Assembly: GCA_024349765.1 (NCBI GenBank)
Contig: AP026074.1
Coordinates: 682,001 to 746,000 of the forward strand
Origin: Streptomyces nigrescens
GTDB lineage: Bacteria; Actinomycetota; Actinomycetes; Streptomycetales; Streptomycetaceae
Reading direction: 5' to 3'
Length of the DNA stretch: 64,000 nt
In this document: positions 1 to 64,000 of the stretch, one piece after another
Layout: each line of letters begins with the position of its first letter
How positions within the stretch are numbered: the first letter of the stretch is position 1
Position numbers and translations under genes: made by a program
Notes under the pieces: generated by a model
Databases searched by the model: none
The model's input: the letters and a program-made list of their open reading frames with translations, nothing else
Told to the model about the DNA's origin: nothing

Positions 1-410
1 ACCGAGGAGCCGCCGCCGAAGGGGATGACGGCCACGCCGTGTCCGCCGGCCCAGTCGAGCAGGTCGGCGACCTCTTGATGGGTGGTCGGGTGGGCGACCA
101 GGTCGGGGATCCGGCCGGGCCGGCCGCGCAGGGCCCGGATGACGTCGCGATAGGCCTTGCCCATGGCGTGGGCGGCGCGCGTTGCGGGGTCGGCGGTGAT
201 CAGGTGCGCCAGTGCGGGCGGGGGTGTCGCGCCGGGGCGGGCGATGGCCAGGTCGGCGACCCGGGGTATCGGCAGCGGGCGGGCGAGGGTGCCCGGCAGC
301 AGGGCGCCCATGGCGGCGCATTCGGCGTTGTCGGGGTGGGCGTCGGCGTAGCCCCAGCCCCACCAGGAGCGGGTGCGGGAGGTTCCGGGGTGGGACGGGG
401 TGGCAGGCAT
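1..410 (-). CDS. FAD-binding oxidoreductase (alkyldihydroxyacetonephosphate synthase-like), partial
   Basis: N-terminal 136 residues of a minus-strand gene that runs off the left edge. The start ATG is at 410, opposite a divergent TetR gene. The protein opens with a Trp-rich stretch (RSWWGWGYAD) typical of the GlcD/AGPS group of FAD-linked oxidases. It then has 'HPTTHQEVADLLDWA' and 'VIPFGGGSSV', the start of the FAD-binding PP-loop of the vanillyl-alcohol-oxidase fold. Members oxidise hydroxy acids or build ether lipids; the substrate cannot be told from this piece. The catalytic C-terminal half is not visible. The shared promoter with the TetR gene suggests that TetR represses it (inference). 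Confidence 0.75.
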   Translation of the reverse strand, partial: MPATPSHPGTSRTRSWWGWGYADAHPDNAECAAMGALLPGTLARPLPIPRVADLAIARPGATPPPALAHLITADPATRAAHAMGKAYRDVIRALRGRPGRIPDLVAHPTTHQEVADLLDWAGGHGVAVIPFGGGSS

Positions 411-439
411 GCGTGTGCTCCCAGCGCGGTCCGGGGAAT

Positions 440-469
440 TTACCCAACGGAAAATTACCTTAGGGTAAT
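440..469. promoter_or_regulatory. Inverted repeats in TetR/oxidase intergenic region (candidate TetR operator)
   Basis: The 69-bp gap between the divergent starts holds the palindrome ATTACC-TTAG-GGTAAT at 454-469. A further TTACCC at 440-445 can also pair with GGGTAA at 463-468. The block is much more AT-rich than its surroundings and ends 10 bp before the TetR ATG, so binding would cover the promoter and start of that gene. Autoregulation is inferred from position; the palindrome is directly visible. Confidence 0.55.
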
Positions 470-479
470 ATCGGCTTCC

Positions 480-1118
480 ATGACAACGCTCCCCTCCAGG
501 GCCGGCACCAAGGGCGTGCCCAGGGCCGCGCGCGAACAACAGGTCCTGGCCGCGGCCACCGAGGAGTTCGGCCGCCACGGCTACGAGGCCACCACCGTGG
601 CCGCCATCGCCGCCCGCGTGGGCGTCACCAAACCACTGCTGCACCATTACTTCGGCAGCAAGCAAGACCTCTACCTCGCCTGCCTGAACCCGGTGGGCGA
701 CCGGCTCCTGGACGCCATCCGCGGCGCGATGGCAGAACACGCCCCCAGCGCACCGCCCACCCCCCTGCGCGTGCTGCACTCCCTGTTCACCGCCCTGGAC
801 GAGCAGCGCGAGGCATGGTCCGTCCTCTACGACGCCACGCTGCCACCGGACAGCGACGCCGCCCAACGCGCGGCGTACTACCGCGGCGCCATCGATGACC
901 TGGCCGCGGTCGGCACCGCCGACCTCCTGCACGCGACCGGCTCCCGCGACCCGCTCGACGCCGACGCCCTCAAATACGCCTGGCGCGGTCTGTGCACCGC
1001 CCTGGTCCGCTGGTGGGTCAACCACCCCGACCAGTCACCCGAAGCCATGGCCCAACGCTGTGCACGGCTCTTCGCGGCCAGCCGCACCCTCCTCGCGACC
1101 GGCGACGACAGCACATGA
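480..1118 (+). CDS. TetR/AcrR family transcriptional regulator
   Basis: 212 aa, a normal TetR length. The N-terminal helix-turn-helix lies at about residues 18-65 (VLAAATEEFGRHGYEATTV, then VGVTKPLLHHYFGSKQDLY), with the YFGSKQDLY end of the DNA-binding domain clearly conserved. The rest is an all-helical ligand-binding domain with no diagnostic motif. The ATG at 480 follows the palindromic AT-rich block; an open frame continues upstream but is the antisense shadow of the oxidase gene. No strong ribosome-binding site precedes the ATG, so the transcript may have a very short leader. It is probably an autorepressor that also controls the divergent FAD oxidase. Confidence 0.9.
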   Translation: MTTLPSRAGTKGVPRAAREQQVLAAATEEFGRHGYEATTVAAIAARVGVTKPLLHHYFGSKQDLYLACLNPVGDRLLDAIRGAMAEHAPSAPPTPLRVLHSLFTALDEQREAWSVLYDATLPPDSDAAQRAAYYRGAIDDLAAVGTADLLHATGSRDPLDADALKYAWRGLCTALVRWWVNHPDQSPEAMAQRCARLFAASRTLLATGDDST

Positions 1119-1222
1119 GCCGGCCAGATCTCCCGCTCCCAGCTGTCACAAGCCGTGAACACCCCACGGCGCGGACACCCGGCAGGTCTCCTGCGCGGGT
1201 CCCTACGGAGCACCAGGCCGGC

Positions 1223-1657
1223 TCAGCTGAGACGCCCCGCCGCCCCCTTCACCGACCGCAGCAAGGGGACCGAGGACGCGATGACGAACAGGCCGAAGAG
1301 CGTGAGGGGCAGCAAGCCCACCGGACGCAGCAACCATGCCGGATTCATCTGCAACGAAGGCCAGTTGACAATCCAATTCGCGATGACATCCAGCACCATC
1401 ACCCCGGCGGCCAGCCGGATGCCCACGGAGCGGACCCGGCCCACCCACACGACGACCAGCGGGTCGAGGACCACCAGGCTGACGAAGAACACCTGTAGCG
1501 GCACCGGCGCGAAGGACGCATAGGCGTGAATGCCGCCGCGGATCAGATCCAGGAGGTGGGCACAGGCTCCTTCCAGGAAGCCGATCAGGTACACCGCGAG
1601 CATCCATCGCACCCACCGGGGCTGACTCCGCCACCGTTCCCGTAATCCGCCCCTCAT
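1223..1657 (-). CDS. Small integral membrane protein, unknown
   Basis: 144 aa with four hydrophobic segments at roughly residues 17-38, 51-73, 80-100 and 110-132, and an Arg-rich N-terminus (MRGGLRERWRSQPRW) that should be cytoplasmic. It is convergent with the TetR gene on its left. No catalytic or transport motif is visible and I do not recognise a family. The start is the ATG at 1657. GC3 and residue composition look like real coding sequence rather than a shadow ORF. Confidence 0.6.
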   Translation of the reverse strand: MRGGLRERWRSQPRWVRWMLAVYLIGFLEGACAHLLDLIRGGIHAYASFAPVPLQVFFVSLVVLDPLVVVWVGRVRSVGIRLAAGVMVLDVIANWIVNWPSLQMNPAWLLRPVGLLPLTLFGLFVIASSVPLLRSVKGAAGRLS

Positions 1658-1880
1658 GCGGACAACCTATGGCCGGCCGGCCACATCGATCAATGAGCAT
1701 GACGCAGTCTCAGCCCGCCGGTGGGAGTCACGCGTCCGTGGTCCAAGGAAGGACGGAAATCCCGTGTCCCGCCGCTTCCGCGGCGCAGCACCAGGTTCCC
1801 TTTCCGGGGAGTTTACGCAGGTCAGCTGCGTGTCGCGATAGGGTGCTCGGGCTGTGTCCGGCCTCGATCGAGGAGCCATG

Positions 1881-2174
1881 ATGTTCGACCTCATCGTCAT
1901 CATCCGCGTGCCCAAAGCCGAAGACGTCGGCCACGTTGCGGAAGCTCTGGCCCGTATGCGTCCGCTGTGCCTGGCCGAAGACGGCTGCGTCAGCTGGGAG
2001 GCGTACCAGTCGCACGAGGACGCCGCGCGATTCGTCCTGGTCGAGCGCTGGGCGAGTCGTGGACATTGGGATGCCCACGGCTCCGGCGCAGCTATCCAGG
2101 ACATCTACCTCCCCGAGATCACGCCGCGCATCGAACGTGAAGTACACCCGAGCGCGCCCGTCGCGCCGGTGTGA
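1881..2174 (+). CDS. Antibiotic-biosynthesis-monooxygenase-fold (ABM) protein
   Basis: 97 aa, single ferredoxin-like alpha/beta barrel domain. It begins MFDLIVIIRVPKAEDV, continues with 'EDGCVSWEAYQSHEDAARFVLVERW' spread over residues 33-57, and ends with a short 'AIQDIYLPEI' helix. This is the typical pattern of small ABM/Dabb-like proteins (conserved W and 'F-L-E-W' strand). Members can be heme-free monooxygenases or have no known activity. I chose the second of two adjacent ATGs because AGGAG at 1871-1875 is five bases before it. The gene stands alone between two opposing genes. Confidence 0.7.
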   Translation: MFDLIVIIRVPKAEDVGHVAEALARMRPLCLAEDGCVSWEAYQSHEDAARFVLVERWASRGHWDAHGSGAAIQDIYLPEITPRIEREVHPSAPVAPV

Positions 2175-2279
2175 GTTCGGACAGGCGCACAGATCGGCGT
2201 CGGCCCCGGCCCCGCGCACCCCACGTGCGGGGCCGGAGCCGACGTCGGTGTCAGCGGCTGCGGGTGCCGGTCGACGACA

Positions 2280-2777
2280 TCACTTGCCGGCGACGAGCTC
2301 GGCCAGGTGCTGCAGTGAGTTGGTGAGGTGCTCAGGGCCGAACGGAGGGAACTGGATGTACTCCCGGATGGACTGCGGCACTGCCGACCAGTCGTAGGTG
2401 AGCGTGACCTCAGCCTCGGACGGACCCAGCGGCGCAAGGTCGTAACGCCAGATCCAACCGCCGAACTCCAGGTGGCCGTCGTCCTTCTCCGTGCCCGTCC
2501 GCCAGCCGATGGCGCGCGGCGGGTCGAGCAACTGGACCTGGTTGGCCACCTGGTAGTCACCGTTCGGATGGTTGGCGTGATACATGTGCATCCGGAAAAT
2601 CTGCCCCACCTCGGTCAGCGGGGCCCGGTCGACGGATTCCTGGACCCAGCCGGTGCCATCGATCGCGGAATGGGTCGTCGGGTCCGCCAGCACCGCGAAC
2701 ACCTTCGCTGCGGGTACGGCGACAGTCAGGGTGGCGCTCACGTTCTCCTGGTCCACGGTGTGCACGCTCCTCATCAT
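2280..2777 (-). CDS. SRPBCC (START/polyketide-cyclase-like) family protein
   Basis: 165 aa. The SRPBCC fold is suggested by 'VSATLTVAVPAAKVFAVLAD' at the N-terminus (split across residues 13-32), a central 'GGWIWRYDLAPL' strand and a long C-terminal helix (EHLTNSLQHLAELV). Members bind hydrophobic ligands; the ligand here is unknown. The first ATG lacks a clear ribosome-binding site. Internal GTG starts after GAGGAG or CCAGGAG (about residues 5-13) are real alternatives, so the true N-terminus may be up to 12 residues shorter. Confidence 0.75.
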   Translation of the reverse strand: MMRSVHTVDQENVSATLTVAVPAAKVFAVLADPTTHSAIDGTGWVQESVDRAPLTEVGQIFRMHMYHANHPNGDYQVANQVQLLDPPRAIGWRTGTEKDDGHLEFGGWIWRYDLAPLGPSEAEVTLTYDWSAVPQSIREYIQFPPFGPEHLTNSLQHLAELVAGK

Positions 2778-2871
2778 GTACGTCTTGGTGTCGCCGGACT
2801 TGGGGTTCAGGGGACGCTGGACGGTGCCTGCCTGCCGCGCCGGTGTGGCCGGGTGTGGTCAGGGGTGCGCG

Positions 2872-3780
2872 TCAGGGCTGCGTGAGGACGTCTTCAAGGA
2901 GGTCGGCGAGGAGCACGGCGCCCTTTCCCTCGGGGTCGCGGTCGGGGTCGTAGATGGTGACGTTCACCCCGGCGCAGCGCGGCGAGGCGGCCAACGGGGC
3001 CAGTAGTGCCCGCAGTTCGTCGGTCAGCAGTCCGCCGGGGTCGGGGCTGTCGACCGCCGGCATCACGGAGGGGTCCAGGATGTCCACGTCGAGGTGGATC
3101 CAGAAGCCGTCGAGCGCACGCCCCTGGAGGTGGTCGAGCACTGCACGGGCCGTCGTCTCCGGTCCGCGCCGCCGGATCTCCCCGACGGGGGTGTGGCGGA
3201 TGCCGAGCTGGGTCAACTCTTCCTGGTTCTCGTCCGCGTCACGGATGCCCAGCACGTTCACGTCCTCGTCGCGGACGTAGGGACGCAGTCCGTCGATGTC
3301 GGTGAGGTCGGCCTGTCCGCGGCCGGTGATCTGTGCGACGCCCTCTCCGGCGGCGGCGCCGAGCGGCCCGGACACGGCCACGTTCCCCGGGTGCCTGAAG
3401 TCGCCGTGCCCGTCGAGGTAGGCCACGCCGTACCGGCCCAGCCGCCGCAGCCCGAGCACCGCTCCGAGCAGGATGCTGCAGTCCCCGCCGAGCAGCACCG
3501 GGAAGTCGCCGCTGCGCACCCGGTCCTCGACGCGGGCGGCCAGCTTGCGGGTGTACTCGGCCAGGGCCGCGGCGTTGAAGTCCCCGTCCACCCCCTCCCG
3601 CCAGCCCGTGAGGTCGTAGCGCGGCGGCACCACGACGCCGCCCTCCAGCGCGCCCAGTCGGCGCAGCAGGCCCTGTTCGCGCAGTGCCCCGGCGAGCTTG
3701 GCGCAGCCGGGGACGGTGCCGGGCGCGGGCGGCCGCAGTCCCAGGTTGGACGGGGCATCGATCAGTACGGTGCGACGCAT
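2872..3780 (-). CDS. Arginase/agmatinase (ureohydrolase) family protein
   Basis: 302 aa, normal ureohydrolase length. The metal-site motifs are present but altered. The first is GGDC (98-101), where classical arginases have GGDH with His as Mn ligand. The second is DGHGD (123-127), in place of DAHGD. The third is DVDILDP (231-237), matching SxDxDxxDP. The family hydrolyses arginine, agmatine, guanidinobutyrate or formiminoglutamate to release urea or formamide. The Cys for His change may tune or abolish the binuclear site, so the reaction is uncertain. ATG at 3780. A separate transcription unit seems likely, given the roughly 90-bp gap to the next gene on this strand. Confidence 0.8.
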   Translation of the reverse strand: MRRTVLIDAPSNLGLRPPAPGTVPGCAKLAGALREQGLLRRLGALEGGVVVPPRYDLTGWREGVDGDFNAAALAEYTRKLAARVEDRVRSGDFPVLLGGDCSILLGAVLGLRRLGRYGVAYLDGHGDFRHPGNVAVSGPLGAAAGEGVAQITGRGQADLTDIDGLRPYVRDEDVNVLGIRDADENQEELTQLGIRHTPVGEIRRRGPETTARAVLDHLQGRALDGFWIHLDVDILDPSVMPAVDSPDPGGLLTDELRALLAPLAASPRCAGVNVTIYDPDRDPEGKGAVLLADLLEDVLTQP

Positions 3781-3897
3781 TGGAAGATCGTCACACAGAT
3801 TCCGGGGAAATGTCCGGGGCTGGGGAAAACCCGTTCGACGCTCTGTGGCTGGTGCCGGCGGCTTACGGGTCGTTGGGACGTGCCGCGCGGGTCCCGG

Positions 3898-4860
3898 TCA
3901 GTGCTCCGCCGGAGGCTCAAGATCCGCATCCGCTTCGGAGCCAGCGGCTGTACCGGTCCCCGGTCCGGTGTAGGGGCGGGTGCGGATGAGGTCGTGGGTG
4001 AGGCGGGTGAAGGCGCGACCGGCGGCGCTTCGGTAGGCGTCGGTGCGGGTGAGGAGGGCGACGGTGCGGCTGGGGAGGGGCGGGTCGAGGGGGATGGGGA
4101 TGAGGTGGGGGTGGTCGTGGGTGAGGGCGTCGGGGAGCACGGTGGCCAGTGTGGTGCGCTGGACGATCTCGGTGATGGCCTGGATGGAGTTGGCCTCCAC
4201 CGCGATGTGGGGGCTCACGCCGTGCTGGGTGAAGTAGTCGTCGATGTGGCCCCGGGTGGCGAAGTCGCCGCTCAGCAGGGCGAGTTGGTGTCCGGCGAGG
4301 TCGTCTACGGGCAGGGGGTGGTCGTGACCGGCGGGGTGGCGGGCGCTGGTGACGAGGGTGAGGGTTTCGGTGAACAGTTCGGTGGCGGAGATGCCGGGGA
4401 GGTGGGTGCCGGTGAAGGCGATGCCGAGGTCGATCTCGTCGGCGAGCAGGCCGGATTCGATGCGGTCCTGGGGCATCTCCCGCAGGGTCATCGTGATGCC
4501 GGGGTGGCGGGTGTGGAGTTCGGCGGCGAGCGGGCCGGTGAGGTAGGCGGTGAAGGTGGGGGTGACCGCCAGGCGCAGGTGGCCGCGGGTGAGGTCGTGC
4601 ACGTCGTGGACGGCGCGTTCCGCGGCGGCGAGGTCACGCAGGGCGCGGCGGGCGTGGTGGACGTATGCCTCGCCGGCGTCGGTGAGTCGCACGGTGCGGC
4701 CGGTGCGGTCCAGCAGCTGCACGTCGAGGATCCGCTCCAGCTGCTTGATCTGCTGGGAGAGGGTGGGCTGGGAGATGTGCAGTTCTTCGGCGGCGCGGGT
4801 GAAGGTGCCGTTCTCGGCGACGGCGAGCAGGTAGCGCAGATGGCGCAGTTCCAGGGCCAT
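3898..4860 (-). CDS. cynR: LysR-type regulator of the cyanate operon (CynR)
   Basis: 320 aa LTTR. The winged helix is at residues 3-62 (LRHLRYLLAVAENGTFTRAA, then LHISQPTLSQQIKQLE), followed by a periplasmic-binding-like co-inducer domain. It is transcribed divergently from cynT-cynS, the arrangement of the E. coli cyn locus, where CynR activates cynTSX in response to cyanate. The regulator and its targets share a 127-bp gap with candidate LTTR sites. The last 25 residues are a low-complexity Pro/Gly/Ala tail. The name is based on domain plus context; the function is inferred from E. coli. Confidence 0.85.
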   Translation of the reverse strand: MALELRHLRYLLAVAENGTFTRAAEELHISQPTLSQQIKQLERILDVQLLDRTGRTVRLTDAGEAYVHHARRALRDLAAAERAVHDVHDLTRGHLRLAVTPTFTAYLTGPLAAELHTRHPGITMTLREMPQDRIESGLLADEIDLGIAFTGTHLPGISATELFTETLTLVTSARHPAGHDHPLPVDDLAGHQLALLSGDFATRGHIDDYFTQHGVSPHIAVEANSIQAITEIVQRTTLATVLPDALTHDHPHLIPIPLDPPLPSRTVALLTRTDAYRSAAGRAFTRLTHDLIRTRPYTGPGTGTAAGSEADADLEPPAEH

Positions 4861-4870
4861 GGCGCCAAGT

Positions 4871-4919
4871 ATAGATGTGGACTATGAGGGCTATGGACAG
4901 TAAGTCTTGGACGCTATAG
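4871..4919. promoter_or_regulatory. Candidate CynR (LTTR) binding sites between cynR and cynT
   Basis: ATAG-N7-CTAT at 4871-4885 contains the LTTR-core pattern T-N11-A (T4872, A4884). A second inverted pair, CTAT at 4891-4894 and ATAG at 4916-4919, lies further toward cynT. The AT-rich motifs stand out in a GC-rich background and sit between the two divergent starts, as expected for a recognition site and an activation site. The binding itself is inferred. Confidence 0.5.
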
Positions 4920-4987
4920 GTGCAGGTCGTGCATGGTGGATTTCGCCAGCCCAGCGAGGGCGGCATCCACCGAAAGGGAGTGACCCC

Positions 4988-5581
4988 ATGCATGGCCTTG
5001 CCGAGGGCGTCGCGCGGTTCCAGCGGGACGTCTTCCCGGCCAAGGAGGGCCTGTTCGCCCATCTGGCCGGTCACCACGACCCGCACACGCTGTTCATCAG
5101 CTGCTCGGACGCCCGTGTCGTCCCGGAGCTGATCACCGGCAGTGAGCCCGGCGAGCTGTTCGTCATCCGCACCGCCGGCAACCTCGTGCCCGCCTACAGC
5201 CCGGCTCCCGACGGGGTCGCGGCGAGCATCGAGTACGCCGTCGCCGTCCTGGGCGTGCGAGACATCGTGGTGTGCGGGCACTCGGCCTGCGGTGCGATGA
5301 CCGCCCTCGCCCACCACCACGACCTGTCCGGCGCTCCGGCGATCGCCGACTGGCTGCGGCATGCGGACGCCTCCCGGGCCCGCACCGCCCTCGCCGGTGA
5401 CGTCGATGCGCTGGTACGGCAGAACGTGCTCGCGCAGCTGGCGAACCTGGCCACCCACCCCTCCCTCGCACGTGCACTGGCGGAGCGGACGGTCACCCTG
5501 CACGGCTGGGTCTACGACATCCCCACCGGCCGCGTCGACGAGCTGGACCCTGCCGGCCGTTCCGCCGTCGTCGCGCCCTGA
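4988..5581 (+). CDS. cynT: Beta-class carbonic anhydrase (CynT)
   Basis: 197 aa. Interconverts CO2 and bicarbonate. The zinc ligands are all visible: C39 and D41 in ISCSDAR, H98 and C101 in GHSACG. In cyn operons this enzyme recaptures CO2 released by cyanase as bicarbonate, which cyanase needs as co-substrate. ATG at 4988 is preceded by GAAAGGGAG. An upstream in-frame extension to 4907 is ignored because it reads through the regulatory region. It is first in the cynT-cynS-deaminase operon. Confidence 0.92.
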
Positions 5582-5685
5582 CCTCGACTTCCCGCGTCGC
5601 CCCTCGCGGCACGGGACCCCGTCCCACCACCGACGTGCGCAAGCGCGTACCAGGCATTACCACCCCCGAAAGGAAACCCCACCTC

Positions 5686-6156
5686 ATGGTGCACGCACAG
5701 ATCGACCCCGCCGCCCGCCAGGACCTTGCCGTGCAGGCGGTCGAGGCCAAGACCCGCAAGAACCTGACGTGGGAGCAGATCGCCGGGGCCTCCGGCCTGT
5801 CGGTGGCCTTCACCACCGCCGCCGTGCTCGGCCAGCACGCCCTTCCGGAGAAGTCGGCCAAGGCGGTCGCAGAGCTGCTCGGCCTGGACGAGGACGCGGT
5901 GATGCTGCTGCAGACCATCCCCACCCGCGGTTCGATCCCCGGCGGCATCCCGACCGACCCGACGATCTATCGCTTCTACGAGATGCTCCAGGTCTACGGC
6001 ACCACGCTGAAGGCCCTGGTCCATGAGCAGTTCGGCGACGGCATCATCTCCGCGATCAATTTCAAGCTCGACGTGAAGAAGGTCGCCGATCCCGAGGGCG
6101 GCGAGCGCGCGGTGATCACCCTGGACGGCAAGTACCTGCCGACCAAGCCCTTCTGA
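5686..6156 (+). CDS. cynS: Cyanate hydratase (cyanase, CynS)
   Basis: 156 aa, the same length as E. coli CynS. Converts cyanate plus bicarbonate to CO2 and carbamate, hence ammonia. The catalytic residues R96, E99 (YRFYEM) and S122 (DGIISAIN) fall at exactly the E. coli positions. The C-terminal half (from about residue 88, 'IPTDPT', to 'GKYLPTKPF') is extremely conserved. The N-terminal helical domain is more diverged. The family forms a homodecamer. GAAAGGAAA precedes the ATG. It lies 104 bp after cynT in the same orientation. This is one of the firmest calls in the window. Confidence 0.97.
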
Positions 6157-6242
6157 GCGCCCCCTGCGGGGCGGGTGGCTCTCCCAGCCGACCCGCCCCG
6201 CACCGGCCCCCCTGCCCGCAAGCCCCTCCCCGGAGGAACCCC

Positions 6243-6743
6243 ATGGACTTCGTCCAGCGCACCATCGACCTCGCCCGGCAGAACGTCGCCGAGGGCGGCC
6301 GCCCCTTCGCGACCGTCATCGTCAAGGACGGCGAGATCCTCGCCGAGAGCGGCAACAAGGTCGCCCAGACGAACGACCCCACCGCCCACGCCGAGATCCT
6401 CGCCATCCGCGAGGCGTGCGTGAAGCTCGGCACCGAGCACCTGACCGGCACCACCATCTACGTCCTGGCCCACCCCTGCCCCATGTGCCTGGGCTCGCTG
6501 TACTACTGCTCCCCGGACGAGGTCGTCTTCCTCACCACCCGCGACGCCTATGAGCCCCACTACGTCGACGACCGCAAGTACTTCGAACTGAACACCTTCT
6601 ACGACGAGTTCGCCAAGGACCACACCGAGCGTCGCCTTCCCATGCGCTACGAGCCCCGCGACGCAGCCGTGGAGGTCTACCGGTTCTGGCAGGAGCGCAA
6701 CGGTGGCGAGCGCCGTGTCGCCGGCGCTCCCACCTCCTCCTGA
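6243..6743 (+). CDS. Nucleoside/guanine deaminase-like zinc deaminase in the cyn operon
   Basis: 166 aa, cytidine-deaminase fold. The zinc and proton-shuttle motifs are H49-A-E51 and PCPMC (78-82). The protein resembles Bacillus-type guanine deaminase in length, in 'NDPTAHAEILAIREAC' and in the PCPMCLG motif. It lies 86 bp after cynS with a GGAGG upstream, so is likely cotranscribed. Its role beside cyanase is not obvious: it could release ammonia from a purine or pyrimidine during nitrogen scavenging, or act on a cyanate-related compound. Substrate unknown. Confidence 0.85.
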   Translation: MDFVQRTIDLARQNVAEGGRPFATVIVKDGEILAESGNKVAQTNDPTAHAEILAIREACVKLGTEHLTGTTIYVLAHPCPMCLGSLYYCSPDEVVFLTTRDAYEPHYVDDRKYFELNTFYDEFAKDHTERRLPMRYEPRDAAVEVYRFWQERNGGERRVAGAPTSS

Positions 6744-6771
6744 ACCGCCTGCGCGAGGTGACCGAGAAGGT

Positions 6772-6808
6772 GGCGTGGAGCCGGCTCCGGCAGGGCCGGC
6801 CCCACGCC
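6772..6808 (+). terminator. Hairpin after the cyn operon
   Basis: Left arm 6772-6785 (GGCGTGGAGCCGGC) pairs with right arm 6795-6808 (GCCGGCCCCACGCC) with one mismatch, around a 9-nt loop. There is no T-run, which is common for Streptomyces terminators. It lies 29 bp after the deaminase stop and is the only strong stem-loop before the next gene. Confidence 0.6.
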
Positions 6809-6902
6809 ACGACCCAGCAGCGGCTCGCAAGGACGATCTTCCCGTCAACGTGCGGATCGCTATGGGGAGATGAGCAACAGAGCCCCCTGCTATGGTGCGC
6901 CG

Positions 6903-7331
6903 ATGCCATCGATCAAGCAGTTCCAAGTCACCTTTGACTGCGCAGAACCTGAGCGCGTTGCTCGTTTCTGGTGCGAGGTGTTGGGGTACGTCGTATCGCC
7001 GCCACCGGCGGGGTTTGCCACTTGGGACGATTTCGACCGGTCGCGGCCGCCTGAGGATCGGGGTTCCTGGTTCGCCTGCAGTGATCCCACAGGTGTGGGC
7101 CCGCGACTGTTCTTTCAGCGCGTTCCCGAAGGCAAGGTCGTCAAGAATCGGGTGCATCTGTGCGTGCGGGTCGGCACCGGGCTCGTGGGGGAAGAGCGCC
7201 TCGCCGCGCTCGAAGCCGAGTGCGCACGACTGATCCCGCTCGGCGCGGTACGCGTGCGACTCCTGTATGACGGCAACGATTCGTGCATCGTGATGCAGGA
7301 CATCGAGGGCAACGAGTTCTGTCTCGACTGA
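6903..7331 (+). CDS. VOC/glyoxalase-fold family protein
   Basis: 142 aa. Vicinal-oxygen-chelate fold: 'QVTFDCAEPERVARFWCEVLGY' at residues 6-27 (shown in two halves of a beta-alpha unit) and a C-terminal strand 'VMQDIEGNEFCLD' (residues 130-142). The last motif is the usual D-P-x-G-N-E-F metal-site strand with 'IEGNEF'. Members include glyoxalases, dioxygenases and antibiotic-binding resistance proteins; nothing here picks one. ATG at 6903. The mixed GC3 is lower than in neighbouring genes. Confidence 0.7.
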   Translation: MPSIKQFQVTFDCAEPERVARFWCEVLGYVVSPPPAGFATWDDFDRSRPPEDRGSWFACSDPTGVGPRLFFQRVPEGKVVKNRVHLCVRVGTGLVGEERLAALEAECARLIPLGAVRVRLLYDGNDSCIVMQDIEGNEFCLD

Positions 7332-7339
7332 GCGTCCTA

Positions 7340-7512
7340 CGAGCCGGGTCCCGACCTCGCGAACGCGCCGTGCACCGAGGGGTGGTCGGCCAGCGCCTGC
7401 CCGGCGGCGGCCAGATGGTCAGGGGCCATGTTCAGCAGGAGATTGGAGGGCGATACCTCCGCGGCGGTGATGTCGAGACGTGGCCGGACGAAGCCGGCCT
7501 CGGGGAGCAATG
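7340..7512 (-). pseudogene. Remnant of an Lrp/AsnC-family regulator (C-terminal piece)
   Basis: Read on the minus strand, 7512 down to 7340 gives a short open stretch containing 'SPSNLLLNMAPDHLAAAG' and 'ALADHPSVHGAFARSGPGS' before a TAG. This pattern (LxxAPxxLxxxGxxLAxHPxVxxAxxxTGP) is the ligand-sensing RAM domain of Streptomyces AsnC-type regulators. There is no DNA-binding domain nearby, so it is a truncated relic. The assignment rests on pattern memory only. Confidence 0.4.
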
Positions 7513-7566
7513 GAACAGTGGTTGGCGTGAAGCATTGACCGACGTCATGGACGCCGTTGACGGCGG

Positions 7567-7685
7567 GCGTTCCCGCCGGTTACCCGTGCTTGTCCCCCCG
7601 CAAGACCGCCGTCGTCGTCATCACCGCGAAGTCCGCCGGGCGCAAGGTCTTCGGCCTCGCCACCGCAGGCGTCCGTCTCGCTTGA
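7567..7685 (+). pseudogene. Short C-terminal coding remnant, unidentified
   Basis: A 3' fragment in one frame reads 'RKTAVVVITAKSAGRKVFGL' then 'ATAGVRLA' and TGA at 7683, with good GC3. It has no start or ribosome-binding site and directly follows the AsnC-like relic. Family not recognised. The 7332-7696 gap holds only these two scraps. Confidence 0.25.
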
Positions 7686-7696
7686 CCTCTTGCGCG

Positions 7697-8599
7697 TCAG
7701 TCCGGCAGCCAGTGCAGCTCGTGCGCCAGGTTTTTGGCGACGGCACGGATGCGGCGGTGTAGCGGCGACTGCTCGCGTGGGAGGACCAGGTGGATCGTCA
7801 GGCTGGGCGCGCCCCGCAGCGGTCGCCAGGTGAGACCGGCCGGTTGAGCCGTGGCCGCGGCTTCGCCGGCCGGGGCGAGGGTGACCCCGTCGCGCAGGTC
7901 GCGCTGAGACATGTCGAAAGAGACTGCGGGCGTGTGGAATCGGGGGTGTGGTCGGGCGTCTCGGAACAGTGCGGACAGCTGATCGTGGATCACGGGGTTG
8001 GCCGCACGGTCCGGGAGTCTCAGCGGATACGCGGCCGCGTCGGCGATCTCGATCTCCGGGTGTTCGGCCAGCGGATGGTGCTGCGCCAGCTGGACCCCGA
8101 TGCGCGCACGCCGCAGCAGGAACCGGCGCACGCCACGGCCCGGCTGTTCACCGCGGGTGATCCCGGCATCGATGCGGCCGTCGGCGACCGCGGGGGAGAT
8201 CTCCGGTGTCGCCATCGGGACCGCGCCGACCTCGAGTCCGCTGTTGCCGCGAATCAGCCTGTCCACCAGGGCCGGTGCCGTCTCGGCCCCGGCGCTGAGG
8301 CTGTATCCGATGCGCAGCGTGCCCAGTTCACCGGCCGCCGCGCTCCGGGCGGTGTCCCATGCCCGGTCCAGCGCCGCCAGCGCGGGCGGCGCGGACTCCG
8401 CCAAAGCCGCACCGGCCGTGGTCAATACGACGCTACGCGTGTTGCGGACCAGCAGGGCCGTACCGAGTTCCGCCTCCAATCGGCGCATCCGGGCGCTGAG
8501 TGCGGGCTGTGCGATACCGATCCGTGCGGCCGCGCGGGTGAAGTTCAACTCCTGCGCCAGCACCAGGAAGTACCGCAGGCTCACCGTATCCGGCGCCAC
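7697..8599 (-). CDS. LysR-type transcriptional regulator
   Basis: 300 aa. The N-terminal winged helix is 'SLRYFLVLAQELNFTRAAAR' with 'IAQPALSARMRRLEAELG', followed by an effector domain. I start at the GTG at 8599 (GGGAGG four bases upstream); a longer frame reaches 8674 but adds non-conserved residues. It is divergent from the DUF1330 gene at 8788, with 188 bp between starts, so that gene is a plausible target. Effector unknown. Confidence 0.85.
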   Translation of the reverse strand: MAPDTVSLRYFLVLAQELNFTRAAARIGIAQPALSARMRRLEAELGTALLVRNTRSVVLTTAGAALAESAPPALAALDRAWDTARSAAAGELGTLRIGYSLSAGAETAPALVDRLIRGNSGLEVGAVPMATPEISPAVADGRIDAGITRGEQPGRGVRRFLLRRARIGVQLAQHHPLAEHPEIEIADAAAYPLRLPDRAANPVIHDQLSALFRDARPHPRFHTPAVSFDMSQRDLRDGVTLAPAGEAAATAQPAGLTWRPLRGAPSLTIHLVLPREQSPLHRRIRAVAKNLAHELHWLPD

Positions 8600-8787
8600 G
8601 TGCCCTCCCTGCCGATTGATAACGATCCGTTCTGAGCCTATCCCGTACCGGTCTTTCCCTCGCCCGCGCATCAAGCCCTAACCTGCGCATATGACGGTTC
8701 AACTGACCGCGGTGGCCGTCGCCGGGATCGATCGATCTGAGTGTCAATGCGAAGTCGGACGTGTCCGGCCGAACACAGGAGGTTTCC

Positions 8788-9093
8788 ATGGCTAAGGGCT
8801 ACTGGGTCAGTGTCTACCCCGCCATATCCGACCCTGAGGGGCTGACTGCCTACGACAAGCTGGCCGGTCCGGCTGTCCAGGCTGGGGGCGGGCGCACCCT
8901 GTCCCGGATTCCGTCCCGTGGTGGTCGAGTCGTCGCCCACGAGGCCGGAATCACGCAACGCGTCGTTCTGATCGAGTTCGACAGCTTTGAACAGGCCGTC
9001 GCGGCATACGAGAGCGAGGCATACCAGAAGGCGCTGGTGGCCCTCCCCGACGGCGTCGAGCGCGACTTCCGCATCATCGAAGGCATCGACTGA
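8788..9093 (+). CDS. DUF1330 family protein
   Basis: 101 aa. Compact ferredoxin-like fold of the DUF1330 group: 'AKGYWVSVYPAISDPEGLTA' at the start, central 'RVVAHEAG', and 'VVLIEFDSFEQAVAAYES' with 'YQKAL'. A perfect AGGAGG lies just before the ATG at 8788. Function of the family is unknown; members are often paired with LysR or TetR regulators. Here it is divergent from a LysR gene. Confidence 0.8.
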   Translation: MAKGYWVSVYPAISDPEGLTAYDKLAGPAVQAGGGRTLSRIPSRGGRVVAHEAGITQRVVLIEFDSFEQAVAAYESEAYQKALVALPDGVERDFRIIEGID

Positions 9094-9481
9094 CCGGCGG
9101 GCCCAGCCATCGCTGAGCATCCGTCACCTGATACGCACACGGTGCTGAACGACGACTCACGAGACGAGTGCGAAGCCATGCCCCGTGTCCCAGTTCGTCG
9201 TCGACGTCCTCGACGGCCTGATCCCTGTCGGGCGGATCGAAGAAGCGATGCGACGTCCGGGCCAGCTGGACTGTCTCGCTGACCTCGTCGACGAAACTCA
9301 CCCTCGCCCGAAGCGAACCGCGAACCGCTTCTCACACGACAGATCGGTCCAGCGGACACAAGGCTTCGATGACCAGGGGCGCATCCTGTAGCCCAGGGGC
9401 GCGCCTGGCTGCGCCAGGACGGCGCACTGGAGCCGGCCGCCCTGCTTCGGGGATGGAAGCGCACCGGGTGCCGCCCGAATA
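9094..9481. other. Gap without a convincing gene
   Basis: Short open frames exist on both strands. The best is 9185-9391 (+), with fair GC3 in its first half and 'VVDVLDGLIPVGRIEEAMRR'. It lacks a ribosome-binding site and a recognisable family, and may be a decayed gene. Nothing else is supportable. Confidence 0.3.
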
Positions 9482-9530
9482 TTGGAAGGCTGGGTTTACA
9501 AGGTCACGTTTGGAAGGCTAGCCTTCTAAA
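9482..9530 (+). promoter_or_regulatory. MarR autoregulatory operator and promoter
   Basis: GAAGGCTAGCCTTC at 9513-9526 is a perfect 14-bp palindrome. The half-element TTGGAAGGCT occurs at 9510-9519 and again at 9482-9491 as a direct repeat. The palindrome ends six bases before the marR GTG, so it covers promoter and start. This geometry is typical of MarR autorepression (inference). Confidence 0.65.
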
Positions 9531-9531
9531 C

Positions 9532-9990
9532 GTGAGCGATGTACAGAAGCCGACCGCGCAGGACGCCGCGGTCCGCGAGACCGCCACCCGGTTGCGGGTG
9601 GGTGTCGGGGCGTTCAAGCGGCGCACGCAGGAGAGGCTGTCCGAGGGTGACCTGACCGTGCCGCAGCTGACGGCCTTGTCGCGGCTCGATCGCCTCGGTC
9701 CGTCCACGACCGCTGAGCTGGCCCGACGCGAGCAGATCACCCCGCAGGCGATGGGGGCCACGATCGCGAGCCTTGAGAAGCGTGATCTGGTCGTGCGACG
9801 GCCGGATTCCGGCGACGGGCGCCGCGCGATCCTGAGCCTGACCCCGGCGGGCCGAGCTGCGGTCCGTTCGGGCCGCAGCGCCATCGTCGATCAGGTCGCC
9901 GGCGTGCTGGCCGAGTCGTTCACCAGCGAAGAGATCGCGACCCTCGATGCCGCCGCCCGGTTGATCGAACGTCTCGCCCAGCTCCTGTGA
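9532..9990 (+). CDS. MarR family transcriptional regulator
   Basis: 152 aa. The winged helix-turn-helix spans about residues 40-105, with 'LTVPQLTALSRLDRLGPSTT', 'EQITPQAMGATIASLEKRDL' and the wing 'RRPDSGDGRRAILSLT'. GTG start at 9532 immediately after the operator, so the mRNA is likely leaderless or nearly so. It lies 22 bp upstream of an MFS transporter in the same direction, the classic repressor-efflux pair. The ligand is presumably a transported toxic compound. Confidence 0.9.
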   Translation: MSDVQKPTAQDAAVRETATRLRVGVGAFKRRTQERLSEGDLTVPQLTALSRLDRLGPSTTAELARREQITPQAMGATIASLEKRDLVVRRPDSGDGRRAILSLTPAGRAAVRSGRSAIVDQVAGVLAESFTSEEIATLDAAARLIERLAQLL

Positions 9991-10012
9991 GCACGACGTA
10001 CTGGAGATCCCG

Positions 10013-11443
10013 ATGCCCCCTTCCCGGCCCTCGACCAGTGACCCGGCGGTGATCGAGACGTCGCGCGATCATCCGTTCTCGTGGCGGTTCGCCACTCCGT
10101 TGTTCATCGGTTCGGCGCTCAACCCCATCAACAGCTCCCTGGTCGCCACCGCTCTCGTGCCGATCGCCGACGGGCTGGGCGTCTCGATCGGGCAGACCGC
10201 CGCACTGGTCACGGCCCTGTACCTGGCCAGCGCGATCGCGCAACCCACCGCGGGCAAGGCCGCCGAAGTATTGGGGCCACGGCGCGTGTTCCTCACCGGC
10301 ATCGGGCTGGTCATCGTCGGAGGACTCGTCGGCGGCTTCGCCCAGGACCTCCTCACGCTGTTGATCAGCCGGGTGCTGCTCGGCCTGGGCACCTCGTGCG
10401 CCTATCCGACGGCCATGCTGCTGATCCGCCGACGCGCACGGGACGCGGGCCTGGAGAAGCCACCGGGCGCAGTCCTGGGTGGTCTGCAGATCGCCGGTAT
10501 CGCCACCGCCTCGCTCGGGCTGCCCCTCGGTGGGGTGCTGGTGGGCGCGCTGGGCTGGCGAGCAGTCTTCTTCATCAACGTCCCGGTCGCCCTGGTCGCC
10601 CTGGTCGCGACGCTGTGCTGGGTTTCCTCCGATGACCCGCTGGACCGTACCCTCAGCGCCCGCGGCATCGCAGCCGGTCTGGACGTCATCGGCATAGCCG
10701 GCTTCGCCGCGGCGATGATCGCGCTGCTGCTGTTCCTGTTCGGCCTGCCCACCGCGCACTGGTACCTCCTGACGATCTCTGTTGCGCTGTGGATCGCCCT
10801 GGTGCGGTGGGAACTGCGCGCCCGCACGCCGTTCCTCGACTTCCGCCTGCTCGCCGGCAACCGAGCCCTGACCAGCACCTACCTTCGCTTCGGACTGGTC
10901 CTGCTCTGCGTCTACGTCGTGCTCTACGGCGTCACGCAGTGGGTCCAGACAGTCCGGGGCCTGTCCGAGACCGAAGCCGGACTGCTGCTGTTGCCCATGA
11001 CCCTCGTGTCCGGCCTGGTGATCTCGCCCGTCTCGCGGCGCAACCTCGTCCGCGGTCCGGTCATCGCCGCAGGTCTGGCCTGCCTGATCGGCTCAGCCGG
11101 CGTGCTGCTGCTCGGTACCGCGGCCTGGATCGGCTGGGTCGTGGTGGTCACCCTCGTCTTCGGCATCGCCATGGGAACGGCCGCGGCCGGCAACCAGACC
11201 GCCCTCTACCTCCAGGCGCCCGCCGAACAACTCGGCACCGCCTCGGGTCTGTTGCGCACCTTCGGCTACCTTGGCTCGATCGCCGCCTCCGCCCTCACCG
11301 GCGTCGTCTTCCACACCCAGGTCTCGGACCACGGGATGCACCTGGTTGCCTGGATCATGGTGGGAATCAGCGTCGTCCTGGTCGTGATGACCGTTGCCGA
11401 CCGCACCCTGCGCACCCGAATCTCCCAGGCACCGAACCACTGA
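10013..11443 (+). CDS. MFS drug-efflux-type transporter
   Basis: 476 aa with about 14 hydrophobic segments, which places it with the DHA2-like proton/drug antiporters. 'LDFRLLAGNRALTSTYLRF' mid-protein and 'GPRRVFLTGIGLVIVGGLVG' after TM2-3 fit the family. The ATG at 10013 follows CTGGAG. It is cotranscribed with marR (22 bp gap). It probably exports the compound that relieves MarR repression; the substrate cannot be read from the sequence. Confidence 0.88.
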   Translation: MPPSRPSTSDPAVIETSRDHPFSWRFATPLFIGSALNPINSSLVATALVPIADGLGVSIGQTAALVTALYLASAIAQPTAGKAAEVLGPRRVFLTGIGLVIVGGLVGGFAQDLLTLLISRVLLGLGTSCAYPTAMLLIRRRARDAGLEKPPGAVLGGLQIAGIATASLGLPLGGVLVGALGWRAVFFINVPVALVALVATLCWVSSDDPLDRTLSARGIAAGLDVIGIAGFAAAMIALLLFLFGLPTAHWYLLTISVALWIALVRWELRARTPFLDFRLLAGNRALTSTYLRFGLVLLCVYVVLYGVTQWVQTVRGLSETEAGLLLLPMTLVSGLVISPVSRRNLVRGPVIAAGLACLIGSAGVLLLGTAAWIGWVVVVTLVFGIAMGTAAAGNQTALYLQAPAEQLGTASGLLRTFGYLGSIAASALTGVVFHTQVSDHGMHLVAWIMVGISVVLVVMTVADRTLRTRISQAPNH

Positions 11444-11537
11444 CCGACCTGCAAGAACCCCATCGCCGACGGCATCGTGGAGGGGGCTTTGCGCGAGGCA
11501 CCTCGCCCACCGGGCGAGTGAGGTAGCAGGGGCGGGG

Positions 11538-11777
11538 TCAGCCGGGAACGATCAGATCGATCCCGTAGGCCGTGACCGTGAGGCAGGCGGCGAAGCACAG
11601 CACGGCCGTGACAGCTGCCACCTTCTGGTGTCGACCCGAGGGCGTGTCGGGGGCGGGCTCCCCGTGTCCGGCGCGGGCCCACGCCGCCAGGCCGAGCGAG
11701 AACATCACGACGACCACCACGGTGATGCCGAGGCTGACTCCGAAGACCCCGGCCAGAGTGCCCCAGTCGATGTCCAT
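11538..11777 (-). CDS. Small two-TM membrane protein downstream of pit
   Basis: 79 aa with hydrophobic helices at about residues 9-31 and 52-75 joined by a charged, His/Arg-containing loop. It lies 59 bp after the pit gene on the same strand, with GGAGG before its ATG (11777). Unknown family; the position suggests an accessory subunit of phosphate uptake, but that is inference only. Confidence 0.65.
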   Translation of the reverse strand: MDIDWGTLAGVFGVSLGITVVVVVMFSLGLAAWARAGHGEPAPDTPSGRHQKVAAVTAVLCFAACLTVTAYGIDLIVPG

Positions 11778-11836
11778 CCCGTTTCTCCCTCCTTTGCCTC
11801 TTCCTCGGCGACGGCTCGGCCGCTGGTCGGGCCGGT

Positions 11837-12976
11837 TCAGGCGGCCGACCTGGCAGTGGGCTTCGTAGCGCTTGCCGGCATCTCATTGACGTTCTCCGGG
11901 TTCACCGGGCGGCGGCGGGAGAGCACGTAGAAAGCCGCCGCGGCGGTCAGGGCGACACCCGCCACCAGGGCCACCCCCAGGTCGCCCCGACCGGCCACCC
12001 ACGCTGCCATGCCTCCCACGGCGGCCGCGGCCGGCAGTGTCAGCAGCCAGGACACCGCGATCCGCCCTGCGATGCCCCAGCGCACGTGTGCCAGCCTGCG
12101 GCCCAGTCCCGCGCCGAGGATGCTGCCTGTGCACACCTGGGTGGTCGACAGCGCGAAACCCATGTGCGACGAGGCAAGGATCACCGCGGTCGCGCTGGTC
12201 TCGGCGGCGAAGCCCTGCGGGGCCTGGATGTCGGTGAGTCCTTTGCCCATGGTCCGGATGATCCGCCAGCCGCCGACGTATGTGCCCAGGGCGATCGCCA
12301 GCCCCGCACTCAGCACCACCCACCAGGGCGGCCCCGCGCCATGGCTGAGCACTCCGCTCGAGATGAGCGCCAGGGTGATGACCCCCATCGTCTTCTGCGC
12401 GTCATTGGTGCCGTGCGCCAGTGCCACCAAGGACGCCGACCCGACCTGTCCGGCACGGAACCCCTTCCCGACAGTGCGTGCCGAGGTCCTCCTGGTGATC
12501 ACATAGGCGAGGTAGGTGGCCAACAGCGCTACCACGCAGGCCACCAACGGTGAGGCCACCGCAGGGATCACGATCTTCTCGATGATCGCGCCGAAGCGCA
12601 CCGCGGAACCCCCGGCCCCCACCCAGACCGCCCCGATCAGCCCGCCGAACAGTGCGTGGGACGAGCTGGAGGGCAGTCCGAGGAGCCAGGTGACCAGATT
12701 CCACAGGATCGCCCCGATCAGCCCGGCGAAGATCATCACCAGGGACACTTCGCTGTCTTGGACGATGCCGCCCGAGATCGTCTTGGCCACCTCCGTGGAG
12801 AGGAAGGCTCCGGCCAGATTGAGCAGACCCGCGACGGCGACGGCGACCCGGGGGCTCAGTGCCCCGGTGGCGATGGAGGTGGCCATCGAGTTGGCGGTGT
12901 CGTGAAACCCGTTGGTGAAGTCGAAGGCCAGGGCGGTGAGGATCACGGCCACGAGCAGGAAGGAAACAGATGCCAT
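11837..12976 (-). CDS. pit: Pit-type low-affinity inorganic phosphate transporter
   Basis: 379 aa polytopic membrane protein of the PiT family (metal-phosphate:H+ symport). The two inverted signature repeats are visible: 'DFTNGFHDTANSMATSIATG' near residues 19-38 and 'ALAHGTNDAQKTMGVI' mid-protein. The mid-protein loop also has 'GLPSSSSHALFGGLIG'. ATG at 12976 with GGAGG upstream; longer in-frame extension to 13213 adds an Arg/Pro-rich non-membrane stretch and is rejected. No divergent phoU-like gene is seen. Confidence 0.92.
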   Translation of the reverse strand: MASVSFLLVAVILTALAFDFTNGFHDTANSMATSIATGALSPRVAVAVAGLLNLAGAFLSTEVAKTISGGIVQDSEVSLVMIFAGLIGAILWNLVTWLLGLPSSSSHALFGGLIGAVWVGAGGSAVRFGAIIEKIVIPAVASPLVACVVALLATYLAYVITRRTSARTVGKGFRAGQVGSASLVALAHGTNDAQKTMGVITLALISSGVLSHGAGPPWWVVLSAGLAIALGTYVGGWRIIRTMGKGLTDIQAPQGFAAETSATAVILASSHMGFALSTTQVCTGSILGAGLGRRLAHVRWGIAGRIAVSWLLTLPAAAAVGGMAAWVAGRGDLGVALVAGVALTAAAAFYVLSRRRPVNPENVNEMPASATKPTARSAA

Positions 12977-13539
12977 CCCGGTCCTCCACGTCGAGGGCGG
13001 TCTGGCCGCGCGAGCCCACCGTGCCATGCGGGCGAACTGCCGGTCCCCTCCTACGCTAAGTGCCGCTCCGGATCGCTGCCAATGCGACGACGCGGGCCGG
13101 TCCGGCGGCCGGCGGCGCTCAGGTGCCGTGCCTGTCCCAGCGACTCGATATTTTCGCCAAGGAGAGCACCCCAGGAGAGCCCGGATCGAAATGGAACCGG
13201 ACCCGCACGTCATGTCGTCGGCTTCGGCACTCGAGATGCGAGATGCGACTCATAGGTGATCACTGGCCTGAAGCGGGACGACGAGGACCTGTCCGGTGGA
13301 TCAAGCTGGGCTCAGTCTTCGGGAAGCCGCGCCACCAAAGGACTGCGGAGCGCCTCTGTCGGATCAGACGGCGATTGGCTCGCGTCCAGCAGGCCCCTGA
13401 GCGCCGGCAAAGGTGCTCTGCGGACAACTGTGGCGGGAAGCCCTCGACCGCCCTTGCCGGGTGGCCTGCGCAGATCGGAGGGACGACACGGGGCCGGACC
13501 TGCCTGGGAGCGCAGCGTCATGGACTTGGGGAAGTTGAA
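12977..13539. other. Intergenic gap, nothing convincing
   Basis: About 560 bp upstream of pit. Open frames on the plus strand are low in family-like character and lack ribosome-binding sites. The pit promoter must lie here. I see no strong repeat or hairpin. Confidence 0.4.
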
Positions 13540-13992
13540 TTACTCGGGACCGGAGTCGGTGCGGGCGAAAATACCTTCCAGCATTCCGGTGGCCTGCCCG
13601 ACCTCGATCAGATAGCCATCAGGATCGCGCAGGTAGCAGCGGACCTCGGCACGCCGGTCGATCGGCGGCGTCAGGAACTCCGCTCCTTTCGCGCTCCATT
13701 GGGCGTAGCAATCCTCGATGTCGGCGACCCGAAGGTTCATGAAGCTGGAGACGGTGTGCGGTTCGCTGGGTGGGACCAGTGTCACGTCGGGCTTGTCCGG
13801 GGTCGGGCCTCCACCCGGGTTCATGATGATCCAACTGTTGGCGAGCCGCACGATGCAAGGATTCTCGTCCAGGACGACCTGCCCGCCGAGCACCTCGCTG
13901 TAGAAGCGGCGCGAACGTGCCACATCACGCACCGTCAAGAAATGCGTCATCAGAAGCCCCTCATTCGGGGCCGGAATGCCGTCGTTGTCCAT
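13540..13992 (-). CDS. VOC/glyoxalase-fold family protein
   Basis: 150 aa. It starts 'MDNDGIPAPNEGLLMTHFL' and contains 'VRDVARSRRFYSEVLGGQVV', then 'NSWIIMNPGGGPTPDKPDV' and 'CYLRDPDGYLIEVGQAT' near the C-terminus. The RDPDGYLIEVGQ strand carries the metal-ligand Glu of the fold. I prefer the ATG at 13992 over the one 14 codons later because the 'P-x-EGLL-THFL' segment is conserved in relatives I know. It is probably a resistance or dioxygenase-like protein of unknown substrate. Confidence 0.8.
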   Translation of the reverse strand: MDNDGIPAPNEGLLMTHFLTVRDVARSRRFYSEVLGGQVVLDENPCIVRLANSWIIMNPGGGPTPDKPDVTLVPPSEPHTVSSFMNLRVADIEDCYAQWSAKGAEFLTPPIDRRAEVRCYLRDPDGYLIEVGQATGMLEGIFARTDSGPE

Positions 13993-14639
13993 CTCTGGCC
14001 TTTCTCCGCCGACCGCGATACCCGGCGCACCAATTCCACAAGCCCAACGCCGCCGAGGCGCTACATCGCGGCGGCGCCGTTGCGCCACTGCAGCCCGGTG
14101 CCGTCCAGGGAGCCGTTTCCATTGGTCGGGCTGTGCCGGTTGACGGAGGCGCCGCGGTAGGGCGTCTCGGCATCCCTCGGGCGACACTCGTGCAGCGGCG
14201 ACGGCGGGACCGGCGGCGGCGCACCCGCTCACCGGGACGGAGAGAAGCCGAAGGCAATCGGCGCCTTGGCGATGGCATTGGGCCCCGTGGCGGCGCTTCC
14301 TTCGCGGATGGCCTCCGCCTTCCATGTCATCGCGCCACGGTGCCCGCTGCAACCCGTGGGCGCCCGGCCAGAGCCCGGGCGCCCTTTCCGTACTCGACCT
14401 GGAACGACTCCTGCAATGCATCGTGTGGCTGGTGCCGAACCCGTTCTTCGTCATCACCGGCCGCAGCTGACTTCGGTGGGCCGGCCAGGGCACGTTGCGA
14501 AAGGTGCGTCGGATGGCTGGTCCGCAGCGGTTGATCTCGATGACACACGGCGCTTGGGGCCTCAAGGCGCCTTGACAGCTCCTGGGATTCCGCGCCGGGA
14601 GACGTGACGTCTCGCTGTCAGTGTCGTCGAGTAAGTTCT
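13993..14639. other. Gap with coding scraps
   Basis: Two high-GC3 scraps look like decayed gene ends. Minus strand 14230-14061 gives a frame ending in 'GNGSLDGTGLQWRNGAAAM' with no start. Plus strand about 14335-14470 ends 'LDLERLLQCIVWLVPNPFF' then 'VITGRS' and a stop. Neither has a start, ribosome-binding site or recognised family. Confidence 0.25.
14358..14384 (+). terminator. GC-rich hairpin followed by a short T-run
   Basis: GGGCGCCCGG (14358-14367) pairs perfectly with CCGGGCGCCC (14375-14384) around a 7-nt loop, then TTT. It could be a rho-independent terminator, but it also overlaps the plus-strand coding scrap, so it may be a chance palindrome in old coding DNA. Confidence 0.35.
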
Positions 14640-14672
14640 GTCCGTTCGGCCTGACAGGCGGGCCGAACGGAC
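14640..14672 (+). promoter_or_regulatory. Perfect 12-bp stem-loop just upstream of a start codon
   Basis: GTCCGTTCGGCC (14640-14651) and GGCCGAACGGAC (14661-14672) form a perfect stem with a 9-nt loop. It ends 16 bp before the GTG of the next gene, so it lies in its leader or overlaps its promoter. It could be an operator, attenuator or translational control element; it may also be a terminator for upstream transcription. Confidence 0.5.
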
Positions 14673-14688
14673 TGAAGGGCTCGTCGCT

Positions 14689-15186
14689 GTGAGCATCCAC
14701 CTACACCTTCGTGCCGTCGCGGAGTCCGAGATCCGGGACGACCACACCTGGCTCGCGGCGTTTATGTGGGCGGCTTGGGACGACCACCCCGAGGAGTACG
14801 CAGCGGGTATCGCCGACTCGATCGACAAGGTCTGGGACGCTGTCAATGACCTCTACGCCGCTGCCGATGTCCTCGAAGCGGACGCCGGCAAGCTGTGGAC
14901 GCTGCCGATCTACGGCGGTCGCCCCGTGGCACACAGCGCCGAAGCCGACCCCTCGAACCCGCCCCTGATGATTCTGGAGCCGGCCGGGGTGTCACAGGCA
15001 GCAGAGTTCCTTGCGAGCGTCTCTTTCGAAGAGCTGTGGAACGTCGCCAGTGCCAAGCTTCGCCGCTACGGCCAAGACGAGGCACAGGCCAGGCAGGAGT
15101 TCCTCGACCATCACAGGGACCTCGTGGGGTTCTACGAGCGAGCGGCTGCAGTAGGCCACGCCGTAGTCAAGGCGGTGTGGGCTTGA
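14689..15186 (+). CDS. DUF1877-like protein
   Basis: 165 aa, acidic. The layout resembles DUF1877: 'MSIHLHLRAVAESEIRDD' at the start, an 'SIDKVWDAVNDLY' helix, a central 'LWTLPIYGGRPV', and a C-terminal 'DLVGFYERAAAVGHAVVKAV' helix pair. Function unknown; such proteins are often in accessory DNA. GTG at 14689 is just downstream of a strong hairpin. GC3 is a little lower than in neighbours. Confidence 0.65.
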   Translation: MSIHLHLRAVAESEIRDDHTWLAAFMWAAWDDHPEEYAAGIADSIDKVWDAVNDLYAAADVLEADAGKLWTLPIYGGRPVAHSAEADPSNPPLMILEPAGVSQAAEFLASVSFEELWNVASAKLRRYGQDEAQARQEFLDHHRDLVGFYERAAAVGHAVVKAVWA

Positions 15187-15204
15187 GACGCGGTCACGTG
15201 CCGG

Positions 15205-15305
15205 TTACAGGCATTCGTTGATGACGGCGGCCTGCACGGTTGCTTCGTAGCGCATGGCGAGTTCGACGTACCGGGTGGCGACGGCAGGGTGGCGTTGGAG
15301 CGGTA
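15205..15305 (-). pseudogene. C-terminal remnant of a DDE transposase (IS5-like)
   Basis: Minus-strand reading ends 'QRHPAVATRYVELAMRYEAT' then 'VQAAVINECL' and TAA at 15207-15205. The pattern 'VATRYxxLAxRYEATVxxAxINxxL' is the usual C-terminus of Streptomyces DDE transposases. Only about 33 codons remain, and the sequence beyond 15305 belongs to a plus-strand pseudogene, so this is a relic of an insertion that truncated its neighbour. Confidence 0.55.
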
Positions 15306-15676
15306 CCCCGCCGGCTGGGAGGCCCCCGACCCTGACCGGATCGCCGAACTTCACACGCCGGCTCAGTGTTCCACCTGCACTCGGGCCAGGCTCCTGTGCG
15401 GGGGCGGGCGGCGATCCGGGAGGCGGTGGCCCAAATGTTCTCGCTCGTACCGGACTTGACCTTCACGTTCGTCTCGCTACGCACCGGCGAGGACTTCTGG
15501 GTCGTCCAGTGGAAGCTGTCTGGGACGTCCGTGTCCGGTGCTGCCGTGGACGTGGACCTGGCGGACTTCGTCCTGGTCGACAACGGTGCCGTGCGGGAAA
15601 GCATTCCTACGTGGACGGGGTGGCGATGCAGGCTGCCCTGGCGTCCCCCGCGGCGCCTGGCGCGGAGAACCACTGA
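15306..15676 (+). pseudogene. Truncated, frameshifted SnoaL/NTF2-like protein
   Basis: The coding signal crosses three frames: 'WEAPDPDRIAELHTP', then after a one-base loss near 15365 'VFHLHSGQAPVRGRAAIREA' through 'VDLADFVLVDNGAVRES', then after about 15600 'YVDGVAMQAALASPAAP' and a stop. Joined, these give a normal SnoaL-like (NTF2-fold) domain. The 5' end abuts a transposase relic. Two frameshifts and a missing start make a functional product unlikely. Confidence 0.6.
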
Positions 15677-15973
15677 GACGTGGCACGCGAAAGTGGCACG
15701 CGAAGGGGGCCCCTGGGGCGCGGTGATCCGTTGGTGGGCGCGCGTTCCCCAGGAGCTTCCTGTTCGTGCGCCTGCCAACCGTCGACGTGCCGGCCCACGC
15801 TCCACCCCCCGGCCGCGGAGAGCACTCACCACACCAGTTCCGGCCCAGAGCCGTCCTCACCGACCACCGGGACCGCCCACCCGGGATTCAGAGCAAACTG
15901 AGAGCTCCGCATTGCCCGGCTGGCGCGCCCTTTCGATCTATCTTGTCCTCACCCGCCGGAGGAGGATCTGCCG

Positions 15974-16483
15974 ATGAGCTTGATCAACGGTCTGCCCGCG
16001 CACGTTCTGCTCGTGCATTTCGTCGTCGTGTTCGTTCCCCTGACCGCGCTCGCATTGGTGGCCTGTGCGATCTGGCCGGCCGTGGCGCAGCGCATCGGCA
16101 TCGCATTGCCGCTGTTCGCGCTGGTCACGTTCGCGAGTGTGCCGCTGACCACCAATGCCGGGGAGTGGCTGGAGGGGCACGTCGACAGCAATGCACTGGT
16201 TCGCCGGCACACCGAACTCGGCGACGGCCTGCTTCCCTGGGCGGCGGGTCTGTTCGTCCTGGCGGTCGCCGTCTGGTGGGTGGCCCGCCGCAACGCCGCG
16301 GCCGGGACCTCGCGCAGCGCACGCCGGTCGCTCGCGCCGGCTCGCATCGCGGCTGTGCTCCTGTCGCTCGTCGTGGCCACGGGAGCCGTCGTGGACGTTT
16401 ACCGCATCGGAGACTCCGGGGCGAAGGCCGCCTGGCACGACGGCTTCTCCAAGACGGCGTCGGGTGACGGGGGCGATCACTGA
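15974..16483 (+). CDS. DUF2231-like four-helix membrane protein
   Basis: 169 aa. 'INGLPAHVLLVHFVVVFVPL' at the N-terminus is the DUF2231 hallmark (Pro-x-H and H in TM1). Three further hydrophobic helices follow at about residues 42-60, 88-105 and 118-140. CCGGAGGAGG lies 8 bp before the ATG. Family function is unknown; membership in redox or heme-related membrane systems has been suggested from the His residues. It stands alone between pseudogenes and the SARP gene. Confidence 0.75.
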   Translation: MSLINGLPAHVLLVHFVVVFVPLTALALVACAIWPAVAQRIGIALPLFALVTFASVPLTTNAGEWLEGHVDSNALVRRHTELGDGLLPWAAGLFVLAVAVWWVARRNAAAGTSRSARRSLAPARIAAVLLSLVVATGAVVDVYRIGDSGAKAAWHDGFSKTASGDGGDH

Positions 16484-17007
16484 CCTGCTGCCGACTCGCC
16501 GGATCCGGCCCTGTGCGTGAAGTGGTCGGTTCGAGCGAAGGCTGTCGGTTGCTGAGGGCTGATCGGTATAACTCGGCGCCGTGGAAGGGCGATTGAACGG
16601 CGGGTCGAATCCGTATGAGCGCCGTGTGCCAGCAGAAACGACGCCACCGGGACCGTTCCTCACCGTGGCGGAGATCCGGCGGCCCCCGGACGCTCTGCTT
16701 CCTCGCCCCAAGCCCCGGACGCAAGCCCCAGACCGGCCCAGTCACACACTCCCTGAACCGGTCCCACCGGCGCAGACGCCACCAAGCCACGGCCCGGCAC
16801 TGCCACTACCGAGGAAGAACCATCTCCGGCAACGATCTCTGACTGGAGTACTGGAGCACTGGAGGTCTGGAGTAGTGGAGTGCTGGAGCACCCGGGCGGA
16901 CGACCGCGCTCACGCACCGGGTGGACGGAAAAAGTCCTGGATGTCCCTTGATTCCCCTCTCCGATGCCCGAACACTGACGCGGAGGGGGACGGGGGAGGG
17001 GGACGGG
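16484..17007. other. Leader region of the SARP gene
   Basis: 524 bp with no convincing gene; plus-strand frames here are Pro/Arg-rich shadows. It contains a six-copy 8-bp tandem repeat (16843-16890) and a purine-rich GGAGGGGG ribosome-binding site just before 17008. The regulator's promoter is probably within it. Confidence 0.5.
16843..16890 (+). repeat. Six tandem 8-bp repeats upstream of the SARP gene
   Basis: Units of consensus CTGGAGYA run without gaps: CTGGAGTA, CTGGAGCA, CTGGAGGT, CTGGAGTA, GTGGAGTG, CTGGAGCA. They end 117 bp before the GTG of the large regulator and lie in non-coding DNA. They could be a protein-binding array or a slippage-prone phase switch. Confidence 0.85.
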
Positions 17008-19899
17008 GTGGCCGTCGAATTCTGCTTGCTTCAGACCATCAGTGCGCAGGTGGACGGCCGGGAGGTGGATCTGGGGCATCTGCGCCAGCGTCAGGTGCTC
17101 GCGGCTCTTCTCGTCGACGCCAATCGCCCCGTCTCCGTGGAGCGGTTGATCGACCGGCTGTGGGGCGAAGGCCCGCCGCAGCGCGCCGCGACGACGCTCT
17201 ACAGCTATCTGTCGCGGCTGCGTCGCGTCATCGAGCCGCTCGGCGCGTCGATCAGCCGCCACCCGCAAGGCTATGTGTGCGAGGTGGACCCGCAAGCGGT
17301 CGACCTGCACCGTTTCCGTGACCTGGTCGCACGTGCCCGTTCCGCCGGGGACGACACCCACGCCGCACGGCTGCTCACCGAGGCGCTGCGGCTGTGGCCC
17401 GGCGACACGCCGGCCGAGCCGGACACCCCGTGGTTCAACGCGCTGCGCGACACCCTCGAAGGTGAGCGCCTGGCCGCCGAGCTGGACCTCAACGACGTGC
17501 TGCTACGGCAGGGCCGGGAATCCGAACTGCCGGCCCCGCTGCGCCTACTGGCCCAGGCACACCCCCTCGACGAGCGGATCGCCGCGCAACTGATGCTCGC
17601 CCTGCACCGGCAGGGCCGGACCCCGCAGGCGCTGGAGGTCTACCGGGGCATCACCCGACTCCTGGACGCGGAGCTGGGACTCGCCCCGAGCCCCTCGCTC
17701 CGGCAATTGCACCAGGACATTCTCGTAGGCGCGCCACTCCTGGCCGTCGACAGTGCGGGCGGGCCTCTCGCCGACACGCCTCCCGGCTCCGGATCCGGCT
17801 CCGGGTCCGCATCCGGCTCCGGCCCCGGGGCCGGCTCCGATGAGGGGCACCGCCCAACGCCGGTGGCGGTCCCCGCAGAGGCGCGGTTCCCGGTGCCGCG
17901 TCAATTACCTTCGCCCCCACCGGTGTTCACCGGGAGGGGGCGCGCCATGGCGGAGCTCGACCGGCTCCTGGAACCGCCGTCCGGCCACGGCGGTACGGTG
18001 CCGATCGCGGGCATCGGCGGATCCGGCGGCATCGGCAAGACCTGCCTCGCCCTGCACTGGGCGCACCAGCGGCTGGACCAGTTCCCCGAGGGACAGCTCT
18101 ACCTGAACCTGCGCGGCTTCGAACCCTCCGGGACGCCGACGACCGTCGCCTCGGCCCTCCGCGACCTGCTCGACAGCCTGGGCGCACCCGACGGATCCGT
18201 CCCCACCGGACTGAACGCCCGGGCGGGGCTCTACCGCAGCCTCATCCAGGGACGCCGCATCCTGGTGATCCTGGACAACGCACGCGACGCCGAACAGGTC
18301 CTGCCCCTGCTCCCCGGCAGCCCCACCTGCGTCGTCATCGTCACCAGCCGCCACCACCTGGCCGGCCTGGTCACCACGCATGGCGCCCGCCTTCTCACGC
18401 TCGGCCCGCTGTCCACCGCCGACGCCGCGTCCCTGCTCACCCGCCGGCTCGGCCGGGAGCGGGTGCACAAGGAACCCGCCGCGGCCGCCGGTCTGCTCCA
18501 GCTGTGCGGCGGTCTGCCGCTGGCCATCAGCATCATCGCCGCCCGCGCCGCCGTCCATCCGACGTTCCCGCTGCAGGGGCTCATCCGCGATCTGCACGGG
18601 GCGGGCGGCGCCCTCGACACCCTCGACGCGGGGGACGACTCCGCCGACCTGCGGGCCGTCTTCGCCTCGTCCTACGGCGCGCTCAGTGAACCCGCACGCC
18701 GGATCTTCCCCCTGCTCGGTCTGCTCGCCGGGCCCGACATCGGCCTGGCCGCGGTGGCCGCCCTGGCCGGGGCCGAGCCCCGTCAGGTCGGCCGGGCCCT
18801 GACCGAACTGGTCCGCGCGCACCTGGTGACCGCCCACCGGCCCGACCGCTACACGATGCACGATCTGCTGCGCGCCTACGCCGCGGAACTGGCCGCGGCG
18901 GACCCGGCGAGCCGGTCCGCCTTCGAGCGCCTGGTCGACCACTATCTGCACACCGCCCATGCCGCCGACCGGCTGCTGTCTCCCCACGGAGAGCCGATCG
19001 CCCTGACGCCGGCGCTGCCGGGCGCGGCGCCCGTCCAGCTGGCCGACCACCAGGCCGCCCTGGCGTGGTTCGCCGCCGAACACGCCGTGCTGACCTCCCT
19101 CGTGGCTCAGGCTCGCCATGCCGAACTGCACGTCAAAACCTGGCAGTTGGCAGCCGTCCTGCCCACGTTCCTGGCGCGACGCGGCCTGTGGGACGAGCTC
19201 ACCGCGACGCAGTACGCCGGGCTCGAAGCGGCGACCGCCCTGGCCGACCGCTCGTACCAGGCACGTGCCCACCGCGAACTGGGCAACTCCTGCTGCGAAA
19301 CCGGCTGCTTCGACGATGCGCAGGCCCACCTGGAACAGGCCCTCGACTTGTACCGGGAGCTGGGCGACACGGTCGGCCAGGCCCACACCCACCTCAACCT
19401 CGGCTGGCTGTGGGAGCGCCGGGGAGATCAGCAAAGGGGCCTGGAACACGATCTGCTCGCACTGGACCGCTTCGAGGCCGCGGACCACGAGACCGGCCGG
19501 GCCAGGGCCCTCAATGCCGCCGGCTGGGACCATGCGCAGCTCGGCAAGTACGAGGAAGCGGCCGACTTCTGCCGGGAGGCGCTCGCCCTGCAGCAGCATC
19601 TCGGCGACCGCCGCGGCGAGGCGAACACCTGGGACAGCCTCGGGTACGCGCTCCAGCACCTCGGCGACCACCGGCAGGCGGCCGACTGCTTCCTGCGGAG
19701 CCTGCATCTGAACGAGGAACTCGGCCACCAGTACAACCAGGCCGAGACGCTGGAGCATCTCGGCGACACCCACGAAGCCGGCGGGGACACCGCGGCGGCC
19801 CGCGCGGCCTGGCAGCGGGCGGCGGACCTCCTGCACGCCACGGGACACCACGACGCGGACCTTCACCGGCTCCGCGGCAAACTCCAAAACCGCTCCTGA
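17008..19899 (+). CDS. AfsR/SARP-family regulator (wHTH-BTAD-NB-ARC-TPR)
   Basis: 963 aa. Domains in order: OmpR-like DNA-binding domain (about 1-92, 'SYLSRLRRVIEPLGASISR'); bacterial transcriptional activation domain (95-245); a Gly/Ser-repeat linker (about 251-275); an NB-ARC ATPase with P-loop GIGGSGGIGKT (335-345) and 'LVILDNARDAEQVLPLLPGS' (Walker B region); and C-terminal TPR-like helical repeats (about 740-950). GTG 17008 follows GGAGGGGG; the frame extends to 16921 without support. It lies directly upstream of the six-Cys peptide locus in the same direction, so it is most likely its pathway-specific activator. Confidence 0.88.
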   Translation: MAVEFCLLQTISAQVDGREVDLGHLRQRQVLAALLVDANRPVSVERLIDRLWGEGPPQRAATTLYSYLSRLRRVIEPLGASISRHPQGYVCEVDPQAVDLHRFRDLVARARSAGDDTHAARLLTEALRLWPGDTPAEPDTPWFNALRDTLEGERLAAELDLNDVLLRQGRESELPAPLRLLAQAHPLDERIAAQLMLALHRQGRTPQALEVYRGITRLLDAELGLAPSPSLRQLHQDILVGAPLLAVDSAGGPLADTPPGSGSGSGSASGSGPGAGSDEGHRPTPVAVPAEARFPVPRQLPSPPPVFTGRGRAMAELDRLLEPPSGHGGTVPIAGIGGSGGIGKTCLALHWAHQRLDQFPEGQLYLNLRGFEPSGTPTTVASALRDLLDSLGAPDGSVPTGLNARAGLYRSLIQGRRILVILDNARDAEQVLPLLPGSPTCVVIVTSRHHLAGLVTTHGARLLTLGPLSTADAASLLTRRLGRERVHKEPAAAAGLLQLCGGLPLAISIIAARAAVHPTFPLQGLIRDLHGAGGALDTLDAGDDSADLRAVFASSYGALSEPARRIFPLLGLLAGPDIGLAAVAALAGAEPRQVGRALTELVRAHLVTAHRPDRYTMHDLLRAYAAELAAADPASRSAFERLVDHYLHTAHAADRLLSPHGEPIALTPALPGAAPVQLADHQAALAWFAAEHAVLTSLVAQARHAELHVKTWQLAAVLPTFLARRGLWDELTATQYAGLEAATALADRSYQARAHRELGNSCCETGCFDDAQAHLEQALDLYRELGDTVGQAHTHLNLGWLWERRGDQQRGLEHDLLALDRFEAADHETGRARALNAAGWDHAQLGKYEEAADFCREALALQQHLGDRRGEANTWDSLGYALQHLGDHRQAADCFLRSLHLNEELGHQYNQAETLEHLGDTHEAGGDTAAARAAWQRAADLLHATGHHDADLHRLRGKLQNRS

Positions 19900-19954
19900 C
19901 CAGCTCATTCAAGAATCGGACAAGGTTTGTCCAGGACCGCCCGAGCATCGTGAG

Positions 19955-19973
19955 AGGTGCCAATACGGCACCT
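19955..19973 (+). promoter_or_regulatory. Small hairpin in the leader of the Cys-rich peptide gene
   Basis: AGGTGCC (19955-19961) pairs with GGCACCT (19967-19973) around AATAC. A second short palindrome, GGACAA-GGT-TTGTCC, lies about 30 bp upstream. The 90-bp SARP-to-peptide gap also contains two CAAG elements 11 bp apart, reminiscent of SARP sites but weak. Promoter and binding are inference. Confidence 0.4.
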
Positions 19974-19995
19974 GGAACGATTAGGGAGTGTGGAC

Positions 19996-20181
19996 GTGTA
20001 CCGGAAGATCGAAGCGATGGGGAGCAGGCTCCTGGAACGGTTCGTGCCCAAGGCCGAGGCATCCGCCGCCGGCTGCTATGTGTGCGTCACCGGCGGGCCG
20101 GGGTCCGGCTGCGCGCGGTGGAACCACACCTGGGTCAAGGACCAGTGCACGAATACGTTCATCCGCTGCGGCTGTTTCTGA
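19996..20181 (+). CDS. Six-cysteine precursor peptide (candidate disulfide-rich RiPP/bacteriocin)
   Basis: 61 aa in two parts. Residues 1-25 form a charged amphipathic leader (RKIEAMGSRLLERFVPK) ending AEASAA, which fits an A-x-A signal-peptidase site. Residues 26-61 are a compact core with Cys at 27, 30, 39, 51, 58 and 60, two Trp, and the ending CGCF. Six Cys could give three disulfides. The GTG at 19996 has AGGGAG seven bases upstream; a GTG at 19990 would add two residues. There is no dehydratase, radical-SAM or YcaO gene beside it, but redox, export and peptidase genes follow directly. No homologue is recognised; the product role is inference. Confidence 0.72.
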   Translation: MYRKIEAMGSRLLERFVPKAEASAAGCYVCVTGGPGSGCARWNHTWVKDQCTNTFIRCGCF

Positions 20182-20209
20182 CGGCGCGGTTCTGACAGAT
20201 CACCGTCGT

Positions 20210-20245
20210 CCGGCCGGGTCGCGCACAGCCGCGCCGCCCGGCCGG
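20210..20245 (+). terminator. Intergenic hairpin between precursor and mauE-like gene
   Basis: CCGGCCGGG (20210-20218) pairs perfectly with CCCGGCCGG (20237-20245). It lies 28 bp after the peptide stop and 28 bp before the next GTG. A leaky terminator or processing site here would give excess precursor mRNA over the maturation genes, as in many peptide clusters (inference). Confidence 0.55.
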
Positions 20246-20273
20246 CTCCGGCGCATGAAGGGGGATCCGTACC

Positions 20274-20834
20274 GTGGACATACTCGCTGTGGCCTGCGCT
20301 TCCTGCCTTGCCGTGGTCTTCGGCGCGGCGGCGCTGGGCAAGGTCCGCAGCAGGGCCGCGTTCTCCCGGTTCGCGCAGTCGCTGACCACCATGGACCTGC
20401 TGCCGGCCGGCTGGGTGCGCCCCTGCGCCGTGCTCGTGGCGGGGAGCGAGGTGGCAGTGCTCCTCCTGCTGCTGGCAAGCCCGTTGACGGCGCCTGCGGG
20501 CCTCGTGGCGTTCCTCCTCGCTGCCGGACTGCTGCTGGCGTTCACCTCGGGCGCCGCGCTCATGGTCGTCCGAGGGGTACGTGCGGAGTGCCGCTGCTTC
20601 GGGGCCTCCGGCACCCCGATGGGCCGGCTTCATGTGCTGCGCAACGGTGTGCTGACGCTGATCGCGGCGGGGGGAGCGCTCAGCAGCAGTGACATCGGAG
20701 CGGTCGCACCGGCGTACGCGGCGGTGGCCGTGGCCGGCGGGGCCGTCGTCGGGGCGCTGGTGACCAGGCTCGAAGACCTCGCGGCGCTGTTCCGCCCGTC
20801 GCTGCCGGCCCGGCCGGAACCCGCCCGCGACTGA
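20274..20834 (+). CDS. MauE/DoxX-family redox-associated membrane protein
   Basis: 186 aa with four or five hydrophobic helices. The family motif 'VVFGAAALGKVRSRAAFSRF' is at about residues 15-34, and 'AECRCFGASGTPMGRLHVLR' mid-protein carries the CxCFG loop; further Cys are at 8 and 11. MauE proteins pass reducing or oxidising equivalents to exported thiol proteins and usually pair with a thioredoxin-like MauD, as here. GTG at 20274. The gene lies 92 bp after the Cys-rich peptide, so its likely job is disulfide chemistry on that peptide. Confidence 0.8.
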   Translation: MDILAVACASCLAVVFGAAALGKVRSRAAFSRFAQSLTTMDLLPAGWVRPCAVLVAGSEVAVLLLLLASPLTAPAGLVAFLLAAGLLLAFTSGAALMVVRGVRAECRCFGASGTPMGRLHVLRNGVLTLIAAGGALSSSDIGAVAPAYAAVAVAGGAVVGALVTRLEDLAALFRPSLPARPEPARD

Positions 20835-20889
20835 GGGATCAACATCGGCCCGGCACCGCAGGGGCCGTACGGACAAGGGGAGTTGGGCG

Positions 20890-21450
20890 ATGTCTTTCCT
20901 GATTGCGGCAGTGGTGTTCGTCGGAGCGCTGTGCACGCTGGACCTGGTACTCACCCTGGGGGTGATCAAACGGCTGCGGGAGCACTCCGAGCGGCTGTCC
21001 GGGACGAGCGGCCCGGGCGGCCGGTTCGACACCCTCGACATGGCCGTGGGGGAGGAGGTGGGGGAGTTCACCACGTCCACCGTGGACGGCGAGCGGCTGA
21101 GCCGCGGGATGCTCGCCGCGGACACGCTGGTGGCGTTCTTCGCCCCCGGTTGTCAGCCGTGCCGGGAGAAGATGCCGGCGTTCGTGGACCACGCGCGGGC
21201 CCTGCCCGGTGGGCGGGCGCAGGTGGTGGCGGTCGTGGTCGGCGATCCCGCCGAGGCAGCCGCGTTCGTGGCCGAGCTGTCCCCGGTCGCCCGCGTGGTC
21301 GTCGAGGAGGGGCCTGAGGACCCGCTGAGCGCCGCGTTCCGGGCGCGCTCGTTCCCCACGGTGCTGCGGGTGTCCCCGTACGGCGACGGCCGGGTCCTGG
21401 TCACCGCGAACCGCATAGCGCTGGACCGACCGGTCACCGCGGCGCGATGA
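20890..21450 (+). CDS. Membrane-anchored thioredoxin-like protein (TlpA/MauD type)
   Basis: 186 aa. An N-terminal membrane helix (3-25) is followed by a thioredoxin fold outside the membrane, with active site C88-Q-P-C91 in 'VAFFAPGCQPCREKMPAF' and the cis-Pro loop 'RARSFPTVLRVS'. The MauD/TlpA layout suggests a thiol-disulfide oxidoreductase or isomerase. It overlaps the ABC gene by 4 bp (ATGA) and lies 55 bp after the MauE gene, so they are translated as a unit. Probable substrate: the six-Cys peptide. Confidence 0.85.
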   Translation: MSFLIAAVVFVGALCTLDLVLTLGVIKRLREHSERLSGTSGPGGRFDTLDMAVGEEVGEFTTSTVDGERLSRGMLAADTLVAFFAPGCQPCREKMPAFVDHARALPGGRAQVVAVVVGDPAEAAAFVAELSPVARVVVEEGPEDPLSAAFRARSFPTVLRVSPYGDGRVLVTANRIALDRPVTAAR

Positions 21451-23330
21451 CGGACACGGACGAAACACCGCGCGGACGCCGGGTGACCCGGGACACGGGG
21501 GCCCGGGTCACCACGGCGTGGTCGCTTGCGGCCAAGGCCGCGCCCGGCACCCTTGTCGCCTTTGTGCTGCTGACGCTGGCGACCGGCGGGCTGCCGGTCG
21601 TCACGGCGCTGCTGACCAAACTCATCCTGGATCACCTGGTCGCCGGTGCCTCGACCGGGACCCTGACCGGGCTGGGGCTCTGCCTCGCCGCGGTCGGCGT
21701 CGTGACCGGGGCGGCGCCGCAGGTCGGCCAGTATCTGCGCGCGGAGCTCGACCGCCGGGTCGGACTGCTCATGCAGGACCGGCTGTTCACCGCCGTGGAC
21801 GGGTTCGTCGGACTGGAACGGTTCGAGAACCCCCACTTCCTGGACCGACTGCGGCTGGCCCAGCAGACCGCCGGCGGCACCCCCAACGAAACCGTCTCCG
21901 GGGCACTGGGCCTCGTCCGGGCCGCCGTCACCCTCACCGGGTTCGTCGGCTCGCTGCTGGTGCTCAGTCCCGTCCTGACCGGGCTGGTGCTGGTGGCCGG
22001 AGTGCCGGTGCTGTGCGCGGAGATCGCGCTGTCGCGACGGCGGGCGCGGATGATGTGGGACATCGGCCCCGCCGAGCGGCGGGAGCTGTTCTACAACGAT
22101 CTGCTCTCCAGCATGGAAGCCGCCAAGGAGGTGCGGCTGTTCGGCATCGGGGGCTTTCTGCGCGGGCGGATGCTGGCCGAGCGGCGCACGTCCGACGCCG
22201 CCAAGCGAGCGGTGGACCGGCGGGAGGTCCGCGCCCAGGCGGGGCTCGGGCTGCTCGCCGCGCTGATCTCCGGCTGCGGACTCGTGTGGGCGGTGGGCGC
22301 GGCGCGGTCCGGCGACCTGTCGCCCGGTGACGTCACCCTGTTCGTGGCCGCGGTGGCCGGGGTGCAGGGCGCGCTCGCCACGCTCGCGCTGGAGGTCGCC
22401 CGCACGCACCAGGCGCTGCTGCTGCTCGACCACTACCTGGCGGTGACCACCGCCGGTCCCGATCTGCCCCTCGCGGCGGCGCCCCGGCCGCTGCCCGCCC
22501 TGAGCGGTGGAATCGAACTCCGCGACGTGTGGTTCCGATACTCCGACGCGCATCCGTGGATCCTGCGCGGGGTCAGCCTGCACATCCCGCACGGCCGGGC
22601 GCTGGCGCTCGTCGGGCTCAACGGAGCCGGGAAGTCCACGCTGGTCAAGCTGCTGTGCCGGTTCTACGACCCCACCCGCGGAGCGATCCTGTGGGACGGA
22701 GTGGACCTGCGCGAGGTGGACGTCACCGCCTACCGCCGACGCCTCAGCGTGGTGTTCCAGGACTATATGCACTACGACATGACGGCGGCGGAGAACATCG
22801 CGCTCGGGGATCTGGACGCGCTCCACGACGACCAGCGGCTTCGCGCTGCCGCCGAACGGGCCGGCATCCACGAGAAGTTGGCGGACCTGCCGCACGGCTA
22901 CCGCACCCTCCTGTCGCGGATCTTCTTCACCCGCCCCGAGGGGGACGGGGCACAGAGCGGGGTGATGCTCTCCGGCGGACAGTGGCAACGGCTGGCGCTG
23001 GCCCGCGCGTTCCTGCGTGAGGGGCGGGACCTGATGATCCTGGATGAACCCTCGGCCGGCCTCGACGCCGCGGCCGAGCACGAGATCCACGCCGCCCTGT
23101 GCGGCCACCGGGGCGACCGCACCGGCCTGCTGATCTCCCACCGGCTCAGCGCGGTACGTGACGCGGACCGGATCGTCGTGCTCAAGGACGGCCTCATCGC
23201 CGAACAGGGCAGCCATGACGCGCTGATGGCGCTGGACGGCGAGTACGCCCGCCTGTTCACCCTGCAGGCGACCGGTTACCGGACGGACGGCGAGCCGGTG
23301 GGCGCCGAGCCCGGTGCGGCGTGGTCATGA
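21447..23330 (+). CDS. ABC transporter, fused permease-ATPase (peptide exporter type)
   Basis: 627 aa type I ABC exporter half-molecule. A six-helix membrane domain covers about 30-320 and the nucleotide-binding domain 350-600. Walker A is GLNGAGKST (about 390), the Q-loop is in 'VVFQDYMHYDMTAAENI', the signature is LSGGQ (about 508), Walker B is LMILDEP and the H-loop is ISHRLS. There is no N-terminal C39 peptidase, so leader removal must be done by another enzyme; the next gene encodes an S26 peptidase. Its start overlaps the thioredoxin gene (ATGA). It most likely exports the Cys-rich peptide. Confidence 0.9.
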   Translation: MTDTDETPRGRRVTRDTGARVTTAWSLAAKAAPGTLVAFVLLTLATGGLPVVTALLTKLILDHLVAGASTGTLTGLGLCLAAVGVVTGAAPQVGQYLRAELDRRVGLLMQDRLFTAVDGFVGLERFENPHFLDRLRLAQQTAGGTPNETVSGALGLVRAAVTLTGFVGSLLVLSPVLTGLVLVAGVPVLCAEIALSRRRARMMWDIGPAERRELFYNDLLSSMEAAKEVRLFGIGGFLRGRMLAERRTSDAAKRAVDRREVRAQAGLGLLAALISGCGLVWAVGAARSGDLSPGDVTLFVAAVAGVQGALATLALEVARTHQALLLLDHYLAVTTAGPDLPLAAAPRPLPALSGGIELRDVWFRYSDAHPWILRGVSLHIPHGRALALVGLNGAGKSTLVKLLCRFYDPTRGAILWDGVDLREVDVTAYRRRLSVVFQDYMHYDMTAAENIALGDLDALHDDQRLRAAAERAGIHEKLADLPHGYRTLLSRIFFTRPEGDGAQSGVMLSGGQWQRLALARAFLREGRDLMILDEPSAGLDAAAEHEIHAALCGHRGDRTGLLISHRLSAVRDADRIVVLKDGLIAEQGSHDALMALDGEYARLFTLQATGYRTDGEPVGAEPGAAWS

Positions 23331-23809
23331 GGCCGGCGTCATGGGCCCTGGTGGCCGGAGTGCCGGTACTCGCGGTCGGCCTCGTCCTGACCGCCTCCGC
23401 GCTGCGACGGCGGCTGGTCGCGGTCACCGTGCGCGGCGCGAGCATGGAACCGGCCTACCGGGACGGCGACCGTGTCCTGGTACGCCGCGGCCGCCTGCCC
23501 GCACCGGGCCAGGTGGTCGTGGTGCGAAACCTCCCGGCCACCGGCCCGACCACCGCCCCGGTACCCACCGCCGCGACCCGCGCGGTGCCGGGCCCGGCCC
23601 TGCTGATCAAGCGCGTGGCCGCGGTGCCCGGGGACCCGGTGCCCCGCGACCGGGTGGCCGCACTGGCCGGTGTTCCCGAGCGGTACGTGCCCCACGGACA
23701 GCTGGTCCTGCTCGGGGACAATCCGACGGCCAGCTTCGACTCCCGCCACCGGGGCTACTTCGCTTCCGCGCATGTCGTGGGAACGGTGTGGCGCTCGCTT
23801 TCCCGCTGA
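23327..23809 (+). CDS. S26 family signal peptidase
   Basis: 160 aa, shorter than housekeeping SipS/LepB. One N-terminal membrane helix (6-24), nucleophile S39 in GASMEPAYRDGD, general base K95 in 'LLIKRVAAVPGD', and the closing box 'LVLLGDNPTASFDSR'. ATG 23327 overlaps the ABC stop (ATGA), so it is coupled to the exporter. A dedicated signal peptidase next to a precursor with an A-x-A site is the strongest argument that the leader is removed by S26 cleavage. Confidence 0.88.
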   Translation: MRPASWALVAGVPVLAVGLVLTASALRRRLVAVTVRGASMEPAYRDGDRVLVRRGRLPAPGQVVVVRNLPATGPTTAPVPTAATRAVPGPALLIKRVAAVPGDPVPRDRVAALAGVPERYVPHGQLVLLGDNPTASFDSRHRGYFASAHVVGTVWRSLSR

Positions 23810-23944
23810 CCGGGGTTCAGCGGCTGCCCTCCCGAACCCACGCCGCGGCACCGGCCGGCCGGCGCCCCCTGGCTGTTCCGACGGGGGCTACGGCGGTGCG
23901 CCCTGTGCCGGGCGGGGCACCGCGTGGGCGGCGGACACCGCACC

Positions 23945-23965
23945 TGATCGTTTAGTGATCGTTTA
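23945..23965 (+). promoter_or_regulatory. Direct repeat TGATCGTTTA with 11-bp period
   Basis: TGATCGTTTA occurs at 23945-23954 and 23956-23965. Direct repeats spaced one helical turn (11 bp) near the -35 region are the hallmark of SARP-activated promoters. The site is 54 bp before the next gene and 135 bp after the peptide locus. Binding by the nearby SARP is inference. Confidence 0.5.
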
Positions 23966-24018
23966 TTGAGCTTCGGCAGGATGTGCAGTGTCGGGAAGGA
24001 TCCTTCACAGGGGACGGT

Positions 24019-24327
24019 ATGGCCAAGCTCTATCTGGAGAAGCTCAAGTGCGTCACGACTGAGGGCTGGAGCGGCTCCGATGAGCCGAGGCTCGTTGTCC
24101 AGGATCGCGGCACTGTGTGGAACCGAACGGTGCTGGGAGACCGGATGTACACCGTCAAGTACGACTGCGACTTCACGGGAAAGATCGCTGTCTCCCTCGG
24201 GGAGGACGACGATCGGGTGGAGACTGACACGCTCGGGAAGCACTGGATTACGGATACGCCTGGTGAGCGCAGTCTGCGTTTCCAGGCGGATGGCGTTGAG
24301 TACAAGCTGCTGTATGCGGTGGAGTAG
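24019..24327 (+). CDS. Small beta-rich protein, unknown
   Basis: 102 aa, no signal peptide or membrane helix. Strand-rich with 'MAKLYLEKLKCVTTEGW', 'MYTVKYDCDFTGKIAVSLGE' and a final 'VEYKLLYAVE'; acidic, possibly a calcium-binding-like or jelly-roll domain. Codon use has lower GC3 than neighbours. ATG at 24019 with GGGGACGG before it. Behind an 11-bp-spaced repeat next to a peptide cluster, it might be an immunity or associated protein, but there is no direct evidence. Confidence 0.6.
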   Translation: MAKLYLEKLKCVTTEGWSGSDEPRLVVQDRGTVWNRTVLGDRMYTVKYDCDFTGKIAVSLGEDDDRVETDTLGKHWITDTPGERSLRFQADGVEYKLLYAVE

Positions 24328-24383
24328 TTGACTCGATCCCGCATTGGGGTTTGCATGCCTACTCATTGACTGCGGCTACAACT

Positions 24384-24932
24384 CTAGCCAACCGCATTGC
24401 CAATTGCGGTCCACGTCGCACAGATCACCGCGCCGGCCAGCCAGATCTCCGAGAGCCAGGACGTTGCGATTCTTCTCCGGACGGTAGAGTCTCGTGAGGC
24501 CGTCGGTTTCGCTTTCAGGTGCTGGCGGATCACTTCGGCCGCCCTGTCCGCGCTCCCTACATAATGATCTATGAGTGAGCCACTGTAGGCCGCTATGTAA
24601 ACCTCCTCACCCGCTGTCGTTTTTAGCTTTAAATTCCCTTGGGCATCGATGAGGGCTTGGGCTATGGCGTCACGGGTCACGCTGTATTTGAATACCGCGT
24701 TGACGACGCACACCTCATCTTGAGAGATGAGCACGCGAGTTCGAAAAATCCGCTGTATCAAGAATACGGTCGCAAAAGAGGCCGTGAGGCCAACTTGAGC
24801 CTTATTTGGCCCATTGAAGCCCATTCTCTTCGCAACGAGAGCCGCGAGGGCGAGGAGGAGAACGGAGAAGAACCACTGCAGGATGCGCTGGGACTTCCTT
24901 CGGAGTGTCACTGTGTCCTCTTGCCGCTTCAT
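24384..24932 (-). CDS. Membrane protein with PH-like domain, atypical composition
   Basis: 182 aa. Two hydrophobic helices near residues 17-32 and 38-58, a strand-rich middle ('LISQDEVCVVNAVFKYSVT', 'LKLKTTAGEEVYIAAYSG') that resembles a PH/YokE-like domain, and a final hydrophobic helix at about 160-178. ATG at 24932 with AGGAGAG upstream. Third positions use A and T far more often than nearby genes, a sign of recent transfer. Function unknown. Confidence 0.65.
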   Translation of the reverse strand: MKRQEDTVTLRRKSQRILQWFFSVLLLALAALVAKRMGFNGPNKAQVGLTASFATVFLIQRIFRTRVLISQDEVCVVNAVFKYSVTRDAIAQALIDAQGNLKLKTTAGEEVYIAAYSGSLIDHYVGSADRAAEVIRQHLKAKPTASRDSTVRRRIATSWLSEIWLAGAVICATWTAIGNAVG

Positions 24933-24961
24933 TCCGGTCTCTCCTTCTTCTCTGCCCGCTC

Positions 24962-24998
24962 CGTCAGGGTGGCCGTCCCATGGTCGGCCACCCTGACG
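24962..24998 (-). promoter_or_regulatory. Perfect 14-bp stem-loop upstream of the atypical membrane gene
   Basis: CGTCAGGGTGGCCG (24962-24975) pairs with CGGCCACCCTGACG (24985-24998) around a 9-nt loop, 29 bp upstream of the ATG at 24932. It may terminate transcription from the truncated upstream gene or act in the leader. No T-run on either strand. Confidence 0.55.
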
Positions 24999-25035
24999 AC
25001 TAGGTGATCGGCACGTTTTCGGGATCTGCGGCCAG

Positions 25036-25145
25036 GCTAAGAGCGCGGGCTGGGAGACGACAGCCTCTCGGCGGCCCGTGTGCCGTTCAACTCCTCGGCT
25101 ACTGCGGCGAAGTAGCGCGGATCGTGTCCATGGACACCCATAACG
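25036..25145 (-). pseudogene. N-terminal remnant of a LysR-type regulator
   Basis: Minus-strand reading gives 'DPRYFAAVAEELNGTRAAER' then, after a frameshift, 'VVSQPALL'. That is the LTTR winged-helix signature (RYFxAVAEELNFTRAAxRL...VSQPALSR). The rest of the gene is missing. It is divergent from a truncated SDR gene, so the pair looks like a broken regulator-target unit. Confidence 0.55.
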
Positions 25146-25249
25146 CATAGCTATCACGACTGGTCTTGGACGTGACCCCGGATCCCGGCGAAGGATGGTG
25201 GCTGTCGACGGGCGGGTCCCGAACGGCAGTTGACCAGGGAGACGAAGAG

Positions 25250-25414
25250 ATGACCGAGAACGGCAAGGTCTGGCTGGTCACCGGCGCGCGCAGCGGATTC
25301 GGGCGAGTCATTGCCGAGGCTGCGGTCGCCGCCGGTGACACGGTGGTTGGCACGGCCCGACGGACCGAGGCGCAGGCCGACCCGGCCGCCGCACATCCCG
25401 ATCCGCTTACTTGA
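25250..25414 (+). pseudogene. Truncated short-chain dehydrogenase/reductase
   Basis: 54 codons. 'KVWLVTGARSGFGRVIAEAA' is the SDR Rossmann start (TGxxxGxG) and 'AGDTVVGTARR' is the second strand. After this the homology stops and the frame ends at 25414; the catalytic Tyr-Lys part is absent. ATG with a GAC-GAAGAG leader. It could make a short peptide but not an enzyme. Confidence 0.7.
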
Positions 25415-25519
25415 CCGCGCCGGGGTGCTCCCGCTCCCAGCCGGCCAGTCATTGGTCGTTCCTGACCTCCACCTCCCCTCTCGATTGCACGCATTCAAGA
25501 CCGTTTCAGGAGTGCCCTC

Positions 25520-26935
25520 ATGAAATCGCTACTCAATTCCTCCTCTGCCTCCGGCGCCGCGGCCGATACGCCGCAGGCGGCCCGGGGTGGTTCCACCGTG
25601 GTGCTCGGTGCCGCCCTGTTGGGCTTCTTCCTCATCTCGCTGGACGCGTTGATCGTGACCGTCGCACTGCCCGCCATCGGCCACAGCCTCGGCGGCGGCA
25701 TGTCCGGCCTGCAGTGGGTGGTGGACGGATACACGCTGATATTCGCCGCCCTGATGCTCTCCGCGGGTTCCCTCTCCGACCGCATCGGGGCGCGCCAGGC
25801 GTACGGCGGCGGCCTGGTGCTTTTCGCGCTGGCCTCGGCGGCGTGCGGGTTCGCGCCCAACCTCGGTGTGCTGGTGGTGGCGCGGCTGGTGCAGGGGGGT
25901 GCGGCGGCGGTGATGATGCCGGCGTCCCTCGCCCTGGTCGGGCAGGGCTTTCCCGACCAGGCGAAGCGGGCTCGGGCCATCGCCCTCTGGACCGTGGGCG
26001 GCGCGGTCGCGGTGGCGGCCGGTCCGGTGCTCGGCGGGGCCCTCACCGCTTCCGTCGGCTGGCGGTGGATCTTCTTCGTCAACCTCCCGGCGGGCCTGCT
26101 GGCGCTCGCTCTGCTGGCCCGGGTGCCGGCCTCCCCGCGGCTGCCCGCACGGCTGGACGTGGTGGGGCAGGTGACGGCGGTGGTCGCGATGGGCGCGCTG
26201 ACGTACGGCGTGATCGAGGGCGGCGACAAGGGCTTCGGCCGGCCGCTCGTGGTGGTGTCGCTGCTGGTGGCTGCCGCCGCGGCAGCCGCCTTCCTCACCG
26301 CGCAGGCCAGGGGCGCGCATCCGATGCTCCCGCTGCCGCTGTTCCGTTCGCGGGTGGTGGCGGTGTCCTTGGTGGTCGGCTTCATGCTCAATGCCGCCTA
26401 CTACGGAGGGGTGTTCATCTTCAGCCTGTATCTGCAGCAGGAGCGCGGGCAGTCCGCCCTGCACGCGGGCCTGATGTTCATTCCGATGACTGCACTGGTC
26501 GCCGTGGTGAATCTGGCCTCGGCCAAGCTGGCCGGGCTGTTCGGCCCGCGGGTGCCGATGGTCGCAGGACAGCTGCTCGGGACGGCCGGCCTGCTGGCAC
26601 TGCTCACCGTCGGCGCGCACACCAACGTGTGGGTGGTGGCGGCGCTGATGGTGCCCGTCGGCCTTGGCGGGGCGCTGACGGTGCCGGCGCTGACCGCGAT
26701 GCTGCTCGACGCCGTGCCCGCGGACCGGGCGGGTACCGCGGCCGCGGTGCTCAACACCGGCCGCCAGGTGGGCGGAGCGATCGCGGTGGCGGTCTTCGGG
26801 GCGCTGCTGGCGGGGTCGGAGACCTTCCTGGCCGGTATGCGGTGGAGCATGCTGATCGCGGCGGCCGGGCTCGTACTGACGGCCGGCGCGACGTTCACGC
26901 TGCCGCGGGACGGGCGTAGGGGAGAGGAAGCGTGA
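25520..26935 (+). CDS. MFS transporter, DHA2 (EmrB/QacA) family
   Basis: 471 aa, about 14 TM helices. Diagnostic blocks: '[18 protein letters not shown]' in TM1 (motif D1), '[20 protein letters not shown]' and '[15 protein letters not shown]' (motif A), and '[19 protein letters not shown]' (motif C/end of TM5-6). Such pumps export drugs or secondary metabolites by proton antiport. The ATG at 25520 follows CAGGAG. It is 105 bp after the truncated SDR and may once have formed an operon with it. Confidence 0.9.
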
Positions 26936-27296
26936 GGTTGGTTGCGAGCCTGGGGGCCGGGACGCGGGGGTGACTGGTGCTGGGTGTCGCGTGACGGCGC
27001 AGCGGGAGCCGGCGGACAACCCAACACCAATTCCCCTTCCCATTCCCATTCCCCACTCCAACTCCACGAACCCCGCTCCGTGAACAGCCGTACGGCATCG
27101 GATAGTTGCCACGCGCTACGGGCAACTCGCCGTCCGCGGGGAGTGCCCTCGCCCTTCGTGGCCACCCGGTGGCGGTCGTGTCGGCGGGCCGGACCGTGCC
27201 AAGCCGTCCCACTGCTGCTGTCACACCCCTGGTATGGCGCAAAGCGTGGGGTATCTGTCGTTGACGCCATCCGATGCCGGATCGCAGGGTGGAGAG
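26936..27296. other. Intergenic gap
   Basis: 361 bp. A CCATTCC-rich pyrimidine tract lies near 27030-27060. No gene or hairpin is convincing. The promoter for the GlxA-type regulator should lie toward 27200-27290. Confidence 0.35.
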
Positions 27297-28268
27297 GTGG
27301 ATCAGCGCCGCATCGTCTTCGTGATTTTCGAGGGGTTCCAACCCCTTGACCTCTTCGGTCCGTACGAGGTGTTCGAGCATGCCCATCAACACACCGGCAG
27401 GTACTCCTGCCAGGTCACGGCACCGCGACCGGGGCCGGTACGGTCCGGCAGCGGCCTTCCGGTAGACGTTCCGTACGGTGTGGCCGAGCTGGACCCTGCG
27501 GGGATCGACACGCTGGTGGTCGCCGGTGGCGGAGGAGTCGACCAGGCCCGTCACGATCGGGCGCTGACAGGCTGGATCACCGACGCGGGGGCCGGCGCCC
27601 GACGCGTTGCCTCGGTGTGTAGCGGGGTGTTCCTGCTGGCCGCCGCCGGACTGCTCCAGGGACGGAGGGTGACCACCCACTGGGCACGTGAGCAGCAACT
27701 CATACGGGAGCATCCCGAACTGGTCGTCGACTGCGATCCGATCTTCTTCAGGGATGGGCGGGTGTGGACATCGGCCGGGGTGACGGCGGGGATGGACCTG
27801 GCACTCGCCCTGGTGGAGGACGACGTGGGCCGGGAGGTCGCCCACGCCATCGCGCAGGAGATGGTGCTGTTCCTGCGCCGCCCAGGCAACCAGTCGCAGT
27901 TCAGCGTGCCGTTGTGGTCCGGGCAGCCGTCCACTGATCCCATCCGCGCGGTGGTCTCGGCGATCCACGCCGACCCCGGTGCCCGGCACGGCATCGCCGA
28001 CCTCGCCTCGCACGCCGGGCTGAGCCCCCGTCACCTCCAGCGCAGGTTCACGGCCGAACTCGGCATCCCGCCCGCCACGTATGTCGAGGGCGTACGCATC
28101 GAGGCGGCGAAACGGGCCCTCGCCGAGTCCGGCCACCCCGTCGAGACCATCGCACGACGGTACGGCTTCGGCACCGCGGAGACGCTGCGCCGCGCGTTCC
28201 ACCGGCACCTGGGCATTGCACCGTCCGACTACCGCGACCGATTCCGTTCCACCAGGGAGTACCTATGA
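27297..28268 (+). CDS. GlxA-family regulator (DJ-1/PfpI plus AraC HTH)
   Basis: 323 aa. The N-terminal class-I glutamine-amidotransferase-like domain has the nucleophile-elbow motif 'ASVCSGVFLLAAAGLL' at about 104-119. A C-terminal AraC/XylS double helix-turn-helix follows (about 230-315, 'LASHAGLSPRHLQRRFTAEL', 'IARRYGFGTAETLRRAFHRH'). GTG 27297 follows GGTGGAGAG; an ATG at 27234 is possible. It overlaps the next gene by 4 bp (ATGA), so the two are coupled. Ligand unknown. Confidence 0.88.
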   Translation: MDQRRIVFVIFEGFQPLDLFGPYEVFEHAHQHTGRYSCQVTAPRPGPVRSGSGLPVDVPYGVAELDPAGIDTLVVAGGGGVDQARHDRALTGWITDAGAGARRVASVCSGVFLLAAAGLLQGRRVTTHWAREQQLIREHPELVVDCDPIFFRDGRVWTSAGVTAGMDLALALVEDDVGREVAHAIAQEMVLFLRRPGNQSQFSVPLWSGQPSTDPIRAVVSAIHADPGARHGIADLASHAGLSPRHLQRRFTAELGIPPATYVEGVRIEAAKRALAESGHPVETIARRYGFGTAETLRRAFHRHLGIAPSDYRDRFRSTREYL

Positions 28269-28870
28269 CCACCTACGGACTGCTGACGTTCGACGGTGCG
28301 GAGGAGTTGGACTTCGCCGGGCCTTGGGAGGTGTTCACCGCATCCTCCATGCTGCGCGACCATGCCGACACCGCGCTGCTCATCGCCGAACGCCCCGGCG
28401 CCGTCCGCTGCAACAAGGGCATGCGGGTGCTGCCGGACCACACCCTGGACGACCACCCTCCGCTGGACGTCCTCCTGGTCCCCGGCGGCAACGGGACCCG
28501 CCGCGAAGTGTCCAACCCCGTGCTCATCGACTGGATCCGCAAGACCGCCGCCGGCACCGCCTGGACCGCCGGGGTGTGCACCGGAGCCCTGCTGCTGCAC
28601 GAGGCAGGCCCGGCCCGCGGCCGCCGGGTCGCGACCCACTACCTGTTCGAGGACACCCTGCAGGCCAGGGGCGACATCACCGTGGTCCGCGACGCCCGTT
28701 ACGTCGTCGATGGGAACCTGATCACCAGCCAGGGCGTCTCGGCCGGGATCGACATGGCCCTGTGGCTCATCGGCCGCCTCCACGGCCGCGACCACGCCCG
28801 CGCCGTCCGCCGCTACATCCAGTACGAGCCGGCTCCGCCCTACCTCGCCGACGAGCCGTCCGCCGGCTGA
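28265..28870 (+). CDS. DJ-1/PfpI family protein (isonitrile-hydratase-like)
   Basis: 201 aa, single DJ-1 domain. The elbow Cys is in 'TAGVCTGALLLHEAGPARGR' and the early 'LDFAGPWEVFTA' is typical. Family members include isonitrile hydratase InhA, chaperones and proteases; the short form without HTH fits an enzyme. It is translationally coupled (ATGA) to the GlxA-type regulator, which shares its fold, so it is probably both regulated by and related to it. Confidence 0.85.
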   Translation: MTTYGLLTFDGAEELDFAGPWEVFTASSMLRDHADTALLIAERPGAVRCNKGMRVLPDHTLDDHPPLDVLLVPGGNGTRREVSNPVLIDWIRKTAAGTAWTAGVCTGALLLHEAGPARGRRVATHYLFEDTLQARGDITVVRDARYVVDGNLITSQGVSAGIDMALWLIGRLHGRDHARAVRRYIQYEPAPPYLADEPSAG

Positions 28871-29135
28871 CACCCCGTGACGGACGAGGCCGAGGGTGTG
28901 CCGCCGGCCGGAGCGAACGGTGCTCAGGCCACCACTTCCGATACCCGACCGGTGAATGCCTGAAGGCCTCGGTGTCACCACCGCCACGGGCATCGGTGAT
29001 GACGGCCGCGAGGTAGCCCGGGTCCGACGAGCCGGTGGGCCGGCCCTTCGTCACCGGCGGGCGCCGCTCGCTGGGTGCGGGCGTCCGGATCTCGCCCCAT
29101 GCTGGAAGTGAGGGGGGTAGGCGACGGAGGAAGTG

Positions 29136-29351
29136 GTGAGGATGCGGACCGTTGTGGACCTCACGCGCTGCCAGGGCTATGCGCAGTGCGTGTTCCTCGC
29201 GCCGGAAGTGTTCCAGCTGCACGGGGAGGAGGGATTGCTGTACGCCCCTGCCGTCCCCGACGACCAGATCGAGCGGGTGCGCCAGGCCGCGGTGGCCTGC
29301 CCGGTACAGGCGATCCTCCTCGGTGAGGAGGTGAGCGCCGGTGCCCGGTGA
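29136..29351 (+). CDS. Ferredoxin, single [3Fe-4S] or [4Fe-4S] cluster
   Basis: 71 aa. Cluster ligands in 'CQGYAQCVFLAPEVF' and 'ACPVQAI' give the C-x5-C...CP pattern of actinobacterial P450 ferredoxins. I start at GTG 29136, which has GGAGG five bases upstream (ATG 29142 is the alternative). The gene overlaps the reductase gene by 11 bp. It should pass electrons from the reductase to the P450 downstream. Confidence 0.88.
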   Translation: MRMRTVVDLTRCQGYAQCVFLAPEVFQLHGEEGLLYAPAVPDDQIERVRQAAVACPVQAILLGEEVSAGAR

Positions 29352-30708
29352 CCTCGCAGACGGCCGTGTCGTCATCGTCGGCGCGTCGCTGGCCGGGTTG
29401 AGGGCCGCGGAGACGCTGCGTACGGAGGGCTTCACCGGCTCACTGACCGTGGTCGGCGACGAGCCCCATCCGCCCTACGACCGGCCGCCGCTGTCCAAGC
29501 AGGTGCTCCTCGGCAAGGCGGCGGCGGACACCACCGGACTGCCGATGCGGCGGGACCCGGACGCCGACTGGCGGCTGGGGACACCTGCCACGGGGCTGGA
29601 CCTGCTCGGGAAACGGGTGGTGCTGGACGACGGCGAGTCACTGCCGTACGACCGGGTGCTCATCGCCACCGGGACCCGCGCGCGGCCCTGGCCCAACCCG
29701 GAGGAGGCCGCCCTGGACGGGGTGTTCACGCTCCGTACCCGGGACGAAGCCGGAAGGCTGGCCGAGTGTCTGGCCGCCGGGCCGCAGCGGGTGCTGGTGA
29801 TCGGTGCCGGTTTCACCGGCTCGGAGATCGCCTCGGCCTGCCGGGAACGGGGGCTGGCGGTCACGGTCGCCGAACGCGGGCCCGCACCCCTGGTGGGCGC
29901 GCTGGGCGGCACCCTGTCGAGGCTTGCCGCTGTCATGCAGCGCAACCACGGCGTCGACCTGCGCTGCGGGGTCACGGTCACCGCCTTGCGCGGCGACGGG
30001 AACGGCCGGTTCACCGGTGCGGACCTGTCCGACGGCACCCGCGTCGACGCGGACCTGTGCGTCGTGGCGCTGGGAGCCGTCCGCAACGTCGAATGGCTCG
30101 CGGAGTCCGGGCTGGCCGCCGGCCCGCGGGGGATCGCCTGTGACGCCGGCTGCCGGGCCTTCACCATGTACGGGATCGTCACCGACGACGTCTTCGTGGC
30201 CGGCGACGTGTCCCGCTTTCCCCACCCGCTGTTCGGATACCAGATGCTCTCCCTGGAGCACTGGGGCAACGCGGTCGAGCAGGCCGAAGTGGCGGCCCAC
30301 AACATGGTCAATCCAGGGCCACTGCAGCGCCCGCACCTGGCCATCCCGACGTTCTGGTCGACTCAGTTCGGGTTCAACATCAAGTCGGTGGGGGTGCCCA
30401 CCTACTCCGACCATGTGGTCATTGCCCAGGGCTCTCTGGAGGCGCGCCGTCTGGCGATGGTCTACGGCTACCAAGGGCGGGTCACCGCCGCGGTCACCGT
30501 CGACATGGCCAAGTCGCTCGACTACTACCGAAGCCTGATCGAGACGGCCGCTCCGTTCCCGCCCCCGACCGGAGCGGCGGACCGTGCGATCGCGGCCGAC
30601 ATCCCGATCCCGTCCGACGTCCCGGATCCGAAGGGGCTGTCCCACGGCCCCACCGTGGCACTCACGGGCTATCTGCCCGATCGCCGACTGACCGTGGTAC
30701 GGCCCTGA
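29341..30708 (+). CDS. FAD-dependent ferredoxin reductase
   Basis: 455 aa. Two Rossmann motifs: GASLAGLRAAE near residue 12 (FAD) and GAGFTGSEIASACRERG mid-protein (NADH), with 'VFVAGDVSRF' for FAD binding and a C-terminal reductase dimerisation domain. It belongs to the rhodocoxin/putidaredoxin reductase group. It starts within the ferredoxin gene and lies 37 bp before the P450, forming a complete three-component monooxygenase. Confidence 0.92.
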   Translation: MPGDLADGRVVIVGASLAGLRAAETLRTEGFTGSLTVVGDEPHPPYDRPPLSKQVLLGKAAADTTGLPMRRDPDADWRLGTPATGLDLLGKRVVLDDGESLPYDRVLIATGTRARPWPNPEEAALDGVFTLRTRDEAGRLAECLAAGPQRVLVIGAGFTGSEIASACRERGLAVTVAERGPAPLVGALGGTLSRLAAVMQRNHGVDLRCGVTVTALRGDGNGRFTGADLSDGTRVDADLCVVALGAVRNVEWLAESGLAAGPRGIACDAGCRAFTMYGIVTDDVFVAGDVSRFPHPLFGYQMLSLEHWGNAVEQAEVAAHNMVNPGPLQRPHLAIPTFWSTQFGFNIKSVGVPTYSDHVVIAQGSLEARRLAMVYGYQGRVTAAVTVDMAKSLDYYRSLIETAAPFPPPTGAADRAIAADIPIPSDVPDPKGLSHGPTVALTGYLPDRRLTVVRP

Positions 30709-30745
30709 GGCTGAGCCACGTCCCGCTCCACCACGAGGAGTCACC

Positions 30746-31930
30746 ATGGAGCCCGACACCTTGCTGGCACGGATCACCGACTACACCAGTCGCCCCTATC
30801 CCTACCCGCTGTACGCGGAACTGCGCGAGGCCGGTCCCGTGGTGCGGCAGGCGGACGGCAGCTGTCTGGTCGGCACCTACCACGAGATCGCAGCTCTGCT
30901 CCACGACCCGCGGATGAGTGTCGATCCCCGTACCCGTGGCGAGGTGACACACAAGCCGCCGTTCCTGCGGCTCGACGACCCGGAGCACCACCGGCTGCGC
31001 ACTTTGGCCATGCGGCCGTTCGGTCCCCCGCACAGTCCGGGCCGGGTCGACGCCATGCGCGGCGAGATCGACCGGATCACCGAGGGACTGATGGAGCCGT
31101 TCGAGGCGGGCAGCCAGGTCGACATCGTCGACGATTTCGCCTACCCCCTGCCCGTCACGGTGATCTGCCGTCTGCTCGGCGTGCCGCGTGAGGACGAGCC
31201 GCTGTTCCGGGCCTGGTCCGACGCCCTGGTCGCAGCCGCCGACGTCAGGCCCGAAGCGGACACCACCGAGGCGGACAAGGCGGGCGACCAGGCGCGGATC
31301 GAGATGGGCGGGTACCTGGTGAACCTCGCCGAGCAGCGCCGTGGCCGGCCGGGCGACGACATGCTCTCCGCCTTCGTCAACGAACCGGACCCGGCCCTGC
31401 GGCTCACCCAGGAGGAACTCGCGGAAACCGCCGTGCTGCTCCTCATCGCCGGACACGAGACCACGGTCAACCTGATCACCAACGGTGTGCTCACCCTGCT
31501 GCGCCAACCCGAGCATCTGGACCACCTGCGGCGCGAGCCCGCCCTGCTGCCGCGAGCGGTCGAGGAACTGCTGCGCTATGAACCCCCGGTCCACATGCGG
31601 GAGCGCGTCCCCCACGCGGACATCGAGGTCAGCGGTACCACGATCTCCCCGGGCACGTCCGTCGTCCTGGTGCTGGCCTCGGGCAACCGCGACCCCAAGC
31701 GATTCCCCGACCCCGACCGGTTCGACCCCACCCGCCCGGACATCGAGCACCTCGGCTTCGGCGGCGGCATCCACCTGTGCTACGGCGCACCCCTCGCCCG
31801 CATCGAGGCCGAGTCCGCGCTCGGCGCGCTGATCCCGTGGCTCGGCTCGGCACGCCTGTCCCAGGACCCGCCCCCCTACCGGCAGAACGCCATGCTCCGC
31901 GGCCCCCGCCACTTGCCCGTCGACCTCTGA
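30746..31930 (+). CDS. Cytochrome P450
   Basis: 394 aa, class I bacterial type. I-helix AGHETT (about 235-240), K-helix 'AVEELLRYEPP' with the ExxR pair, and heme-binding FGGGIHLCYG with the thiolate Cys near 344. A GAGGAG lies before the ATG. It is cotranscribed with its ferredoxin and reductase. Substrate unknown; the CYP105-like sequence style suggests oxidation of secondary metabolites or xenobiotics, which is inference. Confidence 0.93.
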   Translation: MEPDTLLARITDYTSRPYPYPLYAELREAGPVVRQADGSCLVGTYHEIAALLHDPRMSVDPRTRGEVTHKPPFLRLDDPEHHRLRTLAMRPFGPPHSPGRVDAMRGEIDRITEGLMEPFEAGSQVDIVDDFAYPLPVTVICRLLGVPREDEPLFRAWSDALVAAADVRPEADTTEADKAGDQARIEMGGYLVNLAEQRRGRPGDDMLSAFVNEPDPALRLTQEELAETAVLLLIAGHETTVNLITNGVLTLLRQPEHLDHLRREPALLPRAVEELLRYEPPVHMRERVPHADIEVSGTTISPGTSVVLVLASGNRDPKRFPDPDRFDPTRPDIEHLGFGGGIHLCYGAPLARIEAESALGALIPWLGSARLSQDPPPYRQNAMLRGPRHLPVDL

Positions 31931-32439
31931 GGCCGCCACGGGGCGGTGCGCCTCTGATGCGGGCTCAGTCGTGGGCGCGGGCCGGCCGGGATGCCTGGGC
32001 CGGATCCGGTCGGTGGTGTGTGACTGATTCCTTCGGCGGACTTTGGCCGGACTGACTTTGGCCGGACTCCCGACCCGCACACGCCAGTTGCCTGCGCTGC
32101 ACGCAAGACGGTCGGCCGAATCCGGGCCGGCGTGAGGGCGATTCCCGCGGATCGAGCACCACCCGATACGCGCCTGGACGGAGTACGGCCCGAACCGGCC
32201 CCACGCCGTGACGGCCGCGAGCGTGAGCAGCAGTACGGTCACGATGATCATCTGCGTCTCGCCGCGAGTTCGCCGACGACCGCCGCAGGGTGCTCGCGGC
32301 GCGGAGGATCTCCCGGCCGATTCACCGATCGTGGACGGATGATGGCCCAGGTCGGCCGCGCTCGACCATCTTCTCGCGGCAAGCCCCCAACCGGACGGGC
32401 GAGTTGTTCGTGATACCGGGTGAGGGGATCGGAGGGAAT
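31931..32439. other. Gap with a perfect tandem repeat and a possible small-gene relic
   Basis: 509 bp. On the minus strand from 32251 'MIIVTVLLLTLAAVTAWGRF' looks like a real membrane segment, but the frame runs on antisense through the P450 gene, while another frame continues more plausibly from about 32200. A frameshifted small membrane gene is possible. Nothing else is supported. Confidence 0.3.
32039..32068. repeat. 15-bp perfect tandem duplication
   Basis: GACTTTGGCCGGACT occurs at 32039-32053 and again at 32054-32068. It lies in non-coding DNA after the P450 gene. It is probably a replication slippage product. Confidence 0.9.
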
Positions 32440-32961
32440 GTGGCCGAATGGTCGAGGCTTGTGGCCGAGCTCGTGCAGGAGCGCGGCGCGGAGCTGCATC
32501 GGTACGGCTTCCTGCTGTGCGGCGACCGCATGGAGGCTGCCGACCTGGTGCAGGAAGCACTGGTACGGGTCTTCTCCCGGCCCCGCCGTGCGTGGGAATT
32601 GGGGGAGGCGGAGGCGTACGTACGCCGCACGATGCTCAACCGCTACCTGGATCTGCACCGGCGCCGTGCCCGTTGGATCCGCGCGCTTCCACGGCTCGTG
32701 TCCACGGCACCGGTTGCCGACCACAGCACGGACGTCATGCACCGGATCGACCTCATGGACGCCATGCGCGGACTGTCGCCGAGGCAGCGGGCCTGCGTGG
32801 TGCTCCGTTACTACGAGGACTTGTCCACCGCGGACATCGCGGCGCGCCTCGGCTGTGGTGAAGGCACGGTCAAGCGTCATCTGAGCGACGCGCTGGCACG
32901 GTTGGGCGCCCGGTTGCGAACACGCGCACATCACGTCGCGGAGGAAAGGCTGGAGACATGA
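32440..32961 (+). CDS. SigE-type ECF RNA polymerase sigma factor
   Basis: 173 aa. Region 2 has 'GDRMEAADLVQEALVRVF' and region 4 'LSPRQRACVVLRYYEDLSTA' followed by 'IAARLGCGEGTVKRHLSDAL', the Streptomyces SigE-family pattern. I chose GTG 32440 with GGAGGG upstream; an upstream frame to 32290 adds poorly conserved residues. It overlaps the next gene by 4 bp (ATGA), the usual sigma/anti-sigma coupling. Confidence 0.85.
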   Translation: MAEWSRLVAELVQERGAELHRYGFLLCGDRMEAADLVQEALVRVFSRPRRAWELGEAEAYVRRTMLNRYLDLHRRRARWIRALPRLVSTAPVADHSTDVMHRIDLMDAMRGLSPRQRACVVLRYYEDLSTADIAARLGCGEGTVKRHLSDALARLGARLRTRAHHVAEERLET

Positions 32962-33692
32962 CGCCGGAGGAGCTGCGCGAACAGTTGCTGGCCGCCGCGC
33001 ACCGCACACCGCCGCCGGAGATCGACACCGACCGCGTGCGGAGCCGGGTGCGCCGGCGCAGAAGCGTCCGGTACACCGCCCTGGCCGGGGCAGGCCTGGC
33101 CGTGACCGCCGCGGCGGTGCTGAACACGTTGCCGTCCACCTCGCCATCGGAGACCAGGACACCGACCGGCTCGGTCCACCGGCAGCCCACAGCGACTGGC
33201 GGCACACCACCGGGCGGAAACCAGACCGGCGTACCACCGCTCCCTCACTACACCTGCGGTACGAGAATCCCGGCAAGTTCCGGCCGGGGAACCGTGACCG
33301 TACGCATCTCCGGTGTGCGCAAGGCTCCCGACGGCGCCCCGCGGGTCAGCTACGCGGCGACCGCGACCGCACCCTCCGAACTGTCCGGTGCGCCGCGGAT
33401 CCTCGTCCTGAAAGAAGGCCGGGTGGTGGCCGGTCAGGATCCGGCCGGACCACCGGCCAACCGACCGACGGGAGAGGAGAACACCGCGCGCCGGACGACC
33501 GTCGCCCCCGACCGTCCCCAGCACGTCCGGCTCGCACCCGTACCGGGCCGCCCCTGCGCGGGAACCACCTGGAGTGCGATGTGGAAGGGCGGCTACGAAG
33601 TGGCCGTCGTCCTCGCCACCCAGCGCGCGGCGCCCCCCGGAACCTGGGCCCCCGATGCGTTGGTAGTGGCCCGCGCCCCCCTGGTCGGATGA
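32958..33692 (+). CDS. Membrane protein coupled to the sigma factor (candidate anti-sigma)
   Basis: 244 aa. A short cytoplasmic N-terminus rich in acidic and basic residues (MTPEELREQLLAAAHR, then RVRRRR), one membrane helix at about 37-56, a Thr/Pro/Gly linker and an extracellular domain with two Cys. It is translated with the sigma gene. The arrangement fits a trans-membrane anti-sigma factor. The extracellular part is similar to the lipoprotein that follows. Confidence 0.75.
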   Translation: MTPEELREQLLAAAHRTPPPEIDTDRVRSRVRRRRSVRYTALAGAGLAVTAAAVLNTLPSTSPSETRTPTGSVHRQPTATGGTPPGGNQTGVPPLPHYTCGTRIPASSGRGTVTVRISGVRKAPDGAPRVSYAATATAPSELSGAPRILVLKEGRVVAGQDPAGPPANRPTGEENTARRTTVAPDRPQHVRLAPVPGRPCAGTTWSAMWKGGYEVAVVLATQRAAPPGTWAPDALVVARAPLVG

Positions 33693-33738
33693 ATGCTCGG
33701 CACCGCTCTCGACAGCTCACGACTTCACGGAGAAACCC

Positions 33739-34365
33739 ATGCGCCGCACCCTGCTGCCCGCCGTCCCCGTCCTGCTGCTCGTCCTCGCCGGATGCGGGAG
33801 CCGGTCCGACGCGGTGACCGTCGATCCTGCCCATCCTGACTCCACCACCACGAGCCCCTCACTGAGAGAGCAGGACCGCTCGCTGCCCTGCGGCCGCACC
33901 GTCGATCGCCCCGTCGTCGTCAGCGGCCCCGACGAGCCTCTGCAACTGACCGTCACGTCCCTGCGGCGCCAAGGCTCTGGGCTGCGGACCGCCTACCGCA
34001 TCACCTCCGGCGACCGGAAGGAAATGCTCAGCCTGCCGATCGGTGAGGTCCCGCCCACGGCCCGCCTGCTCAAGCACGGCGTCGTCGTCGGCCGCCAGAA
34101 GCCCGCCGCAGACAAGGGCCCGGACGGCAGCCCGGCCATCGGGTATCCCGTCGGTCGGCGCCCGTACACGGGGACGTTGGCGATCGACAGCCTCTGCGAC
34201 GGCACCACGTGGTCCGACGTGGACAGGCACCCCGGCGACTACCAGGTCGCCGTCGTCATGTCCGTCCAGCCGCACGGAGAACCCTCCGACAGCCGGCCGG
34301 CAGGCGGTGTCCTCCCGCTGCCCCTCCTCGAAGCAACCCGCGACCTCTCCGCGAAGGGCCGGTGA
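33739..34365 (+). CDS. Lipoprotein related to the upstream sensor domain
   Basis: 208 aa. Type II signal peptide 'LLPAVPVLLLVLAGCGS' with the lipobox LAGC (Cys19). The mature part shares order and motifs with the previous protein's exterior: an early 'PCG', 'LKHGVVVGRQKP' versus 'LKEGRVVAGQDP', 'CDGTTWS' versus 'CAGTTWS', and 'GDYQVAVVMS' versus 'GGYEVAVVLA'. It lies 46 bp downstream, so is probably co-transcribed. It may sense the same signal. Confidence 0.85.
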   Translation: MRRTLLPAVPVLLLVLAGCGSRSDAVTVDPAHPDSTTTSPSLREQDRSLPCGRTVDRPVVVSGPDEPLQLTVTSLRRQGSGLRTAYRITSGDRKEMLSLPIGEVPPTARLLKHGVVVGRQKPAADKGPDGSPAIGYPVGRRPYTGTLAIDSLCDGTTWSDVDRHPGDYQVAVVMSVQPHGEPSDSRPAGGVLPLPLLEATRDLSAKGR

Positions 34366-34521
34366 ACGCGACAGACACCCGCCGAGCGGGAAGCGCCGCG
34401 GTCGCGGACGCATGTGCGAGGTGATCCCTCGTTGGTGAGTTCTGCGACTGCCCCCGCAACCGGGTGGTCACCATGTGAGGGGGCGCGACCGGCATCGCGC
34501 GGGGGTTCATGAGGGGGAAGC

Positions 34522-34800
34522 GTGACGACTGAGGCTGGACGGCGTGAGGGTCTGGACGAACAGGCCGTGTTGCTGGTGGCGGGTCTGGCCGATCTGGCGC
34601 TGAGCACGGTCGGGTCGGTCGTGGGGGCGGTGCGCGGGTTGCTGCGTCGTTCGGATGCCGCGCAGCTGGCGGCCGAGGCGGAGCAGGACTTGAGGGCACG
34701 TGGACGACTGGTGGTGGACCGGTATACGGCCGTGCCGCCGGCCCATCTTGAGGTTCTGGCCCAGCACGTCCTGGCCAGGCAGGCGCGTGACGGTGCCTGA
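34522..34800 (+). CDS. Small helical protein of the polyprenyl synthase cassette
   Basis: 92 aa, mostly helical and Ala/Leu/Arg-rich with 'GLADLALSTVGSVVGAVRGL' resembling an amphipathic or membrane-attached helix. GTG 34522 follows GGGGGAAGC. The stop overlaps the polyprenyl synthase GTG, so the two are coupled. Family not recognised; a scaffold or membrane-docking role is inference. Confidence 0.65.
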   Translation: MTTEAGRREGLDEQAVLLVAGLADLALSTVGSVVGAVRGLLRRSDAAQLAAEAEQDLRARGRLVVDRYTAVPPAHLEVLAQHVLARQARDGA

Positions 34801-35845
34801 GCAGTGGGATGCGTCGGCCTTCAAGGCCCGTGTGGACGCCGTGCTGCGAGAGGTCGTCAGCGAAGAGGCCGATCAGTTGACGGCCATCGATCCGGCCCTC
34901 GGCCCGGTCGCCGGGCAGTTGGAGTCGGCGGTCGCGCAGGGCAAGCGGCTGCGGGCGGCGTTCTGCTACTGGGGCTGGCGGGCGTCCGGCCAGCCCGACA
35001 GCGACGCCATGGTGCGGGCGGCGGCCTCCATGGAGCTGGTACACGCCGCCGCGATCGTCCACGACGACCTCATCGACGACAGCCCGCTACGCCACGGCCG
35101 GCCCACCGCTCACCTCGCCTTGCGCTCGACGGTGCGCCGCCGCCCTCGTGCCGCCCATGCGGCACGATCACTGGCGATGCTGGTCGGCGATGCGTTGATG
35201 TCGCTGGCAGGACAGCTCTTCGCCACCAGTGGGCTGCCGGCGGCCTATCTCAGCCGGGCCCGTCCCTTGTGGGGAGTGCTGGCCCGGGAGCTGATCGCGG
35301 GTGAGTGCCTGGAGATCCTGCACACCGCAGGCGCCCCGGACACGGTGGCCTCGCTGAAGGTGATCCGCTACAAGACCGCCAAGTACACCGTCGAACAGCC
35401 CCTTTTGATCGGCGGTGCGCTGGCCGGGGCCGGTGAGCGGATGCGGGCGGGTTACCGCGCCTACGGCGTGCCGCTGGGGGAGGCCTTCCAACTTCGCGAC
35501 GATCTGCTCGGCCTGTTCGGGGACCCGCACGTCACGGGCAAGGCAAACATCGATGACCTCCGCGGTTACCGCCCCACCGCGCTGCTCGCCGAGACATGGC
35601 GCCTGGCCGACGAGACCGAACGGGAACTGCTGCGGGGCCTGTTGGGCCGTTCGGATCCCGACGGTCGGTGTCTGCAGGCGGCCCGGGAGCTGATGTTCCG
35701 GCTGAAGGCGCCGGACCGCGTCGAAGCCATGATCTCCCAGCGCGTCGACGAAGCCCTGGCCGCCGTGGACGACCTGCGCCTTCCCCCGCCCGCCGCCAAA
35801 GCCCTGCAGACCCTGGCTCACTCGGCCACGCATCGCGAGTACTGA
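34793..35845 (+). CDS. Polyprenyl synthetase (geranylgeranyl/farnesyl diphosphate synthase type)
   Basis: 350 aa. First Asp-rich motif D91-D-L-I-D-D96 in 'HDDLIDDSPLRHGRP' and second D236-D in 'QLRDDLLGLFGDP'. Makes linear isoprenyl diphosphates by head-to-tail condensation; chain length cannot be read safely. GTG 34793 overlaps the previous stop. 'GKRLRAAFCYWGW' and 'KTAKYTVEQPLLIG' are typical trans-prenyltransferase blocks. Same operon as the small protein and the DUF2236 oxygenase. Confidence 0.93.
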   Translation: MPEQWDASAFKARVDAVLREVVSEEADQLTAIDPALGPVAGQLESAVAQGKRLRAAFCYWGWRASGQPDSDAMVRAAASMELVHAAAIVHDDLIDDSPLRHGRPTAHLALRSTVRRRPRAAHAARSLAMLVGDALMSLAGQLFATSGLPAAYLSRARPLWGVLARELIAGECLEILHTAGAPDTVASLKVIRYKTAKYTVEQPLLIGGALAGAGERMRAGYRAYGVPLGEAFQLRDDLLGLFGDPHVTGKANIDDLRGYRPTALLAETWRLADETERELLRGLLGRSDPDGRCLQAARELMFRLKAPDRVEAMISQRVDEALAAVDDLRLPPPAAKALQTLAHSATHREY

Positions 35846-35882
35846 CAAGGCAAGGCGGCACACACCAAGGGAGTCTTCTGTC

Positions 35883-37046
35883 ATGACCTACACCGAGGCG
35901 TCGCTGGACGCCCTGCGCCAGGTCGGCGACGAACTCGCGGATGCGACCGTGGCCGCTCTCTTCGAACGTGGTGAGGTGGGCACGTTCAACACCCTGATGC
36001 GGTACGTCTCCACCGCGGGCGCGCCACTGCCCGACGGGTTGCCCGACGTGGCCCGCGAGTACCTGCAGGCAACCAGCGTTCCGCCTGCCTGGGTGGACTG
36101 GGGGGAGATGGAGAAGGCGCGGCTGTTCTTCCTCGACAACAACGTGCACATCTCCACGGCGCTGTCGTTCGCCTCCATGCCGGCCTGCTACGTCGTGCCG
36201 CACGTGGCGAAGCTGCTGTCGGCGACCCACTCGCTGAAGTACCCGGCCAAGCGGATGGCGGAGACCGGGCAGTTCACCGTCTACCTGATGCAGCCCGGTG
36301 CTTTCGAAGCCGGCAGCCGCTTCATCCCCGCCGCGCAGAAGGTCCGCCTGCTGCACGCCTCCATCCGCCACCACCTGCAGCGGGAAGACCGCTGGGACAT
36401 CGCGTCACTGGGTGTGCCGATCTGCCTGGAGGACATGATCGGCGGGCAGATGTTCTTCTCCTTGCTGGTCCTCGACAGCCTGCACCGCCTGGGCATCCAC
36501 ATGTCGGAGGAGGGCGCGCAGGCCTACTTCTACGCCTGGCGGGTGGTCGGCGCCATGCTCGGCGTCGACCAGAACGCCGTGCCCAAGACCCTTCAGGAAG
36601 CACGGCAGTTCCTCGACCTGTACATGGTCCGGCACATGGGTCCCTCCGAGGAGGGCGCCCACCTGACCCGGCAGCTGATCGACCTGTACGAGGAAGTCGT
36701 CCCGGGAACATTCTTCGACCCGATCGTCTCCGCTCTCATCCGCTACCTCATCGGCGACACCTGCGCCGACTGGCTGAAAGTCCCGCGCACCCCGTGGGAC
36801 ACCGTCGTCAAAGCAGTCCCGCACCTGCTGGGTGTCCTGGAGACCGTCGAAGACCGCTCTCCGTTCGGTGCCTGGGCCCTGGACCGCCTCGGCCACCTCA
36901 CCACGATCTTCGAACTGTCCTCCCTCACCCGCGGCCGCGTCATGCACTACGCCATCCCCGAACACCTGAAGAAGGACTACGGCATCTCCGACACGGTGCC
37001 TGCGAGCCGCCGCTGGACCCCACCGGCCGCCACCCTTACCCCCTGA
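35883..37046 (+). CDS. DUF2236 (MpaB/Lcp-like) oxygenase-family protein
   Basis: 387 aa, all-helical. The conserved heme-region block 'AAQKVRLLHASIRHHLQ' (about 143-159) matches the R-V-R-x-L-H-A-x-x-R signature of MpaB and latex-clearing proteins, which cleave polyisoprene or prenyl chains with a b-type heme. It lies 37 bp after the polyprenyl synthase, so a prenyl-derived substrate is likely. AGGGAG upstream of the ATG. No signal peptide is apparent, unlike secreted Lcp. Confidence 0.82.
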   Translation: MTYTEASLDALRQVGDELADATVAALFERGEVGTFNTLMRYVSTAGAPLPDGLPDVAREYLQATSVPPAWVDWGEMEKARLFFLDNNVHISTALSFASMPACYVVPHVAKLLSATHSLKYPAKRMAETGQFTVYLMQPGAFEAGSRFIPAAQKVRLLHASIRHHLQREDRWDIASLGVPICLEDMIGGQMFFSLLVLDSLHRLGIHMSEEGAQAYFYAWRVVGAMLGVDQNAVPKTLQEARQFLDLYMVRHMGPSEEGAHLTRQLIDLYEEVVPGTFFDPIVSALIRYLIGDTCADWLKVPRTPWDTVVKAVPHLLGVLETVEDRSPFGAWALDRLGHLTTIFELSSLTRGRVMHYAIPEHLKKDYGISDTVPASRRWTPPAATLTP

Positions 37047-37059
37047 CGCACGAGGCCAC

Positions 37060-37265
37060 AACGCAGGTCGGCGCAACTCACGGGCGCCGCCCTCGTCCTC
37101 ACTTCCGGGCACGGTGGTCATGACGACGATCTTGAGCTCGGAGTCGCCGTCGGTCAGGACGTCGCAGTCCACCGTGATCGGGCCCACCGACGGGTGGTCG
37201 ATGGTCCTGTGGTCCTCACGGTGCGTGGCCACCGCTCCGGTTGCGCACAGCTCGGCGAACCTCCC
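37060..37265 (-). pseudogene. C-terminal remnant of an MmyB-like XRE regulator
   Basis: Minus-strand coding 'RFAELCATGAVATHREDHRT', 'IDHPSVGPITVDCDVLTDGD' and 'SELKIVVMTTVPGSED' is the MmyB ligand-binding C-terminus found in many Streptomyces XRE regulators. The HTH and most of the protein are missing. It is joined directly to the TAXI-type fragment at about 37265. Confidence 0.6.
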
Positions 37266-37503
37266 TTGTCCACGCTCGCCGCGGTGCCCACCGGCATGAT
37301 CTTCAGCCGGTGGCCGCTCGTGGCGACGCCTTCGGCCAGTGCCTGACCGAAGGCGTGGTACGGCCCGCCCTGCGGCCCGTGGCGAACCGCAGCTGCTCCA
37401 CGGGACCGGACTCCGCCGCGCACCCGGCCAGGACGGCGGCGAGCCCGCCGATGCCGAGCCTCAGCAGACTCCGGCGGTCGAGCCCGGCATTCGCGCTGGT
37501 CAC
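37266..37503 (-). pseudogene. N-terminal remnant of a TAXI-type TRAP solute-binding lipoprotein
   Basis: Begins 'GLDRRSLLRLGIGGLAAVLA' with lipobox LAGC, then 'VEQLRFATG' and, in a shifted frame, 'GGPYHAFGQALAEGVATSGH' and 'RLKIMPVGTAASVD'. The order matches TAXI solute receptors. A frameshift near 37370 and abrupt loss of homology at about 37265 show that it is broken. Confidence 0.6.
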
Positions 37504-37714
37504 GGCGTGAATGTAACCGCGGACCAGACACGGTGGCCGTGCTTCGAGGCGGTCGGCGGAAACGGGCGGGGCCGGCTGCCCCGCCCGCTGTCCCGCAAGC
37601 GGTCGGGCGCGATGGAGCGGCCGACGTTGTCGCAGCAGGCGGGTGAGCGGGAGGGATCGTAGCGTGAGAGGAGCGGGCAGAGGGGGTGCCGGGAGGAAGG
37701 CCGGAGAAGGGACG

Positions 37715-38959
37715 GTGGCCGTGGCGGGGATGGATTACGCGGCGCTGTTCGCCGCCACGCCGAGCCCGTATCTGGTGCTGGGGCCGGATCTGGTGATCGT
37801 GGAGGTCAACCAGGCATACCTCGACGCGACTGTCCGGACGAGGGAAGACCTGATCGGGAAGTACGTCTTCGATGCCTTCCCGGACAACCCGGCCGATCCC
37901 CAGGCCGACGGGGTGCGGAACTTGAGCGCCTCGCTGCACCGGGTCCTGACCACGGGCGAGCCCGACCCGATGGCACTGCAGAAGTACGACATCCCCATCA
38001 TGGGCCGGCCGGGGGTCTTCGAGGAGCGGTGGTGGTCCCCGATCAACACGCCGATCCTCGCCCCGGACGGCACGGTGGTGTGGATCATCCACCGGGTGGA
38101 GGACGTGACGGCGTTCGTCCAAGCTCGCACCGCCGGGGCCAGGCCGCCGACCGGCCAGCTGACCGAGCGCGAAGCGTTGGAGGCCGAGCTGTACGCGCGG
38201 GCCCGGGAGCTACAGCGGCTGAACGAGGAGCTGCGGCAGGCCCACGGCCGCGAGCGCCAGGTGGCCGTCACTTTGCAGGAGGGCATGCTCCAGTCACCTG
38301 ACCTGGCCCGGCACCAGAACGTCGCCGTGCGCTATCTGCCCGCAGCCGGATCGCTGAACGTGTGCGGCGACTGGTATGACGTGGCAGACCTGACCGACGG
38401 CCGCTTCTCGGTGGCGGTGGGCGACGTCGTCGGGCACGGCCTGGAGGCCGCCGCCGTCATGGGAATGCTCCGCAGCGCACTGAGCGCGGCCATCCGCGCC
38501 CTGGAGCGGCCGGCCCAGGCCCTTGAGGTACTGGGGCTGTACGCCCGCTCGGTCGAGGGCGCGCTGAACACCACCGCCGTCAAAGCGCTGGTCGACCCCG
38601 CAAGCTGCCTGATCATCTACAGCAACGCCGGCCACCCACCCCCGATCCTGGTGCACGGCGACGGCACCTGCGAGCTGCTGGACCGGGCCACCGACCCGCC
38701 CCTGGGGGTTCGCCCCCTGCACGTCCCCCGTCCCCAGGCCACGGCCATCTACAGCCCCGGCGACACCCTCGTGCTCTACACCGACGGCCTGATCGAACGC
38801 CGCGACGAAGACATCGACACCGGCCTGGCCCGGCTGACAGACACCCTCAGCCAGTCCCACCAGCTCGCCCCGGAGCACCTGGCCGACACCTTGCTGGCCC
38901 GCCTCGGCCTGGCCGGCGGCGGCCGCGACGACGTCGCACTGATCATCGTCCGGCTGTGA
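37715..38959 (+). CDS. PAS domain-containing SpoIIE-type protein phosphatase
   Basis: 414 aa. PAS fold at about 5-125 ('PSPYLVLGPDLVIVEVNQAY'), a coiled-coil helix (about 150-190) and a PP2C/SpoIIE domain (195-412) with metal-binding 'GDWYDV', 'VGDVVGHG', 'YTDGL' and final 'GRDDVALIIVRL'. These enzymes dephosphorylate anti-anti-sigma factors in partner-switching cascades. I start at GTG 37715 after GGAGAAGGG; the frame reaches 37643. No anti-sigma partner is adjacent. Confidence 0.88.
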   Translation: MAVAGMDYAALFAATPSPYLVLGPDLVIVEVNQAYLDATVRTREDLIGKYVFDAFPDNPADPQADGVRNLSASLHRVLTTGEPDPMALQKYDIPIMGRPGVFEERWWSPINTPILAPDGTVVWIIHRVEDVTAFVQARTAGARPPTGQLTEREALEAELYARARELQRLNEELRQAHGRERQVAVTLQEGMLQSPDLARHQNVAVRYLPAAGSLNVCGDWYDVADLTDGRFSVAVGDVVGHGLEAAAVMGMLRSALSAAIRALERPAQALEVLGLYARSVEGALNTTAVKALVDPASCLIIYSNAGHPPPILVHGDGTCELLDRATDPPLGVRPLHVPRPQATAIYSPGDTLVLYTDGLIERRDEDIDTGLARLTDTLSQSHQLAPEHLADTLLARLGLAGGGRDDVALIIVRL

Positions 38960-39024
38960 CCAGCGCCCTTCCTCACCCGAGAGGTCTGCGCGCTTGGCCG
39001 CGCAGCCTGCTACCTGCCCCGTTG

Positions 39025-39543
39025 CTATGACTGGGGATGGGTGGCGGCCTGTACGAGGTTGTGCTCCAGGCGTTCGAGGGTGGCCAGGGCCGCGGTCCGC
39101 TCGTCGTCGGTGAGGCCCGCTGTCGAGAGGTCTTCGAGCTGGCTCCAGACCTGCTCGACTTGGTCGCGCAGGGCGTGGCTGGCCGCTGTTGGTTCGATGA
39201 GTGAGGCGCGTTTGTCGGTGGGGGAGGGGCGGCGGCGGACGAAGCCGGCCTGCTCCAGGCGCCGGACGGTGCGGGTCATGGTGGCGGCGTCGGAGTCCAT
39301 CAGCCGTACCAGGTCGGTCTGACGCTGGGGGCCGAGTTCCCAGAGGTGCATCATGACCAGTTCCTGGCCCGGGTGCAGGCCGATGCGGCGCAGCAGCTGT
39401 CCGGCGAACATGCGGTGCAGGCGGGCCAGGCGGAAGATCGCGTGACTGACCGGTCCGCCACTGGCCGCGGCCGGCACGGGGACGGTGGCTTCTTGCCCGA
39501 TCTCTGCGGGGCCGTTCCCGGCTTCCGGCGTGGACTGCGTCAT
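39025..39543 (-). CDS. MarR family transcriptional regulator
   Basis: 172 aa with a 30-residue polar N-terminal tail. The winged helix 'QRQTDLVRLMDSDAATMTRT' plus 'RRLEQAGFVRRRPSPTDKRA' is clear. ATG at 39543. It is divergent from an old-yellow-enzyme-type reductase and shares a 250-bp promoter region with a long inverted repeat. It is likely to respond to electrophiles or quinones that its target reduces. Confidence 0.9.
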   Translation of the reverse strand: MTQSTPEAGNGPAEIGQEATVPVPAAASGGPVSHAIFRLARLHRMFAGQLLRRIGLHPGQELVMMHLWELGPQRQTDLVRLMDSDAATMTRTVRRLEQAGFVRRRPSPTDKRASLIEPTAASHALRDQVEQVWSQLEDLSTAGLTDDERTAALATLERLEHNLVQAATHPQS

Positions 39544-39693
39544 CCGTTTCTCACTTCCCTGTTTAGGCAGTGTGATCCTACCTTGCTGACTGGGCTGCCG
39601 CGGAGTCGATGCGCATGTACATGCACGTATGAGCAGGTAGTCGCAGTGTTATGTGCTTCACATCGGGAAGCGAGAGTGGGCTGAAGGGCATTA

Positions 39694-39728
39694 CCTGTTC
39701 GGACAAGTGCTTTACTTGTTCGGACAGG
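39694..39728. promoter_or_regulatory. Inverted repeat between marR and ene-reductase
   Basis: CCTGTTCGGACAAGT (39694-39708) and ACTTGTTCGGACAGG (39714-39728) are inverted with two mismatches around a 5-nt spacer; TGTTCGGACA is also repeated directly. It is 65 bp upstream of the reductase ATG, in promoter territory. It is a good candidate MarR operator. Confidence 0.6.
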
Positions 39729-39793
39729 CATCTGCTGGTGCGGGCACCACAGCGTCCCGGCCGCGGAGTACCACTCACCCGGAGGAAGAGACC

Positions 39794-40864
39794 ATGACCA
39801 CTGCTTTCGACCCGATCGTCCTGGGCGGCAAGCCCCTGGCAAACCGCGTCGTGATGGCGCCGATGACCCGCAGCCGCGCCTATGGGCCCGGTGCCGAGCC
39901 GACCGAGCTGATGGCGACCTACTACGCGCAGCGCGCCAGTGCGGGGTTGATCGTCACCGAGGGCATCCAGCCCTCGCCGGTCGGCCAGGGCTACCCCGAC
40001 ACCCCCGGCCTGCACACCCCTGGGCAGGTGCGGGCGTGGCGCACGGTCACCGACGCCGTGCACCGCGAGGGCGGGGTGATCTTCGCGCAGCTGATGCACA
40101 CCGGCCGGATCGGACACCCGAGCCTGCTGCCCGACGGCCTGGTGCCGGTGGGGCCGTCGCCGGTGGCCGCCAAGGGGCAGGTCTACACCCACGAGGGACC
40201 GAAGGAGTTCGTGACGCCGAAGGAGCTGAGCGAGGCCGAGATCCGGCAGACGATCGCCGACTTCGCCGCGGCGGCCCGCAACGCGGTCGAGGCCGGGTTC
40301 GACGGCGTGGAGATCCACGGCGCCAACGGCTACCTGATCCACCAGTTCCTCGCGCCCAACTCCAACCAGCGCACCGATGCCTGGGGCGGCACCACCGAGG
40401 GCCGGATCCGCTTCGCCGTCGAGGTCGTCACGGCCGTGGCCGAGGCGATCGGCAGCGACCGGGTCGGCCTGCGGATCTCGCCCGGAAACGTGTACAACGA
40501 CATGGCGGAGGACGACCCGGCCGAGGTCTACGGGGCACTGCTGGAGCGGCTCGCCGGCCTCGAACTGGCCTATCTGCACCTGATGGAGGGCCCGGACCGC
40601 TCCCTGACCGCGCGGCTGCGCAAGGACTGGCCCGGCACCTTCGTCCTCAACCCGTTCACCCACCCCGACGTCACCGGCCCCGACGCGCTGCAGCTCATCG
40701 AGGACGGGAGCGCGGACATGGTGGCCTATGGGGCGCTGTTCCTGGCCAACCCCGACCTGCCCCGGCGCCTCGCCACCGGCGGTCCGTTCAACACCCCCGA
40801 CAAGGCCACCTTCTACGGCGGCGATCACCGCGGCTACACCGACTACCCCACCCACACCGCCTGA
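39794..40864 (+). CDS. NADH:flavin oxidoreductase / alkene reductase (old yellow enzyme)
   Basis: 356 aa TIM barrel with FMN. 'NRVVMAPMTRSRA' at the N-terminus, the substrate His-Asn pair in 'VEIHGANGYLIHQFLAP', and 'SNQRTDAWGGTTEGRIRF' are family signatures. It reduces activated C=C bonds with NAD(P)H. ATG 39794 with GGAGGAAGAG. It is the first gene of a likely four-gene stress operon with the quinone oxidoreductase, HxlR relic and hydrolase. Confidence 0.93.
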   Translation: MTTAFDPIVLGGKPLANRVVMAPMTRSRAYGPGAEPTELMATYYAQRASAGLIVTEGIQPSPVGQGYPDTPGLHTPGQVRAWRTVTDAVHREGGVIFAQLMHTGRIGHPSLLPDGLVPVGPSPVAAKGQVYTHEGPKEFVTPKELSEAEIRQTIADFAAAARNAVEAGFDGVEIHGANGYLIHQFLAPNSNQRTDAWGGTTEGRIRFAVEVVTAVAEAIGSDRVGLRISPGNVYNDMAEDDPAEVYGALLERLAGLELAYLHLMEGPDRSLTARLRKDWPGTFVLNPFTHPDVTGPDALQLIEDGSADMVAYGALFLANPDLPRRLATGGPFNTPDKATFYGGDHRGYTDYPTHTA

Positions 40865-40947
40865 GCGGCGACCCTGCCGAGGTGGCCGCCTGGTGAGCCA
40901 CAGCGCCTGCGGTTCCCCTCTCCTCACCTCTACCCGGGAGTTTTCCG

Positions 40948-41853
40948 ATGTCCCAAGCGATTACTTTCTCCGCGTACGGCCCGCCCGAGGTGCTGCAACT
41001 GTCGGAGGTCACCCTTCCTGAGCCCGGCCCCGGCCAGGTCCGCATCCGGGTGCGGGCCGCCTCCGTGAACCCTCTCGACATCAAGATCCGATCCGGTCTG
41101 ATGGCCGGCGCGGTTCCCGCCCGCTTTCCCGTGATCCCCGGCCTGGACGCGGCCGGTGTCGTCGACGCCGTCGGCGAGGGAGCCGACGCGTCCGTGGGGG
41201 ACGAGGTCCTCGGCGGCACCGTCGGTGGCAGCTACGGCGAACACGCCCTGCTCGATCGGCCGGTGGCCAAGCCCGCTGCCCTGTCGTGGGAGGTCGCCGC
41301 CTCGCTGGTCACGGTCGGCCGGACCGCGTTCCGTGTCCTTGGGCAGCTGGGGGCGCAAGCGGGTCAGACCCTTTTGATCCACGGTGCCGGCGGCAGCGTG
41401 GGCACCATCGCGGTGCAGCTGGCCGTCGCCCGCGGCATCACCGTCGTCGGAACGGCCGGCGAGCACGACATCGAGCGCGTCACCGCGCTCGGAGCCACTG
41501 CGGTCCGCTACGGCGACGGCTGGGTGGAGCGGGTGACGGCCGCGGCCGCGCAGGGAGTCGACTTCGTCTTCGACGCCTCCGGAGCCGGCGTGCTTGCCGA
41601 CTCCGTCGCCCTGACCGGCGACAGCGCACATGTCATCACCATCGCCGACATGTCCGCCGCGCAGCACGGCGTCGCCTTCAGTGCCGGAAGCGCCGACCAG
41701 GCCGAAGAATCTCTGCCGGAGCTCGTGCAACTGGCCGCCGGCGGCCATCTCGACGTGCCCGTCTGGCGCGCCTACCCGCTCGACGAGGCCGCCACCGCCC
41801 ACGCCGACCTTGAGGCCCGACGCAATCAGGGCAAGGTCGTTCTCCTTCCCTGA
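40948..41853 (+). CDS. NADP-dependent quinone oxidoreductase (MDR family)
   Basis: 301 aa. GroES-like domain at the N-terminus and a Rossmann domain with 'LIHGAGGSVGTIAVQLA' (about 140-156). Zinc ligands of true alcohol dehydrogenases are absent, so it fits the QOR subgroup that reduces quinones or enones. CGGGAG before the ATG. It lies 83 bp after the ene-reductase and probably acts on related electrophiles. Confidence 0.9.
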   Translation: MSQAITFSAYGPPEVLQLSEVTLPEPGPGQVRIRVRAASVNPLDIKIRSGLMAGAVPARFPVIPGLDAAGVVDAVGEGADASVGDEVLGGTVGGSYGEHALLDRPVAKPAALSWEVAASLVTVGRTAFRVLGQLGAQAGQTLLIHGAGGSVGTIAVQLAVARGITVVGTAGEHDIERVTALGATAVRYGDGWVERVTAAAAQGVDFVFDASGAGVLADSVALTGDSAHVITIADMSAAQHGVAFSAGSADQAEESLPELVQLAAGGHLDVPVWRAYPLDEAATAHADLEARRNQGKVVLLP

Positions 41854-41985
41854 CGCGCCGTGCTGCCACCTCGCCCTGTCGTGGAGCAGACAAGGCGGCA
41901 ACGGGGCCGCAGCCGGAACCTCTCGGCCGGCTGCGGCCCATCCCCCCGCATCGCCGCACAACCAGGGACGGAGTACCAGGACCCG

Positions 41986-42308
41986 ATGACAGCGTGGCCC
42001 ACGCTCACGCCGCTGACCGCTGATGCGGACCTCATCGACGCGTTCGAGGTCCTCGGCCACAAGTGGAACGGCATCATCCTCCACACTCTGGCCCCCGTCC
42101 CGCCCGCTACGGCGAACTGCACACCGCCATCGGCTCGATCAGCACCAAGGTGCTCGCCGACCGGCTGCGCGAACTCGTCGAGGCCGGGCTCGTCACCCAC
42201 GACCGGCTCCCGCCCGGACCCGCCACCTACACCCTCACCGCCGAGGGCCGAGCCCTCCTACCGGCCCTGGAGCAGATCCGCTCCTGGGCGCACCACCGCA
42301 CCACCTGA
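41986..42308 (+). pseudogene. Frameshifted HxlR-family regulator
   Basis: The N-terminal part 'DADLIDAFEVLGHKWNGIIL' is in one frame and 'YGELHTAIGSISTKVLADRL' with 'ALEQIRSWAHHRT' in another; the switch occurs in a C-rich stretch near 42095-42105. Together they give a normal winged-helix HxlR protein. Either a true frameshift or a sequencing error in the C-run. It lies between the quinone oxidoreductase and the hydrolase. Confidence 0.65.
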
Positions 42309-42353
42309 TCCCGTCCCTCTCCTCCGCTCCCTCTCCGAAGAACGGAACTTCCC

Positions 42354-43148
42354 ATGTCCGCACGCGCCCTTCCCGAGGCGACCCTCGCCCGCACCGTCCT
42401 GGGTTCCGGCCCCGGCCTCGCCCTCGCGCACGGCGCCGGCAGCAGCGTGGCCGGCACCTACGGTCCGATCCTGGAAGGTCTGGCCGCCCACCACACCGTC
42501 GTCGGCGTCGACTACCCCGGCAGCGGCGACACTCCCCGCTCCGCCACGCCGCTGTCGCTGGACGACCTGGCCGACCAGCTCGTCGCCGCCGCCGTCGCCG
42601 AGGGCCTGGACACCTTCGCGGTATCCGGCTACTCCCTCGGCGGACCCGTGGCGATCCGTGCGGCCGCCCGGCACCCCGAGCGCGTCACCGCCCTCGTACT
42701 GACCGCGACCTTCCCCCACCGGGACAACCGGCTCGCGCTCGCCCTGCCGATCTGGCGCAAGCTGGCCGAGCCGGGCAACCGCGCACTGCTGGCCGAGTTC
42801 CTCACGATGATGGCCCTCGGCGCCGACGCGCTGGAGGCGATGCCGAACGAGCAACTCCAGCAGGCCCTCGCCTTCACCGCCGCCAGCGTCGCCGACGGCA
42901 CCCCCGAGCACGCCGAGCTGGCCCCCCGGGTCGATGTCCGCGAAGACCTGCCGGGCATCCAGGCACCCACCCTGGTCATCTCCACCACCCAGGACTGGTT
43001 CACCTCCACCCGCCTGCACCGCCAGCTCGCCGATGCCATCCCCGGCGCCCAGCTCGTGGAGATCCGCACCGGCCACCTGCCCATGGTCGAACGGCCCGAG
43101 GAATGGCAGAAGCTCATCACCGAATTCCTCGACCAGCACAGCGCCTGA
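42354..43148 (+). CDS. Alpha/beta hydrolase
   Basis: 264 aa. Nucleophile S94 in GYSLGG, oxyanion 'LAHGAGSSVAG' at about 24-34 and catalytic His in 'TGHLPMVERPEEW' near 240. Canonical fold for esterases, lactonases and epoxide hydrolases. A serine hydrolase of unknown substrate. It follows the HxlR relic by 45 bp and probably belongs to the same electrophile-detoxification operon. Confidence 0.9.
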   Translation: MSARALPEATLARTVLGSGPGLALAHGAGSSVAGTYGPILEGLAAHHTVVGVDYPGSGDTPRSATPLSLDDLADQLVAAAVAEGLDTFAVSGYSLGGPVAIRAAARHPERVTALVLTATFPHRDNRLALALPIWRKLAEPGNRALLAEFLTMMALGADALEAMPNEQLQQALAFTAASVADGTPEHAELAPRVDVREDLPGIQAPTLVISTTQDWFTSTRLHRQLADAIPGAQLVEIRTGHLPMVERPEEWQKLITEFLDQHSA

Positions 43149-43314
43149 CGCCAGTCGGCCCTCGCGCCCGGACCGCAGAGCTCAACTGCGATCCGGGCGT
43201 TCGGCCTTCAGCACACCTGGGCGGGCAGCGGACGGCGTCTCAGGCCGGCGGTCGGGCGTGCGACACGAACCCTCGCTCTGTCACGAGACCCTTCCGTTTG
43301 CCTCGGCCGGCCGG

Positions 43315-44082
43315 TCAGGAGGGCGCGCCGCTCAGGACTTCGACCTTGCCCGTGTCGAGTGAGTAATAGGCGCCGACCACGGCCAGGGTGCCCTTCGCCA
43401 CGAGCGGGCCCAGGTCCTGGTTGGAGCGCAGATCCGCCGCGGTCACGGTGACCTGGGCGCGGGCCATGGTCTCGACCGGGTCGGCGCCGCCTTGCCGGAC
43501 TGCTTGTCTGTATGCCGGCTCCAGGGCCTTGACGATCGCCTGCAGGTTGCCGGGCAGCGGTTTGCCGTCCCGAAGGGACTTGTACGCCGCCGCGACGGCG
43601 CCGCAGCGCTGATGCCCGAGGACCACGACGAGCGGGGTGCCACTCGTCATGGGCCCGTACTCGACGGAACCTGTGACCACCGGGTCGATCGCCTCCCCGC
43701 CCGTGCGCATCACGTAAAGGTCGCCCAGGCCGGTATCGAAGAGGAGTTCAGGCGGCACGCGGGAGTCGATGCACGAGAGGATCGACCCGAAAGGTTCCTG
43801 GTGCTGGGCCACGAGCTGACGCCGGTTCGGATCCCGGTCGGGGTGGTGAAGGTCTCCGCTCACCCAGCGCTTGTTGCCTTCCATCAGCCTCGCGAACGCC
43901 GCGGCGGGTGTGGTCGGCCGGGCCTGGGGCGATGCGGTGGTCGTCTGGGCGGCCCGCGCTTCGGGCGAAGCGCTGGTCGGCGCGGCAGTCCTCGTCGAGG
44001 AGCACCCGGCAAGGGCTGCCGCGGCGCCGGCAAGTCCGATGCCGAGCAGCGCTCTACGGTCCGGATGTCCGGCTCTGTCCAT
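43315..44082 (-). CDS. Exported beta-carbonic anhydrase (Tat lipoprotein)
   Basis: 255 aa. A Tat-like signal 'RRALLGIGLAGAAAALAGC' with lipobox LAGC, then a low-complexity Ala/Thr/Pro linker (about 30-62) and a beta-CA domain. Zinc ligands: Cys and Asp in 'LSCIDSRVPPELL', His and Cys in 'GHQRCGAV'. Converts CO2 to bicarbonate outside the membrane. ATG 44082 with GGAGG eight bases upstream. It is the second CA in the window, distinct from cytoplasmic CynT. Confidence 0.9.
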   Translation of the reverse strand: MDRAGHPDRRALLGIGLAGAAAALAGCSSTRTAAPTSASPEARAAQTTTASPQARPTTPAAAFARLMEGNKRWVSGDLHHPDRDPNRRQLVAQHQEPFGSILSCIDSRVPPELLFDTGLGDLYVMRTGGEAIDPVVTGSVEYGPMTSGTPLVVVLGHQRCGAVAAAYKSLRDGKPLPGNLQAIVKALEPAYRQAVRQGGADPVETMARAQVTVTAADLRSNQDLGPLVAKGTLAVVGAYYSLDTGKVEVLSGAPS

Positions 44083-44394
44083 CGCTCGTACCTCCCGAAG
44101 CCACGCAGACACGTCGTTGTGTCCTGACCAGGCTGATTGTTCGCGTGGTCCGGGTGACCTGGCTGTAGGCGCAAGCGGGCGCCGGCTACGTTGCCGCCAA
44201 CGGCCCACACCACCGCACCGGACGGCAGGGGAGTGCCGGACGTCGGGCCGCCCTCACGGACGGCCCGGCGCCGGTGCGCTCGTCAGGTCTGTCGTTCCTG
44301 GCTGCGGGGGGCGTCGCCCCGGGGCCACGCGACGTGGATGCCTCGTACGTGGCGGGCGCCAGGGGCCTGGCGTACCCCGAGCCGGCCCCGAGGG
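44083..44394. other. Gap, nothing convincing
   Basis: 312 bp between two minus-strand genes. It holds the carbonic anhydrase promoter and the 3' side of the TetR gene; no supported ORF, and no clear hairpin. Confidence 0.35.
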
Positions 44395-44970
44395 TCAGGA
44401 GTGCTGCGCCCCGCGTGCCAGCAGCATGAAGGCGTCGACGAGTTCCTCGGCGGGTTGACCGGTGGCCAGGCTGCGCAGTTGCAGCCCGAAGACCAGCGCG
44501 ATGGCACTGCTCGCCAGCCGCTCGGCGTCGGGTACGCCGAGACCGGTGAGGATCCGGGCGGCCAACTGGTCGTATGCGGCGAAGGACTCCGCGGCCGCGC
44601 TGCGCAACCGCTCGTCGCGGCCGGCCTGGATGTAGAGCTCGAAGGGTGCGATGTGCCTGCTGTCGAACGGCGTACCCCCGGCGACCTGGCTGACTGTGGC
44701 GGCGGCCCGATCGGCGTCCATTCCGTCGGTCTGGCACTGGGCGGCGAGCTCGGTGAGGCGCCGGGTCTCCTCTGCGACGAAGTGCAGCAGGCTCTCGCGC
44801 AGCATTTCGTGCTGGGTCGCGAAGTGGTAGGTGACCGATCCGAGGGAGACGTTGGCCTCCTTGGCGATCCGCCGGTTGGTGACCGCGGCGACGCCGTCCT
44901 CACCGATGATGCGCAGGACGGCGTCGATGATGCTCTGCCGGGTTCCGGGGGGCTTGGACATGGCAGTCAT
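44395..44970 (-). CDS. TetR family transcriptional regulator
   Basis: 191 aa. HTH 'IIDAVLRIIGEDGVAAVTNR' plus 'IAKEANVSLGSVTYHFATQH' at about 12-52. Rest is a TetR C-terminal domain (TetR_C-like, 'GVPDAERLASSAIALVFGLQ'). ATG at 44970 or 44961. Divergent from an SDR gene with a perfect 22-bp palindrome between them, which is almost certainly its operator. Confidence 0.92.
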   Translation of the reverse strand: MTAMSKPPGTRQSIIDAVLRIIGEDGVAAVTNRRIAKEANVSLGSVTYHFATQHEMLRESLLHFVAEETRRLTELAAQCQTDGMDADRAAATVSQVAGGTPFDSRHIAPFELYIQAGRDERLRSAAAESFAAYDQLAARILTGLGVPDAERLASSAIALVFGLQLRSLATGQPAEELVDAFMLLARGAQHS

Positions 44971-45094
44971 TGTGCCAGCGGCGCCTTCCTGGCTGGTGGG
45001 AAGGGCCGGGAGCCGTTCCGGCCAGAGCAGACCGACCTCAGGCCGGGCGGCAAGCGGATCGGTGCTCCAGGCGGATCAGCGACTCCATCCGCTG

Positions 45095-45140
45095 TTGACA
45101 GGGTGACCCACCCTCCATACTGTTCGTTCGAACGAACAGT
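45095..45140 (+). promoter_or_regulatory. SDR promoter with 22-bp perfect operator palindrome
   Basis: TTGACA (45095-45100) and TACTGT (45118-45123) are spaced by 17 bp, a good sigma-70-type promoter. The -10 is embedded in a perfect 22-bp palindrome at 45119-45140 with half-site ACTGTTCGTTC. Bound TetR would block RNA polymerase. The operator assignment is by position and symmetry. Confidence 0.85.
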
Positions 45141-45158
45141 TTCCGGGAGGCTCGTCTT

Positions 45159-45950
45159 ATGCGCATCGCAGGATCAACCGTTCTCCTGACCGGGGCCGTG
45201 GGCGGTCTCGGTCAGGCCATCGCCCGTGAACTGGCTGCCAAGGGAGCCGAGTTGGTCCTCTCCGGGCGCCGTGCCGATGCCCTGGAGGCGCTCGCCGACG
45301 AGCTCGGTGCCCGAGCGGTCACCGCCGATCTCGCCGACCCGGATCAGGTCGACCGCCTCGCCGAGGCATGCCCCGACGTGGACATGGTGATCGCCAACGC
45401 CGCTCTGCCCTCCAGCGGCGAACTGCTCGACTACACGCCCGAGCAGATCGACCGCGCGCTGACCGTGAACCTGCGCGCCCCCGTCATGCTGACCCGCGCG
45501 CTCGCGCCCCGGATGGTCAAGGCAGGTCGGGGCCATATCGTCTTCGTCGGGTCGATCTCCGGGAAGGCGGCCACCAAGTACTCCTCGCTCTACAGCGCGG
45601 CCAAGTTCGGACTGCGCGGCTTCGCGCTCTCCCTCCGCCAGGACCTGCACGGTACGGGGGTGGGGGTGTCGCTGGTCCAACCCGGCGCCGTACGCGACGC
45701 AGGCATGTTCGCCGTCACGGGCGCCACCCCGCCGGCCGGCGTGCGCACGGTCTCCCCGGGACAGGTGGTGGCGGGAGTGGTTCGGGCCGTCGAGCGCGAT
45801 CTGTGCGAAGTCAATGTCGCGCCGGTGGAGTTGAAGGTGCTCAGCGCCATCGCCGGGCAGTTCCCCGCCTTCGCGGAGAAGGTGCAGCGCGGCTCCAGCG
45901 CCGAGCGCACCATCAGCCAGGTCGTGGCCGCCCAGCGGGACAAGCGGTAG
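45159..45950 (+). CDS. Short-chain dehydrogenase/reductase
   Basis: 263 aa. TGAVGGLGQAIA (cofactor loop) at the N-terminus, 'ANAALP' (NAG-like motif) and active-site 'SLYSAAKFG' with Tyr-x3-Lys; the catalytic Ser is in 'VGSISGKA'. An oxidoreductase of unknown alcohol or ketone substrate. GGGAGG at 45145-45150 precedes the ATG. TetR-controlled, by the palindrome just upstream. Confidence 0.93.
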   Translation: MRIAGSTVLLTGAVGGLGQAIARELAAKGAELVLSGRRADALEALADELGARAVTADLADPDQVDRLAEACPDVDMVIANAALPSSGELLDYTPEQIDRALTVNLRAPVMLTRALAPRMVKAGRGHIVFVGSISGKAATKYSSLYSAAKFGLRGFALSLRQDLHGTGVGVSLVQPGAVRDAGMFAVTGATPPAGVRTVSPGQVVAGVVRAVERDLCEVNVAPVELKVLSAIAGQFPAFAEKVQRGSSAERTISQVVAAQRDKR

Positions 45951-46120
45951 CCGTCCGCTTCAGTGCGAGTGCGCACGTCACGATGACCGGCGGCGCGTCG
46001 GGGCGGTGCGCACCGTCCTGAGCCCGGCCGCGAGGTCGGATCGCAGCCCCGCGTGGCCGTCGGCCGAAGCATGGCGTGGCACGCGGATGGCGGTCACCGC
46101 ACCCGCCGGGACCATGAACG

Positions 46121-46576
46121 TCAGTCGGTCTTGATCTTCTTCATGGTCAGGTGGGACTCGACGCGCAGGATGCCGGGGAGGCCGGTGAGCTTGGCCGTGA
46201 GGAAGGCGTTGTAGGCGGCGTGGTCGGCGACGGCGACGCGCAGGAAGTAGTCGGGGCGGCCGAACATCCGGCGGAACTCGATGACTTCCTCGTAGGAGGC
46301 CAGCGTTTCCTCCAGCGTCTCGATGGTCTTGAGGTCGTTGGCGTAGACCTCGACGTCGACCATGACCTCCAGGCCGCGGCCGACCGCTTCGGGATTGATG
46401 ACGGCACGGTAGCCGGTGATGACGCCGGCCTCCTCCAGTCGCTTGAGACGGCGCAGGCACGGTGGCGGGGTCAGGCCGACCCGCTTGGCCAGTTCCACGT
46501 TCGTCAGCCGACCGTCCTGGCTCAGATGAAACAAGATTTCTCTATCTACGCCATCGAGGCTGAGTTCATTGCCCAT
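46121..46576 (-). CDS. Lrp/AsnC family regulator (azlCD-linked)
   Basis: 151 aa. HTH 'DREILFHLSQDGRLTNVELA' with 'VGLTPPPCLRRLKRLEEAGV', then a RAM effector domain. It is divergent from azlCD, with an AT-rich 62-bp intergenic region. Lrp proteins sense amino acids, and BkdR/AzlB-type regulators control branched-chain export; that role fits here by analogy. Confidence 0.92.
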   Translation of the reverse strand: MGNELSLDGVDREILFHLSQDGRLTNVELAKRVGLTPPPCLRRLKRLEEAGVITGYRAVINPEAVGRGLEVMVDVEVYANDLKTIETLEETLASYEEVIEFRRMFGRPDYFLRVAVADHAAYNAFLTAKLTGLPGILRVESHLTMKKIKTD

Positions 46577-46638
46577 AAGTGCATGGTAGAGGAATTTTTT
46601 GAAATCAAATGTGCCGAGAACCCTTCTAAAATTGCGGC

Positions 46639-47388
46639 ATGCACGCGCATTCGACCGCTGTGGGCGATCGCCCTTGTCCTACCTCCGCGCCCCCGCCTCG
46701 ACCGTCGTCCGAGGCCTTGGCGGCCCTGAAAGACTCCACCTCCGTCGGGCTGGCCCTGCTGCCGCTCGGCCTCGCCCTCGGCGTGGTCATCACCCGTGCC
46801 GGCCTGCCCTGGTGGTGCGCGCCGCTGTTCGCCGCCGTCGTCTACGCCGGCTCGTTCGAGTTCCTGCTCGTGGGCCTGACCGTCGCGGCCACGCCCCTGG
46901 CGACGATCGCGCTGACCGCATTCCTGGTGAACGTCCGGCACGTCTTCTACGCGCTGTCCTTCCCCCTGCACCGCGTGCGCGGGCGCCTCGCCAAGGGCTA
47001 CAGCACCTTCGCCCTGACCGACGAGGCATACGCCATGACCACCGGCGGGCAGGCCCAGTCATGGTCCAGCGCACGCATCCTGTCGCTGCAGGGGATCTTC
47101 CAGCTGTACTGGGTCGGCGGTGCCACCACCGGCGCCCTGCTCGGCTCACTGATACCCGACCGCATCACCGGTCTGGACTTCGCGATGACTGCCCTGTTCG
47201 CCATCCTGGCCACGGACGCCGTCGCCGAACGCCGCAACGACCTGCCCACCCCCGTCCTCGCACTGTTCAGCGCGCTGGCCGCCCGTCTCTTCTTCCCCGG
47301 GCAGCTGCTGCTCGTGGCCTTTTCCCTGTTCACCGCCGCTCTCCTGGCCCGGCACCTCGCCACCGGCAAGAGGTCGCACCATGCCTGA
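46639..47388 (+). CDS. azlC: AzlC family branched-chain amino acid permease
   Basis: 249 aa polytopic protein. 'GLALLPLGLALGVVITRAGL' and 'FAAVVYAGSFEFLLVGL' are AzlC family helices, and 'FLVNVRHVFYALSF' is the conserved loop. Exports branched-chain amino acids and analogues together with AzlD. ATG 46639 directly follows the AT-rich regulatory block. The azlC stop overlaps azlD by 8 bp. Confidence 0.92.
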   Translation: MHAHSTAVGDRPCPTSAPPPRPSSEALAALKDSTSVGLALLPLGLALGVVITRAGLPWWCAPLFAAVVYAGSFEFLLVGLTVAATPLATIALTAFLVNVRHVFYALSFPLHRVRGRLAKGYSTFALTDEAYAMTTGGQAQSWSSARILSLQGIFQLYWVGGATTGALLGSLIPDRITGLDFAMTALFAILATDAVAERRNDLPTPVLALFSALAARLFFPGQLLLVAFSLFTAALLARHLATGKRSHHA

Positions 47389-47710
47389 CATCCGCTACCT
47401 ACTCCTGGCCGCCGCGGTCTCGGCCGCCATCACCTGGGCCCTGCGTGCCGTGCCCTTCACCGTCCTGGCTCCGCTGCGCTCCAGTAAGACCGTCCAGTAC
47501 CTCAGCACCCGTATGCCGGCCGGCGTCATGGTGATCCTGCTCGCCTATTGCCTGCGCGATCTCCCGCTGCCCCACTCAGGCGCCATCCCACCCCTGGTGG
47601 CACTCGCCGTCACCATCGGACTGCACCTGTGGCGCCGCAACACCCTGCTGAGCCTCATCGGCGGCACCACCGTCAACGTCGCTCTGGCCAGCACCCTCTT
47701 CGCACACTGA
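47381..47710 (+). CDS. azlD: AzlD branched-chain amino acid export partner
   Basis: 109 aa, four membrane helices. 'AITWALRAVPFTVLAPLR' and 'STRMPAGVMVILLAYCL' are the AzlD pattern. The gene overlaps azlC by 8 bp and is translated with it; the two subunits form the export complex. Length normal for the family. Confidence 0.92.
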   Translation: MPDIRYLLLAAAVSAAITWALRAVPFTVLAPLRSSKTVQYLSTRMPAGVMVILLAYCLRDLPLPHSGAIPPLVALAVTIGLHLWRRNTLLSLIGGTTVNVALASTLFAH

Positions 47711-47872
47711 CCCGCTCCAGCAGCGGATCGCCGCAAGCGGTGACACCAACGCATCAAAGAACCAGCGAGCACCGGCGGCTCCCCCCGGCCGTCACCGCGG
47801 GCCTTCCCGCCCCCCGAACTCAGGTCCCGTCGAAGCTCACGCCAACCGCATCATTCTGTGGAATCAGCGATG

Positions 47873-48364
47873 TCAAGCCGTGTGTTTGTGCATCACGTCG
47901 AGGTAGTGCCGATCACGGTGCGGCACGTGGTTGTCCCGTCTCGGCAGGCTGAAAACCGCGCAGACGTCAGCGGGTTGGGTGATGAGGCTTGCCTGCTGGC
48001 CGAAGGTGAGGGCGCTGTTGACCGCATGTCGGCAGCCTGCGTTGTCCAGGGCGGCGATCAGCTCCTCACGGAGGACGGTGGCGTCGCATGACTCGGAATC
48101 AGGCAGGACGAGCGGCGGAAGTTGGGCGGTCGAACCGGGCCAGAGGTTGATCCAGATCCCGCTGACGGCCCGCTGAGTGACCACCAGCTGCAGCCCGTCC
48201 CAGGAGTACGGGTAGCCGTCGATATCGGGCCCCTTCATGATGTGGGCGGGGTGCGGGCGCCCCGGGCCGAGGAGTTTTTCCGCCTCAGCCAGAGTCATTC
48301 CGCAGTTCAGGGGCCCGATCCGGCCAGTGCGGGCGAAGTCGACGAGTACGTCCATCAAGGTCAC
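47873..48364 (-). CDS. Conserved protein, unknown (cytoplasmic)
   Basis: 163 aa, or 160 if the second ATG (48355) is used. 'GRIGPLNCGMTLAEAEKLLG' near the N-terminus and 'SWDGLQLVVTQRAVSGIWIN' in the middle look like one of the small toxin-immunity or SMI1-like accessory families, but no exact match is recognised. Acidic and soluble. Not in an operon with neighbours. Confidence 0.6.
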   Translation of the reverse strand: MTLMDVLVDFARTGRIGPLNCGMTLAEAEKLLGPGRPHPAHIMKGPDIDGYPYSWDGLQLVVTQRAVSGIWINLWPGSTAQLPPLVLPDSESCDATVLREELIAALDNAGCRHAVNSALTFGQQASLITQPADVCAVFSLPRRDNHVPHRDRHYLDVMHKHTA

Positions 48365-48419
48365 GACAGTGACTGTGACACTCTCCCGAGGCAGTTCGCA
48401 CTCCGATATCAGGTGGGCA

Positions 48420-48612
48420 TCCGGTGCGGGGAGCTGGAGCGGTCCTTCCGCCGCTCCAGCCCCTCTGCCCCGTAGCGCCGCAGCCAGCGGTGCAAGAGCA
48501 CTGGCGGCTGATGCCGGAGGAGCGGCAGGCGGCGGCGATGCCGCCGCTCACCTGCTCCCCATGGTGCGTCACCGCCAGCCGCTGCCTCGCACGCCTCGAT
48601 GGATCGCGTTCG
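48420..48612 (-). pseudogene. N-terminal relic of an IS481-like transposase
   Basis: The minus strand reads 'RARQRLAVTHHGEQVSGGIA', then 'AACRSSGISRQ' and, after a frameshift, 'LLHRWLRRYGAEGLEWRKDR' and 'SSSPHRMPT'. This is the HTH start of IS481-type transposases ('CxxFGISRxxxYxWLxRYxxxGLxGLxDRSxxPxxxP'). No catalytic domain remains. It lies between the unknown gene and the flavoenzyme gene. Confidence 0.5.
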
Positions 48613-48613
48613 G

Positions 48614-50314
48614 TCACAGCAGCGTGTCGAGGAAGGCGTTGGAGAACACCCGAGCCGGATCGTAGGAGTTGAGTGTGTTCCGGGCCGTGCGCCAGTCGTT
48701 GAACGCGGCCGGCACGGTGTTGCCCAGCGTGGCAGGGTCCGTCCACGGGCCGTTGTCCGTGTAGGCCCAGCCCTTGGACCACTCGGGACGTACGGTCGCG
48801 TACGAGCCGGTGTAGGTCTGCCAGATCCGTTGCTCCATTTCGCGGAAGAAGGGGGCCGCGCCGGGAGTGCCGGGGTAGGTGGCGAAGTCGAGCCACACCA
48901 CGGTGTCCCATTCAGGATGGTCGGGGCGGGCGAGGGCCGGCGAGAGGAAGGGGCCGTCGTGCGGGTCGGTGCCGGTGATGCGGAGCTCGATCGGGCCGTT
49001 GACGGGGTAGGAGCCGCGGCTCTGGTGAGCGGCCAGCACGCTCTTGTAGTGGCCGTAGAAGTCGCTCACCACTCGCTGCACATTCGCCCGGGAGGTCAGT
49101 ACCGCCCAGCCGGCTTCGACGATGCGCAGTGTCGTGGGTTCGACGTACAGCAGACTGTTCTTCGACCAGCCCCAGACGTCCCAGGTGCCGGTGACGATCA
49201 GCCCGGAGCCGACGATGGACATGGCGAGCTTCGTGAAGTCAGGTGTCTTGTCGCCCCCGCCGGCGGCGATCTCGCCGAGCAACGCCGACATGTCCTCGGT
49301 GACACGGTTGGCGAAGGAGTAGGGGTAGGGCGCGTCGAGCTGTTTGGCCAGTAGGGGCTTGGTCGGTGCCACACTCCACACCTTCAGCCACGGCACATCG
49401 GTGAACGGGAACCAGATCGCCTCGACGCGTCCGGTGCCCGCAACATAGGAGCTGATCGTCCGGCCACCGGTACCGGGGGGACCGAAGACGGTGGCGACGT
49501 TGACGTCGTACCAGTTCCGGCAGCGCAGACGCGTGTTGGCCGCGGCGGTCATGGTCACTTCGGTGATGAAGGCGCGGCCCAGGTGGACGAGGAAGGCACG
49601 GATGTCGGGGTCGGAGCGAGTGAAGGTCCGGAGTGCGTAGCGGCCTTCCGCCGCGCTCCACACCACGGCTGTGAGAGAGGTGACCAGAGAGCTCAGGGTG
49701 CCGAAGCCGGAGCCCGCGGGCGGGTGTTCGCCGGCGGTGGGCAGCCCGGTGCCGTGGCCACCGATGGCGAGCACCCCGCCGATGGTGAGGTCGCCGGGCG
49801 CAGTGGTCGTGGCGAGGCCGAGCCCCGACTCCTCCAGGCGGGCGAGGATGGTGTCGAGGGTCGCCCCGGTTTGCGCGGTGACGCTCCCGGGGGTGCCGCC
49901 GCGGACGCTGACCGCGGTGAGGTGGGAGGTGGTGTCGACGATGATGGTGCGGGAGGTGTCGGCGCCGGCGGGTACCACCAGCGGTGACCAGGTGTGGCCC
50001 TTGCCTCGGGCTCGGAGACGGTAGCCGTGCTCGTGGGCCCAGTTGGCGAGGGTCACCACGTCGTCGGGGGTACGGGCCGAAGCGGTCCAGACGTCCTCGA
50101 CGCGGATCTCTAACGACCAGTTGCGAAAGGCCTGTTGGGAGAGGGGGATGCCGGCGGGGAAGCCGGGCGGCGGGGTGAGGGTGGCCGCGGCGCTGCCCGC
50201 GGGGATGCGATGCGAGGGCTGCAGACCGGCTGCCGCGGCGAGCCCCGCAGCGGCGGTCGCGGTCAGGAGCGTGCGGCGGGTGAGGGAAGTTCTTCGAGCG
50301 CTGTCGTCGGACAT
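48614..50314 (-). CDS. Cholesterol-oxidase-like FAD enzyme (VAO fold), exported
   Basis: 566 aa. Tat-like signal 'RRTSLTRRTLLTATAAAG' (about 8-25) and Ala-rich cleavage region. A PP-loop FAD domain with 'ANWAHEHGYRLRARGKGHTW' (His near residue 110 could be the covalent FAD site) and 'LTIGGVLAIGGHGTGLP'. The C-terminal half resembles the type II cholesterol oxidase substrate domain. Oxidises sterols or related secondary alcohols. ATG 50314; a longer frame to 50599 has no support. Confidence 0.82.
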   Translation of the reverse strand: MSDDSARRTSLTRRTLLTATAAAGLAAAAGLQPSHRIPAGSAAATLTPPPGFPAGIPLSQQAFRNWSLEIRVEDVWTASARTPDDVVTLANWAHEHGYRLRARGKGHTWSPLVVPAGADTSRTIIVDTTSHLTAVSVRGGTPGSVTAQTGATLDTILARLEESGLGLATTTAPGDLTIGGVLAIGGHGTGLPTAGEHPPAGSGFGTLSSLVTSLTAVVWSAAEGRYALRTFTRSDPDIRAFLVHLGRAFITEVTMTAAANTRLRCRNWYDVNVATVFGPPGTGGRTISSYVAGTGRVEAIWFPFTDVPWLKVWSVAPTKPLLAKQLDAPYPYSFANRVTEDMSALLGEIAAGGGDKTPDFTKLAMSIVGSGLIVTGTWDVWGWSKNSLLYVEPTTLRIVEAGWAVLTSRANVQRVVSDFYGHYKSVLAAHQSRGSYPVNGPIELRITGTDPHDGPFLSPALARPDHPEWDTVVWLDFATYPGTPGAAPFFREMEQRIWQTYTGSYATVRPEWSKGWAYTDNGPWTDPATLGNTVPAAFNDWRTARNTLNSYDPARVFSNAFLDTLL

Positions 50315-50837
50315 GGCAGTCCTTCCGGCACGCGGCGCGCCGCCCCGCTGCACCGCGCACGGGATCGTAGGAGTGAGACCGTACGAGCGCCCCGGTGCGG
50401 TGGGGGTGCGGGGAGTGTAGGGTGACGGGCCGTCAGGTGCAATGGCCATGCCATGCCACGCCTTGCATTGACCTGCGAGTGCAGTCTCCGCTCCTTCCTT
50501 CTTGCTTGGGGCCTGGGCCTTGGGATCACGGCGGGGGAGTGAGGTGCGGTCGCCGACAGGAGGAAGCGTGGGATCGACGGGCCTCTTGCTTCTCAACACC
50601 TCCTGAATACAAAGCGGTCAGCTCATCGCGGTCGGCAGGCTGGCCTACGGCCGCGGTTAAATGGTTAGCAACTTGCACAAAACACCAGCTAATTGACGGT
50701 ACATCAGCGGGGACTTACCGCGACTCTGGACAGAACCCTTGACGCGCTATTCACACATGGTGAACATGCAACGAGCAAGAGAGCGCTCCCATGAACGTCA
50801 TCTGTTCACTTCCTGAATCCGAATCAGGAGAGCTTCC
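50315..50837. other. Divergent intergenic region
   Basis: 523 bp between the divergent flavoenzyme and beta-helix genes. It contains AT-rich stretches near 50600-50720 and a CebR-like box at 50778-50791. No gene is supported. Confidence 0.45.
50778..50791 (+). promoter_or_regulatory. CebR-like operator upstream of the beta-helix gene
   Basis: AGAGAGCGCTCCCA matches the Streptomyces CebR/LacI consensus TGGGAGCGCTCCCA in 12 of 14 positions, with the GAGCGCTC core perfect. It is 46 bp upstream of the ATG. CebR represses cellulose-derived sugar genes, so this gene may be induced by cellobiose or cellotriose (inference). Confidence 0.6.
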
Positions 50838-52631
50838 ATGCCCACACCCCCCGCAGACGCAACCGCTCACCGCACATCCAGACCCTCACGCCGCACAGTC
50901 CTGGCCGCGATGGCGGCCGCACTCCCCGCCGCCGGACTGCCCGTCCTGTCCTCCCGAGCCTCCGGGACGCCCGCTGCCGCTGCGTTGCCCGGCGGCGGCG
51001 ACCTCGGCCCGAACGTGCTGGTCTTCGACCCCGCCACGCCCAACATCCAGGGCAAGCTCGATGAGATCTTCAAGCAGCAGGAGTCGGCCCAGTTCGGCAC
51101 CGCCAGGTACGCCCTCCTGTTCAAACCAGGCACGTACAACGGCCTGAACGCCCAGCTCGGCTTCTACACCTCGATCGCGGGCCTGGGGCTGTCGCCCGAC
51201 GACACGACCATCAACGGCGATGTGACCGTCGACGCCGGCTGGTTCAACGGCAATGCGACGCAGAACTTCTGGCGCTCGGCGGAGAACCTTGCGCTCATCC
51301 CCGTCAACGGCACGAACCGGTGGGCCGTCGCGCAGGCGGCACCCTTCCGCCGGATGCACGTCAAGGGCGGACTGAACCTGGCACCCGACGGCTACGGCTG
51401 GGCCAGCGGCGGGTACATCGCAGACAGCCGGATCGACGGCACGGTCGGCCCGTACTCCCAACAGCAGTGGTACACGCGCGACAGTTCGGTGGGCGGCTGG
51501 CACAACGCCGTGTGGAACATGGTGTTCTCCGGGGTCGAGGGAGCCCCGGGGCAGACGTTTCCCGACCCGCCGTACACCACCCTGGACACCACTCCGATCT
51601 CGCGCGAAAAGCCCTTCCTCTACCTCGCGGGCGGCGACTACCGGGTGTTCCTCCCCGAGAAGCGGGTCAACGCCCGCGGCACCACCTGGGGCAACGGCAC
51701 ACCGCGGGGCGAGTCCCTTCCGCTGAGCCAGTTCTACGTGGCCAAGCCCGGCACCGACGCGGCAACCCTCAACGCCGCACTGGCCCAGGGCCTCAACTTG
51801 CTTCTCACGCCCGGCATTTACCATGTCGACCGACCGATCGAGGTGCAGCGGGCCAACACCGTGGTCCTGGGGCTGGGATACGCGACCATCGTGCCGGACA
51901 ACGGGGTGACCGCCATGAAGGTCGCCGACGTCGACGGGGTGCGCCTGGCGGGGTTCCTCATCGACGCCGGCCCGGTCAACTCGGCCACGCTGTTGGAGGT
52001 CGGCCCCGACGGGGCTTCCGCGGACCACGCGGCCAATCCGACGACGGTGCAGGACGTCTTCGTACGGATCGGCGGCGCCGGCCCCGGCAAGGCGACCACC
52101 AGCATGGTGATCAACAGCAACCACACCATCATCGATCACACCTGGGTCTGGCGCGCCGACCACGGGGACGGGGTGGGCTGGGAGACCAACCGCGCCGACT
52201 ACGGCATCCGCGTCAACGGTGCCGACGTCCTGGCCACAGGGCTGTTCGTCGAGCACTTCAACAAGTACGACGTGGAGTGGCGCGGCGAGCGGGGCCGTAC
52301 GGTCTTCTTCCAGAACGAGAAGGCGTACGACGCGCCCAATCAGGCCGCGGTCCAGAACGGCAACACCAAGGGCTTCGCCGCGTACAAGATCGCCGACACG
52401 GTGACCACCCACGAAGGGTGGGGCCTGGGCAGCTACTGCTACTACAACGTGGATCCCACCATCCGGCAGGACCACGGCTTCGAGGCCCCGCACAAGCCGG
52501 GTGTGAAGTTCCACGATCTGCTCGTGGTCTCGCTGGGCGGTAAGGGCCAGTACGAGCACGTGATCAACGACGTCGGCGCCGCCACCTCGGGCACCTCGAC
52601 GGTGCCGTCCACGGTGGTCTCCTACCCCTGA
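50838..52631 (+). CDS. Tat-secreted right-handed beta-helix protein
   Basis: 597 aa. Tat signal 'RPSRRTVLAAMAAALPAAG' (about 15-34). The mature part has repeated beta-helix strands with 'GNATQNFWRSAENLALIPVN', 'RMHVKGGLNLAPDGYGWASG' and 'FQNEKAYDAPNQAAVQNGN'. Such proteins are often annotated as adenylyl cyclase in Streptomyces but look like GH55/pectin-lyase-type carbohydrate-active folds. AGGAGAG precedes the ATG. The CebR-like box supports a polysaccharide-related role. Confidence 0.78.
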   Translation: MPTPPADATAHRTSRPSRRTVLAAMAAALPAAGLPVLSSRASGTPAAAALPGGGDLGPNVLVFDPATPNIQGKLDEIFKQQESAQFGTARYALLFKPGTYNGLNAQLGFYTSIAGLGLSPDDTTINGDVTVDAGWFNGNATQNFWRSAENLALIPVNGTNRWAVAQAAPFRRMHVKGGLNLAPDGYGWASGGYIADSRIDGTVGPYSQQQWYTRDSSVGGWHNAVWNMVFSGVEGAPGQTFPDPPYTTLDTTPISREKPFLYLAGGDYRVFLPEKRVNARGTTWGNGTPRGESLPLSQFYVAKPGTDAATLNAALAQGLNLLLTPGIYHVDRPIEVQRANTVVLGLGYATIVPDNGVTAMKVADVDGVRLAGFLIDAGPVNSATLLEVGPDGASADHAANPTTVQDVFVRIGGAGPGKATTSMVINSNHTIIDHTWVWRADHGDGVGWETNRADYGIRVNGADVLATGLFVEHFNKYDVEWRGERGRTVFFQNEKAYDAPNQAAVQNGNTKGFAAYKIADTVTTHEGWGLGSYCYYNVDPTIRQDHGFEAPHKPGVKFHDLLVVSLGGKGQYEHVINDVGAATSGTSTVPSTVVSYP

Positions 52632-52804
52632 CCACCACGGCCTACGAAGGCCAGGCCCCCGGCCCGTGGCCACGTCGCCAAGGGCCGGGGATCCGGTGCG
52701 CCCGAACGGGTGGCAGGTGCCGCGCTGACCACCGTCGGGCGCGCTGGGGCGGGAAAGGCGATGAGGTGAGCCACCCACTTGCAGCGAACGGCAGGTAAGC
52801 CATT

Positions 52805-53197
52805 GTGAAAGCGTTTGTCCTCCGGAAGGTCGGCGAGGTCGGCGTCATGGACAAGCCGATCCCCGAACCCTGGGAGGCGACCTTCCGGGTCACGAAGCCG
52901 GGCGGGCGCATTTCCAACGTCGGGTACCACGGCGAGTCCCCCGAGCCGCTGCGGATCCCCCTGGAGCCGTTCGGATACGGCATGTCCGACAAGCAGGTCT
53001 ACGGCGGGTTCAACCGCGGAGGCAGGGGGTGGCTTCGGCGGATCTTCCGGTTGATGGAGACCGGGAAAGTCGATCCCACGCCGATGACCACGCATGAGTT
53101 CGGCTTCGACGAGATCGAGCGGGCATTCACGATGATGGCCTCGAAGGAGGGAGGGATCATCAAGCCATTGATCCACTTCGACTCGGCGGGCGGGTAA
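52805..53197 (+). pseudogene. Internally deleted zinc alcohol dehydrogenase
   Basis: 130 codons. 'MKAFVLRKVGEVGVMDKPIP' is the ADH N-terminus and 'TKPGGRISNVGYHGESPEPL' onward is the C-terminal domain, fused in frame; about 200 residues with the zinc site and Rossmann fold are missing. The reading frame stays open, so a short protein may be made, but it cannot be an active enzyme. Confidence 0.75.
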
Positions 53198-53585
53198 GCG
53201 CTGCTCGTACCGCCTCCCGGTCTCGTCGTCTCCGGGCGGACCCTGGGTCGGCCCCCGGCGAGGCCGCGGACAACACCACTTGAGGGCTGTCAGTGGCGGT
53301 GACCACTCGGCGGGGAGTGCCGTGCGCCGAGGACGGAGGCCGGGCCGCGGCGCACGGTACGGGTAGGGCATCCCCTCATATGGCAGGTCCACCTCGCGGC
53401 CCTGCCGGTGATCCGAACGTTGCACGACGAGCTCATGGTCGACGCGGCACGTATCACCGGCGCAGCCCGCGCCAAGAAGATCGCCTGGGCGCGGCTAGCC
53501 TCCGTCCTGGCCACGCGAATTGCGCCCGCCATTCCGGTACGGCGCGGTGCTTGGGCGACCGTGCGACCGGGGCGGCCGGGGCAGG
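53198..53585. other. Gap, one weak ORF
   Basis: 388 bp. A plus-strand frame at 53408-53605 ('MIRTLHDELMVDAARITGAA') has fair codon use but no ribosome-binding site and runs antisense into the subtilase gene. It may be a decayed gene end. Nothing else is seen. Confidence 0.3.
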
Positions 53586-54719
53586 TCAGAGGCCGCCGGC
53601 GTTGAGCAGCCGGTTGGGGGTATCGGAGCGGACGCCGCGCACGACACCGCGGGTGGCCGTGTGGTCGAGCCAGAGGTGGACCTCGTTGGCCGTGGCGTGG
53701 GGGTGTGCCGACAGGTACAGCGCGATCACGCCGGTCGCATGGGGCGCGGCCCAGGACGTCGCGCCGTCATTGTCCGTGGTCGTACCGCCGCCCGCGAGGG
53801 CGGCGGTCACCTTCTGGCCGGGGGCGTACAGGTCCACACACCGTCCGAAGCCCGATCCGTAGGAGCCGCCGTCGCTCCAGGCGCGGTCGTTCGAGGTGGA
53901 GGCCGCCACGACGATCGTGCCGGGGACGCCGGCCGGGGAGTGCTTGCAGGCGTCGTCATGGAAGTTGCCGGCCGACACCACCGTCGGGATCCCCGCGTCG
54001 ACCATCTTCTTCACGGCGGACTCCAGGGCGGCTGACCGGTGGTCGAGGTTGAGCGACATGTTCACCACCGCAGGCTTCTGCGCGTGCGCGGTGACCCACT
54101 TGACCGACTTCACCAAGGCCGCTTCGGCCGCCGCCGGGGAGCCGCCGCCCTCGCTCTCACACTGGATGCCCTGGACCCGTACGAGCTCCGCCTTCGGCGC
54201 CACCCCGTATCTCGTGCCGCCGATGATGCCCGCGACGAAGGTGCCATGGCCCATCCCCGCCTCGCTGAAGCAGTCACCGGAGTCCTTCGGGCCCACGAAG
54301 TCGGCGCCGAGGCGCGCCCGTCCGCCGAACTCCTTGTGAGCGACGTCCATCCCGGTGTCGATCACATACACGTGAACGCCCTTGCCCGTGGCGGTGGTGG
54401 TGAAATTCCCGTTCAGCGGCCGCGACCGCTGGTCCAGAATGTCCAGGTTCCACGGCACGTGCCGGGTGATGGGCGACGCCGCGGTCTGCGCGATACCGGA
54501 CGACTTCCCCACGGTGCCGGGAGACACCGGCGCCGAGCCGGACGAGGCCCTGCCCCCGGAGGCCATGGACGTCCCCTTCCCGTGCGCGGGGTGCGTTTCG
54601 CCGCTTCCTCCGGCCGCGGCGCCGGCTTCCGCGCGGCAGGCCGAGGCCCCGAGCACCGTCGCCATGGCCACCACTATGAGACCGGCCTTCGTCACGTTCC
54701 GCGTCACTACGTCCCCCAT
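53586..54719 (-). CDS. Subtilisin-like S8 serine protease, lipid-anchored or secreted
   Basis: 377 aa. The triad is visible: Asp in 'VYVIDTGMDVAHKEF', His in 'GMGHGTFVAGII', Ser in 'GATSWAAPHATG'; the oxyanion Asn is in 'VVSAGNFHDD'. The N-terminus has a hydrophobic stretch 'LIVVAMATVLGASAC' that could be a lipobox. A Gly/Ser-rich propeptide-like region (25-85) follows. ATG 54719. An I36-type protease inhibitor is encoded 1.5 kb away. Function: extracellular proteolysis. Confidence 0.9.
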   Translation of the reverse strand: MGDVVTRNVTKAGLIVVAMATVLGASACRAEAGAAAGGSGETHPAHGKGTSMASGGRASSGSAPVSPGTVGKSSGIAQTAASPITRHVPWNLDILDQRSRPLNGNFTTTATGKGVHVYVIDTGMDVAHKEFGGRARLGADFVGPKDSGDCFSEAGMGHGTFVAGIIGGTRYGVAPKAELVRVQGIQCESEGGGSPAAAEAALVKSVKWVTAHAQKPAVVNMSLNLDHRSAALESAVKKMVDAGIPTVVSAGNFHDDACKHSPAGVPGTIVVAASTSNDRAWSDGGSYGSGFGRCVDLYAPGQKVTAALAGGGTTTDNDGATSWAAPHATGVIALYLSAHPHATANEVHLWLDHTATRGVVRGVRSDTPNRLLNAGGL

Positions 54720-54949
54720 ATCCCTGCTTCGTACACAGTCAGCGCACAAGACGACCACGGAGGGAGGGCGGTTCCGGCGGGACGTTCACGATCCGCCCCC
54801 AGCCCCGATCCATGCAGCGCTGCCCCTCGCGCTCGTTGCATTCGCCTGTGGGAGGCCAAGTCGTGCGTTCTCGTGCTGAGTCATCGGGTGGCCGTCGCCG
54901 AAGTGGTGAGGGGGTAGCTGGCCGCCAGCTGCGTCGATAGCGTTGCCGG

Positions 54950-55729
54950 ATGGATCAAGATGAACGGCTATGTCACGCCTCGTCGTTCGGTGCAGCGGCG
55001 GCCGCATACGCTGAGCACCGTCCGGACTACGCGCAGGCCGCGGTGCGTTGGGCGCTTGCACCCGCGCCCGGCCCACGCGTGCTCGACCTGGGCGCCGGCA
55101 CCGGCAAGCTGACCGCCACGCTGGTCGCGCTGGGTGCCGAAGTCGTTGCGGTTGAGCCCGACCCGGAGATGCTGGCCGAGCTGCGCCGCTCGCTGCCGGC
55201 CGTCCGTGCCCTGTCAGGTAGTGCCGAGGCGATACCGCTGCCGGACGCTTCCGTCGATGCCGTGTTGGCCGGCAATGCCATGCACTGGTTCGACATGGCT
55301 GTCGCGGGGCCCGAGATCGCCAGGGTCCTCGCACCCGGCGGCCTCCTGGGCGGCCTGTGGAACCTCATGGACGACCAGGTCGAGTGGGTTGCCGGGCTCG
55401 CGCGGATCAGCGGGAGCGCGGCCATCGGCCCGCGCGACACGCCCACCAGCTGGCGCGCTGCGACGGCGGACATGCACCTTCCGAAGACTGGCGTGGCCGC
55501 CCGGTTCGGCTCGCCGGAGCAGGCCGAGTTCCCCCACGGGCAGCGCCGCACCGCCGACTCTCTCGTCGCGACCCTCGCGACGCGCGCGGGGATGCTCGTC
55601 ATGCCGGAAGAGGAACGCGAGGCCACGCTGGGCCGGATCCGCGCATTCCTCGCGGGGAGACCGGAGACCGCCGGCGGCGAGTTCACTCTCCCGATGCTGA
55701 CCGGCGCGCTGCGCGTCCGGCGGCTGTGA
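54950..55729 (+). CDS. Class I SAM-dependent methyltransferase
   Basis: 259 aa. Motif I 'VLDLGAGTGKLTATL' (about 44-58), acidic loop 'VAVEPDPEML' and motif IV/V region 'VLAGNAMHWFDMAVAGPE'. Resembles the UbiE/Methyltransf_11 group. Substrate unknown. ATG 54950. Isolated from its neighbours; divergent from the protease. Confidence 0.88.
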   Translation: MDQDERLCHASSFGAAAAAYAEHRPDYAQAAVRWALAPAPGPRVLDLGAGTGKLTATLVALGAEVVAVEPDPEMLAELRRSLPAVRALSGSAEAIPLPDASVDAVLAGNAMHWFDMAVAGPEIARVLAPGGLLGGLWNLMDDQVEWVAGLARISGSAAIGPRDTPTSWRAATADMHLPKTGVAARFGSPEQAEFPHGQRRTADSLVATLATRAGMLVMPEEEREATLGRIRAFLAGRPETAGGEFTLPMLTGALRVRRL

Positions 55730-56183
55730 AGCATCAGGTCGAGACCCGAGTCTGACCGGTCCGCCTGGCGGTGCACCGTGGTGCGAGTGTGTGCACCGCC
55801 TGGCGCGGCGGGTGCAAGGCGGCGCCCGTAGAGAGGGCCGGTGTCCCAGGAAGATGTCCGTGGTGCGTGGATCCGGCCTGGTCAGGAGGTGGGCCGTCCC
55901 GTGGTGGTGCCAAGGGTTCGCGAGCCGTGGTCCGGGCCGGGGCGGGCCGGCCATACTCGGGTTGTCCGACGGGGGAGGGCACGGACCTTCTAGCGATCCC
56001 CTTGGTCCAGCCGCGGAACGGCGTAGGCCGGTGTGGATCCGACAGCGGTACATCGTGGTGGTGAAATCCGAAACCTCCGGCGATGACGGGGATCCGGTTT
56101 CGGAACCTTGGGCCTGGTGTGCCCATGAGTCTCAGCGGCCTGTTCGCTCTTCCTCGTTCCCATCAACGACACGGGAGAACACG
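55730..56183. other. Gap upstream of the inhibitor gene
   Basis: 454 bp. Rich in GGTG/GTGC words and with a GATCC motif repeated, but no supported gene. The promoter of the inhibitor must lie toward 56100. Confidence 0.35.
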
Positions 56184-56651
56184 ATGCGGTTACGCAAGTG
56201 CGCGGCGACGAGTCTGGCCTCCGTCGCCCTCGTCGCCGGGGCCACGGCGTTCACGTCCTCGGCCTCCGCCGCTCAGCGCCAGGCGGCAGCGCCACACACT
56301 GTCCAGGACGGCGGCTGCAGGACGTACAGCGGCACCGCCTGCTTCTGGCCCAACAAGTACGGCATAGGCACGCTGGGCGAGGTCACCGACAACAACAGCG
56401 ATTTCACGAAGCTCTACAACAGCACTGGCTGCAAGAACCACAACTGGAACGACTGCATCAACTCCATCCAGAACGGCGGCACGCTGTGTACGGTCTATTT
56501 CTGGACCGGCGCCGGCTACACCGGCCGATACCACAGCTTGTCCCTCGGTGACGCGGTGTGGGACTTCGCGGCCCCGGTATCGGAGGGCGGCTACAACGAC
56601 CCGTCGTTCGACAAGTCGATCAGTTCCAACCACTGGTGCACTCCAAGGTGA
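56184..56651 (+). CDS. Secreted peptidase inhibitor I36 family protein
   Basis: 155 aa. Sec signal 'ASVALVAGATAFTSSASA' (about 12-29) with ASA cleavage, and a mature domain with paired Cys and Gly/Asn-rich beta-gamma-crystallin-like repeats ('TACFWPNKYGIGTLGEVTDN', 'TVYFWTGAGYTGRYHSLSLG'). I36 proteins inhibit extracellular metallo- or serine proteases. ATG 56184. The stop overlaps the next gene start. Confidence 0.8.
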   Translation: MRLRKCAATSLASVALVAGATAFTSSASAAQRQAAAPHTVQDGGCRTYSGTACFWPNKYGIGTLGEVTDNNSDFTKLYNSTGCKNHNWNDCINSIQNGGTLCTVYFWTGAGYTGRYHSLSLGDAVWDFAAPVSEGGYNDPSFDKSISSNHWCTPR

Positions 56652-57865
56652 TCAGTAGAGCAGCGGCGGCGCTTCTGACGGGATGTGCCATGGCTGCGGG
56701 GCTGGTCGGCTGCACCTCCGCGCAGCCGACCGGCCCGCCGGTGTCCGCCGCGATGACGGACGTGGCCACGAGATCGGGCCGCTGGCCAACCGGTGCGGAT
56801 CAACTCCAGGCCGCCTTCGACCAGTTGGATCGCACATGCCTGAGCAAGGCCGGGTTCCACCTTCCGGCCGCCCCGAAGGTGACGTTGCCGTCACCCGAGA
56901 ACGAGGCCGCCACCATCGACCTGGCTGCCCGCAGGCGACGCGGTTACGGAATATCGATGGCCCATGACAGTTCCGCCGCGGCCGGGAACCCGAACGCGTA
57001 CGCGTCCTCTCTGTCCGCCGAGGACCGGCAGCGCTTCGGAAGCGCGCAGTTCGGGCCGGGGATGCCGAGGACCGGTGTCGCGTTGAAGGGGAAGGCAACG
57101 GCCACCGTTCCCACCGCCGGCTGTGTCGCACGTGCGCGTACGGCACTGGCCGGAGACGTGCACACGTGGGCTGAGGTCTCCTACATACCCCAGCAGTTCG
57201 ACGACCAGACCAGTCGCAAGGCGCTGACGGACACCGGATACCGAGCCGCTCTTGTCCGGTGGCGCGCCTGTATGGCGCAGGCCGGCTACACGTACGCGAG
57301 CCCGGACGCCGCGGTGGCTCGCCTGCAACTGGAGCACGAGCGGGGAGCGAAGGGCGCGCGCTTTCAGCGCCGGGAGAGAGCGGTGGCAGTTTCCGACGGT
57401 GAGTGTGCGAGCCGCACTCACCTGCCTGCCGAGCTTCTGCGCGCCCGCAGGAGGCAAGTCAGCAGGCTCTCGGCTCGCGACCTGTCAACGCTGCAGTCGG
57501 TTACTCAGGACTGGGAGTCAGCGGTGACCCGCGCCCGCCGGGTATTGGCCGCTCCAGCCAAGAGGGGGCCTGATTGCGGCGCACGGCCCGCGCGCCGGCT
57601 GCTGTGCGGCGCTGTGCGGCGCGGCGGGGTGGGCGACGGTGCGGATGCTCGCTCGGCACGTTACTGCCGGACGAACCGGGTGGGGTGCCGGCGCCGGCGG
57701 AGGCGTTCGTCACCGAGCAGCTCGCGATGGCCCCGGACGTGCCGGCCGAGTGCGCGCTCCGGCCGAAGACGGTGTACGAGCACAGCGAGGCTCGGTGCAC
57801 CACCGCGTCACCGGTGCTGCGGGCGCCACTCGAAGAGCAGGATGGTCGCGTCGTCCCGTAGTTGA
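56648..57865 (+). CDS. Lipoprotein of unknown function, C-terminus doubtful
   Basis: 405 aa. Signal with lipobox 'MAAGLVGCTSAQ' (Cys about 20). The middle has acidic helical segments with Trp and Cys ('LDRTCLSKAGFHLPAA', 'VRWRACMAQAGYTYAS') like other Streptomyces lipoproteins of this size. GTG 56648 overlaps the inhibitor stop (GTGA). From about residue 300 the sequence turns Arg-rich and non-conserved and runs 58 bp antisense into the phosphatase gene; a natural stop near 57560 has probably been lost. Confidence 0.6.
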   Translation: MISRAAAALLTGCAMAAGLVGCTSAQPTGPPVSAAMTDVATRSGRWPTGADQLQAAFDQLDRTCLSKAGFHLPAAPKVTLPSPENEAATIDLAARRRRGYGISMAHDSSAAAGNPNAYASSLSAEDRQRFGSAQFGPGMPRTGVALKGKATATVPTAGCVARARTALAGDVHTWAEVSYIPQQFDDQTSRKALTDTGYRAALVRWRACMAQAGYTYASPDAAVARLQLEHERGAKGARFQRRERAVAVSDGECASRTHLPAELLRARRRQVSRLSARDLSTLQSVTQDWESAVTRARRVLAAPAKRGPDCGARPARRLLCGAVRRGGVGDGADARSARYCRTNRVGCRRRRRRSSPSSSRWPRTCRPSARSGRRRCTSTARLGAPPRHRCCGRHSKSRMVASSRS

Positions 57866-59016
57866 TTGCGCTGGTAATCGAGGATGGCGTGGATGAGCAG
57901 CCGCAGCACCTCGGCCGGGAGCTGACCGGCGGCGGAGGAGCGGATGATGAAGTCGGTGAACCGGCCGAGGCCGAACTCCGCACCGTCTGCGTCGCGAGCC
58001 TCTACGACACCGTCGGTGTAGAGCAGGACGCAGTCGCCCGGTTCCAGTGTCGTCTCGTGGACCTTCCGGGCTGCCGGGGCGAGTTCTCCGACCAGGCCGA
58101 TCGGAGGCTGCGGGGGGCTGTCCAGCACGCCGTCGAGCACCCGCTTGGCACGGATCAGCAGCGGCGGCGGGTGACCGCAGTTGACCCACTGCAGTACCCC
58201 GGTGACCGCGTCGAGCCGGCACAGCACGCCGGTGCAGAAGTGGTCGGGCAGCCACTGGGCAAGCGCCTGGTCGACGGAGCCGACGACATCGGCCAGGTCC
58301 CCACCGCCGCGGCGGGCGTTCCGTGCCGCCGCCATGGCGACCGAGGTGGTCAGACCGGCGGCCAGATCGTGCCCCATGGAGTCGAGGATCATGGTGTGCA
58401 GAATGTCCTTGACCACCGAGTGGTCGTAGGCGTCACCGGCGACGTCGTATGCCGGCTCCAGGACCGCGGTCGAGACGCACCTTCTGCTGCCGACGGTGTG
58501 GGGTGGCAGGAAGGCCCGCAGCATCTCGGTGGGCAACCGCATGGTGGCGGTGCGCGCGAGGCCGGCGAGCCAGTCGCTGTAGGCGCGCTTGGAGGTGATC
58601 AGCATGGCGAGCAGATGGGCCAGCATGCGGCTGCGGCGCATCCGCGCCCCGTCGAGCGAGGCAGTCCGCACCGCCAGCGCGCCCAGCCGCTCCGCACCGT
58701 CGACCAGCGGCAGCCAGACGATCATGCCGTCATCGGCCTCGGCCACCCGCGGGGAGACCGTGCGGTACGCCCAGCCGGCCGACGAGCGGTCCACCGGCAG
58801 TGGCTCCATGGCCTCGTCGAGCGGGATGAGCAACTGTTGTTGCAGGTCGACGAGGTAGATCAGCGCAGCGTCCAGGCCGAGGGCGGAGGCGCACCGGTTC
58901 GCCAGGGCGGGCAGTTCGAACGGCAGGGCTGTCTGCGCCTCGATGATCAGTTCTTCCAGGCGGCTCTCGTCGACGGCTGTGTCTGGACCGGCGGACGCGT
59001 GTGCTTGGTCCGACAC
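57808..59016 (-). CDS. GAF-like plus SpoIIE/PP2C protein phosphatase
   Basis: 402 aa. An N-terminal GAF-like sensor (about 15-140, 'CASALGLDAALIYLVDLQQQ') and a SpoIIE PP2C domain (about 185-395) with 'AGDAYDHSV', 'DSMGHDLAAG', 'LLYTDGVVEARD' and 'RDDATILLFEW'. I start at GTG 59016 with AAGGGG eight bases upstream; GTG 59025 and a start at 59046 are alternatives. It probably dephosphorylates an anti-anti-sigma protein. No partner gene is adjacent. Confidence 0.87.
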   Translation of the reverse strand: MSDQAHASAGPDTAVDESRLEELIIEAQTALPFELPALANRCASALGLDAALIYLVDLQQQLLIPLDEAMEPLPVDRSSAGWAYRTVSPRVAEADDGMIVWLPLVDGAERLGALAVRTASLDGARMRRSRMLAHLLAMLITSKRAYSDWLAGLARTATMRLPTEMLRAFLPPHTVGSRRCVSTAVLEPAYDVAGDAYDHSVVKDILHTMILDSMGHDLAAGLTTSVAMAAARNARRGGGDLADVVGSVDQALAQWLPDHFCTGVLCRLDAVTGVLQWVNCGHPPPLLIRAKRVLDGVLDSPPQPPIGLVGELAPAARKVHETTLEPGDCVLLYTDGVVEARDADGAEFGLGRFTDFIIRSSAAGQLPAEVLRLLIHAILDYQRNQLRDDATILLFEWRPQHR

Positions 59017-59080
59017 GGGGATCACCCCTTCCGTGCCCACTCTCACACCGATCCCAATCTCTCATGTCAGGCATGATCGT

Positions 59081-59115
59081 GCCGGGCGCCGGGTGCCGGG
59101 TGCCGGGTGCCGGGT
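59081..59115. repeat. Five tandem 7-bp repeats (GCCGGGY)
   Basis: Units GCCGGGC, then GCCGGGT four times, at 59081-59115, followed by a degenerate unit. Non-coding, between the phosphatase and the next gene. Likely a slippage tract. Confidence 0.9.
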
Positions 59116-59215
59116 GCGGGCTGCGGCGAGGGGGGGAGCGGTGGCCAGGGGCGGCGAGCTGAGACCGACCCGGGCACACTTCGTGCGGCGGCCATCATGG
59201 GCCGGCCCTCATCAG

Positions 59216-59237
59216 CCCCCGGGGGAATCCCCGGGGG
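59216..59237. terminator. Strong GC hairpin between divergent genes
   Basis: CCCCCGGGG (59216-59224) pairs with CCCCGGGGG (59229-59237) around a GAAT loop. Lies about 45 bp before the ATG at 59284. It could insulate transcription or affect initiation; there is no T-run. Confidence 0.45.
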
Positions 59238-59283
59238 AGGCTCGTGATCGCGTCCCTGTTCCGAGCGGTGGCTAGAATGAGTC

Positions 59284-59745
59284 ATGAATTCGAACTCCAT
59301 GCATTCCGGAGCCAGTTGGTCCCGGCGGCGCGCAGCAGTTCTGACTTCCTTGTTGAGCGCGGTGGCCCTCGGATGGACTGCGGTCGCACTGAGCGTGCAC
59401 ATGACCGGCTCGCCCGCACTGGACCCTGAGAGCGTGACCGATGCTGATGTGGCCCGGCTGGGCGCTGCCGTGATGGCCGGCAGTGCCGCGGTGGCCGCCG
59501 GACTCTGGTGGCGTCACTGGGCGACCGTACGTCGGCGGGTGACCGGCGGAGGCTGGGCGCGGGCGGCCTTTGTCGTCTCCGCCGTCCATTCGATGTTCGT
59601 CGTACCAGTGATTGTGTTTGCCTCCTGGGAGTGGACGGCCCTTGTGATCGCGTACACGTGCGCCGTGTTCGCCGGCGGTGTGCGGGAGGCCGCCGGGGTG
59701 ACTGCACCAGCGCGCACGTCCTGGCAGCCCAGGTCGGCCAGATGA
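59284..59745 (+). CDS. Small membrane protein, unknown
   Basis: 153 aa with three to four hydrophobic segments (about 18-40, 58-78, 92-112, 114-135). 'WSRRRAAVLTSLLSAVALGW' and 'ALVIAYTCAVFAGGVREAAG' are typical DUF2637-like segments, but I am not certain. It is convergent with the LanM gene with 39 bp between stops. No role can be assigned. Confidence 0.6.
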   Translation: MNSNSMHSGASWSRRRAAVLTSLLSAVALGWTAVALSVHMTGSPALDPESVTDADVARLGAAVMAGSAAVAAGLWWRHWATVRRRVTGGGWARAAFVVSAVHSMFVVPVIVFASWEWTALVIAYTCAVFAGGVREAAGVTAPARTSWQPRSAR

Positions 59746-59784
59746 CGGGTGATCTCCTCGGCCGTATGCAGGGTCAAAGCCCGG

Positions 59785-62700
59785 TCAATCGTCGGTGCCT
59801 GGGCCTGATGGGGGCCGAGCGCTGCCATTGCGGCGGTCAGCACTCGTCTTCGGACCGGTGACACCGGCCGTCAGATGGGCCGGCCTGGGCGGTTCGAAGG
59901 AGAGCACGTCGGGGAGGCGATCGGGGGCCGCGGAACGGAGCAGGCCGTAGCCGATGCCTGCGATGCCGGTCATCAGCCCGGGAGTGCTGAGGCCTTCGGG
60001 CACACCGCATATGGGCCCGCGTTCGTCCAGGGTTGCGCATACCGCGTGAGTTAGCCGGGCGGTGACGATCCGAGCCGCGGGGTTGTCCACGCCGCGGGTC
60101 GCCGTGGCGAGGAAGTCCAGATTGCCCAGCTCACCATGGCACAGGGAGAGGTTGCGCACGGTGACGACACCGGCGTCACCGTAGTGCCGCAAGGTGGCCT
60201 CCACCGCGGTCTCGAGGCCGGCGGCCGCTGCCTTCGCGATGCCCGGGTCGCCGTACGCGGCCAGCGTCGCGCGTGCGGTCCCGATCCCCGGTGCGCCGTG
60301 GCACCAGGCCGTCATGGTGCGATCCCCGCTTGCCGGCCGTAGGTCGGGCCAGCATCGCCGTTCGGGATCGACAAGGCTGTCCTCGTACCGGAGAGCGTCC
60401 TGGATGACCTCGTCGTAGCGAGTGGTTCCCAGCCGTTGCGCACAGCGGGCGAGGGCCAGTGCGATGCCGGACGCCCCGTGCGACATTCCGCACAGCGGCC
60501 TGTCCCCGGCGGCCGTGAAGGCCCAGCCCGCCCCGACGGTGAGGAGGGTCCTGGCTCGGACGACGGCTTCCGCGCACTGCTCCATCACCTCGGCGACCGC
60601 ATCGCTGGGCAGGACGTGATGCGCGGCGCTGAGGGCCATCAGAGTACCGGCGAGCCCGTCCACCAGGTCCGATGCCGTCGTCCTGCGCACCGTCTTCCTC
60701 AGCCGGGGCAGCACGTGGTCGATCATGTCCGCCAGGAGACCGAGGTCACCGGTGGCTGCTGACCAGTGCGCCACGAAGTACAGCCCGCCGTCGACCTCTC
60801 CGGTCAAGCCCAGGGCCGGCACTTCGGCCGGGGGAGGCGGCAGGTCGCTGTTGCGTCGTACCCGGCGGGCGAGTGATCGGGCCACGTCGGCGGCGGCCTC
60901 GGTGTAGCCGGCGTTGCCCGTGACCAGCCCGAGGTGCATCAGGAAGAAGGCGATCCCGGCCGCGCCCGAGTACATGCCGGACAGGGTGGGGCCGAGCCGC
61001 CAGGCCGATGGACCGGAGGGACAGATGCCCAGCCAGCCGATCTCCTCCGCGGTCCGGACCGCGGAGGCCAGGAGCTTGTCACCGATGCGGCGCGCATGGT
61101 CGATCAGGGCGCTCGGCGCAACGTTGTGGTCGGTGGTGGTGACGGTGTGGACCGGCCAGGACGAGTGGAGTTCCTCGGTTGCCACGCAGGCGAATGCCGA
61201 CCTGATCACCCACTGCTGGTGCTCCATGTCAGCGGCGGAGAGACCCATGATGCGATCGCGGGCGGCCTGCAGGCCGGTCGTCTCCAAGGCGTCATCAATG
61301 ACCGTTCCCTCACCCCCGGTCAGGCCGCGCCCGTCGACAGTGCTGGTGAAGAGGGGTATGTCACCGTCAGCCAGTTGGCGTCGCTCGCTGGCCGCCAAGG
61401 ACGGACCGACGCGCAGAGAGTCGTATCGGGTGAGTGTGCGGTCGAGGTACCGGTCTCGATCCACCCCGTTGCGCAGCAGGTTGGGGTGATAGCTGTCCCA
61501 GAGGAAGGCGCTGTACGTTTCGGTGGCCTCCAACACCCGTCGAACCGTGTCGCCGCGAAAGCTCTCCAGCATCCCGCCGGGACCGGTGAGTTCGGATTTC
61601 CGACGGTGGAGGATGCGGTACATGGCTTCGAAGCCGGCTGTCACCTGTGTGACGTGATCGGTGGGGAGGACGGCCCGGCCCGCGAGTGAAGGGGTGTTCC
61701 GGGACCCGCCCATCGGCATCCGGCGGTGGACGATACGCATCGTGTCCGTGGCGGGATCCGCCCAGGTCGCCACTTTGCCGGGCGTCAACTGGCCGGGGCG
61801 GTAGGCCATGCCGGACAGGTCTGTGCGTCCGCCGTCAGCGTCATCGAACGACACGACCGGGTTGGGGAGCAGACCGGTTGCCAGCACGGTCGAGGCGGTG
61901 AGTGCGGAGGCGACCTCGTCACTGCTGCCGCCCGCACGGTGCAGGTCGGCGCCGAACAGCGCCTCGAGGTCGACCAGGTAGGGAAACTCGCCGGCCGCTA
62001 TCACGTTCTCGAAGTGCAGATCCGTCGCGCGCAGGGCATGTGCGAGGGCGAGGTAGCCACCGTGCCGGCGGTAGAAACGCCCGACCTGCTCAGGATCGGT
62101 GCAGTCCGATGGCGCGACGCATTGCGACCACCCGTGGTCGCCGCAGCCGACCACCCGCAACACCGGGAAGGCCGGTTCGAACCCTTCATCGTTCGCCCAG
62201 CTCAGCAGAGCCTGGAAGTGCTGGTCGACGGCGAGCGAGCGGGGCTTGTAGACCACCTTTCCCCCGTCGGAGAAGGTCAGGATGCCGACCGAACGCCCGC
62301 CGCGATGCCCGTCTCCGGCTTCGAACGCCACATCGGTCAGTTCCCTCGCGCCGGCGGCCGGTGCGAACTCGTCGACCAACTCCCGATCCGCGCACAGGTG
62401 GGAACAGAATTCCAGCCGAGCGGCGACCCAGGCATCGACGGTGGCACAGCACTCCCTGAGCAGGAGCGGGTAGCTCTCCCACAGCAACGGGCAGCGGACG
62501 GGATCGGAAAGCCAGGAAGCGAACTCGGCGAACCGCGCCTCGCTGTCGGTGCCGGTGAGCTTCCCTCGCAACCGTGCCACGTTGAGCTCGAGGATCAACA
62601 CGCGCAGCACCAAGCGAGTCAGGGCCCGCCGGGGCCAGGTGCGGGCCAGTAGTTCACCCATCCGGTCAGCGTCTGTCACCGAGCCGGAGGAGCGCAGGAT

Positions 62701-63174
62701 GTCCCGCACACCGGTGGTGAGAGTGTCGATTCCGCGCTCCAAGACGGGGGAGAGGAAGCCGAGGAGGCGGGCCATTCGGTCCTGCCGGTGGCCGGGTTGA
62801 GCGCCGGGCAAGCCGGGCGCCGACGCCGGGAACGGGGCGTCAGCGGTTCCCACCAGCGGCATTCCGTGCAGCTTCGACAACCACGGCGGAGGCTGCGCGA
62901 AGCGCATGCGTACTTCTTCCGCGGTCTCCTGGCACACCGCTGCGAAGTCCAGTGGGGTCAGGCCTCGCTGCCGCAGCATGCGGGTGAACAGTTCGTCATC
63001 GGAATACGGGAACTGCTCGCGGAGGGCATCCAGCCTCCTGGCTGCGGCAGCGTGGCCCGCGTCGCCGAGGGCAGCGCTGCCGGCAGCGACTCGTTCGTCC
63101 AGGCGGGTTGCCAGATACCAGTGGCTCGCGCGGGCGTCGAGACGAACAGGCGGGCCGGAATACGACGCGGACAC
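59785..63174 (-). CDS. lanM: Class II lanthipeptide synthetase LanM
   Basis: 1129 aa bifunctional dehydratase-cyclase. The N-terminal dehydratase half has the kinase-like block 'FSDGGKVVYKPRSLAVD' (about 300-316) and 'DLHFENVIAAGEFPYLVDLE' (about 390-410). The C-terminal LanC domain has catalytic 'MSHGASGIAL' (about 895) and zinc ligands in 'AWCHGAPGIG' (about 957) and 'SLCHGELGN' (about 1009-1010). It installs lanthionine rings in the peptide encoded 15 bp upstream. GTG 63174; all key residues are intact. Confidence 0.95.
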   Translation of the reverse strand: MSASYSGPPVRLDARASHWYLATRLDERVAAGSAALGDAGHAAAARRLDALREQFPYSDDELFTRMLRQRGLTPLDFAAVCQETAEEVRMRFAQPPPWLSKLHGMPLVGTADAPFPASAPGLPGAQPGHRQDRMARLLGFLSPVLERGIDTLTTGVRDILRSSGSVTDADRMGELLARTWPRRALTRLVLRVLILELNVARLRGKLTGTDSEARFAEFASWLSDPVRCPLLWESYPLLLRECCATVDAWVAARLEFCSHLCADRELVDEFAPAAGARELTDVAFEAGDGHRGGRSVGILTFSDGGKVVYKPRSLAVDQHFQALLSWANDEGFEPAFPVLRVVGCGDHGWSQCVAPSDCTDPEQVGRFYRRHGGYLALAHALRATDLHFENVIAAGEFPYLVDLEALFGADLHRAGGSSDEVASALTASTVLATGLLPNPVVSFDDADGGRTDLSGMAYRPGQLTPGKVATWADPATDTMRIVHRRMPMGGSRNTPSLAGRAVLPTDHVTQVTAGFEAMYRILHRRKSELTGPGGMLESFRGDTVRRVLEATETYSAFLWDSYHPNLLRNGVDRDRYLDRTLTRYDSLRVGPSLAASERRQLADGDIPLFTSTVDGRGLTGGEGTVIDDALETTGLQAARDRIMGLSAADMEHQQWVIRSAFACVATEELHSSWPVHTVTTTDHNVAPSALIDHARRIGDKLLASAVRTAEEIGWLGICPSGPSAWRLGPTLSGMYSGAAGIAFFLMHLGLVTGNAGYTEAAADVARSLARRVRRNSDLPPPPAEVPALGLTGEVDGGLYFVAHWSAATGDLGLLADMIDHVLPRLRKTVRRTTASDLVDGLAGTLMALSAAHHVLPSDAVAEVMEQCAEAVVRARTLLTVGAGWAFTAAGDRPLCGMSHGASGIALALARCAQRLGTTRYDEVIQDALRYEDSLVDPERRCWPDLRPASGDRTMTAWCHGAPGIGTARATLAAYGDPGIAKAAAAGLETAVEATLRHYGDAGVVTVRNLSLCHGELGNLDFLATATRGVDNPAARIVTARLTHAVCATLDERGPICGVPEGLSTPGLMTGIAGIGYGLLRSAAPDRLPDVLSFEPPRPAHLTAGVTGPKTSADRRNGSARPPSGPGTDD

Positions 63175-63189
63175 GGGAGCGCAACTCCG

Positions 63190-63426
63190 CTAGCCGGCAC
63201 AGCAGTTGTCGGAGGTGTACCCGAAGGTGAACATGCACGACGTGATACAGACGATGGACACCGTGCTGGCTTCGATCGCGTGCGTGCCGTTGAAGGCGAG
63301 GATCTCCTGGAACTCCCCGGCGGGGTTGGCCGGGATGGCGCGGATCTCCTCCTCGGACAAGGAGTCGTGGAAGCTCTGATCGGTCCAGGCGCGGATGATG
63401 GTGTCTGTGTCCATGGATATCGACAT
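63190..63426 (-). CDS. lanA: Mersacidin-type lanthipeptide precursor LanA
   Basis: 78 aa. The leader contains 'TIIRAWTDQSFHDSLSEEE' and 'NPAGEFQEI', close to the mersacidin leader pattern 'IIRSWKDP...NPAGNPF'. The core begins near 'IEAS' (like mersacidin MEAA) and has four Cys (60, 64, 75, 76) with many Ser/Thr. It ends CCAG. ATG 63426 with AGAGAGGGC upstream. The last codon is 15 bp before lanM. It lacks the CTLTxEC lipid-II motif of mersacidin, so the ring pattern may differ. Confidence 0.88.
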   Translation of the reverse strand: MSISMDTDTIIRAWTDQSFHDSLSEEEIRAIPANPAGEFQEILAFNGTHAIEASTVSIVCITSCMFTFGYTSDNCCAG

Positions 63427-63679
63427 GCTGCCCTCTCTCGATGGCCGGCGTTCGTTGTCGCCCAGTAGTGTCATCGGAGGCAGTCCGGGGAGTCATTGAC
63501 CGGAAGCGCACACCCGTTGACTGCGGACGCACGCCGTCGACCCGCCAGCTTTCCACGTGCGGCGGTCAGAAGAAGGCGACCCGACGGCCCGGAGCGGCTG
63601 CGTTCCGCGCTGATCGCGGCCCGGACCGCTCAGGTCCAGGCCGCGGTGAAGCCAGTCGCTCCTCAGTCTCCGGCAGACA
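63427..63679. other. Leader/promoter region upstream of lanA
   Basis: 253 bp between lanA and the next gene on the same strand. No ORF or hairpin is convincing. The lanAM promoter must lie here. Confidence 0.35.
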
Positions 63680-64000
63680 TCAGCCGTCGTTCTCGGAGGA
63701 AGGAAGGTACGCCCCCGGCACATCCTTCGGCGCGTAGATCTTGTTCTCGCCCGGGTACGGCTTGTTCCAGTTGTGCGTCTCGTACCAGGTGAGGTGGTTC
63801 ATCTGGGCGGGGTTGGCGTAGTCGGGGACGGCGTGGGGGCCGGTCAGCCGCTGCTTGGACTTCCACTTGTCCCAGATTGCCGCCAGGTCCTGCTTGTCCG
63901 CGGGTACCTTCGCGGGCGCGACGGTCGCTGCTTGGGGGTTCTGTGGTGCCGGGGTGTCCGGGCCGCAGGGCGGCAGGGTCTTCAGGCCGTCGGTGAGCGG
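63680..64000 (-). CDS. C-terminal end of an unidentified protein, partial
   Basis: The last 106 codons of a minus-strand gene that continues past the right edge. It contains 'DLAAIWDKWKSKQRLTGPHA', 'YANPAQMNHLTWYETHNW' and 'NKPYPGENKIYAPKDVPGAY' and ends at 63682-63680. The style recalls the C-terminus of secreted phosphoesterase or YncE-type proteins, but this is a guess. Its stop is 254 bp upstream of lanA. Confidence 0.5.
   Translation of the reverse strand, partial: PLTDGLKTLPPCGPDTPAPQNPQAATVAPAKVPADKQDLAAIWDKWKSKQRLTGPHAVPDYANPAQMNHLTWYETHNWNKPYPGENKIYAPKDVPGAYLPSSENDG

Follow-up and report, generated by a model that had tools for sequence, protein, structure and literature searches.

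We identified a six-gene cassette in Streptomyces nigrescens that, judging from its sequence, probably makes, oxidizes, exports, and trims one disulfide-rich peptide. According to the proposed pathway, the precursor would be brought to a dedicated ABC exporter by its conserved, roughly 24-residue leader, which is not a Sec signal; a CxxC thioredoxin, usually together with a MauE protein, would form or sort disulfides until the cysteines of the core are paired, and an S26 peptidase would cut the leader off after an A-x-A site. The window (the whole stretch of 64,000 nucleotides that was analyzed) carries the six genes at positions 17008–23809, all on the plus strand. Their direction and order are those given in the preliminary description, the observation of which was confirmed as a whole. 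The features are as follows.

17008..19899, + strand: AfsR/SARP-type regulator (BTAD, NB-ARC, TPR), from Pfam/NCBIfam matches and its Streptomyces inhibens counterpart
19996..20181, + strand: precursor peptide gene, 61 aa, GTG start, six core cysteines, from relatives and the S. inhibens codons
19996..20067, + strand: leader, 24 codons, ending V-P-K-A-E-A-S-A (A22-x-A24 site), from alignment A1
20068..20178, + strand: predicted mature core AGCYVC...CGCF, 37 aa, six cysteines, with the cleavage site inferred from conservation
20274..20834, + strand: MauE-family membrane protein with C106-R-C108-F-G (PF07291)
20890..21450, + strand: membrane-anchored thioredoxin-like protein with CQPC (AhpC-TSA), one N-terminal transmembrane (TM) segment
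21447..23330, + strand: ABC exporter (TMD and NBD), no C39 peptidase domain found (Pfam/NCBIfam)
23321..23809, + strand: small S26 signal peptidase, one TM segment (PF10502; TIGR02227 above its cut-off)

The thioredoxin and ABC genes share an ATGA overlap (21447–21450) and the ABC and S26 genes overlap by 10 bases (23321–23330), in agreement with the tight arrangement described earlier. When 7.9 kb (16801–24700) was compared with S. inhibens, the DNA similarity covered 16909–17798 (87%) and 17865–23816 (90%) and ended just past the S26 gene, which indicates that the cassette of six genes acts as a unit. No immunity gene was recognized. A role in anti-phage defence was rejected; the single PADLOC match, mad3, falls on the ATPase portion of the ABC exporter.

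The translation from GTG 19996 gave a 61-residue peptide with six cysteines in the spacing C-x2-C-x8-C-x11-C-x6-C-x-C, as the preliminary description had read it. The starts of the relatives align with this codon (e.g., MYKRLEAVG and MYQKLEALG), and a 63-residue peptide is also possible because the codon two places before it is likewise GTG (ATG in S. inhibens). Neutral evolution of these codons, named beforehand as an outcome that would speak against a real peptide gene, was contradicted by the comparison with S. inhibens: 9 synonymous and 0 nonsynonymous differences were found over the 61 codons, a pattern that indicates purifying selection. Together with the homologous precursors in related loci described below, these counts make the peptide ORF more than a chance reading frame.

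We collected related loci via the ABC gene, taking the best 80 of 194 relatives, which include members in other genera. A peptide with the shared leader was found in 76 of the 80 loci. The four others comprise three whose contigs end just upstream and one with half of MauE missing; loci without the peptide, which would have counted against the proposal, were thus absent among those of the 80 with a complete upstream region and a complete MauE. The peptide, MauE, thioredoxin, and S26 genes occurred together with the ABC gene in 64 of 80 loci, as detected by HMM within the fetched stretch. MauE was undetected in 12 of the 80 and S26 in 4, some of which had room for the gene (e.g., for S26 in L040 and L079), and the thioredoxin was missing only in two short contigs. 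Likewise, 48 of the 58 regions around peptide matches held all four partner genes. Of the 81 precursors outside the window, 62 precede the ABC gene in the same orientation, 14 lie downstream, and 5 are encoded on the opposite strand.

Co-occurrence of the peptide with its partners, the check suggested at the outset, was also observed at the genome level. Among 295 genomes of the genus, the peptide profile was positive in 49 and the ABC profile in 50; both were positive in 47, the peptide alone in 2, the ABC alone in 3, and neither in 243 (Fisher P 2e-48), the peptide profile having been trained on ABC-linked loci, some of them from species also in this sample. A single-sequence peptide search found 29 of the 295 genomes at E≤0.01, mostly with weak matches. 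Plasmids of S. atratus and S. clavuligerus carry annotated copies with an identical gene order and three precursors of six cysteines each; the precursors and the thioredoxin are labelled hypothetical proteins. A DNA-level plasmid search and a phage search with the peptide gave no matches. Among 396 phylum-wide genomes, three matches were obtained, of which two were genus members and the third (G439) lay inside a 575-aa frame and was probably due to chance; the peptide family therefore appears sparse outside the genus in this sample. These loci indicate, at the level of sequence, that the cassette belongs to an actinomycete family.

The co-occurrence bears on the possibility that the four genes serve another substrate, such as a methylamine-dehydrogenase-like enzyme, and that the peptide is incidental. 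MauE and MauD belong to the same protein families in both systems, and MauE/MauD-like proteins take their name from methylamine dehydrogenase maturation, as noted in the sections on mauE of the decRiPPter paper (PMC7794033). However, the peptide accompanies the cassette almost without exception, and the cassette differs in having a small peptide as its putative substrate. Furthermore, no match to the MauD model (TIGR02661) was found in the S. nigrescens genome at E≤0.001, on which ground maturation of methylamine dehydrogenase was rejected, and the one MauE above cut-off in this genome is that of the cassette. No family besides the cassette genes and regulators was present in more than 8 of the 81 loci, in a neighbor clustering based on rough gene calling that split the thioredoxin and S26 families. 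We consider this alternative scarcely credible.

Each precursor pairs a conserved stretch of about 24 residues, the leader ending in A-x-A, with a hypervariable cysteine-rich core, as seen in alignment A1, which contains 70 of 82 precursors and omits nine near-identical ones (L037, L039, L044, L045, L049, L074, L075, L106, and one of three in L087) and three with uncertain starts (L078, L100, and L112, with 6, 8, and 6 cysteines). The leader ends in A-x-A in 65 of the 70 and in V-x-A in 5; A24 is invariant (70/70), A22 is kept in 65 with V in the remaining 5, and P18 is kept in 63. The first cysteine follows the A-x-A site by 0–5 residues in 68 of 70. Secretion by Sec was rejected since the leader has no hydrophobic signal peptide; the highest KD of any 15-residue stretch in it (median 0.86, from −0.01 up to 1.71) is too low for a Sec signal. 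Cleavage at the inferred site would give a 37-residue core with a predicted monoisotopic mass of 3990.67 Da with three disulfides. The precursors had no credible match among NCBIfam, Pfam, and PDB sequences; weak matches to CBM_14 (4 of 70 precursors, best E 5e-4) and to a defensin model (one precursor) were taken for chance. The AF2 model of the precursor was weak (pLDDT 60, pTM 0.29).

The number of core cysteines ranges from 4 to 12 with no common spacing, and it is almost always even: in 69 of the 70 aligned precursors and in 51 of 52 new non-identical cores, the latter collected with a leader pattern that skipped four weak matches (L164 with 6 cysteines, L166 with 4, and, cut short, the second ORF of L158 and L174 with 3). 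Among core types below 50% identity, 63 of 65 were even (P 6e-17 at an even probability of one half, and 3e-8 when the probability is set to that of control ORF tails, 0.70, a generous control that is dominated by 4-cysteine tails). The odd exception with an intact locus is the L055 precursor type, with 7 cysteines. Full disulfide pairing predicts even counts and would explain this near-universal parity; the accompanying redox genes likewise suggest disulfides.

The layout of conserved leader, variable core, and dedicated adjoining maturation genes is that of RiPP precursors in the 70 precursors and the neighbor analysis. The layout and the cysteine-rich cores might also be taken for those of a peptide with thioether or other enzymatic modification of cysteine, as in lanthipeptides and sactipeptides. 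Thioether bonds to Ser/Thr or to alpha-carbons need no even parity, however, and no Lan, radical-SAM, or YcaO domain was found in the cassette or in 12 flanking proteins that were scanned (10 to 32 kb of the window), in line with the absence of such genes in the preliminary description. Modification of this kind is highly improbable, and assignment to the lanthipeptide, sactipeptide, or thiopeptide class was rejected for lack of Lan synthetase, radical-SAM, and YcaO genes among these proteins.

The absence of a C39 peptidase was likewise borne out: the ABC protein matched ABC_tran, and no C39 peptidase was among the matches listed (25 of 189 NCBIfam families; Pfam). Alignment A3 covers 28 of 81 ABC sequences. 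With its A-x-A or V-x-A leader end and no C39 match among those listed, the system was not assigned to the double-glycine class II bacteriocins. The S26 protein (Peptidase_S26, E 9e-18) exceeds the TIGR02227 cut-off and has the Ser-Lys dyad and the GDN box of type I signal peptidases. Its Ser41 (73/74) and Lys97 (74/74), as well as G132 and D133 (74/74 each) and N134 (71/74) of the box, are conserved in the aligned sequences, which is consistent with cleavage of the leader by this enzyme.

With regard to the redox pair, the MauE protein (PF07291, E 6e-21) retains both cysteines in all 60 aligned sequences, window included, 47 of which form alignment A2. Its AF2 model (pLDDT 92.7) gave no Foldseek match at E≤0.001, with no DsbB/VKOR relative among the matches listed. 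The thioredoxin has an AhpC-TSA domain with C88-Q-P-C91, whose two cysteines are invariant across the 77 sequences aligned. Thioredoxins of the MauD/TlpA type often act as reductants, and the thioredoxin is more constant than MauE across loci. The pair could instead hold the precursor in its reduced state or correct mispaired disulfides, as a reductant or isomerase, while the bonds would come from general oxidation outside the cell. The CQPC motif and a MauE partner alone do not settle the redox direction, and we regard this role as rather unlikely.

The distribution of charges was unexpected. The thioredoxin lacks K/R ahead of its TM segment and averages 2.9 over the following 12 residues, a pattern common to all 77 sequences, and MauE has 4.7 K/R in loop 1 and 4.2 in the CxC loop but 0.3 in loops 2 and 4. 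Read with the positive-inside rule, these values suggest that both redox active sites face the cytoplasm, which counts against simple oxidation outside. A typical exported redoxin of the same genome (L210), used as the one control, showed the reverse pattern, with 7 before and 0 after the TM segment. The thioredoxin and MauE might accordingly oxidize the precursor at the cytoplasmic face and pass electrons to a quinone or a cytosolic carrier, after which the ABC protein would export the folded peptide and S26 would cut it during or after export. ABC proteins also export folded peptides in lasso and lanthipeptide pathways. However, the cytoplasm is ordinarily a reducing compartment, and the charge argument uses a statistical rule and a single control protein. 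Longer N-termini could also be missed, as the starts of the relatives were read off the alignment, and the charges around the S26 anchor are ambiguous (mean 1.75 before and 2.56 after the TM segment, 63 sequences). We hold this order of events only tentatively. For the proposed pathway as a whole, the points against it include the cytoplasm-facing charges, the MauE and S26 gaps, the 19 of 81 precursors placed elsewhere than ahead of the ABC gene in its orientation, the lack of a recognized immunity gene, the 7-cysteine type of L055, and the MauE model without a Foldseek match.

The preliminary description did not recognize this combination of genes around a peptide. Its interpretation was supported by the sequence comparisons; the idea of MauE with a cysteine-rich precursor had, however, already been printed as candidate families of decRiPPter (PLoS Biol 2020, PMC7794033). 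The sections of that paper on these families describe Streptomyces candidate clusters with MauE, one also with MauD, chosen for their transporter, peptidase, and regulator genes, and speculate that MauE aids disulfide formation. Compared by this published description, they are very likely the same broad system as the cassette. The predicted precursors there have at least 8 cysteines, against 6 in the window precursor, and the same sections give no product, common leader, A-x-A site, cysteine-parity rule, or spread beyond Streptomyces. Actifensin-like defensin bacteriocins are likewise actinobacterial and disulfide-rich; according to a review (PMC7616364) they keep a conserved defensin disulfide pattern, whereas the cassette family combines one shared leader with widely differing numbers and spacings of cysteines. 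The class II disulfide bacteriocins pediocin PA-1 (with PedC) and bactofencin A likewise combine a small secreted disulfide peptide, an ABC exporter, and an adjoining thioredoxin-like helper. This class has a double-glycine leader and a C39-type ABC peptidase; the A-x-A leader, peptidase-less ABC protein, and separate S26 peptidase are particular to the cassette.

The contrast between a rapidly changing core and a nearly fixed leader suggests that the product is probably antagonistic and bacteriocin-like, and a signalling role is possible. A bolder reading, which we consider doubtful, is that a widespread actinomycete system generates peptide diversity in the style of cone-snail toxins: a single fixed leader and a single cassette for redox, export, and proteolysis would serve to mature many unrelated cysteine scaffolds, with the membrane thioredoxin and MauE making the disulfides on the cytoplasmic face before export. 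If true, this would add a new site and a new machinery to bacterial disulfide formation. The data suggest that disulfide-knitted peptides of this kind form a large family that has been little studied, sizeable within the genus (49 of 295 genomes) and unrecognized by NCBIfam and Pfam. The leader profile and the parity rule make the family easy to mine. A compact cassette that may serve as one machine for many disulfide scaffolds would be useful for antimicrobial discovery, and it offers a route to asking how MauE-type proteins take part in disulfide formation.

The AfsR/SARP protein, which probably controls the cassette, is AfsR-like in its domains, with a score far under the AfsR equivalog cut-off (Pfam/NCBIfam). 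Its start may be 16921 or 17008, the latter being that of the preliminary description. The S. inhibens protein is 84% identical and occupies the same position. A SARP-like ORF was found at E≤1e-40 in 23 of the 80 related loci, against about 1.2 ORFs expected from the density in the S. nigrescens genome. The SARP is a frequent, not a constant, partner of the cassette.

The six genes that the preliminary description had assigned to a possible undescribed locus for a disulfide-rich exported peptide were all located on the + strand as described, and five of them are supported by Pfam and NCBIfam.

Genes of the cassette (window positions)
17008-19899 (alternatively from 16921), + strand, AfsR/SARP regulator; Pfam and NCBIfam
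19996-20181, + strand, precursor peptide gene; matches nothing in Pfam or NCBIfam
20274-20834, + strand, MauE; Pfam and NCBIfam
20890-21450, + strand, thioredoxin-like protein with a single N-terminal membrane segment and CQPC; Pfam and NCBIfam
21447-23330, + strand, ABC exporter; Pfam and NCBIfam, C39 domain not found
23321-23809, + strand, small S26 peptidase; Pfam and NCBIfam

When 16801-24700 was compared with Streptomyces inhibens, DNA similarity covered 16909-17798 and 17865-23816. The similarity spans the cassette and ends right after the S26 gene, which indicates that the cassette forms one unit. The peptide gene differs from that of S. inhibens at nine positions over 61 codons, every one synonymous; the gene is therefore real, with codons under purifying selection. 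Its GTG start at 19996 is consistent with the relatives, and GTG 19990 is a possible alternative. The window lies in a 9.33-Mb genome (G000:C2:682001-746000). No RiPP enzyme was found in the scanned flanks within the window, which encode transporters (MFS and phosphate), glyoxalase, SnoaL, DUF1877, DUF2231 and DJ-1 proteins, a ferredoxin-reductase-like protein, and a P450. At 27234-31930, consecutive + strand genes that are apparently unrelated to the cassette encode two DJ-1/PfpI proteins (one of them carrying an AraC-type domain), a ferredoxin-reductase-like flavoprotein, and a P450. The G+C content falls from 74% to 58% at 24000-24999, just beyond the S. inhibens similarity, and a 114-aa ORF at 23983-24327 matches no family in Pfam or NCBIfam; the region 23817-24999 may be an edge of an inserted cassette.

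Co-occurrence was examined in 295 genomes of the genus using profiles of the peptide (E≤0.001) and the ABC protein (E≤1e-150), which were positive in 49 (68 matches) and 50 genomes, respectively. The two occur together: 47 genomes had both, 2 the peptide only, 3 the ABC only, and 243 neither (Fisher P 2e-48). The peptide-only genomes, G102 and G264, gave the weakest matches, that of G264 resembling a stop-bearing relic. Among the ABC-only genomes, G118 carries an ORF with a divergent six-Cys core at the right place, roughly 30 N-terminal residues of MauE went undetected in G128, and neither MauE nor thioredoxin was found in G258. In the 48 positive genomes besides our own, ABC, thioredoxin, MauE, and S26 were all present in 48 of the 58 regions around peptide matches. 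Two of the ten incomplete regions lie at contig ends (L150 and L201), S26 was not found in L199 nor MauE in L151 and L152, the ABC genes of L145 and L177 are remnant or split, L172 was cut short of its ABC (in L207, ABC, MauE, and S26 appear at a distance of about 7 kb), and L173 and L174, without partner genes, represent the two weak matches.

With the ABC protein as the query, the best 80 of 194 relatives were retrieved as loci from Streptomyces, Nonomuraea, Actinomadura, Micromonospora, Catellatospora, Pseudonocardia, and others. In 76 of them, an iterated profile detected short ORFs that are rich in Cys and share a leader, giving 82 precursors in 77 sources including the window; of the 81 outside it, 62 are upstream of the ABC gene on the same strand, 14 downstream, and 5 on the opposite strand. 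Three of the four precursor-less loci (L054, L060, and L068) are on contigs that stop shortly upstream of the detected genes; in the fourth (L052), roughly 100 N-terminal residues of MauE are missing as well. HMM searches placed the peptide, MauE, thioredoxin, and S26 alongside the ABC in 64/80 loci; MauE had no match in 12, S26 in 4, and thioredoxin in 2. The recurrent neighbours other than this machinery are regulators: SARP occurs in 23/80 loci (26 ORFs, E≤1e-40), where the nine other matches in our genome would predict about 1.2, an approximate comparison made with two programs, and a cluster whose representative has an HTH_31 domain recurs in 11 loci. Further clusters, in 5-8 of 81 loci at scattered positions, comprise short-chain dehydrogenase, DJ-1/AraC, response regulator, kinase-like, and dehydrogenase-like proteins, and some resemble antisense artefacts.

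In an alignment of 70 precursors, the leader consensus is roughly L-x-D-R-L-L-x-R-x-V-P-x-x-x-A-x-A; A24 is invariant (70/70), and A22 and P18 are kept in 65 and 63, respectively. The leader looks amphipathic and, judged by hydropathy, is not a Sec signal. Some loci encode two or three precursors (e.g. L043, L084, L087, L102, L148, L149, L159, and L163). The cores have little in common except Cys, numbering 4 (2 precursors), 6 (22), 7 (1), 8 (33), 10 (10), or 12 (2). The number was even in 69/70 aligned cores, in 51 of 52 further non-identical cores (the exception being degenerate locus L145), and in 63/65 when one core was taken per group below 50% identity (P 6e-17 against one half). Other ORF tails with 4-12 Cys were even in 769 of 1101 cases (70%) because 4-Cys tails dominate, and the excess over this share remained (P 3e-8). 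Even parity is what full disulfide pairing would predict.

Signal peptidases prefer A-x-A. The leader is paired with a peptidase-less exporter and such a peptidase. The simplest chain would be that the leader directs export through the ABC exporter, S26 cuts after A24, and thioredoxin together with MauE sets the disulfides. In sequences chosen by BLAST similarity, window included, thioredoxin C88/C91 were kept in 77/77, MauE C106/C108 in 60/60, and S26 Ser41 and Lys97 in 73/74 and 74/74, respectively. Our genome has a single MauE above the cut-off and no match to the MauD model. Oxidation could take place on either the outer or the cytoplasmic side of the membrane. None of the 77 thioredoxins carries K/R ahead of the membrane segment, and behind it the average is 2.9; K/R are also abundant in the MauE CxC loop. 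By the positive-inside rule, these patterns place both in the cytoplasm. An exported redoxin of our genome, the one control, has the reverse pattern. The predicted MauE structure was confident (pLDDT 92.7), and a fold search with it gave nothing decisive.

The family is genuine and widespread, and its sequences suggest that the peptides are probably leader-guided and fully disulfide-paired. Because the leader is fixed and the cores are hypervariable, a bacteriocin-like role appears likeliest. No characterised member was found among the open-licence PMC papers listed; genome mining had partly foreseen the gene combination. The only one of these papers linking MauE to RiPP-like clusters, decRiPPter (PMC7794033), describes in its excerpted text three mauE-bearing candidate families, of which one carries mauD as well, whose precursors have at least 8 Cys; that text gives no product.

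An ABC relative was found in 28 plasmid records (E≤1e-100). Annotated plasmids of S. atratus (NZ_CP108285.1) and S. clavuligerus (NZ_CP065235.1) bear the cassette (L220 and L221, respectively), with precursors and thioredoxin labelled hypothetical protein. The S. atratus copy adjoins an annotated integrase; plasmid location and this neighbour fit horizontal movement of the cassette. Two inverted copies in G166 (C1:86839-87000 and 9037358-9037519), about 87 kb from either end of a 9.12-Mb contig, are a terminal inverted repeat. G137 also has two inverted copies (C1:4347469 and 4360033), about 12.6 kb apart, in both of which the ABC gene is broken across frames.
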